From contig JALOTE010000004.1 of assembly GCA_025458045.1 (NCBI GenBank), positions 1 through 47,524 on the forward strand: a stretch of 47,524 bases of DNA, written 5' to 3'. The position numbers were made by a program, and so were the translations under genes. Shown in pieces: positions 1 through 47,524 of the stretch (position 1 is the first letter of the stretch; each line of letters starts with the position of its first letter). Under the pieces are notes generated by a model that had not been told where the DNA came from, did not search any database, and saw nothing but the letters and a program-made list of their open reading frames with translations. The stretch comes from Rhizobiaceae bacterium (GTDB lineage Bacteria; Pseudomonadota; Alphaproteobacteria; Rhizobiales; Rhizobiaceae).

Positions 1-2064
1 GCGCTCGTCAACCAGCCGATCTTCCAGGGCAACCGCAAGATCAAGGATCGCGACCTCGCCAACCGGGTCCAGCTCCAGTCGCGCACGCCGTTCTCGCAGG
101 CGGCGCTCGACGCCGACATCGCAGCCATCCAGGAAGCCTATGCTGCCATCGGCCGCAACAATGTGTCGGTCACGGGCGAGACGATGGAGACCGGCGATGG
201 CCGCGTCAACGTCGTCTTCAACATCGACGAAGGCGACCGGACCAAGATCGCGTCCGTCACCTTCGCAGGCAATGACGCGTATGGCGACGGCCGCCTGCGT
301 CAGGTCATCTCGACCAAGCGCTCCAACCTGCTGTCCGGCCTGCTGCGGGATGACGTTTATTCCGAAGACCGACTGCGCACCGATGAAGACAAGTTGCGCG
401 ATTTCTATTTCAACCGCGGCTATGCCGACTTCCAGATCGTGTCGAGCGCCGGCGAGTTTGATGCCGCCGCCAACGCCTACAATGTGGCTTTCACGGTCGA
501 AGAGGGCGCGCGTTACCGTTACGGTGAAATCACGCTCGACTCGACAATTCCTGACGTGAACACGGCCGTCTTGTCGCGTCTCGTCACCACGCGGGCCGGA
601 CGAGTCTACAGCGCTTCCGAGATCGAGGACACGATCATCGCGCTGCAGGAGAAGCTTGCGGCTGATGGTTTTGCCTTCGCTCAGGTCACCCCGCGCGGCG
701 ACCGCAATTTTGCCGACAACACGATCTCGATCACCTATACGATCGACCAAGGCCCGCGCCTTTATGTCGAGCGGATCGAGATTCGCGGCAATGACCGGAC
801 GCGTGACTACGTCATCCGCCGCGAGTTCGACATTTCGGAAGGCGATGCGCTCAATCAGGTGATGATCCAGCGCGCCCGCAAGCGGCTCGAAGCGCTCGGC
901 TTCTTCAGCCGCGTCAACATCTCCACTGTGGCCGGTTCGGAGCCGGATCGCGTCGTTCTGGTCGTCGAGGTTGAAGACCAGGCGACCGGCGACATCGGCA
1001 TCGGCGCCGGCTATTCGATCGGCGGCGACGACAGCGGCGTGCAGTTGGAGGGCTCGATCACCGAGCGCAACCTGCTCGGCCGCGGCCAGTTCCTGAAACT
1101 GGCGATCGGCGGCAGCGCGGACACGCGCACCTACACGATCTCCTTCACAGAGCCCTATTTCCTCGGGTCGCGCATTTCGGCCGGGTTCGACATCCAGAAC
1201 CAGACCCGCGAGTTTGATTTCTACGACAAGGAAACCAATGGCGCGACAGTGCGGTTCGGCCTGCCGATCACCGAGGCGCTTTCTGCGCAACTGGCCTATA
1301 ATTTCACCGAAGAAACCTACAAATGCGATGAATATGTCGACGGGCCGGATCCGGACCAGCTTTATTGCCGCGGCGTGACGTCCGAGCAGTTGCTGAATGA
1401 CATCAACCGCGGCACGTGGGTGAAATCGTCTCTGTCGACGTCGCTCACCTACAATACGCTCGATAACCGCCAAGACCCGCGCGAGGGCCTGTTTGCGCGC
1501 GGCACGGTTGAGTTTGCCGGCTTGGGTGGCGATGCCAACTATCTCAAGGCGACAGCGTCGGCGACATACTACCAGCCGCTGGTCGAAGAGTTGAATGTCA
1601 TTGGTTTGATCAGCATTGGTGCCGGTCACATCGAGGAATTGTCGTCAGACGGTTTGCGCAGCTTCGACCTGTTCCGTTCATCGACATCGATCATCCGCGG
1701 CTTCGACTCCAACGGCATCGGCCCGTTTGACCCGGCGGACCCGGCCAATCTTTCGGCCGGCGGAACGCATGTTGGCGGCACGACCTATTTCAAGGCGACT
1801 GCGGAAGCGCAGTTCCCGTTGCCGTTCCTGCCTGAAAACCTGGGCCTGCGCGGCGCGGTGTTCGCTGACGCCGCCACACTTTACGGCAATGATCTGAGCG
1901 CGGGTCTCGTCAGCACCGACATGGAACTGCGTGCGTCGGTTGGCGTCGGCATCTCCTGGGCATCGCCTTTCGGTCCGCTGCGCTTCGACTATGCGATTCC
2001 GGTCCAGAAGGAAGCGACCGACAAGGTGCGCGAGTTCTCCTTCGGCGTCTCCACGCGCTTCTGA
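1..2064 (+). CDS. bamA: Outer membrane protein assembly factor BamA, 5'-truncated by window edge
   Basis: BamA is the outer-membrane core of the BAM complex and inserts beta-barrel proteins. The frame is open to base 1 with no start, so only the last 687 residues are visible; family members are usually about 760-800 residues. The first ~330 residues look like successive POTRA repeats (for example GNxRTRDYVIRREFDISEGD near codon 260). The rest is the Omp85 barrel, with the conserved IRGF loop motif near codon 566 and a C-terminal beta-signal ending in aromatic F (FSFGVSTRF). It is the first visible gene of a run into lipid A genes, the usual alphaproteobacterial arrangement. An 87-base gap containing a strong hairpin separates it from lpxD. 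Identification is secure; the true start lies outside the window. Confidence 0.95.
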   Translation, partial: ALVNQPIFQGNRKIKDRDLANRVQLQSRTPFSQAALDADIAAIQEAYAAIGRNNVSVTGETMETGDGRVNVVFNIDEGDRTKIASVTFAGNDAYGDGRLRQVISTKRSNLLSGLLRDDVYSEDRLRTDEDKLRDFYFNRGYADFQIVSSAGEFDAAANAYNVAFTVEEGARYRYGEITLDSTIPDVNTAVLSRLVTTRAGRVYSASEIEDTIIALQEKLAADGFAFAQVTPRGDRNFADNTISITYTIDQGPRLYVERIEIRGNDRTRDYVIRREFDISEGDALNQVMIQRARKRLEALGFFSRVNISTVAGSEPDRVVLVVEVEDQATGDIGIGAGYSIGGDDSGVQLEGSITERNLLGRGQFLKLAIGGSADTRTYTISFTEPYFLGSRISAGFDIQNQTREFDFYDKETNGATVRFGLPITEALSAQLAYNFTEETYKCDEYVDGPDPDQLYCRGVTSEQLLNDINRGTWVKSSLSTSLTYNTLDNRQDPREGLFARGTVEFAGLGGDANYLKATASATYYQPLVEELNVIGLISIGAGHIEELSSDGLRSFDLFRSSTSIIRGFDSNGIGPFDPADPANLSAGGTHVGGTTYFKATAEAQFPLPFLPENLGLRGAVFADAATLYGNDLSAGLVSTDMELRASVGVGISWASPFGPLRFDYAIPVQKEATDKVREFSFGVSTRF

Positions 2065-2073
2065 TTGTGTGAA

Positions 2074-2098
2074 CGGCGCGGCCTGAAGGGTCGCGCCG
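2074..2098 (+). other. GC-rich hairpin between bamA and lpxD
   Basis: Arms 2074-2083 and 2089-2098 form a 10-bp stem (CGGCGCGGCC with GGTCGCGCCG, one G-U pair) around a five-base loop. It starts 10 bases after the bamA stop and 54 bases before lpxD. No T-run follows, so it is not a classical terminator. It could be an RNA processing or stability element that separates bamA from lipid A gene expression; that role is inference. Confidence 0.5.
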
Positions 2099-2151
2099 CG
2101 CTGCTCTGGCGCACGGTCGCCATCTCCGTCCCGCCGGCTTCAGGCTGCATC

Positions 2152-3216
2152 ATGGCCGTTGTTTCGTTTTTCCACCCTGCCGCAGCCATGACGCTGACCG
2201 ACGCCGCCGCTTTGACGGCTTCGCGCATCGCTCAGGGTTCGGTTGATGGTCACGTTGTCAGCAGTGTCGATGTTCTGGCGCGGGCGGGCACCGGGGACGC
2301 GGCTTTTCTTGCCCATTCCCGTCATCTGCTCCACTGTCCTGCCCACTCGTCCGCCATCATCATCACAACGGAAGCGCTCGCTGCGCGTCTTGCACCCGGC
2401 CCGGTGATTTTGATCAACCCCAATCCTGCGCTTGCATTCAATCGTCTGGCGCGGGCTCTTTACCCTGATGCGCTGCGCCAACCGGATTTCAGCGGCGCAA
2501 TCGAGCGCGCGCCCGGTGTGTTCGTGCATCCGACAGCGCGGCTGGAGCGCAACGTATTCTTGTCTCCAGGCACCTTTGTCGGTGCGGCTGTCGAGATCGG
2601 GTCTGGCACACGGGTTGCGCCGGGTGCGCGGATTGCGGCGGGCGTGTGCATCGGCCGCAACAGCAATATCGGCGCCAATGCTGTGTTGCAGTGCGCCTTG
2701 CTTGGTGATGGTGTCAGCGTCGGGCCGGGGTCTGTCGTCGGACATGACGGGTTCGGCTATGTTCCGGGGCCGGCCGGTCTTGAAAAAGTGCCGCAGCTTG
2801 GCCGGGTGATCATCCAGTCTGGTGTTGAAATCGGGGCCAATTGCTGCATCGACCGCGGCACCCTCGGTGACACTGTGATCGGCGAGGGGACCAAGATCGA
2901 CAATCTGGTGCAGATTGCCCACAATGTGCGGATCGGCCGCCATTGCGTGATCGCCGCCCATGCCGGATTGTCAGGCAGCAGCGAAGTCGGTGACGGGTCG
3001 ATGCTGGGCGGGCAGGTTGGTGTGTCCGACCATGTCAAGCTGGGCGCGGGCGCGATGGTTGCCGCACAATCAGGCGTCATGCGCGATGAGCCCGCCGGCG
3101 CGAAGGTCGGCGGTTCGCCGGCGCGGCCCATCCGTCAGTTTTTCCGGGAAACCGCCGTGCTTGCCGAGCTGGCCGCGCGAAAACCTCAAAAGGAGGACAA
3201 TGGCGATGGTGCTTGA
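2152..3216 (+). CDS. lpxD: UDP-3-O-(3-hydroxyacyl)glucosamine N-acyltransferase LpxD
   Basis: LpxD adds the N-linked 3-hydroxyacyl chain from acyl-ACP in the third step of lipid A synthesis in the cytoplasm. The 354-residue product has a small N-terminal uridine-binding domain (about 1-115) and a left-handed beta-helix of hexapeptide repeats (about 120-300). His257, in the IAHNV motif, matches the catalytic base of the family. The start chosen is ATG 2152, giving [10 protein letters not shown], which fits the family N-terminus; an upstream in-frame TTG at 2065 would add an unlikely 29-residue leader. The stop overlaps the fabZ start region. The gene belongs to a co-transcribed lpxD-fabZ-lpxA-lpxI-lpxB block. 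Confidence 0.95.
3191..3196 (+). promoter_or_regulatory. Shine-Dalgarno site that decides the fabZ start
   Basis: A perfect AGGAGG lies at the end of lpxD. It is 3 bases from the ATG at 3200 but 9 bases from the in-frame ATG at 3206, so the second ATG is favoured by spacing. Confidence 0.6.
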
Positions 3217-3652
3217 ATCCGCAGACATCCAGGCCATTCTTGCGGCGCTTCCGCACCGCTATCCCTTCCTTCTTGTTGACCGCATCCGCGACATTGATGG
3301 CGGCCGCAAGGCCGTCGGCATCAAGAACGTGACGATCAACGAGCCGCATTTCAACGGCCATTTTCCCGGGCGGCCGATCATGCCCGGCGTGCTGATCATC
3401 GAGGCGCTCGCGCAAACCGCAGGCGCGATTACCATTCTCGACCAGAAATCTGAAAAGCCGTCGTCCGTGTTCTTCATGACGGTTGACAATTGCAAGTTCC
3501 GCAAGCCCGTCGTGCCGGGAGACCAGTTGGAGTTGCATGTCGAACTGGTCAAGAAACGCGGCACAGCCTTCCGCTTCGCCTGCAAAGGTGTTGTCGATGG
3601 GCAGGTGGTCGCCGAGGCCGAACTGATGGCGATGATCGGCGGGGCCGAATGA
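3206..3652 (+). CDS. fabZ: 3-hydroxyacyl-[acyl-carrier-protein] dehydratase FabZ
   Basis: FabZ dehydrates 3-hydroxyacyl-ACP in type II fatty acid elongation, competing with LpxA and LpxD for the same substrate, which explains its place between them. The product is 148 residues, the usual size, with a hot-dog fold. [12 protein letters not shown] is near the N-terminus, and the active-site segment [15 protein letters not shown] gives catalytic His52 and Glu66. The start at 3206 overlaps the lpxD stop and suits the AGGAGG at 3191; ATG 3200, adding two residues, is possible. It overlaps lpxA by ATGA. Confidence 0.95.
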
Positions 3653-4497
3653 GCGGCAGGGCGGGGGCGCGCATCCATCCGACTGCCATTGTGGCCGACG
3701 GCGCGGTGCTGGGCGAGGATGTCGAGATCGGGCCGTGGAGCCTGGTTGGCGCCGATGTGACGCTTGGCGACGGCGTGGTCCTTGCCTCGCATGTGGTCGT
3801 CGAGGGTGTGACGCGGATCGGGGCCGGGACGCGCATTGCCCATCACGCCTGCATTGGCGGCACGCCCCAGACCACGCGCCACAAGGGCGGGGCGACGCGT
3901 GTCGACATCGGCACAAATTGCATCATCCGCGAATTTGCGACGATCAATGCCGGGTCCGACATGTCACGCGGCGTCACCAGCATTGGCGACAATTGCTTCA
4001 TCATGACGCAAGTGCATGTGGCGCATGATTGCGAGGTCGGCCAAGGCGTGACGCTTGTCAACAATGTCATGCTGGCCGGGCATGTGGTTATCGGCGATCA
4101 TGCCATTCTGGGCGGCGGCGCGGCGGTGCATCAATTCACCGCGGTTGGCACGCGCGCCTTTGTTGGCGGGCTGACGGGCATTGCCAAGAACCTCATTCCC
4201 TATGGCATGGCAACCGGTGACCGCGCGACATTGCAGGGCCTCAATCTGGTGGGGCTGAAGCGGGCGGGCACGCAGCGCTCGGAGATCCATGCGCTGCGCG
4301 CGCTCTACCGCGATCTGTTTGATCGCAATGCCGGAACCGTGCTCGACAACGCGCAACGTTTGCGCGGGCAGGGCGGCTGGCCGGATGCGGCTGTGACGAT
4401 CCTTGATTTTGTCGAGACGGCGGGCAAGCGCGGGCTTGTGACACCGCCACTTGATCAAGGGGCGGATGCCGACCCGTTTTCCGCCAACGCCGAATGA
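3649..4497 (+). CDS. lpxA: Acyl-ACP:UDP-N-acetylglucosamine O-acyltransferase LpxA
   Basis: LpxA performs the first, reversible step of lipid A synthesis, moving a 3-hydroxyacyl chain to the 3-OH of UDP-GlcNAc. The 282-residue protein is a hexapeptide-repeat beta-helix (about 8-195) with an alpha-helical C-terminus. His126 in the VAHDCEVG motif is the expected catalytic base, and the [12 protein letters not shown] and AVHQFTAVG motifs are present. ATG 3649 overlaps the fabZ stop as ATGA, and the 3' end overlaps lpxI the same way, so translation is probably coupled through the operon. Confidence 0.96.
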
Positions 4498-5348
4498 ACG
4501 GGCGCGCCACACGCCATGCCATCATTGCCGGGCGCGGATCATTGCCGGTTGAACTGGCGCGGCGATTGGCGGCCAACGGAGACAACCCTTTCATCGTGCG
4601 CATGGAGGGCGAGGCCGGCCCGGAGATGACCGCCTGGGATGGGGTCACGCTGTCCCTTGAGCGCATAGCCTTTTCGCTGCCGGAGATGCGCAAGGCCGGT
4701 GTCACGCATGTGATCTTCGCGGGCGGCGTCAACCGGCGGCCGCGCTGGCAGGCCTTGCGCGCGCCTTGGTCACTTTTGCCGGAAGTGCCGCGCCTCGCCG
4801 CAAAGCTCGCGTCAGGCGACAATGACCTCCTGTCCTATCTGGTGGGGCTGGTGGAGCGAAACGGCATGCGCATGGTTGGCGCGCATACGGTTTTGCCGGA
4901 TCATGTCGTGCCGCTTGGCCCCGCCGGTGCTGTCAGCGCGAACGCTTTGAACACCGGGCATGTCGAAACCGCTGTCGCAGCCGCGCGCGCGATTGGCGCG
5001 GCCGACATCGGCCAGGCGGTCGTGGCCATCGGTCGGCGCATCGTTGCGGTTGAGGGCGCCGAAGGCACGGACGCGATGTTGGCGCGCGTGGCTGAATTGC
5101 GTCGCATCGGGCGCATCAATGGTGAGGCCCCGGGCCTGCTGGCGAAATTCGCCAAGCCCGGGCAGGAGATGCGCGCCGACATGCCCACCATTGGCCCGGC
5201 CACGATTGACGGGGCGAGGGCAGCCGGAATTCTTGCCATCCTTGTCAGTGCCGACCAGACCCTCATGATGGAGGCCGGGGAGACCGTGCGCCGCGCCGAT
5301 GCCGCTGGCATCGCCATCATCGGCCATGCTGTGGAGGGCAGCCCGTGA
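4494..5348 (+). CDS. lpxI: UDP-2,3-diacylglucosamine pyrophosphatase LpxI
   Basis: LpxI hydrolyses UDP-2,3-diacylglucosamine to lipid X and UMP. It is the alphaproteobacterial replacement for LpxH, with no sequence similarity to it. The 284-residue product begins with the typical IIAGRGSLPVELARRL segment and contains VIFAGGVNRRP and a C-terminal domain with MPTIGPATIDGARAAGI. Its position between lpxA and lpxB is characteristic. ATG 4494 overlaps the lpxA stop, and its own stop overlaps the GTG of lpxB. No lpxH is seen here. Confidence 0.94.
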   Translation: MNGRATRHAIIAGRGSLPVELARRLAANGDNPFIVRMEGEAGPEMTAWDGVTLSLERIAFSLPEMRKAGVTHVIFAGGVNRRPRWQALRAPWSLLPEVPRLAAKLASGDNDLLSYLVGLVERNGMRMVGAHTVLPDHVVPLGPAGAVSANALNTGHVETAVAAARAIGAADIGQAVVAIGRRIVAVEGAEGTDAMLARVAELRRIGRINGEAPGLLAKFAKPGQEMRADMPTIGPATIDGARAAGILAILVSADQTLMMEAGETVRRADAAGIAIIGHAVEGSP

Positions 5349-6517
5349 GTGACCGCCGGTTGACGCTCGCAATCATCGCGGGAGAAGAGTCCGGAGACAT
5401 TTTGGGCGCCGATCTCGTGCGCGCGCTTCGCCGGTCGGGAACCACAGTCGATCTCGTGGGCACCGGCGGGCCGCATTTGCACGGCGAAGGCCTGGACAGT
5501 CTGTTTGACCCGGATGAAATCGCGCTGATGGGGCTGTCGGCGATCGTGCGGCGTTTGCCGCGGCTGCTTCGGCTCATCGGAAAGACAGCGCGCGCTGTCA
5601 TCGCCGCCAAGCCGGATGCGCTGGTGATCATCGATTCGCCGGAGTTCAGCCACCGCGTCGCACGCAAGGTGAAGGCCGCGCTGCCGAGCCTGCCTGTCTT
5701 CAACTATGTCTGCCCCTCCGTCTGGGCGTGGCGTTCGCACCGCGCCGCCAACATGCGTGACTACATCGACGAAGTGTGGTGCCTGTTGCCGTTCGAGCCC
5801 GGTGCATTGAAGGCACTTGCCGGGCCGCCCGGCGTGTTTGTCGGCCACCGGATCAGCCATGATGCCGATGTGACGGCTGTGCGGGCGGCGCGCGAGGCGC
5901 GCACGGCCGATGCGTCGCGTCAGCTGCTTCTTCTGCCAGGCTCCCGGCGCGGCGAGATCGACCGCCTGTTGCCGGACATGCTGGAAACAGCGCGGCTGAT
6001 GCTGACGACGGGCGCGGCGCGGCAAGTTTCGCTTGCGACACTGCCCCGCCATGAAGCGCGTGTCAGGGGAATATGCCAATCCCATGGCGTTCCGGTGGAT
6101 GTGGTGTCGGGGGAAAAGGCGAAGTGGAGCGCTTTTGCCGAAGCGGACGCCGCGCTCGCCGCTTCGGGAACGGTGCTTCTGGAACTGGCGATGGCGGGTG
6201 TTCCCTGCGCATCCGTTTACCGTCTCGACTGGATGGCGAAGCGCTTCCTGTCCGGCATGATCGAGGCGTGGTCGGCGGCGCTTCCCAACCTCATCAGCGA
6301 CCGTGTCGTGGTGCCTGAGCATTTCGAGGAATATTTCCGGCCGGTGTTCCATGCCCGGCTGATGACCGGGCTGATGGACCGGGCGTCACCTCAGCACAAG
6401 GCGCAACAGGCAGGCTTTGCCGCTGTGGCCGACGCCATGAAAACACAACGCCCCGCCGCGGACACCGCGGCAGGGCGCATTTTCGATTGGCTGGACAAGC
6501 CCGCGGGCGGGACCTGA
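5345..6517 (+). CDS. lpxB: Lipid-A-disaccharide synthase LpxB
   Basis: LpxB, a GT-B glycosyltransferase of family GT19, joins lipid X to UDP-2,3-diacylglucosamine to make the tetraacyl disaccharide. It is peripheral to the inner membrane. The 390-residue product starts with the family signature AGEESGDILGADL and has YVCPSVWAWRSHRA near residue 122, LLPGSRRGEIDRLLP near 198, and ASGTVLLELAMAGVP near 275. The start is GTG 5345, overlapping the lpxI stop as GTGA. It is the last gene of the operon; only 24 bases separate it from the convergent gltA, and no T-tailed hairpin is visible in that gap. Confidence 0.95.
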   Translation: MSDRRLTLAIIAGEESGDILGADLVRALRRSGTTVDLVGTGGPHLHGEGLDSLFDPDEIALMGLSAIVRRLPRLLRLIGKTARAVIAAKPDALVIIDSPEFSHRVARKVKAALPSLPVFNYVCPSVWAWRSHRAANMRDYIDEVWCLLPFEPGALKALAGPPGVFVGHRISHDADVTAVRAAREARTADASRQLLLLPGSRRGEIDRLLPDMLETARLMLTTGAARQVSLATLPRHEARVRGICQSHGVPVDVVSGEKAKWSAFAEADAALAASGTVLLELAMAGVPCASVYRLDWMAKRFLSGMIEAWSAALPNLISDRVVVPEHFEEYFRPVFHARLMTGLMDRASPQHKAQQAGFAAVADAMKTQRPAADTAAGRIFDWLDKPAGGT

Positions 6518-6541
6518 CCGGTGGAAGCCTGACGGCGCAGA

Positions 6542-7834
6542 TCACGCCCGTTTGGCGATGTCCACGTAATCACGTTGGGGCGCGCCGGTATAGAGCTGCC
6601 GCGGCCGCCCGATTTTTTGGCGCGGGTCTTCGATCATCTCTTTCCACTGCGCGATCCAGCCGACCGTGCGGGCGACCGCAAAGAGCACGGTGAACATCGT
6701 CACAGGGAAACCAAGGGCACGCAGTGTGATGCCGGAATAGAAGTCGATGTTCGGGTAGAGCTTTTTCTCGATGAAGTAAGGGTCGGTCAGCGCGATGCGC
6801 TCCAACTCCATTGCCACTTCCAGCGTCGCATCATCCTTGATGCCGAGTTCGCCCAGCACTTCATGGCAGGTTTTCTGCATGATCTTGGCGCGCGGATCAT
6901 AGTTCTTGTAGACGCGGTGGCCGAAGCCCATCAGGCGGAACGGGTCGTTCTTGTCCTTGGCGCGGGCGACATATTCCGGGATGCGGTCAACCGTGCCGAT
7001 CTCCATGAGCATGTTGAGCGCAGCTTCATTGGCTCCGCCATGGGCCGGCCCCCACAGGCAGGCAATGCCGGCCGCGATGCAGGCGAACGGATTTGCGCCC
7101 GACGAACCGGCCAGACGAACGGTCGAGGTCGAGGCGTTTTGCTCGTGGTCGGCATGCAGGATGAAGATGCGGTCCATGGCGCGCGCCAGCACCGGGTTGA
7201 CCTTGTATTCCTCGCACGGCACCGCAAAGCACATGTTGAGGAAATTCTCCGAATAGGAGAGCGAATTTTTCGGATAAACGAAGGGCTGACCGATCGAATA
7301 TTTGTAGGCCATCGCCGCGATCGTCGGCAGCTTGGCGATCATCCGCATCGAGGCGACCATCCGTTGATGCTCGTCCGATATGTCGGTTGAATCGTGATAA
7401 AACGCCGACAGCGCACCGACGACGCCGCACATGACGGCCATCGGGTGCGCGTCGCGGCGGAAACCGCGGAACAGGAACTGCATCTGCTCATGCACCATCG
7501 TGTGGCGCGAGATGCGATAGTCGAAATCCGCCTTCTGTGTCGGCGTCGGCAACTCGCCGTAGAGCAGCAGATAGCAGGTTTCGAGGAAATCGCCCTGCTC
7601 GGCCAACTGTTCGATCGGGTAGCCGCGGTGCAGCAAAACGCCCTCATCGCCGTCGATGAAGGTGATCCCGCTTTCGCAGCTCGCTGTCGACGTGAAGCCC
7701 GGATCATAGGTGAACATGCCGGTATCGGCGTAGAGTTTGGAGATGTCGATGACGTCCGGCCCGATCGAGCCGCTTTTGACCGGATAGGTCTGATCCTTGC
7801 CGCCGACCGAGAGAACCGCTGTGCCATCCGCCAT
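6542..7834 (-). CDS. gltA: Citrate synthase (type II, hexameric)
   Basis: This enzyme condenses acetyl-CoA with oxaloacetate in the TCA cycle. The 430-residue protein is the length of the Gram-negative type II enzyme, with the N-terminal beta-domain (residues ~1-60) that binds the NADH effector in relatives. Active-site segments are visible: [24 protein letters not shown] (catalytic His) and [13 protein letters not shown] (His and Arg). It lies convergent to lpxB, a neighbourhood seen in many Hyphomicrobiales. The upstream gap up to gltX holds a short perfect inverted repeat at 7877-7890. Confidence 0.96.
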
Positions 7835-7876
7835 GATCTGTTCCTTCCCATCTGACGCGCCATGGTGCGGCGCAAT

Positions 7877-7890
7877 TTCGCATTTGCGAA
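7877..7890 (-). promoter_or_regulatory. Inverted repeat upstream of gltA, candidate operator
   Basis: TTCGCA and TGCGAA arms (6 bp each, perfect) are separated by TT, 43-56 bases upstream of the gltA ATG. The position suits a promoter-proximal operator. No regulator is known from the sequence, and a site this short can occur by chance. Confidence 0.3.
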
Positions 7891-8012
7891 GCCACAGTTT
7901 GATTAGCCTATTTGGGATGCGGTTCCAAGGCCGGGTTTTGCCGCGCGAACACGCCTAACCGATTGAAATTGTTCAGGCGTGAACCAAAGGATGATCCGGC
8001 GCAGGCACGGTT

Positions 8013-9440
8013 TCAGCGGGTGTGCGCCGCATCCTTGAGCCGCGCAAGAGACTCTTCGCGGCCCAGAACCTCAAGCACGTCGAACAAGCCGGGCGAGGCG
8101 GCCTTGCCGGTCAGCGCGGCGCGCATGGGTTGCGCAAGCTTGCCAAGCTTGAGACCGGCGGCCTCGGCATGGGCGCGGATGGCGGCCTCCAGCGCGGGCA
8201 CGGTCCATTCGCTCACGGCCTCCAACGCCAAGACCGCACCGGCGATCATGCCCGGTTCGGCCCCGTTGATCAGTTCCGCCGCCTTCTCATCCATCGCGAT
8301 CGGCCGCGCGGCAAAGAGATAGGAGGCGGAGCCCGCCAGTTCGTCAAGCGTCTTTGCCCGCGGCTTCAGGCCCGGCATCGCCTTTTCAAGAATGGCGCGC
8401 CCCGCCGGTGTGACCGCTTCGGCAATCAGCGCGCCATTCGGCAGATGGGGCAGGGTGTCTATCAGCGTTTCGGCCAGCGCCGCATCATCGGTTGCGCGCA
8501 TGTAATGGCCGTTCAGGGCTTCAAGCTTGGCGAAATCGAAGCGCGCGGCCCCCTTGTTGACATCCCGGATGTCAAACCAGCCGATCATGTCGTCAAGGCT
8601 CATGATCTCGTCATCGCCATGGCTCCAGCCAAGACGTACGAGATAGTTGCGCAGCGCCTGCGGCAGGTATCCCATGGCGCGGTAGGCCTCGATGCCAAGC
8701 GCCCCATGCCGCTTGGACAGCTTGGCACCATCCGGCCCGTGGATCAGCGGGATGTGGGCGAGCTTGGGCGCGGTCCAGCCCATCGCGTCGTAGATGATCT
8801 GCTGGCGCGCCGCATTGGTCAGGTGGTCATCGCCGCGGATGATCTGCGTCACGCCCATGTCGTGATCATCGACCACGACGGCGAGCATGTAGGTCGGGTT
8901 TCCGTCGGAGCGCAGAATGATGAAATCATCAAGGTCGGCGTTCGGAAACCGCACGACGCCCTGCACGGCATCCTCGATGACGGTTTCACCCGACTGGGGA
9001 GCCTTGATGCGGATTGCATGTAGCGCGCCTGCCGGAGCGTCGGCAGCCTGCCGGTCGCGCCAGCGCCCGTCATAGCGCGGCGGGCGGCCTTCGGCCCGCG
9101 CCTTTTCGCGCATGTCGTCGAGTTCGGCCGGTGTCGCGTAGCAACGATAGGCCTTGCCCGCCTCAACCAGCGCCTCGGCGACGTCGCGATGGCGCGGTGC
9201 GCGCTCGAACTGGGAGACAGGCTCGCCGTCCCAGGTCAGGCCAAGCCAGTACAGCCCGTCAAGAATCGCATCCACAGCGGCCTGCGTCGAGCGTTCGCGG
9301 TCCGTGTCCTCGATGCGCAGCAGCATCGTGCCTCCATGGCGCTTGGCGTAGAGCCAGTTGAACAGCGCGGTGCGCGCGCCGCCAATGTGAAGGTAGCCGG
9401 TGGGCGAGGGCGCAAAACGGGTGACGAGCGGTGAGGACAT
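8013..9440 (-). CDS. gltX: Glutamate--tRNA ligase
   Basis: This class I aminoacyl-tRNA synthetase charges tRNA-Glu. In alphaproteobacteria one of the gltX copies often also charges tRNA-Gln for later amidation. The 475-residue product has the HIGH-type motif HIGG at 18-21 and the KMSKS-type motif KLSKR at 240-244. A Rossmann catalytic domain is followed by an all-helical anticodon-binding domain. The start chosen is ATG 9440, giving [15 protein letters not shown]; an upstream in-frame extension to 9545 gives a non-homologous leader. It is divergent from comEC, with an 89-base gap. Confidence 0.95.
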
Positions 9441-9529
9441 GGGAAAACCTGACTGGGATGCGCTTTGGCCGATACATGCGGGCCAGAGGCCGGTGGCGGC
9501 TGGAACCATGCGCTGTCTGCTAGCCAGCG

Positions 9530-12328
9530 ATGCGCATGATGGCAAGCCGAAGCGATCCCGAACCGCAAGGCGAATTGACGGCGTACGCGGTTCGGGCCTT
9601 ACTCAGGGAAGCAAGGCCTCACGTTCCAGACGGTCGTTTGCGCCGATGGCTAGACGCCTGCTTGCCGGAGGGCAGCGGATTGGTTCGCCTGACTTGGCCC
9701 GCATCATCGAAACAGCACGCGGACCTGGCCGCCGCCAATGAGCGCGCTCTTGTCGCCGATGACGCCGTGCCATGGGAGGCCGGATGGGCACCGGGCATGG
9801 ACGTGGAGCCGGCCGCGCCTGCCCGAACACCAGCGTGGCGCGCTTTCGCCCAAGTCTCACCGCGGCGATGGCTGGCGCTCAGGTTTGGCAGGGCCGTGGC
9901 AGACGAGGATGCATTCGGCACCGCATTCCTGTTTGTTCCGGTGTTGATGGGTGTCGGAGCGGTGATGTGGTTTGCTGCCGACGATACGCCTCCTGTTTGG
10001 GGCATCGGGCTTGCGGCGGCCTGCCTCCTTTGCCTTTTCGCGCTGGGTCCGGCCAAAGCGCGGGGCCTGTTTGGCGTACCGCTCTTTCTCGCGGTGGGCG
10101 CTTTGTGCGCCCAGGTGCAAACAGCGCGGATCGCCACACCTATGATGGGCGGCACTGTCACGACGCGCATCACGGCGACTTTGGTCCATGCCGAGCGCAT
10201 GACAGGCGGGCGGTCGCGGCTTTGGCTCGACATCACCGGAACGGCGCAGCCGGAATTGCGCTTTCCACCGGAACGGGTCCGTGTCACCGCGCGGGGTGAC
10301 CATGCGGCGCAACCCGCGGGATCACGCGTGACAGGATTGGTGCGCCTGTTTCCGCTGCCTGGCCCGGTGCAGCCTGGGGGCTATGATTTCGGCTTCCAAT
10401 CCTATTTCGATGGCATCGGCGCGACCGGCTTCTTTTTCGGCGCGCCGCGCTTCGCGCCGCCCGATGCGCCCGCACGCTGGTCGCAGCGCATCGACCGGAT
10501 GCGCAGCGCGTTGACCGCACGCATCGCGGATTCGGTCAACGGGCCAAACGCAGCGATTGTCGCAGCCCTTGTCACAGGCGTGCGCGGGGCGATTGGTGCG
10601 GACGACAATGAGGCATTGCGCCGCTCCGGCCTCGCCCATGTCATGTCGATTTCCGGCCTGCATCTGGCGCTGGTGTGCGGGGCGGTGCTGTTCTCGCTGC
10701 GTGCGGCGCTTGCGCTGTTCATGGGGGCTGCGTCGCGCATTCCCGCCAAGAAGATTGCCGCCGGTGCAGCCATTCTGGTTGCGGCGGCCTATTGCCTGCT
10801 GTCCGGCGGGGAAGTGGCAACCCTGCGTTCGGCCATCATGATCATCGTGATGTTGCTTGCCGTTCTCATGGACCGGCCGGCCGTGACGATGCGCAATCTT
10901 GCGATCTCCGCCATCATCATCCTTGCGATCTGGCCGCATGAGATCATGGGGCCAAGTTTCCAGATGTCATTTGCCGCAACTGCGGCACTTGTCGCCGGCT
11001 ATCGCTGGCATGCCAAACGCCAGGCCGCGGCGGAGCGCGATTTGCCGCAAGGGCGCGGGCCCCTGCGGTTGGCGGCCGGCTGGCTTGGCGCGGCAATCGC
11101 GGCCGTCATTGCCTCGTCCCTGCTGGCCGGATTGGCGACGCTGGCCTTTGGCGCGTTCCACTTCGAGCGTGTGGCGCCGTGGGGCATGATGGCCAATCTG
11201 CTCGCTTTTCCGGCTGTCTCCTGGGTGGTCATGCCGTCTCTCTTGCTGGGTGTTCTCGCCATGCCGTTTGGCATTGATGGTTGGGCCTGGCAGGTCGCAG
11301 CATGGGGTGTCGACTGGATGATGGGCGTTGCGCACTTGATCGCAGCTTGGCCCGGTCCTGATGCCACGGGAGCGGTGCCTGTCCGGTCCATCGTGTTGTT
11401 CACGCTTGGATTTCTGCTTTTGGTGCTCCCGGCGAGCGGCCTGCGCGTGCTCAGCGTGCTGCCGCTTGCGGCGGCCGCGCTCTTCTTCTGGACAGCGCCC
11501 CAGCCCGTGGCGATGATCGCGGAAGATGCGTCGCTCATCGGCGTGGTATCCGCGGACGGCGCCTTGGCGGTGAGCACCGCCCGGCCGGACGCCTTTCTCG
11601 TTGCGGATTGGAGCAGGGTCACACAGACGAGGGCCGTCGCCGCCCCGCGCGCGGGACTGGCCGAAGAATCCAGCCGCGATGCTTTTTTGTGCGAGGATGA
11701 TCTTTGCCTGATGACAATGCAGGGCGGCACGGTCATCGCCCATGTGCAGATCCACCATGTGCAACCCGGTCTGAAGCAGATCGACCAAGGCACCCAATCG
11801 CCGCGCAGCTGGCCTGCACCGGCCAACCCACCAAGCAACGACAAAGCAGATCGCCATGACAACCGGCAAAGCGCAGCCTACGACTCCCGGCGCGATGTGG
11901 GGCGAGAGCCACGCCAAGCGGCGCGCACGGAAACCGATGCGCGAAACGCCCCGCAGCGGCAGGCGGCCGTGCTGGCGCGCGCTTGCGCGGAAGCTGACAT
12001 TGTCGTTTTGGACGCGACGATGGAGCATGCCCGCTGCGCGCGCGGGACGATGATCATCACCACGGGGATGCTCGCGCGCCACGGAACCGCGGCCCTCATG
12101 CTCGACGCCGGCGCTGAGGCCGCGCGCCAGCGCCGGACAACAGGCCGCAACATCCGGCCGCCTGATTCAGCGAAAGGCATTCGCCTGGAATGGAGCTTTG
12201 CCAGCCTGAAGCGGCCGTGGCAGCGCCACCGGCTTTTCTCGCGCGCCGCGCGCGATTTGCCCGAGCGAACAGCACTGACGCCACAGCAAGCGAGGGAACG
12301 CCACCCCGGCCTGCTGCTGCACCGTTGA
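9530..12328 (+). CDS. comEC: ComEC/Rec2-family DNA uptake channel protein with unusual C-terminal insert
   Basis: ComEC forms the inner-membrane channel for single-stranded DNA in natural transformation. The 932-residue product has a hydrophobic start to the DUF4131 region near 135-180. The Competence domain carries the hallmark [12 protein letters not shown] at about 368-379, followed by many membrane segments up to about 650. The C-terminal part resembles the degenerate lactamase-like tail of rhizobial ComEC. Between about residues 745 and 815 lies a hydrophilic low-complexity run rich in R, Q, D, N, A and P, breaking what should be a short loop before [19 protein letters not shown] 9530 is chosen; ATG 9536 and 9539 are equally possible. 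Whether it works in DNA uptake is unknown, because other com genes are not in the window. Confidence 0.85.
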
Positions 12329-12350
12329 GGGCGAAGCCGGGGTTACAAAA

Positions 12351-12420
12351 CTGGATTGAAAGACTGGAACTCAAGACCGGAACTCAAGGCTGGAACTCAA
12401 GGCTGGAACTCAAGGCTGGA
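12351..12420. repeat. 13-bp tandem repeat (about 5 copies)
   Basis: Units of consensus CTGGAACTCAAGG run head to tail: a degenerate copy at 12351-12363, then 12364-12376, 12377-12389, 12390-12402 and 12403-12415, with a partial sixth. Units three to five are identical or nearly so. It sits between the convergent ends of comEC and lexA, where length change would harm neither gene. The 13-base period is not a multiple of three. Confidence 0.85.
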
Positions 12421-12494
12421 ATGCGAAACCCCTTCAAAGAGGCATCCCGGATTGACGCACCAGCGAAAGCCTCGACCGAGACCGCACGCCCCGG

Positions 12495-13229
12495 TCAGTT
12501 GTAGCGGCGGATCAGCCCGACAAGGCGGCCCTGCACCTTCACACGGTTTGGCCCATAGATCTGGGTTTCCAGTGCGGCATTGGCCGGTTCCAGCGCGATT
12601 GACCCGCCCTTGCGGCGGAAGCGCTTCAGCGTCGCCTCTTCGTCGTCAACAAGCGCGACCACGATATCGCCGAGATTGGCAGTGCTGGTCTCACGGATGA
12701 TCACGGTGTCACCGTTGAAGATCCCGGCTTCGATCATCGAGTCGCCCTGAACCTCCAACGCAAAATGGGCACCTTGACCAATCATGTCGGGCGGCACTGT
12801 CACCTCATGCGTCTGGTGCTGGATGGCGGAAATCGGCGAACCAGCGGCAATCCGCCCCATGACGGGAATGGCGATTCCATTTGAATCATTGGCCGGCTGC
12901 AAGGGTGAAGGTTTGGCCGGCACGGCCGAAGCCGGTGGCTGCTGCGTCTTGCCAAGGCTGCCCTCAATCACCGCAGGCGAGAAGCCTTGCCGTTGCTTTG
13001 GCGCCGGCGTTGCCGATTCCGGCAAGCGGATCACTTCCAAGGCGCGGGCGCGGTTGGCCAGCCGCCGGATGAAACCCCGTTCCTCCAACGCAAGGATCAG
13101 CCGATGAATGCCCGACTTCGACGCCAGATCGAGCGCGTCCTTCATCTCGTCAAAGGAGGGCGGCACGCCGCTTTCCTTCAGCCGTTCATGAATGAACATC
13201 AACAATTCATGTTGCTTTCGCGTCAGCAC
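12495..13229 (-). CDS. lexA: LexA, SOS response transcriptional repressor
   Basis: LexA represses DNA-damage genes and self-cleaves when RecA filaments form. The 244-residue protein has an N-terminal winged helix (about 1-65) and a linker lengthened by a Pro/Ala/Gln-rich stretch (about 70-118), as in Hyphomicrobiales. The C-terminal S24 peptidase domain has the Ala129-Gly130 cleavage bond in GRIAAGS, Ser164 (GDSM) and Lys202 (TLKRF). The start is GTG 13229. The SOS box at 13283 lies about 54 bases upstream, predicting autoregulation. It is convergent with comEC. Confidence 0.96.
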
Positions 13230-13282
13230 GGCTTGGCCACTCCGGGGACAGAATCAAAACAGACAAGGAACAAGCCATACAT

Positions 13283-13297
13283 GTTCTGCCTGTGTTC
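13283..13297 (-). promoter_or_regulatory. Alphaproteobacterial SOS box (LexA operator) upstream of lexA
   Basis: Exact GTTC-N7-GTTC (GTTC at 13283-13286 and 13294-13297), the known alphaproteobacterial LexA operator. It falls in the 73-base gap between the permease stop and the lexA start. It is written on the + strand; the box is a direct repeat and is read here as serving lexA on the - strand. Confidence 0.85.
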
Positions 13298-13302
13298 TGC
13301 AA

Positions 13303-14166
13303 CTATCCCCGGGTCGTCGTCGTGGCTGTCACGGGCTTGGCGGAAAAATCGTGCCGTCCGACAGGCTTTTGCGCTCGAACATCGGTCCGGTCCGTGCCGC
13401 GCCATTGGTTGGCGCGCCGCTCGATAGGCTGGATCGCGACATATTCGATCAGCAGCATGATCGCGACAAAGCTGATCGCGTAGGCGAGCACGCCTGTCGT
13501 GTCGAACATCTGGAAATCGAGATGGATCTTGTAGCCAACACCGTTCGAACGTCCCAGAAACTCGACGACCAGAACGACCTTCCAGATCATCGCCAGCCCG
13601 TTGCGTGCCGCGGCTGCGATGAAGGGCGCAAGCTGCGGCAGCATCACATGGGCGAAACGCTGGCTGCGGGTCAGCCGGAAAATGCGCGCCATGTCATTCA
13701 ACGCCGGGTCGAAGGTCCGCGCGCCTTCGCGCACCGTGACGATCACCATGGCGGCCTTGTTGAGGGCAACGGCTGTCACGGCGGCGATCTCGTTCAGCCC
13801 GATCCACAGATAGCAGAGCACGATCAGCACAAGCGCAGGCAGGTTCAGGAATATCACCACCCACGCATCCGCAAACGCATCGAGACGGCGGTGCAGGCCG
13901 AGTGCGAGCCCGATCACTCCACCGGCCAGCATGGCAATGGCAAAGGCGGCGGCAACGCGCTGGAGTGTCATCGCCACATGTTCAACCATGCGTCCGGCGG
14001 TCAGTTCCTCGAAGATACGAAGGCCCACCGTCATTGGTCCCGGCAGGACCAGAGGGTCGGCCTTCAAGAAGGCCATCAAGGACCAGAACAGGACAAACCC
14101 CGTGACGGATACGCCAAGCGCCAAAGGGTCACGGACGATCATGCCTGCCCCGCCTTTGGCAGCCAT
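13303..14166 (-). CDS. ABC transporter permease, NitT/TauT (SsuC-like) type, orphan
   Basis: This is a predicted inner-membrane permease of the nitrate/taurine/sulfonate-type uptake family. About six membrane segments are visible (for example LALGVSVTGFVLFWSLMAFL, IAMLAGGVIGLALGL, ILATLI-like segments and a final VLAYAISFVAIMLLIEYVAI). The EAA-type cytoplasmic loop before the LPQLAPFI segment contacts the ATPase in relatives. The start is uncertain: ATG 14166 is used, ATG 14142 is close to the first membrane segment, and GTG 14265 would add a charged leader. No cognate ATPase or binding protein is adjacent. It is divergent from the NosR-like gene and may share its regulatory palindrome. The substrate cannot be read from the sequence. 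Confidence 0.8.
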   Translation of the reverse strand: MAAKGGAGMIVRDPLALGVSVTGFVLFWSLMAFLKADPLVLPGPMTVGLRIFEELTAGRMVEHVAMTLQRVAAAFAIAMLAGGVIGLALGLHRRLDAFADAWVVIFLNLPALVLIVLCYLWIGLNEIAAVTAVALNKAAMVIVTVREGARTFDPALNDMARIFRLTRSQRFAHVMLPQLAPFIAAAARNGLAMIWKVVLVVEFLGRSNGVGYKIHLDFQMFDTTGVLAYAISFVAIMLLIEYVAIQPIERRANQWRGTDRTDVRAQKPVGRHDFSAKPVTATTTTRG

Positions 14167-14292
14167 GCGACCTGAACGGGTCTCGGCGTGCGATGTCACT
14201 TCGGGGTCTCCCGCCCGCTGATGCAGGCTCTTCCGGGCCCGTGCGGGCTGAACCCGCGTTGCCACCCTACAGTGTCATGGGCCGCGCGCATG

Positions 14293-14308
14293 TCCAACCA
14301 TGGTTGAA
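14293..14308. promoter_or_regulatory. 16-bp palindrome upstream of NosR-like gene, candidate operator (copy 1)
   Basis: TCCAACCATGGTTGAA is symmetric in 7 of 8 base pairs. It lies 34 bases before the NosR-like ATG and in the divergent gap to the permease gene. It matches the perfect palindrome at 19172-19187 in 13 of 16 positions, including the full ACCATGGT core and the outer T and GAA bases. Confidence 0.55.
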
Positions 14309-14342
14309 TATCGCGCCTCAGCATCTCCGATACGATCCGGTC

Positions 14343-16478
14343 ATGCTTGGGAGGGCTTTCCGGTTTGCGTGTTTCTGGCTTGCGGCGGTGTGGTGCGCCG
14401 CGGCTTCGGCGGAGCCTTTGGCGCGCGCCGAGATCGAACCCTTCATCATGCCGCCTTACTCGCTTGGCGAGCCGGTCAACGAGAAAGGCGTTTGGAGCCT
14501 GCTCAATTCAGGTGGCGCGGAGGCAGGCTATGTATTCGAGACCGCGCCAATGGCGCCGCTGCCCGGCTTTTCCGGCGCGCCCATCAATCTTCTGGTTATC
14601 CTTGACCGTGAAGGCAAGTTCATCGACGTCCGTTTGATCAATCACAATGAGCCGATCTTCGTGTCTGGCCTCGGTGAAGCGCCGTTCCTGAAGTTTCTCG
14701 AACAATATCGCGGCCATTCGATCAATACGCCGATGGTTGTCGGCACCCCCTATGGCGAAGGCGCGAAAGGGTCCAACCTGGTCTATCTGGATGGCGTGAC
14801 GAAGGCGACGGCCAGCGTGCGCATCGCGCATGAGTCGGTGCTCGCTGCCGCTTTGCAAGTGGCGCGCGAGAAGATGCAAGGCGTGTCCGCCGCCCCGCCG
14901 GCTTTCCCAAACCTCGCCCATGACGAGGCGATGGATTGGAACACGCTCGCGGCACAAGGCATTGTCGCCCGCCAGACATTGACCAACCGGGCGGTCGACG
15001 CGGCGTTCAAGGGCACGAAATGGGCCGATGATGACCCTGAGGCCGCCGATGAACCGGACGGTCTCTATCTGGACCTCCACGTGCTGGATGTGGGGCCGCC
15101 GTCCATCGCGCGGGCGGTGTTTGATGCCGAGACGCTGAAAGACATTGAGCGCTTTCGCGCGCTTTCACCGCATGATGAACTGCTGCTGGTGATCGATGCC
15201 GGCCGCCATGGCCTCGTGTCCGAAAATTTTGTGCGCAATACCGCACCCGATCTGCTGGATGCCGAGCAGGACGGCTTGCCGGTGGCGCTGCGCGATGCGG
15301 ACATGCTGTTCACGCTGAATGACGGCGTGCCCGAAGGCACGGCGATGATCCTGCGGGCAGACCGGCGGTTGGGGTTCGATCCATCGCGGCCGTGGACGTT
15401 GAAAGTGAAGGCGGCGCGCGCCCATGGCATGTTCCAGCCAGAAATCGGCAGCGTTGATTTTACGGTGCACATCAAGACGCCTGAGCGCTTCTTCTCACGG
15501 CCCGAAATCACGGAGCCGACACCGGCCTGGTTGGATGCGGTCAACAACCGGCGCGGCGACCTGATCGTGCTGACGCTCGGCCTGCTCGCGCTCACCCTTG
15601 CGTTGCTGGCGCGGCAATCGGCGCTGGCCGGCGCACCATTGTTCACGCCTCTGCGCTTGGGCATTCTTGCCGCAGTGACAGGCTTTGTCGGCTGGTGGGG
15701 GCAAGGCCAGCTCTCCATCGTCACGGTACTCGGCGTCATTCGCACGGCATGGGAAGGAGGGTCCTTCGGGTTCCTTGCCTATGATCCGTTCTCGCTTGTC
15801 GTTTGGGTCTTTGCGATTGGTGGATTCGTGCTGTTCGGGCGGGCGCTGTTTTGCGGCTGGCTTTGTCCGTTCGGAGCGATGCAGGAATTCGCTCATCATC
15901 TCGGCCGGTTGCTGCGGCTGCCGAAGCTCGAGCCAAACGCGGTTTGGGATCATCGCCTGAAAGGCGTGAAATATCTTCTGCTTGCCGGTCTTGTTGCCAC
16001 TGTGTTCATTGCCCCGGACCGGGTGGACGCTGTGGCTGAAATCGAACCGTTCAAGACGGCTGTCACCACGCATTTCCAACGCGAATGGTGGTTTGTCGCC
16101 TATGCGGTGTTCTGGCTGGTGCTCGGCATGGTCACGTTCAAAGGCTTCTGCCGCTATGTCTGCCCGCTTGGCGCTGTGATGGCGATTGGCGGCATGGTGC
16201 GTGCGCGCAGCTTCATTCCCCGGCGCGCGGAATGCGGTTCGCCCTGTCAGTTGTGCAAGGTCAAGTGCAATTACGGCGCAATCAAGCAAAATGGCGCTGT
16301 CACCTATTCGGAGTGCTTTGGCTGCCTCGACTGCGTGACGATCCACGAAGACCCGAAGACGTGCGTGCCGGAAGTGCTCAAGGGCAAGCGTGCGGCACGC
16401 GCGCAAGCCAATGGCCTGCGGCCGGTCGTCTCGTGGCCAGGTGGCCTTCAACCCGTGCCAAGGGAGCCGGCGGAATGA
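14343..16478 (+). CDS. NosR/NirI-type FMN-binding, polyferredoxin membrane protein
   Basis: This protein is predicted to carry electrons from the quinol pool across the membrane to or from a periplasmic partner. The 711-residue product has a signal peptide (about 1-23) and a periplasmic FMN-binding domain with the flavinylation motif D150-x2-T153-x-A-T156-x-S158 (FMN expected on Thr156). About five to six membrane segments follow (402-610), with two CxxxCP motifs (Cys504/508, Cys603/607). Its C-terminal ferredoxin part has Cys631/635/638/642 and Cys658/661/664/674. This is the full NosR architecture, yet no nosZ or other nos gene is present. The apbE flavin transferase overlaps it by ATGA. 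A palindrome lies just upstream. Its context suggests a partner in periplasmic alcohol oxidation or metal handling rather than N2O reduction; that is inference. Confidence 0.85.
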   Translation: MLGRAFRFACFWLAAVWCAAASAEPLARAEIEPFIMPPYSLGEPVNEKGVWSLLNSGGAEAGYVFETAPMAPLPGFSGAPINLLVILDREGKFIDVRLINHNEPIFVSGLGEAPFLKFLEQYRGHSINTPMVVGTPYGEGAKGSNLVYLDGVTKATASVRIAHESVLAAALQVAREKMQGVSAAPPAFPNLAHDEAMDWNTLAAQGIVARQTLTNRAVDAAFKGTKWADDDPEAADEPDGLYLDLHVLDVGPPSIARAVFDAETLKDIERFRALSPHDELLLVIDAGRHGLVSENFVRNTAPDLLDAEQDGLPVALRDADMLFTLNDGVPEGTAMILRADRRLGFDPSRPWTLKVKAARAHGMFQPEIGSVDFTVHIKTPERFFSRPEITEPTPAWLDAVNNRRGDLIVLTLGLLALTLALLARQSALAGAPLFTPLRLGILAAVTGFVGWWGQGQLSIVTVLGVIRTAWEGGSFGFLAYDPFSLVVWVFAIGGFVLFGRALFCGWLCPFGAMQEFAHHLGRLLRLPKLEPNAVWDHRLKGVKYLLLAGLVATVFIAPDRVDAVAEIEPFKTAVTTHFQREWWFVAYAVFWLVLGMVTFKGFCRYVCPLGAVMAIGGMVRARSFIPRRAECGSPCQLCKVKCNYGAIKQNGAVTYSECFGCLDCVTIHEDPKTCVPEVLKGKRAARAQANGLRPVVSWPGGLQPVPREPAE

Positions 16479-17374
16479 ACGTGCTTTCATTGTCCCGCCG
16501 CCGCTTCATGCAGGTTTCGGCGTGCGCCGCCGGCGCGGCGGTCCTGCCCGGCGCGGCACGGGCGTCAAGCTGGCATGGCCGCGCCTTTGGGGCGGATGTC
16601 TCGCTGACATTCGAAGGCAGTGAGCCGGACAGGGCGATTGACGGCGTGCTCGCCATCGTTGACGCTTATGAAAAGGCCTTTTCGCTGCATGATCCGGAAA
16701 GCGAAATCTCGCGCATCAACCGCGATCTGGTGCTGGCAAAACCGTCGGCGCTGTTTGGCCGCATGATGCGCGATTGCACCCGCGCTTGGCTTCACACCGG
16801 GCGCTACTTCGACCCGACAGTGCAGGCCCTGTGGCAGATTGCGCGCGATGGCGGCGTTGCGTCACTGCAGCAGCCGCGCGTCGGCTGGCTTGCCGTTCAG
16901 TGGACCGGGGCGGGGATTGAACTCATGCCCGGCGCCAGCATCACCCTCAATGGCGTCGCCCAAGGTGCCGCCGCCGACGAGGTGAAAACGCTGCTCAAGG
17001 GCCAAGGATTTGACCGTTGCCTGATCGACATGGGTGAACTGGCCACCATTGGTGACGGTTGGCGCGTGGGCGTCGAGACGCCCGAATTCGGCCAGCTCGC
17101 ACGCCTGACCCTGAACGGCACCGCCGTTTCCACCTCAAGCCCGAACGCGACGCTCGTCAACGGGGTGCCCCACATCATGTCGCCATTTGGCGGCGCGCCG
17201 CAATGGTCCACAGTCACGGTGGAAGCCAAAACCGCGTTCTGGGCCGATGTGTTCTCGACTGCGCTGTGCCTTGTCCGGTCGGCTGATATGCGGGAGATCA
17301 TCGGTCGAGGCGGAAAAAACCTCGTGCGCGTCCTTGCCGTTGATGCCAGAGGGGACCTTCAGACACTGAAGTGA
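16475..17374 (+). CDS. apbE: FAD:protein FMN transferase (ApbE/NosX type), Tat-exported
   Basis: ApbE enzymes take FMN from FAD and attach it covalently to Thr or Ser in FMN-binding domains. The 299-residue product begins with a twin-arginine signal (S7-RRRFM, then a hydrophobic run ending near residue 31). Typical motifs are present: FSLHDPESEISRIN, FDPTVQALW, ITLNGVAQGAAADEV and the late GTAVSTSSPNATLVNG region. It starts at ATG 16475, overlapping the NosR-like stop, so the pair is translationally coupled and the neighbour's Thr156 is the likely substrate. NosX is the name used in nos clusters, but no nos genes are here. An 18-base gap separates it from the convergent binding-protein gene. 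Confidence 0.9.
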   Translation: MNVLSLSRRRFMQVSACAAGAAVLPGAARASSWHGRAFGADVSLTFEGSEPDRAIDGVLAIVDAYEKAFSLHDPESEISRINRDLVLAKPSALFGRMMRDCTRAWLHTGRYFDPTVQALWQIARDGGVASLQQPRVGWLAVQWTGAGIELMPGASITLNGVAQGAAADEVKTLLKGQGFDRCLIDMGELATIGDGWRVGVETPEFGQLARLTLNGTAVSTSSPNATLVNGVPHIMSPFGGAPQWSTVTVEAKTAFWADVFSTALCLVRSADMREIIGRGGKNLVRVLAVDARGDLQTLK

Positions 17375-17392
17375 ATGGATGGCGGTCGGCGT

Positions 17393-18337
17393 TCAGCGCT
17401 CAGGCGGCAGGAAGGTCAAGCCCATCTGTTCATGGATGGCGGCGATCCGCCCGTCGGCCAGTGCCGCGGCGATGGCGTCATCGACCGCATAGGCAAGGTC
17501 GCGGTGGGAGTGATGGATGGCGACCCCGAGCGTCCAGCGGCCCACTGCGAAGCCTGGCATCAGCGGCTTGTGGACGGCAAGCCCGTCCGGCAGTTGCCAC
17601 TCCAGTTGGCCGCGCGGGCCGATGGCCGCCATGGTTTCACCTGCGGCAAGTGCCGCCATCGCATCCGCCGTTGATTTGAAGCGCCTCGCATTGCCGACAG
17701 CGGCCCCCACCTGGCCGGTGATGTAGAAATCGGAAATGGAATCATTTTCTACCGCGACCGTATCAAACCGGAAAAACGCCGGAACGGGCGCGTCGGGATG
17801 GCGGCCGTCTTCGTCGGGTTCTTGCACGGCATCGGGGTAGGCGGCTTTGGAATAGGCGATCGCCACGGTTTCGCCGGCATATTGCCCGGTGAAGACAACC
17901 TGTTCCACGCGGCAGGCATAGGTGCTGTCATAGGGCACACGCAGCATGACATTGGACACGTAGCCGTCCACAGCCGCGCCCTTCCAGACATAGTTCAGGA
18001 GATCGGAATCAAGCGTTTCGCCCGCCTGCACGAAGCGGAAGCGCGGTTCGACGCCGAGTGCTGAAGCGATGATACGGCCAATTTCAATGTCTACGCCATT
18101 GGGCTTGCCGTCGGCCTCGAAGGAATAGGGCGCGAAGTTCTCGTAGACCGCAAACTCGATCCAGCCGCGCTCGACGATTTCATCGAGCGTCTTGCCGACG
18201 AATTCGCGCGCCGTGTTTTGCGGGCGCTGGCCGGGCACCACATCGGCGCAACGCGGTGATTGCGCGATGGCCGCGCCGGATGACGCGGCCATCGCCACAA
18301 GGTGGGAGCACAGGAGCGCGAACGCCCGACGATTCAT
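17393..18337 (-). CDS. Quinoprotein dehydrogenase-associated periplasmic binding protein (XoxJ-like / SBP family 3)
   Basis: The 314-residue exported protein has a signal peptide (cleavage near AIAQS, residue ~26). Its fold is that of amino acid-type binding proteins (VYENFAPYSFEADGKPNGVDIEIGRIIASALG; IGPRGQLEWQL). It resembles the quinoprotein dehydrogenase-associated SBP family, whose members (MxaJ, XoxJ) are thought to help mature or activate periplasmic PQQ dehydrogenases rather than serve transport. Four cysteines are visible (Cys10 in the signal, Cys32, and one in STYACRVEQ). The start ATG overlaps the cytochrome stop by 4 bases, giving a two-gene operon. The dehydrogenase it would serve is not in the window. 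Confidence 0.82.
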   Translation of the reverse strand: MNRRAFALLCSHLVAMAASSGAAIAQSPRCADVVPGQRPQNTAREFVGKTLDEIVERGWIEFAVYENFAPYSFEADGKPNGVDIEIGRIIASALGVEPRFRFVQAGETLDSDLLNYVWKGAAVDGYVSNVMLRVPYDSTYACRVEQVVFTGQYAGETVAIAYSKAAYPDAVQEPDEDGRHPDAPVPAFFRFDTVAVENDSISDFYITGQVGAAVGNARRFKSTADAMAALAAGETMAAIGPRGQLEWQLPDGLAVHKPLMPGFAVGRWTLGVAIHHSHRDLAYAVDDAIAAALADGRIAAIHEQMGLTFLPPER

Positions 18338-19011
18338 TCGGCTGCCGATAGACCGATGGTGAGAATTTCGGCCGCAGCTTTCTGATTGTCGGGGGCGGCG
18401 TCAAGTGACAGGGCGGCGCGGCGGGCAATTGAATCCGCCACTTCGGCGCCGGACGCGGTTTTCACCTTCGAGGCAATGTCGAACAGTTCGGCCTTGACGG
18501 CGGCCGCATCCGCCGAACCGGCGTGAAGCGCATCTCGGATGGCGGTCAGCCGCACCATGTGCTCGTCGAGCGCACCGTCATCGGGCCGCGTCTCGATATA
18601 GGAGCGGATGGCCCAGGCCGCCTTCTGGCCAAGCACCTCGCCGAAGGCCGGCATCTTGGTGGTGCCATCCTGCGTGTAGCCATGGATGAAGCGTTCGGCA
18701 AACCACTCGTCGCCCGCTTCGGCGGCCTCAAGGAAGCGCAGATCCGGGGCCAGGCCGCCGGATACGACGCCCAAGCCGTGGCAGCGCGCGCAGTTCTGGT
18801 TGTAACCGGAATCGCCGATGTCAACGGCGGTCCAGAAGGTCTTTTCGTCTGCTGCGGCGGCCCGGTACGGGTTTTCGATCAGCCATTCCTCGCCCACTTC
18901 GGGCAAGGCGTCCGTGTTGACGGCCTGCGGCGCAACATCGCCATGGGCCAAAGCAAAGCTTGCGGCGAGCGCAAGAGACAGTGCGGCAAGGCCGCGAAGA
19001 GCGTGTTTCAT
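18334..19011 (-). CDS. pedF: Periplasmic cytochrome c of the PedF (c550) type
   Basis: This is a predicted electron acceptor for a PQQ-dependent alcohol dehydrogenase. The 225-residue protein has a signal peptide ending ALAHG (about residue 22) and the family block VAPQAVNTDALPEVGEEWL-ENPYR. One c-type haem site is C74-A-R-C77-H78, with a probable axial Met120 in KMPAF. The region beyond 135 is a helical extension of unclear use. ATG 19011 is chosen because GGAGG lies just upstream on the minus strand. It is followed by an overlapping binding-protein gene and is divergent from the ABC operon across a 222-base gap with two palindromes. Confidence 0.87.
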   Translation of the reverse strand: MKHALRGLAALSLALAASFALAHGDVAPQAVNTDALPEVGEEWLIENPYRAAAADEKTFWTAVDIGDSGYNQNCARCHGLGVVSGGLAPDLRFLEAAEAGDEWFAERFIHGYTQDGTTKMPAFGEVLGQKAAWAIRSYIETRPDDGALDEHMVRLTAIRDALHAGSADAAAVKAELFDIASKVKTASGAEVADSIARRAALSLDAAPDNQKAAAEILTIGLSAAE

Positions 19012-19064
19012 CGTGGTCCTCCAACCCAAGTGTGTCTGATGCCTAACAGTGCGCCGCGCGTCGC

Positions 19065-19080
19065 TCCATTGGACAATGGA
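19065..19080. promoter_or_regulatory. Inverted repeat upstream of the PedF-type cytochrome gene
   Basis: TCCATTG and CAATGGA arms (7 bp, perfect) are separated by GA, 54-69 bases upstream of the cytochrome ATG. It differs from the 19172 palindrome, so the divergent gap may carry two operators. No regulator is assigned. Confidence 0.35.
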
Positions 19081-19171
19081 CGCAATGTGCGGTGCGTGGC
19101 GGGTGGCTGTCAGCCAGCATCAACACCTCGGCAAAGATGGACGGCGGTCTTCAGGGTTTGCGCGCCCGCGT

Positions 19172-19187
19172 TTCGACCATGGTCGAA
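19172..19187. promoter_or_regulatory. Perfect 16-bp palindrome upstream of the ABC operon, candidate operator (copy 2)
   Basis: TTCGACCATGGTCGAA is fully self-complementary. It lies 46 bases before the ATG at 19234, in the divergent gap with the cytochrome gene. The palindrome at 14293-14308 is the same motif with A/T for G/C at the variable pair. Confidence 0.6.
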
Positions 19188-19233
19188 TGGACTGAATGGT
19201 CGGCCTTTTCCAACGTGCGGGCGGGAGGATGTT

Positions 19234-20421
19234 ATGAGATATCGTTCGGCTTGCACGGCCGTGCTCGCGGGCATGGCAGCGTGCCTTTCTGTGCCGCCAG
19301 TCGTTTCGGCAACGGAATTGGCTGTGCCGGTCCTTTATCTTCATCAGCAGGTGGAGCAGCCGCCTGTGCTGTCCAACCTCGACCCGGTGCCCGAAGATCT
19401 GGGCATGGCTGGCGCTGAAACCGCGCTCAAGGACAACAAGACGACGGGCGGCTTTCTCGGGCACCAATACAGCCTCGACATTGTGAGTGTCGAACCGGGC
19501 GGTGATTTTGTTGCCGCCGCGCGGGAGGCCCTTGCGCAGACGCGGCTCATTCTGGTGGATGCGCCGGCGGGCCAATTGCTGGCCGTCGCCGATCTGCCGG
19601 AGGCCGGGGATGCGTTGCTGTTCAATGTGTCGGCTGAAGATGCGGCGCTGCGTTCTGACCAATGCCGCGCCAATGTCCTGCATGCCGCAACCGAGATGGC
19701 GCAACGCTCCGACGCGCTGATGCAGGTGCTGCAAGCCAAACAGTGGCGCAGACTCGTGATGGTCGTGGGGCCCAAGGAGCCGGACAAGGCGTTCGCCGCC
19801 GCGTTGCGCGCCAGTGCCGCCAAGTTCGGGCTCGAAGTTCTTGCCGAGAAGGAATGGACCTTCGACACCGATTTGCGGGAATCCACGATGCAGGAAATCC
19901 CGCGCTTCACGCAGGATTTTCCCGATCATGATGTTTTGCTGATTGCCGACGAGACCGATGATTTCGGCCGGTATGTCGAACACAACACGTGGCTGCCGCG
20001 ACCCGTCGCCGGGTCGGACGGCATGGTCGCCACCGCATGGAGCCATGTGATCGAGGCGTGGGGGGCGGTTCAATTGCAGAACCGCTTCGAAGACACGCAT
20101 GACAGGCCGATGCGCGGGCGCGACTACGCGGCCTGGGTGGCCATGCGCGCGATCGGCGAGGCTGTCACACGGACGGGTTCAGCCGATCCGGCCGTCCTGC
20201 GCGCGCATTTGCTGAGGCCGGATTACCAGCAGGACGGGTTCAAGGGCAGGGGCCTGTCGTTTCGCGCCTTCAACGGGCAGTTGCGCCAGCCGATAGCGGT
20301 GGTGAATGCGCGCGCGCTTGTCACACTCGCGCCGGTCGAGGGTTTCCTGCACCCCGTGAACGAAATGGACACGCTTGGGCTCGACGCGCCGGAGAGCCAG
20401 TGCACAGCGTTTGGAGGATAG
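19234..20421 (+). CDS. ABC transporter substrate-binding protein, PQQ-dependent alcohol dehydrogenase-associated (LutA-like)
   Basis: The 395-residue exported protein has a signal peptide (about 1-26, ending VVSATE). Its body is a periplasmic binding protein type 1 fold (LILVDAPAGQLLAVADLPEAGDALLFNVSA..., [14 protein letters not shown]). It fits the binding-protein family found with PQQ alcohol dehydrogenase systems. The relative in Methylorubrum belongs to the lut cluster for lanthanide uptake. ATG 19234 has GGGAGG five bases upstream; the open frame continues upstream across the cytochrome gene's opposite strand without homology. It is the first gene of the operon 19234-23467. The ligand (lanthanide complex, alcohol or other) is not decidable here. 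Confidence 0.83.
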   Translation: MRYRSACTAVLAGMAACLSVPPVVSATELAVPVLYLHQQVEQPPVLSNLDPVPEDLGMAGAETALKDNKTTGGFLGHQYSLDIVSVEPGGDFVAAAREALAQTRLILVDAPAGQLLAVADLPEAGDALLFNVSAEDAALRSDQCRANVLHAATEMAQRSDALMQVLQAKQWRRLVMVVGPKEPDKAFAAALRASAAKFGLEVLAEKEWTFDTDLRESTMQEIPRFTQDFPDHDVLLIADETDDFGRYVEHNTWLPRPVAGSDGMVATAWSHVIEAWGAVQLQNRFEDTHDRPMRGRDYAAWVAMRAIGEAVTRTGSADPAVLRAHLLRPDYQQDGFKGRGLSFRAFNGQLRQPIAVVNARALVTLAPVEGFLHPVNEMDTLGLDAPESQCTAFGG

Positions 20422-20422
20422 G

Positions 20423-21394
20423 ATGAAACAATGGCTTTCGGCCCTTCTGGCCTGTGTCGCGCTGCCTGCGCAGGCGGGCGAAATCTGGGTGACCAACGAG
20501 AAAGATGACACGATCAGTGTCATCGATGTCGACACGCTGGAGGTCGTGCGCACAATCGAGACTGGCGAGCGGCCGCGCGGCATCACGTTTTCCAAGGATT
20601 TCTCCAAGGTCTACATCTGCGCCTCCGACAGCGACACGGTTCAGGTGATGGACCCTGAAACGGGTGCCATCCTGCATGACCTGCCGTCAGGCGAGGACCC
20701 GGAGCAGTTTGTGCTCCACCCTGATGACACGCATCTCTACATCGCCAATGAGGATGACGCGATCACCACGGTCGTCGACACGCAGTCGCGCACTGTTGTC
20801 GCGCAGATCGATGTCGGCATCGAGCCGGAGGGCATGGCGGTGTCGCCGGATGGCAAGATCGCCATCACCACCTCCGAGACGACCAACATGGCGCATTGGA
20901 TCGACACCTCGACCCAGAAGCTGTTTGCCAACACGCTTGTCGACAGCCGCCCGCGGCACGCCGAATTCACCACCGGCACCAATGAGCTGTGGGTGTCCTC
21001 CGAGATTGGCGGCACGGTCACTGTGTTCGATGTCGCGACACAAAAGGAAAAGGCCAAAATCGGTTTCGAGATCACCGGCGTCAACCGGGACCTGATCCAG
21101 CCCGTCGGGTTTGAGTTCACACCGGATGAGAAGATCGCCTTCGTCGCCCTCGGGCCGTCCAACCATGTCGCGGTCGTCAATGCAGAGACGTTCAAGGTTG
21201 AAAAATACATCCTTGTCGGTCGCAGGGTCTGGCACATGGCATTCTCGCCGGACTTCACCAAGCTGTTCACAACCAATGGTGTGTCGGGCGACGTGACTGT
21301 CATCGATGTCGCTTCTCAAGAGGCTCTGAAATCAATCAAGGTCGGCCGCTTCCCGTGGGGTGCGGCGATGCGGCCGACGAAATCGAAAACCTGA
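20423..21394 (+). CDS. Periplasmic YVTN-type beta-propeller protein, PQQ-associated
   Basis: The 323-residue product has a signal peptide (about 1-19, ending AQAGE). Six to seven repeats of about 42 residues follow, with the motif IWVTNEKDDTISVIDxDTLEVV, VYICASDSDTVQVMD, LYIANEDDAITTVVD and so on, typical of YVTN propellers. The closest family is the beta-propeller found in PQQ-dependent catabolism ABC clusters. It starts one base after the preceding stop, with GGAGGA upstream. Many acidic residues lie on the repeats. It may bind or chaperone a ligand for the ABC transporter; that is inference. Confidence 0.85.
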   Translation: MKQWLSALLACVALPAQAGEIWVTNEKDDTISVIDVDTLEVVRTIETGERPRGITFSKDFSKVYICASDSDTVQVMDPETGAILHDLPSGEDPEQFVLHPDDTHLYIANEDDAITTVVDTQSRTVVAQIDVGIEPEGMAVSPDGKIAITTSETTNMAHWIDTSTQKLFANTLVDSRPRHAEFTTGTNELWVSSEIGGTVTVFDVATQKEKAKIGFEITGVNRDLIQPVGFEFTPDEKIAFVALGPSNHVAVVNAETFKVEKYILVGRRVWHMAFSPDFTKLFTTNGVSGDVTVIDVASQEALKSIKVGRFPWGAAMRPTKSKT

Positions 21395-21420
21395 AACCGG
21401 ACGGCAAGGAGGGGTCCCCT

Positions 21421-21897
21421 ATGACACGCATAACAAGGACGTCACTGACACGCAGTATCCTGGCGACGGCACTGGCCTTGAGCGTGGCCATGCCCGTGGC
21501 ATTCGCCTCTGAGGAAGACGGGGAGGACAGCGTGCCACTCGCCGGCCTGATGGCGGCGGGCAACAAGGAAAACCTGCCGCCGATCACGTTGTCGGCCGGC
21601 CAGCCGCTGGCGGCCGCGCCCTTGAAACTCAAATCAGGCCGGTATTATGAAATCGAAATCGAGGCGGACGGGTCGCAGGAACTGGGCCTTGCCGGAGCCG
21701 GTTTCTTCCGCGCCATCTGGATCGACGAGATCGTGATCGAGGGGTTGGAGATCCGGCCGCTTGGCATTGACTCGGTGGAATTCGACGAGGCAGGCACGAT
21801 GGAAATCGGTTTCATCGCCATCAAGCCCGGCACCTATGAATTGAAGGTGCCAGGCTCGACCGGCGACAGCCAGCGGCTGGAGATCACCATCGAGTGA
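21421..21897 (+). CDS. Exported hypothetical protein of the PQQ/lut-type ABC operon
   Basis: The 158-residue product has a signal peptide (about 1-29, ending AFASE) followed by an acidic EEDGEDS patch. A beta-rich domain (PLKLKSGRYYEIEIEADGSQELGLAG..., TMEIGFIAIKPGTYELKVPG) resembles a cupredoxin-like sandwich, but without the Cys/His copper set. No EF-hand loop is seen. It overlaps the ATPase start by GTGA, so it is an integral operon member. Its function is not known; a small periplasmic ligand-binding role would suit the context. Confidence 0.75.
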   Translation: MTRITRTSLTRSILATALALSVAMPVAFASEEDGEDSVPLAGLMAAGNKENLPPITLSAGQPLAAAPLKLKSGRYYEIEIEADGSQELGLAGAGFFRAIWIDEIVIEGLEIRPLGIDSVEFDEAGTMEIGFIAIKPGTYELKVPGSTGDSQRLEITIE

Positions 21898-22664
21898 CGA
21901 TCAAAACGGCGCATCAGGGCGGGGCGGGGATTGCCGGTATCGGGCTCAGCGTTGAACAGCTCAGCCACGCATATGGGGCTCGGCAAGCGCTGGACGGGGT
22001 GACGTTTTCCGTTGCGCGCGGCACGTTCTGCGCCCTGCTTGGACCGAACGGGGCCGGGAAGTCCACGCTTTTTGCCCTGTTGACGCGGCTATATGCCAGC
22101 CGGGCCGGAGTGATCCGCGTGGCAGGCCACGACATGGCCGCCACTCCGCGCGCTGCACTGGCCCGGATCGGCGTCGTGTTCCAGCAGCCGACGCTCGACC
22201 TTGACCTGAGCGTCTGGCGCAACCTCCTCTACTTCGCCGCGCTGCACGGGATTGCGGGCAAGGACGCCGCCCGGCGCAGCGAGGCCGCGCTTCAACGCCT
22301 TGGCATGGCGCAACGCGCCAAGGAACGGGTGCGGGACCTGAATGGCGGGCACCGCCGCCGCCTGGAAATCGCGCGCGCGCTGATCCACGCGCCGGATGTG
22401 CTTTTGCTCGACGAACCGACCGTCGGACTTGATGCGGCGGCGCGGGCGTCCATCACGGACCACGTCCATGATCTGGCGGCCTCCGGCCTCAGCGTGCTGT
22501 GGGCCACGCACCTGACGGACGAGGTGCGCGCCAAAGACCAGTTGGTGGTGCTGCATCAGGGGCGCATCCTTGCCGATGGCGTCATGGATGAGGTGACGGC
22601 TGGACGGCCCTTGCGCGACGTGTTCCTGACGATGACGGCCAACCCGCCGACGGTCGCCCCATGA
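21894..22664 (+). CDS. ABC transporter ATP-binding protein, PQQ-associated (LutE-like)
   Basis: The 256-residue nucleotide-binding subunit has Walker A G50-PNGAGKST and the Q-loop VVFQQPT near 94-100. The signature is altered to LNGGH (149-153) in place of LSGGQ, Walker B is LLLDEPTVGLD (Asp173-Glu174), and the switch His is 206. The LNGGH variant is usual in the PQQ-associated ATPase family. GTG 21894 overlaps the previous stop, and its stop overlaps the permease ATG. It drives the permease encoded next. Confidence 0.9.
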   Translation: MTIKTAHQGGAGIAGIGLSVEQLSHAYGARQALDGVTFSVARGTFCALLGPNGAGKSTLFALLTRLYASRAGVIRVAGHDMAATPRAALARIGVVFQQPTLDLDLSVWRNLLYFAALHGIAGKDAARRSEAALQRLGMAQRAKERVRDLNGGHRRRLEIARALIHAPDVLLLDEPTVGLDAAARASITDHVHDLAASGLSVLWATHLTDEVRAKDQLVVLHQGRILADGVMDEVTAGRPLRDVFLTMTANPPTVAP

Positions 22665-23467
22665 CGGCCGGCCTGATCGCGCTTTGGGCGATTCTGCACC
22701 GGGAGGCGCTGCGCTTTGTCCTGCAGCGCGGTCGCTTCTTTGCGGCGCTCGTCCGCCCGCTGGTCTGGCTGGTGGTGTTTGCGGCCGGCTTCCGGGCTGC
22801 GCTCGGCCTGTCGATCATTCCGCCCTACCAGACCTACATCACCTATGACGTCTACATCGTGCCGGGCCTGCTTGGAATGATCCTGCTGTTCAATGGCATG
22901 CAGGCCTCGCTCAGCCTCGTCTATGATCGCGAGATGGGTTCAATGCGCCTGCTTTTGACGTCGCCATTGCCGCGCTGGTGGCTGTTGACGTGCAAGCTGA
23001 TCGCTTCAACGGCGGTGTCGATCTTGCAGGCCATCGCATTTCTGGTCATCGCGCGGCTCTGGGGCGTGAAGCTCCCGTGGAGCGGTCTGGCCTTCGTGCT
23101 TCCGGCGCTGTTCTTCGGCGGCATGATGCTGGGCGCGCTCGGCCTTGTCCTGTCATCGCTCATCCGCCAATTGGAAAACTTCGCCGGTGTCATGAACTTC
23201 GTGATTTTCCCGCTGTTCTTCCTGTCCAGCGCGCTTTACCCGCTTTGGAAAATGGCGGAGGCCTCGCCCGTGCTGGCGCGCATCTGCGCATTGAACCCGT
23301 TCACGCAGGTGGTGGAACTGATCCGCTTCGCGCTTTATGGCGCGCTCAACACCGCGGCGCTGGGATGGACGGTGCTTGCGACGGGTGTCTTCATGGCCGC
23401 TGCGCTGTGGGGCTATGACCCGGCCCGCGGCATGGCGCAGCGCAAGGGCCCGCCCGCCGACGCCTGA
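22661..23467 (+). CDS. ABC-2 type permease, PedC/LutF-like
   Basis: The 268-residue inner-membrane protein has about six membrane segments and the ABC-2 pattern, with the conserved NFAGVMNFVIFPLFFLSSALYPLW segment and NPFTQVVELIRF near the C-terminus. ABC-2 permeases are mostly exporters, yet in PQQ/lut clusters they pair with binding proteins and are linked genetically to uptake in Methylorubrum. It overlaps the ATPase by ATGA and ends the operon. The direction and cargo of transport remain open. Confidence 0.88.
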   Translation: MTAGLIALWAILHREALRFVLQRGRFFAALVRPLVWLVVFAAGFRAALGLSIIPPYQTYITYDVYIVPGLLGMILLFNGMQASLSLVYDREMGSMRLLLTSPLPRWWLLTCKLIASTAVSILQAIAFLVIARLWGVKLPWSGLAFVLPALFFGGMMLGALGLVLSSLIRQLENFAGVMNFVIFPLFFLSSALYPLWKMAEASPVLARICALNPFTQVVELIRFALYGALNTAALGWTVLATGVFMAAALWGYDPARGMAQRKGPPADA

Positions 23468-23543
23468 CGGCGCAAACCATAGACGCGAGCATGCTCGACT
23501 TCCTGGCCGTGTTCCGGCAGAGTTCCCGTCTGGGGGACCAATC

Positions 23544-24092
23544 ATGCGACGCTCGGCGATCATCCTGTTGGCTTTCGGCTTGAACCCGGCCTTGGCCGAC
23601 ACTGAACAAGATCCTTCGATCCATGGCGATTTGAACCCGCAAGAACTCTCCATCAACCGCGTGATGCGCAATGTGGAGCGCGGCGAACTGGACATGACAA
23701 CCTGCGCGGCCGGGTATTTCATCACAAAGGCCGGGCAACACGGCTCGGCGCGCGCCTTGTTCGAGGCCTGCGCCGCCGCCGGATACACCGCCGCGATGAC
23801 ATGGATGAGCCAGTTGGACGACAATGGCCTGGGCGCGCCCGAAGATCCGGATGCGGCCGCCGAATGGGACAGGAAAGCGGCCATCGCCGGTGATCCGGTC
23901 GGCAAATTCAACCATGGCCTCGACCTGATGCGTGGCCGTGGCGTGGTCCAGGATGTGGAGCTTGGGCGCAAGTTTGTCGATGAGGCGGCGTCGGGCGGGC
24001 TGCCGGTGGCGAAACGCCTTCAAGCGGCAGCCTACGATCTCGACGAGGTGACGCCTGACGCCGACAACTGGAAATATGCGCCCGCCTATTGA
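23544..24092 (+). CDS. Exported Sel1/TPR-like repeat protein
   Basis: The 182-residue product has a signal peptide (about 1-18, ending ALADT). Helical repeats of the Sel1 kind follow: ALFEACAAAGYTAAMTWMSQLDDNG, DPDAAAEWDRKAAIAGDPVGKFNHGLDLMRGRGV, ELGRKFVDEAASGGLPVAKRL. Such repeats usually bind other proteins. It starts 76 bases after the ABC permease and could be the last gene of that transcript. ATG 23544 is chosen because it opens with the signal peptide. It is convergent with purB. Confidence 0.75.
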   Translation: MRRSAIILLAFGLNPALADTEQDPSIHGDLNPQELSINRVMRNVERGELDMTTCAAGYFITKAGQHGSARALFEACAAAGYTAAMTWMSQLDDNGLGAPEDPDAAAEWDRKAAIAGDPVGKFNHGLDLMRGRGVVQDVELGRKFVDEAASGGLPVAKRLQAAAYDLDEVTPDADNWKYAPAY

Positions 24093-24101
24093 GCCGCGCG
24101 C

Positions 24102-25415
24102 TCAGGCATTGTGCGGCCCGAAGACACGCTCAAAGATCGTGTCCACATGTTTCGTGTGGTAGCCGATGTCGAATTTTTCGCGCACATCGTTTTCAGACAA
24201 CGCCGCCCGCACTTCAGTGTCAGCCAGCAATTCCTCCAGAAAATCAGCGCCTTGCTCCCAGACCTTCATGGCATTGCGCTGGACAAGGCGGTAGGCATCC
24301 TCGCGGCTGACACCGGCTTGCGTCAATGCCAGCAACACCCGCTGGGAATGCACCAGCCCGCGGAAGCGGTTGAGGTTTTTTTCCATGTTGTCCGGATAGA
24401 CGACCAGTTTGTCGATGACGCCGGTCAGCCGGGCAAGCGCAAAATCCAGCGTCACCGTCGCGTCCGGACCGATCATGCGTTCAACCGACGAATGCGAGAT
24501 GTCACGTTCATGCCACAGCGCCACATTCTCCATGGCGGGCAGGGCAAAGGCGCGCACCATGCGGGCTAGGCCGGTGAGGTTCTCCGTCAGCACCGGGTTG
24601 CGCTTGTGCGGCATGGCCGATGAACCTTTTTGGCCGGGCGAGAAGTACTCTTCGGCTTCAAGCACTTCGGTGCGCTGCAAATGGCGGATTTCTACTGCCA
24701 GCCGCTCGATCGACGATGCGATGACAGCCAGCGTGGCAAAGAACATGGCGTGTCGGTCGCGCGGGATGACCTGTGTCGAGACAGGCTCGACCGCAAGGCC
24801 CAGCATCCGCGCCACATGGGCTTCGACGCGCGGATCAATGTTTGCAAATGTGCCGACCGCGCCGGAAATGGCGCAAGTGGCGATTTCCGCGCGCGCCGCA
24901 ACCAGCCGCGCCCGGTTGCGCTCGAATTCCGCAAAGGCTTGCGCCAGCTTGACGCCGAAGGTGGTCGGCTCGGCATGGATGCCATGGCTGCGACCAATGG
25001 TGATCGTGTCCTTGTGCTCGAAGGCGCGCCGTTTCAGGGCGGCAAGCAACGCATCGATGTCGGCGATCAACAGGTCGCTGGCGCGGGCAAGCTGCACGGC
25101 CAGGCAGGTGTCGAGCACATCCGATGAGGTCATGCCTTGGTGGGCGAAGCGCGCTTCCGGGCCGACAATCTCGGCCAGATGGGTGAGGAACGCGATCACA
25201 TCATGCTTGGTGACGCGCTCGATCTCGTCGATGCGGGCGATGTCGAAGGTCGCGGCATTGCCCTTTTCCCAGATCTTCGCCGCGGCCTCCTTGGGGATCA
25301 CGCCAATATCGGCAAGCGCGTCGCAGGCATGCGCCTCGATCTCGAACCAGATGCGGAATTTGGTTTCCGGGCTCCAGATGTCGGTCATGGCCTTGCGGGA
25401 ATAGCGTTCGATCAT
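24102..25415 (-). CDS. purB: Adenylosuccinate lyase
   Basis: PurB catalyses two steps of purine synthesis: SAICAR to AICAR, and adenylosuccinate to AMP. The 437-residue length is usual for the short form. It opens with MIERYSRKAMTDIWS and carries the fumarase-superfamily signature GSSAMPHKRNP, with catalytic Ser, and the TSSDVLDT and SRSHGIHAEPTTFG-type segments (GRSHGIHAEPTTFG here). The start ATG is at 25415. In Hyphomicrobiales it is commonly near DUF2259 and rpe genes, as here. Confidence 0.96.
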   Translation of the reverse strand: MIERYSRKAMTDIWSPETKFRIWFEIEAHACDALADIGVIPKEAAAKIWEKGNAATFDIARIDEIERVTKHDVIAFLTHLAEIVGPEARFAHQGMTSSDVLDTCLAVQLARASDLLIADIDALLAALKRRAFEHKDTITIGRSHGIHAEPTTFGVKLAQAFAEFERNRARLVAARAEIATCAISGAVGTFANIDPRVEAHVARMLGLAVEPVSTQVIPRDRHAMFFATLAVIASSIERLAVEIRHLQRTEVLEAEEYFSPGQKGSSAMPHKRNPVLTENLTGLARMVRAFALPAMENVALWHERDISHSSVERMIGPDATVTLDFALARLTGVIDKLVVYPDNMEKNLNRFRGLVHSQRVLLALTQAGVSREDAYRLVQRNAMKVWEQGADFLEELLADTEVRAALSENDVREKFDIGYHTKHVDTIFERVFGPHNA

Positions 25416-25467
25416 CGGGCGTGGCTCCGTTTCTGTTGGGCGCGCCTAACAGGAAGCGCGGCGCGCT

Positions 25468-25968
25468 TCAACGCGACGTTCGCCGCGCGACCAGCAGAGC
25501 CGCTGCCATGAGGGCGAAAACACCAAACGGCACATAGAGCCGCAGCCCCGCGACCAGGAACTGATAGGTGGCGGATGCAAAGGTGAAGACGAGTTGGATC
25601 AACCACAGCCTGGTGAACGTGTCGCCATGCCATTGGGCGAAGTACCACCAGAAATCATAACCGAACAAAAACGCAGTGAACGCCAGCGTCAACAGGCTCA
25701 GCGAGCTGAAGGCCGCAGCAAATCGCGCCGACTGCGCCCGCAACGCCAAGGCTCGGACAAACCACAGGCACAGTGGCGCGGCAATGGCGGCGCCGAGGCC
25801 GAAAATCACCGCGATGCGCAAAGCCTCCGGCGGCAGCGCATGGCGCGCCAGCAGTGCCGACGCCATGGTCGAGACGATGATTGCGGCAGCCCACACAAGC
25901 GCAAAGCCGAGCGCATCCCTGAGCGGCGGGCGTGTGCGCCACAAATGCCCCGCGAAACGCCTGATCAA
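25468..25968 (-). CDS. Small integral membrane protein, unknown function
   Basis: The 166-residue product has four likely membrane helices: about 19-40 (ALGFALVWAAAIIVSTMASALL), 50-72, 83-104 and 140-161, with short Arg-rich ends. No catalytic motif is recognised. Its start overlaps the DUF2259 stop by 4 bases, so the two are co-translated. It lies between purB and the DUF2259 gene on the same strand. Confidence 0.75.
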   Translation of the reverse strand: MIRRFAGHLWRTRPPLRDALGFALVWAAAIIVSTMASALLARHALPPEALRIAVIFGLGAAIAAPLCLWFVRALALRAQSARFAAAFSSLSLLTLAFTAFLFGYDFWWYFAQWHGDTFTRLWLIQLVFTFASATYQFLVAGLRLYVPFGVFALMAAALLVARRTSR

Positions 25969-26732
25969 GGAGCGGCGCCCGGCTGAAGAGTGTCCGGCAG
26001 GAACGGGTCCGGCTGGACGACGGCGATCCAGCGGTGATCCGGCCCCTCAAAGCCAATCGACTGCACATTGACCATGACGGCAAGGATGGGGCCGTCCGGT
26101 CCCTCATGATGCACGACGCCGCCAATGCGGTAGCCCGTTGGGCAATTGCGGCTTCGGGGAACGACATTGTCCTGATGCAATGTCACAGGCTGGCCATAGG
26201 GGTTCGCCTTGTCGGACATCGACAGGTCGAACGATGCCTGTTGCTCGGCCATGCCAAAGCAGTTTTCGGCGGGCGGCTCCAAATGGACATTCAAGTTGAG
26301 CACGCGGGCGGGCTGTACATCGAGATAGGCGCCCTGAAGGTGAAATTCGAGCCGCAGCGGGTTTGATCCGGGCTCGGTGAGCGGGTTGAACGCGAGAACC
26401 CGCCCCGGATTTTCGGCAAGCACAGCATCGCTCACCTGCGCCGCGGCTTCTCCCTGTTGGCGTGCGAGACGGCGCACCTCGGCCAGTCCGGCCGTTTCAT
26501 TGTCGATCCGCGCCCGGATCGGCGTGCCCGGCAGGAACGAATCAAACTCGGTGTTGATGTAGAAGCGGTTCACATAGGGGAAACCCGACCCGTCCTGGAT
26601 GCCGCTTTCCTCGAAGACGAACAGCTTGCCATCCGGCGAAAAGCCCAGGATTCGCAAATCGGACGCGTCACCGGCAAAAGATGCGGAGGCCAATGCCGCG
26701 TAAACGACCAAAGACAGGACTGCCTGGCGCAT
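25965..26732 (-). CDS. Exported DUF2259 family protein
   Basis: The 255-residue product has a signal peptide (about 1-20, ending SFAGD). It begins its mature part with LRILGFSPDGKLFVFEESGIQDGSGFPYVNRFYI, the mark of DUF2259. The rest is mostly beta-strand, with two cysteines (NCFGM and RNCPTGYR) that could pair in the periplasm. The function is unknown. It lies 3 bases downstream of rpe and overlaps the next membrane protein gene, forming an rpe-DUF2259-membrane protein operon. Confidence 0.85.
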   Translation of the reverse strand: MRQAVLSLVVYAALASASFAGDASDLRILGFSPDGKLFVFEESGIQDGSGFPYVNRFYINTEFDSFLPGTPIRARIDNETAGLAEVRRLARQQGEAAAQVSDAVLAENPGRVLAFNPLTEPGSNPLRLEFHLQGAYLDVQPARVLNLNVHLEPPAENCFGMAEQQASFDLSMSDKANPYGQPVTLHQDNVVPRSRNCPTGYRIGGVVHHEGPDGPILAVMVNVQSIGFEGPDHRWIAVVQPDPFLPDTLQPGAAP

Positions 26733-26735
26733 CCA

Positions 26736-27404
<669 letters not shown>

Positions 27405-27477
27405 GGGCAAACTCCGCTTTGCCGCGCGATATCAGAGCCGGGGGCGATCCTCAACCGACGGAGCCCGCTGCTATCGG

Positions 27478-27503
27478 TTCGCCTGCGCTCGACGCCAGGC
27501 GAA
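27478..27503. promoter_or_regulatory. Inverted repeat between rpe and lrp-type gene
   Basis: TTCGCCTG and CAGGCGAA arms (8 bp, perfect) are 10 bases apart, in the 172-base divergent gap and 74 bases before the Lrp-type ATG. A dyad at this place could be an operator for autoregulation by the Lrp protein, but nothing proves it. Confidence 0.35.
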
Positions 27504-27576
27504 GTTCGGTTGCTGCCTCTTGCGCATCAGGGCGTTCCTCGCTATCTCGCGCAAAAAACTTCCAAGAGCGAGTGCC

Positions 27577-28068
27577 ATGGATCGCATCGATAGAAACATA
27601 TTGCGCATTTTGCAGCAGGACGCCACGATCCCTGTCGCCGACATCGGCAAGAAGATCGGCCTTTCCACCACGCCCTGCTGGCGGCGCATCCAGAAAATGG
27701 AGGAGGATGGCGTCATCCGCAAGCGCGTGGCGCTGCTGGAGCCGACCGCGATCAACGCCAAGGTGACGGTGTTCGTCTCCATCCGCACATCGTCGCATTC
27801 CAAGGAATGGCTGAAGCGCTTTTCCGAGGTGGTGAGCGAGTTTCCGGAGGTCGTCGAATTCTACCGCATGAGCGGCGATGTCGATTATCTGCTGCGCGTC
27901 GTGGTGCCGGATATCGCGGCCTATGACAATTTCTACCAGCGGCTGATCGCCAAGATCGAGATTTCGGATGTGTCGTCATCCTTCGCGATGGAGCAGATCA
28001 AATACACGACCGAGCTGCCGCTCGATTTCATGCCGCTGGAAAAAACGGGCGCCGAGAAGGCGGGGTAG
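27577..28068 (+). CDS. Lrp/AsnC family transcriptional regulator
   Basis: The 163-residue product has an N-terminal winged helix (MDRIDRNILRILQQDATIPVADIGKKIGLSTTPCWRRIQKMEEDGVI) and a C-terminal RAM effector domain (FVSIRTSSHSKEW... SGDVDYLLRVVV). It probably senses an amino acid and controls catabolism or transport. ATG 27577 is chosen because homology begins at MDRIDRN. It is convergent with the 3-hydroxyisobutyrate dehydrogenase-type gene, 3 bases apart, and divergent from rpe. Its target genes are not known. Confidence 0.9.
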   Translation: MDRIDRNILRILQQDATIPVADIGKKIGLSTTPCWRRIQKMEEDGVIRKRVALLEPTAINAKVTVFVSIRTSSHSKEWLKRFSEVVSEFPEVVEFYRMSGDVDYLLRVVVPDIAAYDNFYQRLIAKIEISDVSSSFAMEQIKYTTELPLDFMPLEKTGAEKAG

Positions 28069-28071
28069 ATC

Positions 28072-28950
28072 TCATCCTTTCGGTTTCTCCAGCCGCGCGA
28101 TCAGGCTTGAGGTGTCCCAGCGGTTGCCGCCCATCGACTGGATCTCCTTGTAGAACTGGTCGATGAGCGCGGTGACGGGGAGCGACGCGCCATTGTTATC
28201 GGCCTCGTCCAGAACGATTCCCAAATCCTTGCGCATCCAATCGACGGCGAAGCCGAAATCGAATTTCCCGGCATTCATCGTCTTGTGCCGGTTTTCCATC
28301 TGCCACGAGCCGGCGGCCCCCTTGGAAATGACCTCAATCACCTTTTCAACATCAAGGCCGGCGCGTTTGGCGAAATGGATGCCCTCGGCCAAACCCTGCA
28401 CCAACCCGGCGATGCAGATCTGGTTGACCATTTTGGTAAGCTGGCCTGCACCCGCCGGCCCCATCAGGCCAACCATCCGGGCAAACGCCTCGATAACCGG
28501 CTTCGCCTTGGCGAACGCCTCCGTTTCGCCACCACACATGACGGTCAGCACGCCGTTTTCGGCGCCAGCCTGGCCGCCCGACACCGGTGCATCGATGAAG
28601 GCAAACCCGCGCTGTTCCGCCTCGGCCGCCAGCTCACGCGCAACATCGGCCGATGCTGTGGTGTGGTCGACAAAGACCGCGCCTTTGGCCATGGCGTGGA
28701 ATGCGCCTTCGCGCCCGATGGTGACGGAGCGCAAATCATCATCATTGCCGACGCAGGCCAACACGAAATCCGCGCCCTTTGCGGCTTCCATCGGCGTGGC
28801 TGCGAAGTGGCCGCCAAATTGAGCGGCCCAAGCCTCGGCCTTGGCGGCGGTGCGGTTGTAAACCGTCACATCATGGCCGCCGCGCGTTTTCAGATGTCCG
28901 GCCATCGGGTAGCCCATCACGCCCAGACCGAGAAACGCAACCTTCGCCAT
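28072..28950 (-). CDS. NAD(P)-dependent beta-hydroxyacid dehydrogenase (3-hydroxyisobutyrate dehydrogenase-like)
   Basis: The 292-residue enzyme has an N-terminal Rossmann dinucleotide site (FLGLGVMGYPMAGHL) and the substrate-binding segment DAPVSGGQAGAENG (about 120-133). The catalytic lysine is Lys173 in GQLTKMVNQ. An all-helical C-terminal half follows. Family members oxidise 3-hydroxyisobutyrate in valine breakdown or reduce tartronate semialdehyde or succinic semialdehyde; motifs alone do not separate these. It is the last gene on the minus strand after mobA, 18 bases downstream. Confidence 0.88.
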   Translation of the reverse strand: MAKVAFLGLGVMGYPMAGHLKTRGGHDVTVYNRTAAKAEAWAAQFGGHFAATPMEAAKGADFVLACVGNDDDLRSVTIGREGAFHAMAKGAVFVDHTTASADVARELAAEAEQRGFAFIDAPVSGGQAGAENGVLTVMCGGETEAFAKAKPVIEAFARMVGLMGPAGAGQLTKMVNQICIAGLVQGLAEGIHFAKRAGLDVEKVIEVISKGAAGSWQMENRHKTMNAGKFDFGFAVDWMRKDLGIVLDEADNNGASLPVTALIDQFYKEIQSMGGNRWDTSSLIARLEKPKG

Positions 28951-28968
28951 GGTGTTCTCCTTGCAACT

Positions 28969-29586
28969 TCAGCTGCTGGTAAGCCCGCCATCCAATTCGC
29001 GCAACAGGACTGTCGCGACGGCCAGATCGTGCGGTGTGTTGATGTTCAGAAAGCGGTGGCGGTCGTTGGCATCGAACCGCACGCCAAAGCCCGCGACCAG
29101 CGCGTGGAATTGCATCACCTTGCGCAAACCGGCGCGCAGCTTCGTCTCCAAGGCGTCGGCAAGGCCGACGGGCCAGATCGCGCAGGCACCATGCGCAATG
29201 CCTTCGGAGTCGATGGCAAAAGCGGGCGCGTGTTCTGCGTGGGGAAGAAGCCTGGCGACAAGGTCATCGGGAAAAAGCGGCACATCAACGGGAACCGTAG
29301 CGACATGGGTTGCACCCAACCCGCGCGCCCAGATCATCGCGCCGAGCACGCCGTCGAGCGGACCGAGGGAACCGCCGATGCCGTCCGGGACGATCGGTGC
29401 GCCGCTCACCATAATGTGCGCCAGGTCACGATTGGCATTGATCCCGATCTGGTCAAGCTGCTCGTCCAGGCGCCGCAGCGCAACCTCGAACAGGAACTCC
29501 GAGCCGATTGACAGCAGCGCCTTGTTTGCGCCGCCAAAACGTCGGCCTTGGCCACCTGCGAGAATGACCCCGACGATCCCGTTCAA
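28969..29586 (-). CDS. mobA: Molybdenum cofactor guanylyltransferase MobA
   Basis: MobA joins GMP to molybdopterin to form the guanine dinucleotide cofactor used by DMSO reductase-family enzymes. The 205-residue product has the nucleotide-binding start GVILAGGQGRRFGGANKALL and the metal-site region VATVPVDVPLFPDDL. Homology begins right after a TTG at 29586 that overlaps the MFS stop as TTGA; no ATG or GTG lies between, so TTG is the likely start. moaA, on the same strand about 2.4 kb upstream, belongs to the same pathway. Confidence 0.9.
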   Translation of the reverse strand: MNGIVGVILAGGQGRRFGGANKALLSIGSEFLFEVALRRLDEQLDQIGINANRDLAHIMVSGAPIVPDGIGGSLGPLDGVLGAMIWARGLGATHVATVPVDVPLFPDDLVARLLPHAEHAPAFAIDSEGIAHGACAIWPVGLADALETKLRAGLRKVMQFHALVAGFGVRFDANDRHRFLNINTPHDLAVATVLLRELDGGLTSS

Positions 29587-30791
29587 TTCGTCGATTCCGA
29601 AACACGCGGGCAGGCATAGGCGAATACAGTGGCGATCAGGCTGGCACCTGCGATCAGCAATGCCAGCGCCATCGGGGCCTCGCCGCCTGCGACAACCGCG
29701 CCGGCGGTCGCCGACAGGATCGCGCCGATGGCCGTCTGCGCCGAACCGATGACGCCGGAGGCCGCGCCCGCCGCATCGGGGCGAACCGAGATCGCCGCCG
29801 CCGTCGTGTTCGGCAAAAGCATGCCATTGCCGATGCCGAGCAGTAATGTCGGCCCGAAAAGGGCCGCGGCGGAAAGCCCCAACGTTGCAAAAAGAAGGGC
29901 AGGCAGGGCGCAGCCGGCAAGCGTGATGAGCGCGCCGCTGCGGATCATCCGGTCGATGCCGACGCGTTCGGAAAAGCGGCCTGACATGAAATTGCCGATC
30001 ATGTAGCCGATCGCGCCGATGGCGAACCACAGCCCGTATTGCGAGGGCGACAGGCCAAGCGGGCCGGAAGCGAGTGCCGGCGCTCCGCCGAGAAAGGCGA
30101 AAAACACCGCCGAACCGGATGAACCGGCGGCTGCAAACAGCCAGAAGGCGGGCGTGCGCGACAGTTTTCCGTAATGGCTCAATTGTTCGGCCATCGGCGC
30201 GCCGCGATGGGCGTTGGTTTCCGGCAGGTTGGCGGCGAGCGCAATCAGGCCCATCGCGCCAAGAAAGCCCAGAAAGACGAAGCTCGCCTGCCAGCCATAC
30301 CATTCGTCGAGCAGGCCGCCGATAGCGGGCGCGATCATCGGCGCAACGGCCATGCCCATTGTCACGTAACCAATCGCGCTCGCCGCCTTCTCGCGGCTGA
30401 CGAGATCACGCACGATGGCGCGTGACAGGATGATGCCCGCCACCGCGCAGGCCTGCACCAGCCGGCCAGCCAGAAACGCCTCGATCGACGGCGCAAACAG
30501 GCAGAGCCCGGTGCCGATGATAAACAGGCCGACGCCGCCCAGCATGACCGGGCGGCGGCCGAACCGGTCCGACAACGGGCCGATGATCAGCTGAAGCACT
30601 GCCATGGCTGCAAGAAAAAGCGACAGGCCGAGGCCCGCCGTCGCATAGGTCGTCGAGAAATGGGTGACGATCTGCGGCAGGGAGGGAACGAAGATGTTGA
30701 TCGCCAGCGGGCTCATCGCGGCCGCGATCATCAGCGTGGTCAGGCGGGGGTTGACACCCAGGACGGGGGTCACAGTCGTTGTGCTGGACAT
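29583..30791 (-). CDS. Bcr/CflA-type MFS multidrug efflux transporter
   Basis: The 402-residue protein has 12 predicted membrane helices. The drug:H+ antiporter motif QLIIGPLSDRFGRRPVMLGG lies between helices 2 and 3, and IILSRAIVRDLVSREKAASAIGYV is typical of Bcr/CflA. ATG 30791 is chosen because the first helix (LTTLMIAAAMSPLAINIFVP) follows closely; the longer frame upstream is low-complexity. It overlaps mobA by 4 bases. Substrates are unknown. Confidence 0.88.
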   Translation of the reverse strand: MSSTTTVTPVLGVNPRLTTLMIAAAMSPLAINIFVPSLPQIVTHFSTTYATAGLGLSLFLAAMAVLQLIIGPLSDRFGRRPVMLGGVGLFIIGTGLCLFAPSIEAFLAGRLVQACAVAGIILSRAIVRDLVSREKAASAIGYVTMGMAVAPMIAPAIGGLLDEWYGWQASFVFLGFLGAMGLIALAANLPETNAHRGAPMAEQLSHYGKLSRTPAFWLFAAAGSSGSAVFFAFLGGAPALASGPLGLSPSQYGLWFAIGAIGYMIGNFMSGRFSERVGIDRMIRSGALITLAGCALPALLFATLGLSAAALFGPTLLLGIGNGMLLPNTTAAAISVRPDAAGAASGVIGSAQTAIGAILSATAGAVVAGGEAPMALALLIAGASLIATVFAYACPRVSESTN

Positions 30792-30810
30792 GTTGCGCCC
30801 ATTACTCGCA

Positions 30811-31695
30811 TCAACCGGTCCTGGCCAGCGCAAGATTTGCCCGCACGCGCTCGCGGTGGAACATGTAGATGCCGGAGGCAATGACGATGGCACTCCCGGT
30901 GAGCATCCAGACATCCGGCCGTTCATTGAAAGCAAGGTAGCCGACAAGGATTGCCACGATCAGCGCGACATATCGGAAGGGTGCGACGAACGAGATGTCG
31001 CCGCCGCGCATCGCGCCGATGAGCGTGATATAGGCCGCGCTGATGAGCCCGGCGGATGCGGCAATTCCAACCGCCTGCGCCAAAGTGACCGGCTTGAAGC
31101 CGCCCTCAAGCGGGATCATCGCGGCACCGGCCAGTGTGACGCCGATGGATGCGAGCATCGCCACGCCGAATGTGGACGTTCCGGGCGGCACCTTGCGCGT
31201 CAGCAAGTCGCGCGCGGTGGAAAAACACAGTGACAGGATCACCAGCAGCGACCAGCCATTGAACGCCGCCGCCCCCGGCCGGATGATCAGCATCACGCCG
31301 CAGAAGCCGACCAGAATGGCAGACCAGCGCCGCCAGCCGACCGGCTCCTTCAGGAAAAGCGCGGCCCCCAATGTCACGACGAGAGGCAGGGCCTGATAGA
31401 TCGCCGAGACATTGGAAATCGGCAAATGCGGCAGGGCCAGCAGAAACGTGATGGTGCCGCCGATCTCCATGCCGCTGCGGCCAAGCACGACGGGGCTTTT
31501 CAGTGCCTCCGGCCTCGCAAACGCGCCTTGCCGGAACGCCAGCAGGCCAAGGATGAGCGTTGCGAGAATGCCGCGCAGCACCATGGTCTGCCCGACGCCG
31601 ATTTCGGTCGACACCCATTTGGTGATGGCGTCATTGAGCGTGAAGGCCGTCATCGCCGCAATCATCAGCAGGGCGGCGCGTGTGTTGGCGGACAT
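30811..31695 (-). CDS. EamA/DMT superfamily membrane transporter
   Basis: The 294-residue protein has ten membrane helices in two EamA halves; each half has a conserved pattern (NVSAIYQALPLVVTLGAALFLKEPVGWRRW; SFVAPFRYVALIVAILVGYLAFNE). Such proteins export amino acids or other small metabolites. ATG 31695 is chosen; an in-frame TTG directly precedes it. It is 19 bases upstream of the MFS gene on the same strand, so the two are probably co-transcribed. Confidence 0.87.
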   Translation of the reverse strand: MSANTRAALLMIAAMTAFTLNDAITKWVSTEIGVGQTMVLRGILATLILGLLAFRQGAFARPEALKSPVVLGRSGMEIGGTITFLLALPHLPISNVSAIYQALPLVVTLGAALFLKEPVGWRRWSAILVGFCGVMLIIRPGAAAFNGWSLLVILSLCFSTARDLLTRKVPPGTSTFGVAMLASIGVTLAGAAMIPLEGGFKPVTLAQAVGIAASAGLISAAYITLIGAMRGGDISFVAPFRYVALIVAILVGYLAFNERPDVWMLTGSAIVIASGIYMFHRERVRANLALARTG

Positions 31696-31767
31696 CAAAA
31701 TTTTTTCCTTGTTTGGACGCCCGCTTTGGTCCGTGTTGCAAACGACACGACTTCAAGCACCGTCACG

Positions 31768-31859
31768 CCTTCATGGCGAGGTGCCCATTCTCCTTCGCGC
31801 TTCGAGGCTCGCCACGGCTCGCACTCAGCATGAAGGGGAAAAGCCTCGAACCACGAAGG
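31768..31859. repeat. Interleaved inverted-repeat element between moaA and DMT gene
   Basis: Two inverted repeats interlock in the order A-B-A'-B'. A is 31768-31784 and A' is 31821-31836, sharing CCTTCATG and similar flanks. B is 31792-31809 and B' is 31842-31859, matching at 16 of 18 positions (CCTTCGCGCTTCGAGGCT against AGCCTCGAACCACGAAGG). The wording (CTTCGAGGCTCGCC, CAGCATGAAGG) recalls palindromic intergenic repeats common in Hyphomicrobiales genomes. No second copy was found in this window. Confidence 0.65.
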
Positions 31860-31943
31860 TGAAACCGGGACAAGCCGCCGGTTCTCCGGTGAGGGATCGC
31901 TTGGTGTCTGCAATGCGAAACCGATTGACGAAAATCGACCGTG

Positions 31944-32933
31944 TCACCCGCCCGTCATGCTCATGTGGCGCGGCACGGCGGCTGTCTCCCCGCGACGCTC
32001 GATGACGAAATCATGCCCTTTGGGTTTGCGCCCGACCGCTTCATCAATTGCCGCATGAAGCAGATCATCCGATTCCGATGAGCGCAACGGCGCGCGCAGG
32101 TCAGCCGCGTCATCCTGTCCGAGGCACATGTACAGCGTGCCGGTGCAGGTGAGGCGGACGCGGTTGCAGCTTTCACAGAAATTGTGCGTCAGCGGCGTGA
32201 TCAGGCCGAGCCGGCCGCCGGTTTCCGCCACCGACAGGTAGCGCGCCGGTCCGCCGGTCCGATGGCTTGATTCGGTGAGGGTGAACTGGCGCGCCAAATC
32301 GGCCCTGACTTTCGACAGCGGCAGATATTGGTCGGTTCGGTCAATATCGATTTCGCCCAGCGGCATGGTCTCGATCAGGGTCAGGTCCATTCCTTCGCCA
32401 TGGGCCCAGCGCATCAGGTCCGGGATCTCGTGCTCGTTGAAATCTTTCAGCGCAACGGCATTGATCTTGATTTTCAGCCCGGCTGCTTGTGCCGCCTTGA
32501 TGCCTTTCAGCACGGTCGCAAGATCGCCCCAGCGGGTGATCTCCTTGAACTTTGCCGGATCGAGCGTATCAACCGACACATTGATGCGCTTGACGCCGCA
32601 CTCCGCCAATTCGGCGGCGTGTTTTTCAAGCTGCGAGCCATTGGTGGTGAGCGTGAGTTCCTCCAACGCGCCCGATGCCAGATGGCGCGACATGGCGCGG
32701 AAAAACTGCATCACATTACGCCGGACCAGAGGTTCGCCGCCGGTGATGCGCAGTTTTCGCACACCCTTGGCAATGAAGGCCGAGCACAGGCGGTCGAGTT
32801 CCTCCAGCGTCAGCAGGTCCTTTTTTGGCAGGAAGGTCATGTCCTCCGCCATGCAATAGGTGCAGCGGAAATCGCAGCGGTCGGTGACCGAAACACGAAG
32901 ATACGAAATGGAACGGCCAAATGGGTCGATCAT
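31944..32933 (-). CDS. moaA: GTP 3',8-cyclase MoaA
   Basis: This radical SAM enzyme makes 3',8-cyclo-7,8-dihydroGTP, the first step of molybdenum cofactor synthesis, with MoaC. The 329-residue product has the radical SAM cluster Cys20-x3-Cys24-x2-Cys27 in RCDFRCTYC, the [10 protein letters not shown] segment, and a second cluster motif [14 protein letters not shown] near 260-275. It ends in the required Gly-Gly (MTGG). ATG 32933 is chosen. It lies divergent from the DUF971 gene and upstream of DMT, MFS and mobA on the same strand. moaC is not in the window. Confidence 0.96.
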
Positions 32934-33040
32934 GACACGCCGCGCCCCTTGGCGGCAAAGTGGAGTCTGTTTAGAAGGCTTTTGAACAGCTTGGCGTGTT
33001 GCACGTCACCGGTCAAGCTGGCATTCAAGTTAGGGATATC

Positions 33041-33415
33041 ATGGCTTCCGCTTCCGCCTCGCAACCCGCCCCGTGGCCGACGCAACTCAAGGTGTCGAGG
33101 GATCGGCGCACGCTCGATGTTGTGTTTGACAATGGCTCAGCGTTCTCATTGGAGGCCGAACTGCTGCGCAGCCATTCGCCGTCGGCCGAAGTTCAGGGCC
33201 ATTCACCCGAACAGAAGGTGACGGTCTGGGGCAAGCGTGATGTCGCGATGGCGAACCTGGTGCCGGTCGGCAATTATGCTGTGCGCATCGTCTTCGATGA
33301 CGGGCATGACACGGGCATTTTCTCCTGGTCCTATCTGGCGGAACTGGGCCGTGACAAGGACGCACTCTGGACCGCCTATGAAGCCGAACTGGCCGCCAAG
33401 GGCTTGCGGCGCTGA
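33041..33415 (+). CDS. DUF971 (gamma-butyrobetaine hydroxylase-like N-terminal domain) protein
   Basis: The 124-residue single-domain protein has PTQLKVSRDRRTLDVVFDNG, AELLRSHSPSAEVQGH and YAVRIVFDDGHDTGIFSWSYLAEL, the full DUF971 pattern. Stand-alone members occur near cofactor or Fe-S genes in many proteobacteria; the biochemical role is not settled. It is divergent from moaA. ATG 33041 is used since the upstream part shows no conservation. Its stop lies 3 bases from the terminator of the convergent L,D-transpeptidase gene. Confidence 0.88.
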   Translation: MASASASQPAPWPTQLKVSRDRRTLDVVFDNGSAFSLEAELLRSHSPSAEVQGHSPEQKVTVWGKRDVAMANLVPVGNYAVRIVFDDGHDTGIFSWSYLAELGRDKDALWTAYEAELAAKGLRR

Positions 33416-33418
33416 GAC

Positions 33419-33442
33419 AAAAAAGCCCCGCGATTGCGGGGC
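33419..33442 (-). terminator. Rho-independent terminator of the L,D-transpeptidase gene
   Basis: Perfect 7-bp stem GCCCCGC / GCGGGGC (33425-33431 and 33436-33442) with a GATT loop. On the minus strand it is followed by six T (33424-33419). It lies 27 bases after the gene at 33470 and may also slow transcription from DUF971 in the other direction. Confidence 0.85.
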
Positions 33443-33469
33443 CTTGCGACTGTACTTGCGTCCAACGAT

Positions 33470-34093
33470 TCACTCGCGGATGATCACTTTTGCGCCCACG
33501 GCCACCTGCTCATACAGGTGGGTCACATCATCATTGGCCATGCGGAAGCAGCCCGATGACACGGCTTGGCCAATCGTCCAAGGCTGATTGGTGCCGTGGA
33601 TGCGGTAGATCGACGAGCCGAGATAGAGCGCGCGCGCGCCGAGCGGGTTTTCCGGGCCGCCGGGCATGAAGGCGGGCAGTTTGCGGCCCTCCTCGCGCAG
33701 CACACGGGCGCGCATCACCGCAGGCGGCGTCCAGCCCGGCCACTCGGCCTTGCGGGTGACGGACTTGCGACCGGTCCAGGTGAAGCCCTCGCGACCGACG
33801 CCGATGCCGTAGGCCATGGCCTTGCCCGGTTTGACGACGTGATAGAGACGGCGGTCGGACGTGTCGATGACGATGGTGCCGGGCGCGACATCTTCCTCAA
33901 ACGAGATCATCTTGCGCTTGATTGGCGATTTGTTGGACCGCATCTGGCCGCGCGGGCGCGGGTCGATCCAGGAGCGCGACGCCAGATCCCAGACCTGGCC
34001 TTCCTCATAGGCGGCCGCCGAAATGATCGAGCCGGGCGCGCCAGAGAAACCGGCAAGAGCGAGGGCGGTGGCGAGGAAAGCACGTTTGATCAT
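33470..34093 (-). CDS. L,D-transpeptidase (YkuD domain), exported
   Basis: L,D-transpeptidases form 3-3 peptidoglycan crosslinks or attach outer-membrane proteins to the wall. The 207-residue product has a signal peptide (about 1-28) and a YkuD domain from about 73. The catalytic motif is H166-GTNQPWTIGQAVSSG-C182-FRMANDDV. ATG 34093 is chosen, with the signal peptide starting at once. It is a single gene with its own terminator. A larger YcbB-type paralogue is at 40473. Confidence 0.92.
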   Translation of the reverse strand: MIKRAFLATALALAGFSGAPGSIISAAAYEEGQVWDLASRSWIDPRPRGQMRSNKSPIKRKMISFEEDVAPGTIVIDTSDRRLYHVVKPGKAMAYGIGVGREGFTWTGRKSVTRKAEWPGWTPPAVMRARVLREEGRKLPAFMPGGPENPLGARALYLGSSIYRIHGTNQPWTIGQAVSSGCFRMANDDVTHLYEQVAVGAKVIIRE

Positions 34094-34212
34094 GGGCGGC
34101 TCCAGCGGCAAATCAGCGTGGCGAAAGAGTGGCTGACGCTTGGGGAAACGTCAATTCACAAGGCGCGGCGTTTGCCGTTTGGAAACGCAAAGATGACGGC
34201 CTGATTGTTGCG

Positions 34213-35280
34213 TCAAGCAACAGCCGCGGCAATCCAGCGGCCATGATAGTCGGCGCGGCCAAGTTCCATGCGTTCGCCCCCCGGCCAGAATTGCAACGTC
34301 ACTGATGCGCCGGGTGCCTTGCCGTCCGCCTCGAACGCCAGATGTGCCAAGGGTGCGTCGGCGGTTGCCCTGAGACCTGCGGCGGAAATGACACCGCTGA
34401 GTTCGCGCCTTGCATGATCCGTCATGTATTGCATGGCGATCGTATGGAACACGACGCGGCATCGGCCGGGCTGCGAATGTTCCAATTTGCGTGTTGCCCA
34501 TTCAACTGCGTCAGCCGCTTCAACGGCGATGCCGAGCCGTGTCGCCATGGCGCGTGCTGTCGCGAGCCGCGCCATGCGGTCCCTCTGGTCGGCCCAGACA
34601 TAGGCTTGCAACCGAAGCATGGCGTGCGGGTCGGCAAGGTCGATGGGAGCGATGTCGCATCCCGCCCTTTCGGCGACGCTGAAGGACTGCGCGGGCGGCT
34701 GCGGTCCCGACCAGTCAGGGTCAAGTGCAAGCGGCGCGGTCGCATCACCGAAATGGCGCTCACCAAGCTGGATCGACAACTGGTCGGGCATCAGGTTCAA
34801 CCCGGCGCTCGCTCCCAGTTCAAGCAAGGCGAGGGGCAGGCCGGTGCGTTTGGCGACATGCGCCAGACCGAAAGCGATGATGGCGGAACGCCGGATCTCG
34901 TTGGTTTGCGGCGGGCTTTCCAGCCAGGCAAGCACAGTCGCCTCATGCTCGGCCAGTGTTGCGGGCAGGGCGGCTTCGATGCCGGAAAGATCGGGAACCG
35001 GCGCTTGTGGCGGGTAATGGGTCGACAATGCATGGCCGGTCAGCGCAAGCCTGTGGAGGACGCCCGCCATTCTCAACGGCACGGAATCACCGTTTGAACT
35101 CACGTCGCCGGGCCATGCGGCGATTCGATCCCGAACAGCCCCCGTTGGGAGGCCCTTGCGGGCGATCAATGCACACAGCGCGGCCGTGAAGGGGGATCCA
35201 AGTGCCGCGCAAGCCTCCGCCTGCCGATCAAACGCCCCGGTCACATGGGCCGGCAGAATCGCCCATCCCGCCTCAGCCAA
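34213..35280 (-). CDS. DUF2332 family protein
   Basis: The 355-residue cytoplasmic protein has the DUF2332 pattern: an N-terminal helical part, then [20 protein letters not shown], which resembles the SAM-binding loop of methyltransferases, and [11 protein letters not shown] near residue 285. No substrate is known. The start is taken as TTG 35280, overlapping the fumarase stop by 8 bases, because homology begins within the first residues. Co-transcription with fumarase is likely. Confidence 0.8.
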
Positions 35281-36907
35281 GATTCAATTCCTTGAAGAAG
35301 TCATTGCCCTTGTCGTCGATCACGATGAAGGCCGGAAAATCTTCCACCTCGATGCGCCAGACAGCTTCCATGCCAAGTTCCGGAAATTCGATGACTTCAA
35401 CTTTCTTGATGCAATCTTGAGCCAGACGTGCGGCCGGGCCACCGATGGAGCCCAAATAGAAGCCACCATGTTTCTGGCAGGCTTCGCGGACGGCGCGGCC
35501 ACGGTTTCCCTTGGCGAGCATCACCATGGAGCCGCCCGCCGCCTGGAACTGATCGACATAACTGTCCATGCGGCCTGCTGTCGTCGGCCCGAAGGAACCG
35601 GACGCCATGCCCTGCGGGGTCTTGGCCGGCCCGGCATAATAGACCGGATGGTTCTTCAGATAGTCCGGCATCGCGCCGCCCTTTTCGAGGCGCTCGCGGA
35701 TTTTGGCGTGCGCCAGATCACGCGCGACAATGATGGGGCCGGTGAGTGACAGCCGTGTCTTGATCGGATGCCGGGTCAATTCGCCAAGAATGTCGCTCAT
35801 CGGGCGGTTGAGATCGATCCTGACGACCGCGCCGCCGAGTGTCGTCTCGTCGATGTCCGGCATGAAGCGGGACGGCTCATGCTCCAGCTGTTCGATGTAG
35901 ACGCCGGTTTTCGTGATCTTGCCAACGGCCTGCCGGTCAGCCGAGCAGGAGACGCCAAGGCCGATCGGCAAGGACGCGCCATGGCGTGGCAGGCGGATGA
36001 CGCGCACATCATGGCAGAAATATTTGCCGCCGAACTGCGCGCCGACGCCGAGGTTCTGCGTCAGCTTGTGGATTTCCGTCTCCATGGCGAGGTCGCGGAA
36101 CGCATGGCCGGTCTCCGAGCCGTGCGTCGGCAGGCCGTCGAGCCAGCGCGTGGAAGCAAGCTTGACGGTTTTCATCACCATTTCCGCCGACGTGCCGCCA
36201 ATCACCACGGCGAGGTGGTAGGGCGGGCAGGCGGACGTGCCGAGCGTCAGGATTTTCTCGCGCAGGAACTCGATCAGCCGGTCATGGGTCAGCAAAGACG
36301 GCGTGCCCTGATAGAGGAAGGTCTTGTTGGCCGAACCGCCACCCTTGGCGACAAAAAGGAATTTGTAGGCGTCGTCGTCGCCCTCCTGATAGATGTTGAT
36401 TTCAGCCGGCAGATTGTTTCGCGTGTTCTTTTCCTCAAACATCGACAGCGGCGCGAGCTGCGAATAGCGCAGGTTCTTCTTCTCGTAGGCGTCAAGCACG
36501 CCCTTGGCGAGCGCCGCCTCGTCGCCGCCCGGTGTCCAGACGCGGCGGCCTTTCTTGCCCATGATGATGGCGGTGCCGGTGTCCTGGCACATGGGCAGCA
36601 CACCACCGGCGGAGATGTTGGCGTTTTTCAACAGGTCATAGGCGACGAAACGATCATTTTCCGTGGCTTCTGGGTCGTCGAGGATCGCGGCCAACTGCTT
36701 GAGATGCCCTGGCCGCAGATAATGGTTGATCTCGGCAAAGGCGGTTTCCGCCAGCAAGTGCAGAGCGGCCGGTTCGACGGTCAGCACCTCTTCGCCTCGG
36801 AAACTGTCGGTGCCGACATGGTCGGAGGTCAGCTTGCGGAACGGGGTTTCATCCTTGGCGAGCGGGAATAGGCCAGGCTCGAAACCGGCTTTTGCAACAA
36901 GGGTCAT
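35273..36907 (-). CDS. fumA: Class I fumarate hydratase (4Fe-4S, oxygen-sensitive type)
   Basis: The enzyme interconverts fumarate and malate in the TCA cycle. The 544-residue length equals that of FumA/FumB. Cluster cysteines Cys107 (PMCQDTGTA), Cys227 (TSACPPYH) and Cys321 (GVSCSADR) match the three ligands of the family. The C-terminal beta domain carries [12 protein letters not shown] and the [16 protein letters not shown] segment. ATG 36907 is used. It is upstream of, and overlaps, the DUF2332 gene. No class II fumC is present in the window. Confidence 0.95.
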
Positions 36908-37040
36908 GGCGGCGCCTTCATGTCGATTGAACGGGCGTGATAGCCAAGTTTTGCACCGTTTTGACCTAGACTAAAGCGAAATCGGCCCGCCCCAAGCGCT
37001 TGCGTAAAGCTTGACCGATCCGCTTCAGCGCCCGTTAGGC

Positions 37041-37062
37041 ATGTCCCTTGGGCCGCCCTTAA
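37041..37062 (+). promoter_or_regulatory. Conserved upstream block of the first VWA gene
   Basis: A 22-base block beginning ATGTCCCTTGGGC and ending TTAA agrees at 18 positions with 38720-38741 in front of the paralogous gene. Both end 44-48 bases before their ATG, a distance that suits a promoter or operator. Confidence 0.5.
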
Positions 37063-37110
37063 GGGCTGGGAGTGTAATGGTCGCCGCCATTGTATCCAGG
37101 AGGCGGTGCC

Positions 37111-38577
37111 ATGTTGGCGTCCATCAAGAATTTTCTGAGTGATCGCATGGGCAATTTTGCCATGGCGACGGTGATTGCGTTCCCTGCGATTTTCGGCGGG
37201 GTGGCGTTGTCGATCGACCTGACAAACACGCTCCGGGTCCAAAGCGAACTCCAGGACGCCAATGACACGGCCGTTCTGTTTGCCGCGCGCTATTTCAAGG
37301 AAAACCGCCGCGTGCCGCCGCGTGTGGAGGTGCAGAAATTCCTGGATGCCAACTCGTCCTTCCGCATCGTCAATCCGCGTCTTGTCTTCGACCCCGAGCG
37401 CATCGAGTTCACGCTGACCTCGCAGACGACCGTCAACACGATGCTGATGCGGTATTTCCGCAACAACCGCACAACCTACAATGCGCTCTCCAAAGCCAAT
37501 CTCGGCTTCTCGGAGACGTTGGAGTTCGCGCTCGCTCTCGACACGACGGAATCCATGGCCGCAGAAGGCCGGATGGATGCGCTGAAGGTTGCCGCCAACC
37601 AGTTTCTCGACACCGTTTTTGACGCGCAAGCGCAGGGCGCCGATGTGAAGGGTGCCATCGTGCCCTTTGCGCAATATGTGAATGTCGGCACGCGGATGCG
37701 CGGCCAGTCCTGGCTGCAAGTGCCACGCAACATCGACACGCGCGTCACGACGCGGCAGTGCCGCATGGAGGCACCGGTGATCGGCCAGACCAATTGCCGC
37801 AATGAATGCTGGCCGGCTGAGACGATCAATCACCCCGGTTCCCCGGGCGGTTGCACGATCCGCGATGGTGCCGAGTTCTGCTCTCCGCCAAGCCCGGGTT
37901 GGACGGAAAACCGGCCGGCCGGTTGTGAAAACCGCTGCGACAATGTCTATGGGGCCGAGGTGGAGGTTTGCGAGAACGTCACGACCGGCGAACTCATCAC
38001 TTGGCAGGGCTGTGTCGGCTCGCGCGCTTATCCGCTGAACGTGCAGGATGCGAATTACCGCACCCGCATCCCCGGTCTTCTGAGCGTTGAGTGCTCGAAG
38101 GAAATTCAGCCGCTGACGGCGACCAAGTCCCTTCTTGTCAACAAGATCAACGAACTGACCCCTTGGGGCGCGACTTACTTGCCGGAAGGCGTGATGTGGG
38201 GCACCCGCGTGCTCACGACCGGTGCGCCCTATACGGAAGCCGCCACGCGCGGCCGCGGAAACAGGCCGGTGCGCCGCGTGCTCGTGTTGATGACGGACGG
38301 TGTCAACACATTGTCTCCGGATTTCCCGACGCACAACAATGCCGACCGTGCTCTCGCTGACCAGTACACCCGTGAGGCCTGTGTCGAAGCCAAGGCCAAG
38401 ACGATGGACATCTTCACGATTTCATTCGGCTCCGGCGTCACGGCACCTGTCCGCCAGTTGCTTCAGGAATGTGCGTCGCACCCGTCGCAATATTTCCATG
38501 CGGCCAATGCCTCGGCGCTCTCGGACGCATTTTCCGACATTGCCGATGCGCTTTTGAACATCCGCCTCACTCAATGA
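37111..38577 (+). CDS. TadG-like secreted von Willebrand factor A protein, paralogue 1
   Basis: The 488-residue product opens with a TadE/TadG-type N-terminus (DRMGNFAMATVIAFPAIFGGVALSIDLTN), a single membrane anchor with flanking Gly-Asn-Phe. A VWA domain starts near residue 138 with a metal-site motif D144-T-T146-E-S148 (Thr for the first Ser), and TDGVNTL near 395. An insert of about 130 residues with nine cysteines interrupts the VWA domain after about residue 205. RBS AGGAGG lies 7 bases before ATG 37111. No other tad or flp gene is near. It is followed at once by a close paralogue. Likely role is in pilus or surface assembly, by inference. Confidence 0.82.
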   Translation: MLASIKNFLSDRMGNFAMATVIAFPAIFGGVALSIDLTNTLRVQSELQDANDTAVLFAARYFKENRRVPPRVEVQKFLDANSSFRIVNPRLVFDPERIEFTLTSQTTVNTMLMRYFRNNRTTYNALSKANLGFSETLEFALALDTTESMAAEGRMDALKVAANQFLDTVFDAQAQGADVKGAIVPFAQYVNVGTRMRGQSWLQVPRNIDTRVTTRQCRMEAPVIGQTNCRNECWPAETINHPGSPGGCTIRDGAEFCSPPSPGWTENRPAGCENRCDNVYGAEVEVCENVTTGELITWQGCVGSRAYPLNVQDANYRTRIPGLLSVECSKEIQPLTATKSLLVNKINELTPWGATYLPEGVMWGTRVLTTGAPYTEAATRGRGNRPVRRVLVLMTDGVNTLSPDFPTHNNADRALADQYTREACVEAKAKTMDIFTISFGSGVTAPVRQLLQECASHPSQYFHAANASALSDAFSDIADALLNIRLTQ

Positions 38578-38597
38578 GCCGAGGCAAACACTGATCT

Positions 38598-38621
38598 GGC
38601 GGTCCGGGGAACCGGGCCGCC
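38598..38621 (+). terminator. Hairpin after the first VWA gene, weak terminator or processing site
   Basis: Arms GGCGGTCCGG and CCGGGCCGCC pair over 10 bp (one G-U) around a GGAA loop, 21 bases after the stop. Only a poor T-run follows, so termination would be partial, leaving possible read-through to the second paralogue. Confidence 0.45.
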
Positions 38622-38719
38622 GTGTCTTGCGAGACGCGGGGAGCATCGGGATACGGCAGGGCCGCTTGTGCCGGACGGGTGTCTCAAATTTGACTGAGCC
38701 GACTTACCTTCAATTCACA

Positions 38720-38741
38720 ATGTCTCTTGGGCGGACATTAA
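38720..38741 (+). promoter_or_regulatory. Conserved upstream block of the second VWA gene
   Basis: This 22-base block, beginning ATGTCTCTTGGGC and ending TTAA, matches 37041-37062 at 18 positions and lies 44 bases before the ATG. The duplicated gene pair therefore kept its control region along with the coding part. Confidence 0.5.
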
Positions 38742-38785
38742 ATCCCCTTCGGCTAAGCTGACGGGAACACTCTGGGAGCCTTTCC

Positions 38786-40273
38786 ATGTTCCGCTCACTC
38801 AAGCGACTGATCGATGACCGCCGCGGCAATTTCGCGATGATCACGGCCATTGCGTTTCCGATGATTTTCGCCGGCGTCGCGCTTTCGGTGGATGTTTCCA
38901 ACGCGTTGCGACTGCAGTCCGAACTGCAAAACGCCAATGACACGGCCGTGCTCTATGCCGCGCGGCATTTCCAGGTCGAAAAGCAGGTGCCGACCAAACA
39001 GGAAGTCCAGCGCTTTCTTGACGCCAATTTCGGCGGCAACGCGACGGTGATGAGCGTCACGAAAAACGAGAATTCCAGCGAATTCACCGTCAGGACGGAA
39101 GCCTACACGCAGCCGATGCTGATGAACTATTTTGGCGTGCGCAACCAGCGCCGCGAAGTGTTGTCGAAGGCCACAATGGGCGTCGGCGGCATTCTTGAGT
39201 TCGCGCTTGCGCTCGACACCACATGGTCGATGAATTTCGAGAACCGTTTGCCCGGACTGAAACAGGCGGGAGCCGCGTTCGTCAACATGCTGATGGATGT
39301 GCGTGACCGTGGTGCGACCGTGAAAGGCGCGATCGTTCCGTTTGCGCGCTATGTGAATGTCGGCGTCAGCCGCCGCAACGAGCCCTGGATGGATGTGCCG
39401 CGCGACCAGGACACGCGCACCTATGCCGATGTCTGCGAGACTCGCACGCGCCGCGTCGGCTGCAATCAATGGCGGCGCGACTGCACGCCGGCCCAGACCA
39501 TCAACCATCCGGCGCGCCCGCGCACCTGCTGGAACGAGGATGGACAGCAGGTCTGTTCCGGGCCCACTCCGGCATGGACCGAGAACCGGCCCGCACGCTG
39601 CAACGATGTGTGCGTCCAGCCGGTCAACCAGCAATATCAGCATTGCCAGCGTCGGCAGACGGGCGGCTTCGTCACCAAGTGGAACGGTTGTGTCGGCTCG
39701 CGCGATTACCCCTTCAATGTGCGCGACGAGTTCAACGGCCGCAAGTTTCCCGGGCTGATGGACATCACCTGCGCGCCGGAACTGCTGCCGCTGACGGACA
39801 ACCGCGCCACGCTTCTGGCCAAGATCGACAGCCTGTGGCCCGACAACAATACCTACATCCCGGAAGGCATCATGTGGGGCACCCGCATGCTGACAGCGAC
39901 GCAACCCTTCACCGAAGCCAGCGGAGCCGGTTCCAACAACGCGCAGTCACAGACGCATGTGAACCGCAAGGCATTGATTGTCATGACGGACGGCATGAAC
40001 ACCATCCGCGCCAGCGGTCGCTGGCACAATGACACCAATGACTCCGCCGAACCGGACCGCATCACGCTGGAAGCTTGTGCGGAAGCCAAGAACAACGGGC
40101 TCGAAGTCTACACTGTCACATTCGGCAACCAGGTGCCGAACGCCGTTCGAGACATGCTCGCGCGCTGCGCGTCGAAGCCCGACTACAACTTCCACGCCGC
40201 CAGCAACGATGCGCTGGTCAATGCCTTCCGCGACATTGCCGACCAACTGCTGTCGATCCGCCTCAGCCAGTGA
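38786..40273 (+). CDS. TadG-like secreted von Willebrand factor A protein, paralogue 2
   Basis: The 495-residue product is colinear with the upstream neighbour through its whole length. It has the anchor DRRGNFAMITAIAFPMIFAGVALSVDVSN, the VWA start ALD144-T-T146-W-S148, the insert core ETIxNHP-like TINHPARP...TPAWTENRPARC, the GCVGSRDYPFNVRD segment, TDGMNTI, and an end RDIADQLLSIRLSQ. All twelve cysteines of paralogue 1 are kept in the same order. A perfect terminator follows at 40297. The function is unknown; exported VWA proteins bind partners through the metal site. Confidence 0.82.
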   Translation: MFRSLKRLIDDRRGNFAMITAIAFPMIFAGVALSVDVSNALRLQSELQNANDTAVLYAARHFQVEKQVPTKQEVQRFLDANFGGNATVMSVTKNENSSEFTVRTEAYTQPMLMNYFGVRNQRREVLSKATMGVGGILEFALALDTTWSMNFENRLPGLKQAGAAFVNMLMDVRDRGATVKGAIVPFARYVNVGVSRRNEPWMDVPRDQDTRTYADVCETRTRRVGCNQWRRDCTPAQTINHPARPRTCWNEDGQQVCSGPTPAWTENRPARCNDVCVQPVNQQYQHCQRRQTGGFVTKWNGCVGSRDYPFNVRDEFNGRKFPGLMDITCAPELLPLTDNRATLLAKIDSLWPDNNTYIPEGIMWGTRMLTATQPFTEASGAGSNNAQSQTHVNRKALIVMTDGMNTIRASGRWHNDTNDSAEPDRITLEACAEAKNNGLEVYTVTFGNQVPNAVRDMLARCASKPDYNFHAASNDALVNAFRDIADQLLSIRLSQ

Positions 40274-40296
40274 CGGCACACCTGATTTGAAGGGAA

Positions 40297-40322
40297 GGGG
40301 CGTCCACGCGACGCCCCTTTTT
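40297..40322 (+). terminator. Rho-independent terminator after the VWA gene pair
   Basis: Perfect 8-bp stem GGGGCGTC / GACGCCCC (40297-40304 and 40310-40317), loop CACGC, followed by five T (40318-40322). It lies 24 bases after the stop of the second VWA gene. Confidence 0.9.
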
Positions 40323-40472
40323 CCGTTTCAGGGTGACCGGCCGTTCAGAGAATTTTCATAAAGGTTGAGCAATCCTTGCGAAAGCGCCGGTGTTTTGGCA
40401 GGCTTGCGCGCAAGCGCCTGTCGAGAAGAACACCTGCCAACCGGTTCCGCATTTCGGAGGGCTCCCGTGTCC

Positions 40473-42326
40473 ATGTCACGTTTTGCACGTATCGCTGCGC
40501 TGTCCAGCCTGTCGATGTCGGTGGCCCTTGTCTTTGCCGCACCTGCAAGAAGCCAGACCTTGCTGGATCTGCTGTTGAACAAGCCGCAGGTCCAGCGCGC
40601 GCCTGTCGCGCAGCCCGGCTTTCCGCCGCCGCCGAAGCCGAAGCCAGCAGCCAAGCCGATCAAGAAAATCCTGCCGCCCAGTTTCCTCGACTACAAGGCT
40701 GATCCGCTGGCGCAGTTTTCCGCCGCCAAGGTCGTGACAACGACGGCCGTTTCGGTTGGCGCGATTGGCGGCTTTGGTCTCGCCGAGGGCGTGGCGGTGG
40801 CCGGCGATGTGCAAATCGCCGCCGAAAAGCCGGTCACGGATGCGCTAGCGAAACTGTACGGCGAAGCCCCAGCGTTCCTGTGGGTCTCCGGATTTGATCC
40901 CAAAACATCGGCGTTGGCGATTGCCGCGCACCTGGCCGAGGCCGCCCGCTACGGTCTCGATGCCGAAGACTACGCCATCGCGTTGCCTGCGCACCGCTGG
41001 AACGCGTCCGACATGGCGACCCGCATGGTGGAACTGACACGTTTCGAGTTCCAATTGAGTGCGGCCATCGCGCGTTATGTCCGCGATGTCGAAGGCGGGC
41101 GTATTAACCCGAACCGCATTTCCGGCTTCTACGACATCGCCTCGAAGGTTCCCGATCTGGCCTCCGTGGTGCGCGGCCTGGCCGGCGAGGCTGATCCCGT
41201 CGCGGCACTTGAAGCCCGCCACCCGCAGGAACCGGAATATGCACGGCTGCAAGCCGAACTCGCGGCGCTGCGCAAGTCCGGCGCGGCTGCCCCGGTCGTG
41301 ATTGCGGAAGGGACGCTGATCAGGCCGGGTTCAGCCCATCCGGAATTGGGCAAGGTGCTTGAAGCGATGCGGCGCAGCGCGGGCGATGCGCTGCTGACGG
41401 ACCATGCGCCAGTGCTGGCCGGCTTCGACCCGTCCATGCCCTATGCCGGGCCGATTGTTGATTTTGTCAAGGCATGGCAGGCCGCCAAGGGCCTGAAGCC
41501 GGACGGGATCATCGGCTCGCGCTCCATCCGCGCCGCGGTCGGGACCAGCGATGCCGAGAAACTGCGCAAGGTGGAACTGGCGCTTGAGAAGATGCGCTGG
41601 TTCCCGGACGCCTATGGCGGCCGCTATGTGTTCATCAACCAGCCGGCCTTCACCGCGACCTATTACAACAATGATGTCGCGGAGTTGACGACGCGCACCG
41701 TCATCGGCACCAAGACCAACCAGACATACCTGTTCCACGACATGATCGAATATGTCGAGTTCAACCCCACATGGGGTGTTCCGCAGTCGATCATCGTCAA
41801 TGAGTTCCTGCCCAAGCTGCGCGCCAATCCCGGCTATCTCGATGCCAAGGGCTATGAGGTCTACAACGCCAAGGGCCAGAAGATTTCATCACGCGCGGTC
41901 AACTGGTCGGCGGTCGGCACGGCTGTTCCGGTTTCGGTGATCCAGCCCGGCGGCGACGGGAATGCGCTGGGTGACCTGAAGATCATGTTTCCCAACAAGC
42001 ATTCGATCTACATGCATGACACGCCGGCACGCGACCTGTTTGCGCGTGATGTGCGCGCCTTCAGCCATGGCTGCGTGCGCTTGCAGCAGCCCCATGAGAT
42101 GGCGGCCAAGGTTCTTGGCATCACGCTTGCCGATGTGGAGGCAAGACTTGCAAAGCCGACAAACCGAATGAATGTGAAGCAGAGACTGCCGGTCTACGTC
42201 GCTTACTTCACGGCCTGGCCAAACGAGCAAGGCGGCATCGACTACTTCGATGATATCTATGAGCGCGACACGCACCTTCTGAAGGCGATCGAGAAAACAC
42301 GCGCGGTGCGTGCAGCAGAAAGCTGA
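40473..42326 (+). CDS. L,D-transpeptidase of the YcbB/LdtD type
   Basis: This is a large periplasmic enzyme making 3-3 peptidoglycan crosslinks. The 617-residue product has a signal peptide (about 1-28, ending ARSQ), a proline/lysine-rich linker (50-64), and a scaffold domain. A peptidoglycan-binding-like helical region lies around 325-360 (AWQAAKGLKPDGIIG). The YkuD catalytic domain contains YMH515DTP and SH532-G-C534-VRLQQP. ATG 40473 lies 12 bases from GGAGG; GTG 40467, 6 bases from it, is an alternative adding two residues. It is convergent with gph. Confidence 0.92.
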   Translation: MSRFARIAALSSLSMSVALVFAAPARSQTLLDLLLNKPQVQRAPVAQPGFPPPPKPKPAAKPIKKILPPSFLDYKADPLAQFSAAKVVTTTAVSVGAIGGFGLAEGVAVAGDVQIAAEKPVTDALAKLYGEAPAFLWVSGFDPKTSALAIAAHLAEAARYGLDAEDYAIALPAHRWNASDMATRMVELTRFEFQLSAAIARYVRDVEGGRINPNRISGFYDIASKVPDLASVVRGLAGEADPVAALEARHPQEPEYARLQAELAALRKSGAAAPVVIAEGTLIRPGSAHPELGKVLEAMRRSAGDALLTDHAPVLAGFDPSMPYAGPIVDFVKAWQAAKGLKPDGIIGSRSIRAAVGTSDAEKLRKVELALEKMRWFPDAYGGRYVFINQPAFTATYYNNDVAELTTRTVIGTKTNQTYLFHDMIEYVEFNPTWGVPQSIIVNEFLPKLRANPGYLDAKGYEVYNAKGQKISSRAVNWSAVGTAVPVSVIQPGGDGNALGDLKIMFPNKHSIYMHDTPARDLFARDVRAFSHGCVRLQQPHEMAAKVLGITLADVEARLAKPTNRMNVKQRLPVYVAYFTAWPNEQGGIDYFDDIYERDTHLLKAIEKTRAVRAAES

Positions 42327-42329
42327 GTG

Positions 42330-43010
42330 TCACACACCAGCGAGCTGGCGCAGCAAGGCCATGGTTTCGCCGTCATAAGCGTCGATGACCTTGGTCGGAC
42401 CGAGGCTTGCGACCGGCACCGGCGAATAGCCGAACGTCACCGCCACGCTTGGCATCGCCGCATTGCGGGCGGTATCGATGTCTGTGATGCTGTCGCCGAT
42501 CATCACGGCGCGTGCCGGGTCGCCGCCCGCCACCCGGATCGTTTCCATCAGGTGCAGCGGATCGGGCTTTCGGGCGGCAAAGCGGTCCGCTCCGCAAATG
42601 GCATGAAACCGGTTTGTCAATGCAAGCGCGGATAGGAGCTTGTCGGCGAGACGCTGCGGCTTGTTGGTGCAGACTGCGACGCGCCAGCCGCCGTCCGCGA
42701 GGTCATCCAGCAGTGAACACGCGCCTGCATAGGGCAGGGAGGCGCCCGGGATGTCCGCCTCATAGGCGCTCAGAAAATCGGCGATCACCCGCTCAACCGT
42801 GTCTTCCGCAAGGCTGAGACCTGCCGTTTCGCAATGCCGATTGAGCATGCCGCGACCGCCATGCCCGGCAAAGGCGGCAATCGTGTCATGGGCCGCAAGC
42901 GGCAAACTGTTGTGTGCAAGAGCCGTGTTGAGCGCGGCCACAAGATCAGCCGCCGTGTCAACCAATGTTCCATCAAGATCAAACACGGCAATTGGGGGCA
43001 GAAGCGGCAT
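42330..43010 (-). CDS. gph: Phosphoglycolate phosphatase (HAD family)
   Basis: Gph removes phosphate from 2-phosphoglycolate formed by RuBisCO or DNA repair. The 226-residue protein has the HAD motifs in order: FDLDGTLVDT (motif I, nucleophile Asp11), VCTNKP (II), KPDPLHL (III) and MIGDSITDIDTA (IV). A helical cap lies between I and II. It is convergent with the L,D-transpeptidase gene and divergent from rpiA. Other HAD sugar phosphatases share the motifs, so the exact substrate is assigned by length and overall likeness. Confidence 0.87.
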   Translation of the reverse strand: MPLLPPIAVFDLDGTLVDTAADLVAALNTALAHNSLPLAAHDTIAAFAGHGGRGMLNRHCETAGLSLAEDTVERVIADFLSAYEADIPGASLPYAGACSLLDDLADGGWRVAVCTNKPQRLADKLLSALALTNRFHAICGADRFAARKPDPLHLMETIRVAGGDPARAVMIGDSITDIDTARNAAMPSVAVTFGYSPVPVASLGPTKVIDAYDGETMALLRQLAGV

Positions 43011-43124
43011 TGATTGCGATCATCCGGCTTGGGTTGCCGCGGCTTTGGTCTGGCGAAGGGAGTGTGTCAACCGTTTTGCGGCTCTGCTATGGCCACAGTG
43101 AATCACGAACGCGAGCATTGACCG

Positions 43125-43820
43125 ATGACACCCATTCCGAACCTGAAGCAGGAGGCCGCGAGGGCCGCGCTTGCCCATGTCGAAGACGGCATGAAACTGG
43201 GGATAGGCACCGGCTCGACGGCGGAGGAGTTCGTGCGCCTGCTGGCGCAGCGCGTGGAGGCGGGCTTGCGCGTCACCGGCGTTTCCACTTCCGAGCGCAC
43301 GGAAGCCTTGTGCCGCGCGCTCGGTGTCCCGACATCGAGCCTTGATGAAACACCGGCACTTGACCTGACGGTCGATGGTGCCGACGAGATCGGCCCGGGT
43401 CTGGCGCTCATCAAGGGCGGCGGCGGCGCATTGTTGCGGGAAAAGATCGTGGCTCATGCGTCTGCCCGCATGATCGTCATTGCCGATGCGTCGAAGGTGG
43501 TGGAGACGCTGGGCGCGTTTCCGTTGCCGATCGAAGTCAACCGGTTCGGCCTCTCCGCCACCCGCCGCGCGGTCGAGCGGGCGGCGGGGCAACTGGCGCT
43601 TTCGGGCGTGGTCACCTTGCGCGGCGGCGATTCGCAGCCATTCGTGACAGACGGCGGTCACCTCATCCTTGACGCATCTTTTGGCCGCATTCCTGATCCA
43701 GAGCGCACCCACGCCATGCTCTGCGCCGTGCCGGGCGTCGTTGAAACAGGCCTTTTCATTGGTCTGTGCCACCTCGCCATGGTTGCGTCACCGGTTGGCA
43801 TCAAGGTAATGAGCCGCTGA
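43125..43820 (+). CDS. rpiA: Ribose-5-phosphate isomerase A
   Basis: RpiA interconverts ribose 5-phosphate and ribulose 5-phosphate. The 231-residue product has the family motifs [38 protein letters not shown] (catalytic Asp and Glu region) and [25 protein letters not shown]. It is followed 29 bases later by the DUF2059 gene, probably in one transcript ending at 44457-44493. gph lies divergent, a pairing found in other alphaproteobacteria. Confidence 0.95.
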
Positions 43821-43849
43821 AAACCAGCGGCCACACACGGGACCCGTCC

Positions 43850-44389
43850 ATGAAATTCGCAATATCAGGCCGCAAGGCCATGTTCGCCGCAGCATTGCTG
43901 CCGTTCCTCGCGCAAGGTGTCGCCGCCCAGGAGATCGCGCAGAGCCATCTTGATGCCGCGCGCGTGGCGATCAAGGCCCTGAACGCGACCGACCAGTTTG
44001 ACCGCATCCTGCCGACGGCCGCCGAGACGCTGCGGCAGGAGTTGCTGAAAAAAGACCCCAACCTTTCCGAACAGATCAACACGATCATCACCGATCAGAC
44101 AATTGCACTGGCAGGCCGCCGCAGTGACCTCGAATCGGAAGCGGCGCGCGTTTATGCGCGCGTGTTCAGTGAGGAAGAATTGAAGGCGATCAGCGCGTTT
44201 TACGATACACCCGCCGGCCAGAAACTGATGAAGGAAGCCCCCATCCTCGTGCGCGAACTCGTGAAAGCCGCCAACATCTGGCAGGACGGGATTGCCCGCG
44301 ATCTGGCGCAGAATGTCGGCGCGGAACTGGCCAAAGTTGCACCAAACCTGCCGGTCGAAGAAGCCCAGCCCGCACAGCAGGGCGGCTGA
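43850..44389 (+). CDS. Exported DUF2059 family protein
   Basis: The 179-residue product has a signal peptide (about 1-26, ending GVAAQE). The helical DUF2059 domain shows RVFSEEELKAISAFYDTPAGQKLMKEAPIL, the family's best-kept segment. The C-terminus is Pro/Gln/Ala-rich. DUF2059 proteins are periplasmic with no settled role. ATG 43850 begins the signal peptide. It stands between rpiA and the glutathione reductase gene, a common order in alphaproteobacteria. Confidence 0.87.
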   Translation: MKFAISGRKAMFAAALLPFLAQGVAAQEIAQSHLDAARVAIKALNATDQFDRILPTAAETLRQELLKKDPNLSEQINTIITDQTIALAGRRSDLESEAARVYARVFSEEELKAISAFYDTPAGQKLMKEAPILVRELVKAANIWQDGIARDLAQNVGAELAKVAPNLPVEEAQPAQQGG

Positions 44390-44456
44390 GGCGTCAGCCG
44401 ATCACACCACACGTCGCGCATCGGTGAATTGCGCGGCGGCGCGGTCAAGCCTATCG

Positions 44457-44493
44457 AAGCCCGGCCGGACATGCCCGCGCCGGGCTTTTGTTT
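44457..44493 (+). terminator. Rho-independent terminator of the rpiA-DUF2059 unit
   Basis: AAGCCCGG (44457-44464) pairs with CCGGGCTT (44480-44487) over 8 bp, with a 15-base loop, then TTTTGTTT. It lies 68 bases after the DUF2059 stop and 15 bases before the next gene. Confidence 0.75.
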
Positions 44494-44507
44494 GAAGGGA
44501 ATACGCC

Positions 44508-46319
44508 ATGGCCTATGACCTCGACCTGTTTGTTGTCGGCGGAGGGTCCGGCGGCGTGCGCGCCGCCCGCGTTTCAGCGCAGATGGGCAAGCGTGTGACG
44601 ATTGCCGAGGAGTACCGGCTTGGCGGCACCTGCGTCATTCGAGGCTGTGTTCCAAAAAAGCTGCTCGTCTACGCATCGCAGTTTTCCGAGCATTTCGAGG
44701 ACGCCGCTGGGTATGGCTGGACCGTCGGCGAGACAAGGTTTGACTGGCCGAAGCTGATCGCAGCCAAGGACAAAGAGATTTCGCGGTTGGAAGGGCTCTA
44801 CCGCAAGGGGCTGGAAACTTCCGGCGCACGTGTCATCGAAAGCCGTGCCACGCTCATCGACGCGCATCATGTCCGCATCGAGGCCACCGGCGAGGTTCTG
44901 AGCGCGGAGGCGATCATCATTGCCACCGGCGGGCGCGCCAATCCACATGCCGCGCTGCCCGGCCACGACTTGTGCATTACCTCCAATGAGGCGTTCGACC
45001 TGCCGGAACTGCCGCGCGCCATCATCATCGAGGGCGGCGGTTACATCGCCGTCGAGTTCGCCAATGTTTTCCATGGCCTTGGTGTGGAGACGACGCTTGT
45101 TTACCGGGGCCGTGAAATCCTGTCGCGGTTTGACGCCGATCTGAGGCGCGGTCTGCATGAGGCGATGGCGGCCAAGGGCATCCGCATCCTGTGTGAAACC
45201 ATGCTGGAAGGGGTGCGGCGCGGCGATGACGGCCGCCTGCATGCGATCACCTCGAAGGGCGAGGCGCTCGACGCCGATCAGGTGATGCTTGCGGTCGGCC
45301 GTTTGCCGAACACGGCCGGGCTTGGGCTGGAGGCCGCCGGCGTGACGCTTGACGCCCAAGGCGCGATTATCGTGGATGCGTACTCACGCACCACGCAGCC
45401 GAACATCTACGCACTCGGCGATGTGACGAACCGCGTGCAACTGACGCCTGTCGCCATCCATGAAGCGATGTGTTTCGTCGAGACGCACTGGAAGGGCAAT
45501 CCGACCGCGCCTGACCACGATTGCATCGCCACGGCCGTGTTCTCGCAGCCGGAACTCGGAACGGTCGGCTTGACGGAGGAAATCGCGGCCAAGTCACATG
45601 ATCTGGACGTGTTTGTGGCGCGCTTCCGGCCGATGAAGAACATTCTTGCCGGGCGCGATGGTTTCCGGGATGCCTTCGCCGGGAGGAAACAACTCCAGTC
45701 CGGCCGCATCTCCTTCGGCATCATCCCGACCATCGCCCCCTACCTGCTGCCGCAATGGCTGGGGCCCTTCCGCAGTCGCTTTCCCGCCGTCACCATCGCC
45801 ATTTCCGAATCCCGCACCGAGGAACTCATCCATCTCGTCGTGGAAGGCGAGGTGGAATTCGCCGTCCTCAGCGATGTGCCGGAGCAGGACCGGAAGAAAT
45901 TGTCATTGCAGGTCAAGGAGCTGTTCCGCGAGCCCTTGCTGCTCGCCGCGCCTTCGAATCATCCCTTGGCGGTTCGAAAACAGCCGCCCGCACCCGGAGA
46001 TCTGCATGCCGACGAATTGATCCACCTCAAGGGCGGCCATTGCCTTGCCGAACGCACCTTGCGCCTCTGCCGCATCCGCGAACCGCAGCCCGGACTCCAA
46101 TGCGATCAACTCGATACCGCCCTTTCGATGGTCGCCTCCGGTCTCGGCGTGACGGTGGTGCCCAAGCTGGCCACCCGCACCCGGGTCTTCGAGGGCATCA
46201 CGCTGCGCCCCTTCGCCGGAGCGGGACTTTACCGGGTGATCAGCCTTCTGAAACGCAAGGGGATCGCAGAAACAGCCGCCGCGAGGGAACTCCTCCTCCA
46301 CCTTTCGCCCGAAGCGTGA
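44508..46319 (+). CDS. gor: Chimeric reading frame: truncated glutathione reductase joined to an OxyR-like LysR effector domain
   Basis: Residues 1 to about 383 are glutathione reductase: FAD site VVGGGSGGVRAAR, redox pair Cys42/Cys47 in GGTCVIRGCVPKK, NADPH site IIEGGGYIAVEFANVF, and FRPMKNILAGRD near the end. The next ~75 residues of a normal enzyme, the dimer interface with the HPT-x-x-E catalytic His-Glu, are missing. Instead, residues ~384-603 are the inducer-binding domain of an OxyR-type LysR regulator (GIIPTIAPYLLPQWL, GEVEFAVLSDVPEQ, HLKGGHCLAE with Cys, SMVASGLGVTVVPKLA), lacking the helix-turn-helix. The join is in frame. Neither half should work: the reductase lacks its dimer domain and the regulator its DNA-binding part. 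An assembly join or recombination is more likely than a designed fusion. Confidence 0.85.
   Translation: MAYDLDLFVVGGGSGGVRAARVSAQMGKRVTIAEEYRLGGTCVIRGCVPKKLLVYASQFSEHFEDAAGYGWTVGETRFDWPKLIAAKDKEISRLEGLYRKGLETSGARVIESRATLIDAHHVRIEATGEVLSAEAIIIATGGRANPHAALPGHDLCITSNEAFDLPELPRAIIIEGGGYIAVEFANVFHGLGVETTLVYRGREILSRFDADLRRGLHEAMAAKGIRILCETMLEGVRRGDDGRLHAITSKGEALDADQVMLAVGRLPNTAGLGLEAAGVTLDAQGAIIVDAYSRTTQPNIYALGDVTNRVQLTPVAIHEAMCFVETHWKGNPTAPDHDCIATAVFSQPELGTVGLTEEIAAKSHDLDVFVARFRPMKNILAGRDGFRDAFAGRKQLQSGRISFGIIPTIAPYLLPQWLGPFRSRFPAVTIAISESRTEELIHLVVEGEVEFAVLSDVPEQDRKKLSLQVKELFREPLLLAAPSNHPLAVRKQPPAPGDLHADELIHLKGGHCLAERTLRLCRIREPQPGLQCDQLDTALSMVASGLGVTVVPKLATRTRVFEGITLRPFAGAGLYRVISLLKRKGIAETAAARELLLHLSPEA
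45655..45665. other. Junction between Hyphomicrobiales-like and foreign sequence
   Basis: Homology to glutathione reductase stops in the AGRDG codons (45649-45663) where the family reads AGRDE-R-T, and LysR effector sequence follows at once. From here to 47524 the genes, codon choice and rising A+T content differ from everything upstream. Confidence 0.6.
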
Positions 46320-46723
46320 AAATTTTCCTCCGCTCCATCCGCCACTTGGTCGTGCCTGCAGCGGCACTGGGATTCATCACCTTCTTCCTTCTCATCATCC
46401 GCATCGCCAACCGCGGGGAAGGAGATCAATGGTGGTCCTTCATCAACCACATTCCTTATGGCGACAAGGTGGGCCATCTGGGCTTGGTCGGCATGTTGTC
46501 ATTCCTTTGCAATCTCGCTTCTCTGCGCTGGAGTTGGAAATTCCTTCCCCGCTGGATCAGTCCCGCGACCTTGATCCTTCTCCTGCTGCTCACCGGTGAG
46601 GAAATCGGCCAAGCCTATCAACCTAACAGGACATGTGATATCTACGACTGGATTGCCGATCTCGCAGGACTCGCCGCAGGCCAGTGGCTTGCCCGCTTGG
46701 TCGGCCGCTGGTGGCATCACTAA
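46316..46723 (+). CDS. VanZ-like small membrane protein
   Basis: The 135-residue product has about four membrane segments: LVVPAAALGFITFFLLIIRI, KVGHLGLVGMLSFLCNLA, ATLILLLLLTGEEIGQ and a last amphipathic stretch. The tail GEEIGQAYQPNRTCDIYDWIADLAG is the VanZ-type pattern (E-x-x-Q-x-x-x-x-R-x-x-D-x-x-D). GTG 46316 overlaps the LysR-part stop as GTGA, so it was an operon partner of that gene in its source genome. Function unknown; not evidence of glycopeptide resistance. Confidence 0.75.
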   Translation: MKIFLRSIRHLVVPAAALGFITFFLLIIRIANRGEGDQWWSFINHIPYGDKVGHLGLVGMLSFLCNLASLRWSWKFLPRWISPATLILLLLLTGEEIGQAYQPNRTCDIYDWIADLAGLAAGQWLARLVGRWWHH

Positions 46724-46735
46724 CAGAAATAAAAC

Positions 46736-47224
46736 TCAGAGTTTCCCCGGTTTTTCCATCGGAGGAAGAGTCTTGTAACCATAGCGCTCCGCCAGCAATT
46801 GATGGCTGTGGTTTACAAACACCGATTCTCCCAAGGGATGCTCACCGAATACACGGCGGATGGCATGCACACATAACTCCTTGAGCCGATTGCCCGTCCG
46901 CGCAATCAGTTCCATCGAGGTGGGAGCCGCCTGTTGCAGAAAGCCGGTTTCCTCTTCCATCGCGGATTCCTCGCGGGAAATGTGATCCATGAGCTTCTCG
47001 ATTCTCGCCAGTCGCTTATCGCTTGGATCCTCAAGGCCGAGCGACTCCGCCAAATTGCGCTTCAGCGCGGCTTCCTCTACCTTCAAAGCCTCCAGCCGCC
47101 GTTGGAGTTCGCTGGCGGCGGGTTGGCCGATTTCCCGGATATCTTTTTCCAAGCGCTGCAGCCTCACCTCCGAGCTGGCAATGGTTTCCGCCAAGGTGGC
47201 GATCTCGTCTGCATTGGGTTTCAT
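46736..47224 (-). CDS. Coiled-coil hypothetical protein
   Basis: The 162-residue product has a long coiled-coil (about 8-100: IATLAETIASSEVRLQRLEKDI..., ELQRRLEALKVEEAALKRNL) and a C-terminal part with ELCVHAIRRVFGEHPLGESVFVNHSHQLLAERYG. It resembles, from memory, small hypothetical proteins of Verrucomicrobia; I cannot confirm this without a search. ATG 47224 is used; ATG 47281 or 47299 in the same frame would add 19 or 25 residues. It is convergent with the VanZ-like gene, 12 bases apart. Upstream, 47225-47458 shows no convincing gene. Confidence 0.6.
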   Translation of the reverse strand: MKPNADEIATLAETIASSEVRLQRLEKDIREIGQPAASELQRRLEALKVEEAALKRNLAESLGLEDPSDKRLARIEKLMDHISREESAMEEETGFLQQAAPTSMELIARTGNRLKELCVHAIRRVFGEHPLGESVFVNHSHQLLAERYGYKTLPPMEKPGKL

Positions 47225-47458
47225 GATGGTTCTGGGGAGTAATTCATCCAACAGCGTAATCGTGCGATTGCGAAACGCCATGGGTTTTCCGGATTTCATC
47301 CGTCGTCACGCCATGCCCCGGGTTTTCGTCCGGCACTTGACTCCGCTGCTTTCCATGCGAGAACGCATCGCAACATGAGTTCCAAATCCACCTCCAAACG
47401 ATGGGCTAGCAGTTGAGTTCCCAAACAGAGCAGTCGAGGACTGACCAAAATGCCCTGT

Positions 47459-47484
47459 ACACACACGCAAAACACGCACACACA
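47459..47484. repeat. AC-rich simple sequence near the window end
   Basis: An alternating AC tract with two interruptions. The surrounding 47300-47524 stretch is A+T-richer than the rest of the window and has no supported gene; a 61-residue minus-strand frame over it is rich in Cys and Val from this tract and is not believed. Confidence 0.6.
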
Positions 47485-47524
47485 TAAATCATGGATTCAT
47501 GGCACGAAAACATTGACGAAATCA

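Follow-up and report, generated by a model that had tools for sequence, protein, structure and literature searches.

A predicted two-component activator box shared by PQQ-associated alcohol-oxidation and PedABC transporter operons in a Rhizobiaceae bacterium

The locus and its boxes

The window, by which is meant the whole 47,524-nucleotide stretch of Rhizobiaceae DNA analysed here, contains an island of genes with associations to PQQ-dependent alcohol oxidation. An SsuC/TauC-like ABC permease (13303..14217, minus strand) lies divergently to a plus-strand operon of a NosR/NapH-like membrane 4Fe-4S protein (14343..16478) and an ApbE family FMN transferase (16412..17374). On the minus strand follow a family 3 solute-binding protein (17393..18337), which we take to occupy a XoxJ/MoxJ-like position, and the cytochrome c-550 PedF (TIGR04494; 18334..19014, scanned as 18334-19029 with the start chosen at 19014). 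The remaining genes are on the plus strand: a PQQ-associated ABC substrate-binding protein (SBP; TIGR03863, PedA1-like, 19234..20421), a PQQ-associated beta-propeller (TIGR03866, PedA2-like, 20420..21394, scanned as 20375-21394, start uncertain), a small protein that is kept in the island and has no family match at E 0.001 (21418..21897, scanned as 21355-21897), an ABC ATPase (TIGR03864, PedB-like, 21894..22664) and the ABC permease PedC (TIGR03861, 22661..23467).

The sequence-only reading had placed a 16-bp palindrome before both halves of this region, and re-reading of the sequence bears this out: TTCGACCATGGTCGAA at 19172-19187 is perfect (8/8 pairs) and ends 46 nt before the ATG at 19234, while TCCAACCATGGTTGAA at 14293-14308 is a 7/8-symmetric variant ending 34 nt before the ATG at 14343. 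Both operon fronts thus carry the palindrome, but a third copy, on the minus strand and facing pedF, had been overlooked. Written as 17-mers, the three predicted activator boxes are box 1 (TCCAACCATGGTTGAAT, 14293..14309, plus strand), between the NosR-like gene and the divergent permease and upstream of the NosR-like/ApbE operon; box 2 (TTCGACCATGGTCGAAT, 19172..19188, plus strand), upstream of the PQQ-associated ABC operon; and the new box 3 (TGCGTCCATTGTCCAAT, 19068..19084, minus strand). A matrix whose training sites came exclusively from other genomes gives the three boxes scores of 25.5, 16.2 and 15.2, as against 11.9 for the best unrelated 17-mer in the 47.5 kb.

Form of the motif

What is conserved is a 17-mer with a direction, approximately TGCGACCWTGGTCNAAT, rather than a strict 16-bp palindrome; it has a strict AC-N4-GT core with AAT on one side only. 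The covarying G-C/A-T pair (positions 4/13) on which the earlier reading had drawn does not survive comparison, since among 41 distinct sites the pair is G-C in 24 and unpaired in 16, and A-T occurs only in the window's own site. In the same set 14 sequences have a self-complementary central pair; pair 2/15 is complementary in no more than 8 and pair 3/14 in no more than 18.

These properties bear on whether the boxes could be dimer sites of the CRP/FNR family, whose members also act as class II activators. The 16-bp spacing, the centre near -43 and the occurrence of some sites of the form TGCGA-N6-TCGNA are in keeping with this, TGCGA-N6-TCGCA having the spacing of CRP sites. In CRP/FNR sites, however, it is the outer half-sites that are conserved, with the centre left free, whereas here the strictly kept bases are those of the inner AC-N4-GT, and the outer pairs 2/15 and 3/14 are mostly non-complementary across the 41 sites. 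Moreover, the motif matches the ACTU motif of the response regulator CrbR (see below), and the annotated islands have a response regulator gene after the dehydrogenase. A CRP/FNR assignment is, on this evidence, quite improbable. NarL-type sites are arranged 7-2-7, which the present motif resembles in having two arms of 7 bp with 2 bp between them, the heptamer sequence being different.

Frequency in the window and the genome

A perfect 16-bp palindrome is by itself not rare, because the window has three, together with 41 that have 7/8 pairs. Nor is the 16-mer TTCNACCATGGTNGAA in clear excess when up to three mismatches are allowed (3 matches in the window as against 1.38 expected; 21 of 100 shuffles reach 3). 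Both observations would suit boxes that are palindromes by chance, a proposition made scarcely credible by the conservation of the motif and by its success in predicting promoters that had no part in the training. Two near-palindromes with a common central 8-mer, fronting two operons, are more unusual than a single palindrome; one other near-palindrome pair with a shared core, GGCGCGCC, occurs in the window. In the whole draft genome TTCNACCATGGTNGAA is matched with 0-1 mismatch at only two places, 14293-14308 and 19172-19187, and with up to two mismatches at 25.

When the genome is scanned with CRACCWTNGTYNAAT, allowing one mismatch, 13 places are found, four of them inside the window. Each of the other nine overlaps an ORF of 100 aa or longer, though not all of these ORFs need be genes, and none of the nine was found upstream of a PQQ gene. 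One of these nine (L094) lies, as judged by eye, about 60 nt upstream of a likely gene start.

The sequence-only reading had expected further sites before xoxF/exaA and pqq genes, an expectation realised only in part: a degenerate site stands upstream of the PQQ dehydrogenase, but pqqB has no match over the cut-off. The dehydrogenase site and that of an SsuA-type SBP are both degenerate, at 5.6 each (p 0.07 for the dehydrogenase). The promoters of CrbR, ExaC and cytochrome c in this genome have no site of their own, nor has the region upstream of acs; the acs gene of Oceanobacter (L156) has one.

Promoter layout

Upstream of the NosR-like gene a predicted -10 element, TACGAT (14331..14336, plus strand), begins 12 nt ahead of the ATG; a Shine-Dalgarno sequence was not found for this gene, and its message is possibly leaderless. 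Among NosR-like promoters a TA-starting hexamer lies 20-23 nt past the 17-mer in 15 of 17 (TAnnnT in 11 of 17), and pedF promoters have a TA-led hexamer at the corresponding place in nine of nine, none of which ends in T. From this spacing the box would lie at about -51 to -35; in the window it is the predicted -10 of the NosR-like promoter that suggests this position, the other two promoters having a weak -10 or none. The pedF candidate, TAGGCA (19040..19045, minus strand), is weak, and for the SBP promoter served by box 2 there is no convincing -10, TAnnnT being absent at the expected spot.

The placement upstream of the NosR-like gene appears to be as for a class II activator. A promoter-near palindrome is also typical of repressors, and most tested ErdR targets are reported to rise in an erdR mutant (PMC9927353), so that the boxes could be read as repressor operators. 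This is improbable given their fixed place immediately upstream of -35, instead of over the -10 or the start, and given that ACTU is required for activation (PMC5715377).

Conservation in relatives and plasmid islands

Comparison of orthologous upstream regions, which the earlier reading had proposed, found the motif kept before both operons in eight relatives. With a matrix trained without the tested group, 22 of 24 NosR-like, pedF and SBP promoters have a site at p<=0.005, one of these (the Fuscibacter SBP match) being a dyad counted once before and read here in reverse. Weaker sites stand before the NosR-like genes of the two Tabrizicola (p 0.015 and 0.041), and the Fuscibacter NosR-like site is TTGGACGAACGTCGCAT (p 0.0002). 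Across five genomes the identity of the 17-mer is 0.67-0.75 as against 0.24-0.36 for flanking blocks, and the flanks are unconserved; this comparison and the early scans of relatives are partly circular, because the training sites were picked by eye from expected regions. The original 16-mer, with up to one mismatch, has matches in 27 of 101 relative genomes, the true consensus differing from it.

Cleaner tests are provided by the matrix that leaves out the tested group, the dehydrogenase promoters and the plasmid islands. PQQ dehydrogenase promoters, whose sites were never used in training, carry a site in all six relatives that have the gene in the locus (p<=0.001 each), ending 98-105 nt upstream of the ATG; two pairs of near-identical sister loci reduce these six cases to about four independent ones. 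In ten plasmid islands, picked for taxonomic spread among the best 16 of 190 records, 43 of 45 gene-strand promoters carry the motif as against 14 of 2384 control windows, at a cut-off of 12.4 that was fixed after the island scores were known, and with five of the 43 being reverse readings of counted dyads (SsuA-type SBP in L203, L204, L205 and L211; pedF in L208). The SBP promoter of Pseudosulfitobacter is without a site (score 3.8). Some of the 14 control matches are probably real sites (pseudoazurin). Sister taxa in these sets are not independent (two Shinella, two Ruegeria, two Tabrizicola, and L080/L081).

In the subset of loci searched for pqq sites, one lies 59 nt upstream of the annotated pqqA in Leisingera and another 157 nt upstream of pqqB in Fuscibacter, where pqqA was not located. 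The promoters of the AgmR-type response regulator in six relatives, Tabrizicola being left out, gave an opposite-strand site scoring 14.5 in two near-identical loci (L143 and L146) and nothing above 9.3 in the other four.

Loss of the motif where the operons persist, named by the sequence-only reading as evidence against a shared operator, is not seen in close relatives but is seen in distant ones. The distant set comprises 30 loci (L044-L073), from 38 of 151 family genomes over the cut-off, and Oceanobacter (L082); in these 31 loci none of 37 pedF or SBP promoters reaches p 0.01 with the matrix, which counts against the main reading. Five family loci with the pedF/SBP layout, of 49-54% SBP identity, are without the motif. 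The Oceanobacter PQQ dehydrogenase promoter likewise has no site (score 3.4, p 0.17).

The regulator

The overall picture remains best read as a predicted operator common to one dimeric regulator, being kept in eight relatives amid unconserved flanks and predicting further promoters. Computed support comes from this conservation, the common promoter place, the ACTU match and co-occurrence in relatives with an operon of an AgmR/PedR1-type response regulator, a FIST protein and a hybrid kinase; from it we infer to which family the regulator belongs, that it binds as a dimer, that it activates and does not repress, and its signal. The boxes are probably sites of a LuxR/NarL-family response regulator of the AgmR/PedR1/CrbR group. 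A dimer of this regulator would bind at the AC-N4-GT core, some 43 bp ahead of the transcription start, and would thereby activate a regulon of PQQ-dependent alcohol oxidation and the PedABC transporter. Three promoters of the window would be under its control: that of NosR-like/ApbE, that of pedF and the solute-binding protein beside it, and that of the substrate-binding-protein/propeller/ABC operon.

As to which regulator this is, the motif fronts ped-cluster, PQQ-dehydrogenase and pqq genes, as expected of an AgmR/PedR1-type regulon box. The AgmR-type operon occurs in eight of eight relative genomes, and inside the island in nine of ten plasmid loci. Neither an AgmR-type regulator nor the FIST protein was found in this 93.8% complete draft assembly, which counts against AgmR here. 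The gene may merely be missing from the assembly, or CrbR (ErdR), the acetate-type regulator partnered with CrbS, may serve the boxes in this organism instead.

The latter is possible, if less than probable. The genome's CrbR-like regulator, the only one of its class found in it, is encoded convergently to a hybrid kinase of 1175 aa (L141; PAS, HisKA, HATPase and REC domains), the long hydrophobic N-terminus of which seems, without such a Pfam match, to resemble the SLC5-type part of CrbS; a 36%-identical kinase (residues 1-1170) is convergent to the Oceanobacter CrbR-like gene. The regulator is itself 48% identical to the Oceanobacter protein that follows acs, its identity to the relatives' AgmR types being 36-38%; its nearest solved structure by sequence is NarL, and TVKAHV in its recognition helix is common to the AgmR types. 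However, the genome's own acs promoter is without the motif, and in relatives the island accompanies an AgmR-type regulator. Response regulators about as close to ErdR, in a count that takes CrbR together with others, occur moreover in 129 of 151 family genomes (best E <=2.2e-53 each), including genomes in which no island SBP was found. It is rather unlikely that a regulator swap took place, in which the PQQ/PedABC operators were kept, the AgmR-FIST-kinase operon was lost in the lineage and the paralogous CrbR/CrbS took over; were it so, alcohol oxidation and metal uptake would be tied directly to acetate sensing.

It is most likely, as judged from sequence, that a two-component activator switches on alcohol-oxidation and probable rare-earth-metal uptake genes together. 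AgmR/PedR1 is known genetically as an activator of PQQ-dependent alcohol oxidation, and the conserved 17-mer offers a candidate box for it, making the regulon testable through a gene list: the PedABC transporter, PedF, NosR-like/ApbE, the PQQ dehydrogenase, the SsuA-type transporter and probably pqq.

Comparison with known systems

The sequence-only reading had not recognised the motif as that of FNR, NnrR, Irr or LexA; it corresponds to the ACTU motif already described for CrbR/ErdR. In the available part of PMC5715377, CrbS/CrbR is equated with MxtR/ErdR, and ACTU is described as a 17-bp imperfect inverted repeat, with a one-sided AAT in several instances, that stands in Gammaproteobacteria upstream of targets including acs and actP. 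At acs it lies at -52 to -36, the position predicted for the box at the NosR-like promoter being about -51 to -35, and is required for activation by CrbR, a LuxR-family response regulator. The instance CGCTACCATGGTCGAAT is nearly identical to window site 2, which has 13 consecutive bases in common with the PFLU0110 instance; the latter has q 0.633 in the published scan, though its gene is an experimentally shown target (PMC5715377). A matrix from 11 rows that we chose among the 23 published, partly non-significant in that source, scores the window sites 23.4, 10.6 and 9.4, values reached by random 17-mers at 0/400,000, 4e-5 and 6.5e-5. Our own matrix gives low scores to two ACTU instances (actP row 1.8, rplJ row 1.4). 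Unlike ACTU as described there, the window motif fronts PQQ/ped genes, belongs to Alphaproteobacteria and is absent before the organism's own acs. At the level of sequence, the 17-mer nonetheless connects the regulon with CrbR, the regulator of acetate genes, and this suggests that a pair of paralogous regulators may have sites in common or compete over them.

With respect to Pseudomonas, no AgmR binding motif was found in the literature searched, including the available part of PMC12997753. That source describes AgmR as activating ped and pqq genes, and the gene kinds of its AgmR/PedR1/ErbR regulon, namely the PedA1A2BC transporter, PedF, PQQ dehydrogenases and pqq, are common to the system described here. 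The ped cluster neighbours, a NosP-like protein and a PedS1/NahK-like kinase, are likewise common to both, whereas in the alphaproteobacterial islands (11 loci) the response regulator, FIST protein and kinase come after the dehydrogenase.

Two palindromes and their setting

The sequence-only reading had singled out two 16-bp palindromes, at 14293-14308 and 19172-19187, and on rechecking the sequence their positions, symmetry and distances to the operon ATGs (34 and 46 nt) proved correct. A lone perfect 16-bp palindrome is not rare in the window, which holds three such, along with 41 of 7/8 symmetry; the pair is notable because the core ACCATGGT is common to both and each precedes an operon. 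The left operon encodes a NosR/NapH-like 4Fe-4S membrane protein and ApbE; the right one encodes a PQQ-associated substrate-binding protein (SBP, 19234-20421, plus strand), a beta-propeller, a small protein, an ABC ATPase and the permease PedC, and its Pseudomonas counterpart, PedA1A2BC, is called a lanthanide transporter in a review (PMC12997753). Between them, the minus strand encodes cytochrome c-550 PedF and a solute-binding protein of family 3. The whole stretch forms a single contig in a draft assembly of 3.02 Mb (179 contigs, 93.8% complete). Tabrizicola, Fuscibacter, Cypionkella and Pseudotabrizicola are among the named matches nearest to its SBP, and on that basis the organism is placed in Rhodobacterales.

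In this genome the genes of an SsuABC/TauABC-like transporter are divided between two contigs: the permease (13303-14217) adjoins the left box, and its substrate-binding protein and ATPase lie on another contig (L097, 13943-15563) next to the PQQ dehydrogenase; in Gemmobacter, Shinella and Pseudosulfitobacter all three stand in one island. At 44508-46319 a single ORF links a glutathione reductase, truncated within the dimerisation domain, to an effector domain of LysR/OxyR type that lacks the DNA-binding part; this is either a genuine deletion fusion or an artefact of assembly.

Conservation of the box

When eight related loci (L074-L081) were compared over the region upstream of the NosR-like gene and the pedF-SBP intergenic region, related 17-mers facing each gene stood out; in the window, the one facing pedF occupies 19068-19084 on the minus strand. 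Identity among five genomes is 0.67-0.75 in the 17-mer, against 0.24-0.36 in the flanking blocks. Because the training sites had been picked by eye, each relative was rescored with a matrix lacking its own group, whereupon the top-scoring 17-mer on the gene strand, taken within 200 nt, reached p <=0.005 in 22 of 24 promoters, the Fuscibacter SBP match being its pedF site read in reverse; the two Tabrizicola NosR-like sites are weaker (p 0.015 and 0.041). With a matrix made without them, the window's three sites score 25.5, 16.2 and 15.2, as against 11.9 for the top unrelated 17-mer in 47.5 kb.

Comparison of the 41 different site sequences shows C6, G11 and A16 unchanged in all, A5/T12 paired in 39 and T17 present in 40. 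The covariation argument of the earlier reading, that a compensating pair (4/13) within a dyad is what an operator shared by one dimeric regulator would show, does not survive this comparison: the pair is G-C in 24 of 41, A-T solely in the site from the window itself, and unpaired in the other 16, while only 14 have a self-complementary central pair. The conserved unit is better described as a directional box, built on an AC-N4-GT core, than as a strict 16-bp palindrome.

Promoters of the PQQ dehydrogenase were kept out of training. In all six relatives that carry this gene in the locus (about four independent cases), a site ends 98-105 nt before its ATG, each at p <=0.001; the matrix found none at the Oceanobacter dehydrogenase promoter. 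In this genome TAAGACCATAAGCCAAT stands at the corresponding place, 107 nt before the ATG (score 5.6, p 0.07), and a similarly weak site lies 53 nt upstream of its SsuA-type SBP gene, with a strong counterpart at 51 nt in the related locus L078. The matrix, held fixed, was also applied to plasmid islands of Rhizobiaceae, Roseobacteraceae and Gemmobacter (ten of 190 records). At a gene-strand cut-off of 12.4, chosen after these scores, the box precedes the NosR-like gene in 9/9, pedF in 10/10, the SBP gene in 9/10, the dehydrogenase in 10/10 and the SsuA-type SBP gene in 5/6, giving 43 of 45 promoters (five of the 43 repeat, in reverse, a dyad that is already in the count), as against 14 among 2384 control windows from the same loci. 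In each of the two Shinella islands a strong box also lies upstream of the gene annotated as pseudoazurin (L203 24598, L211 24505), a likely further regulon member.

In 31 more distant loci (Oceanobacter and 30 from the family), no match at p 0.01 appears at any of the 37 promoters of pedF or the SBP gene, and this holds also for five loci that share the pedF/SBP layout; the box belongs to this island's own branch, not to all PQQ-ABC clusters. Inspection by eye of those five (L044, L051, L057, L068 and L073) reveals near-palindromes of another kind, for example GTACTTAAGNACAA, which L068 and L073 share, perhaps a diverged form of the box.

Promoter layout

A TA-led hexamer starts 20-23 nt past the 17-mer of NosR-like promoters in 15 of 17 loci (TAnnnT in 11) and, if taken as the -10, sets the box between about -51 and -35. 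At pedF promoters such a hexamer occupies the corresponding place in all nine compared, none ending in T; the window's SBP promoter shows no convincing -10. Ten of the 17 loci, namely the window (14331-14343), L074, L075, L077, L078, L080, L081, L202, L207 and L210, have an ATG of the NosR-like gene 11-13 nt downstream of the first base of the predicted -10, without a Shine-Dalgarno sequence, and this closeness and lack together hint at a leaderless mRNA. For L207 and L210 the annotation places the start at an in-frame codon further on. A leader is present in the four Rhizobiaceae loci that were tested.

Which regulator

All eight relative genomes have one LuxR-type response regulator (63-99% identical to one another), after which come a FIST protein and then a hybrid kinase; this set matches the Pseudomonas neighbourhood of AgmR/PedR1, a NosP-like protein and PedS1 as outlined in PMC12997753. 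The operon is inside the island in both Tabrizicola loci and nine of ten plasmid islands, in all eleven directly after the PQQ dehydrogenase; it is absent from the 29-kb Gemmobacter plasmid stretch. Neither an AgmR-type regulator nor a FIST protein was found in this genome's 93.8% complete assembly, a CrbR-like regulator adjoins a CrbS-like kinase, and the acs promoter is without a box; hence either the assembly lacks the AgmR operon or the boxes are served by CrbR. Of 151 family genomes, 129 have response regulators about as close to ErdR as this CrbR-like one, not sorted further. No pqqB exceeds the family cut-off in the whole assembly (best 26.1 bits against 245), in which the PQQ dehydrogenase gene is present, reflecting either a missing contig or reliance on external PQQ.

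Comparison with the ACTU motif

Open-licence papers yielded no recognised description of a comparable box, whether for AgmR or in this island, and the motif terms do not occur in the text of PMC6115532. What is known is the ACTU motif of Sepulveda and Lupas, which, according to PMC5715377, is required for CrbR activation, lies at -52 to -36 of acs and has instances including TACTACCATCGTCGAAT and CGCTACCATGGTCGAAT. Site 2 of the window, TTCGACCATGGTCGAAT, has its last 13 bases in common with CGCTACCATGGTCGAAT, an instance with q 0.633 in that paper's scan, though its gene is an experimentally shown target. A matrix from 11 hand-chosen rows of the 23 in its table scores the window sites at 23.4, 10.6 and 9.4, values reached by 0/400,000, 4e-5 and 6.5e-5 of random 17-mers; conversely, the relatives-trained matrix gives these 11 rows 1.4 to 21.9. 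The overall picture, well supported by sequence comparison, is of a candidate response-regulator site defining a PQQ alcohol-oxidation regulon in Alphaproteobacteria. The predicted box is judged useful and ordinary in kind, closely similar to the ACTU motif.
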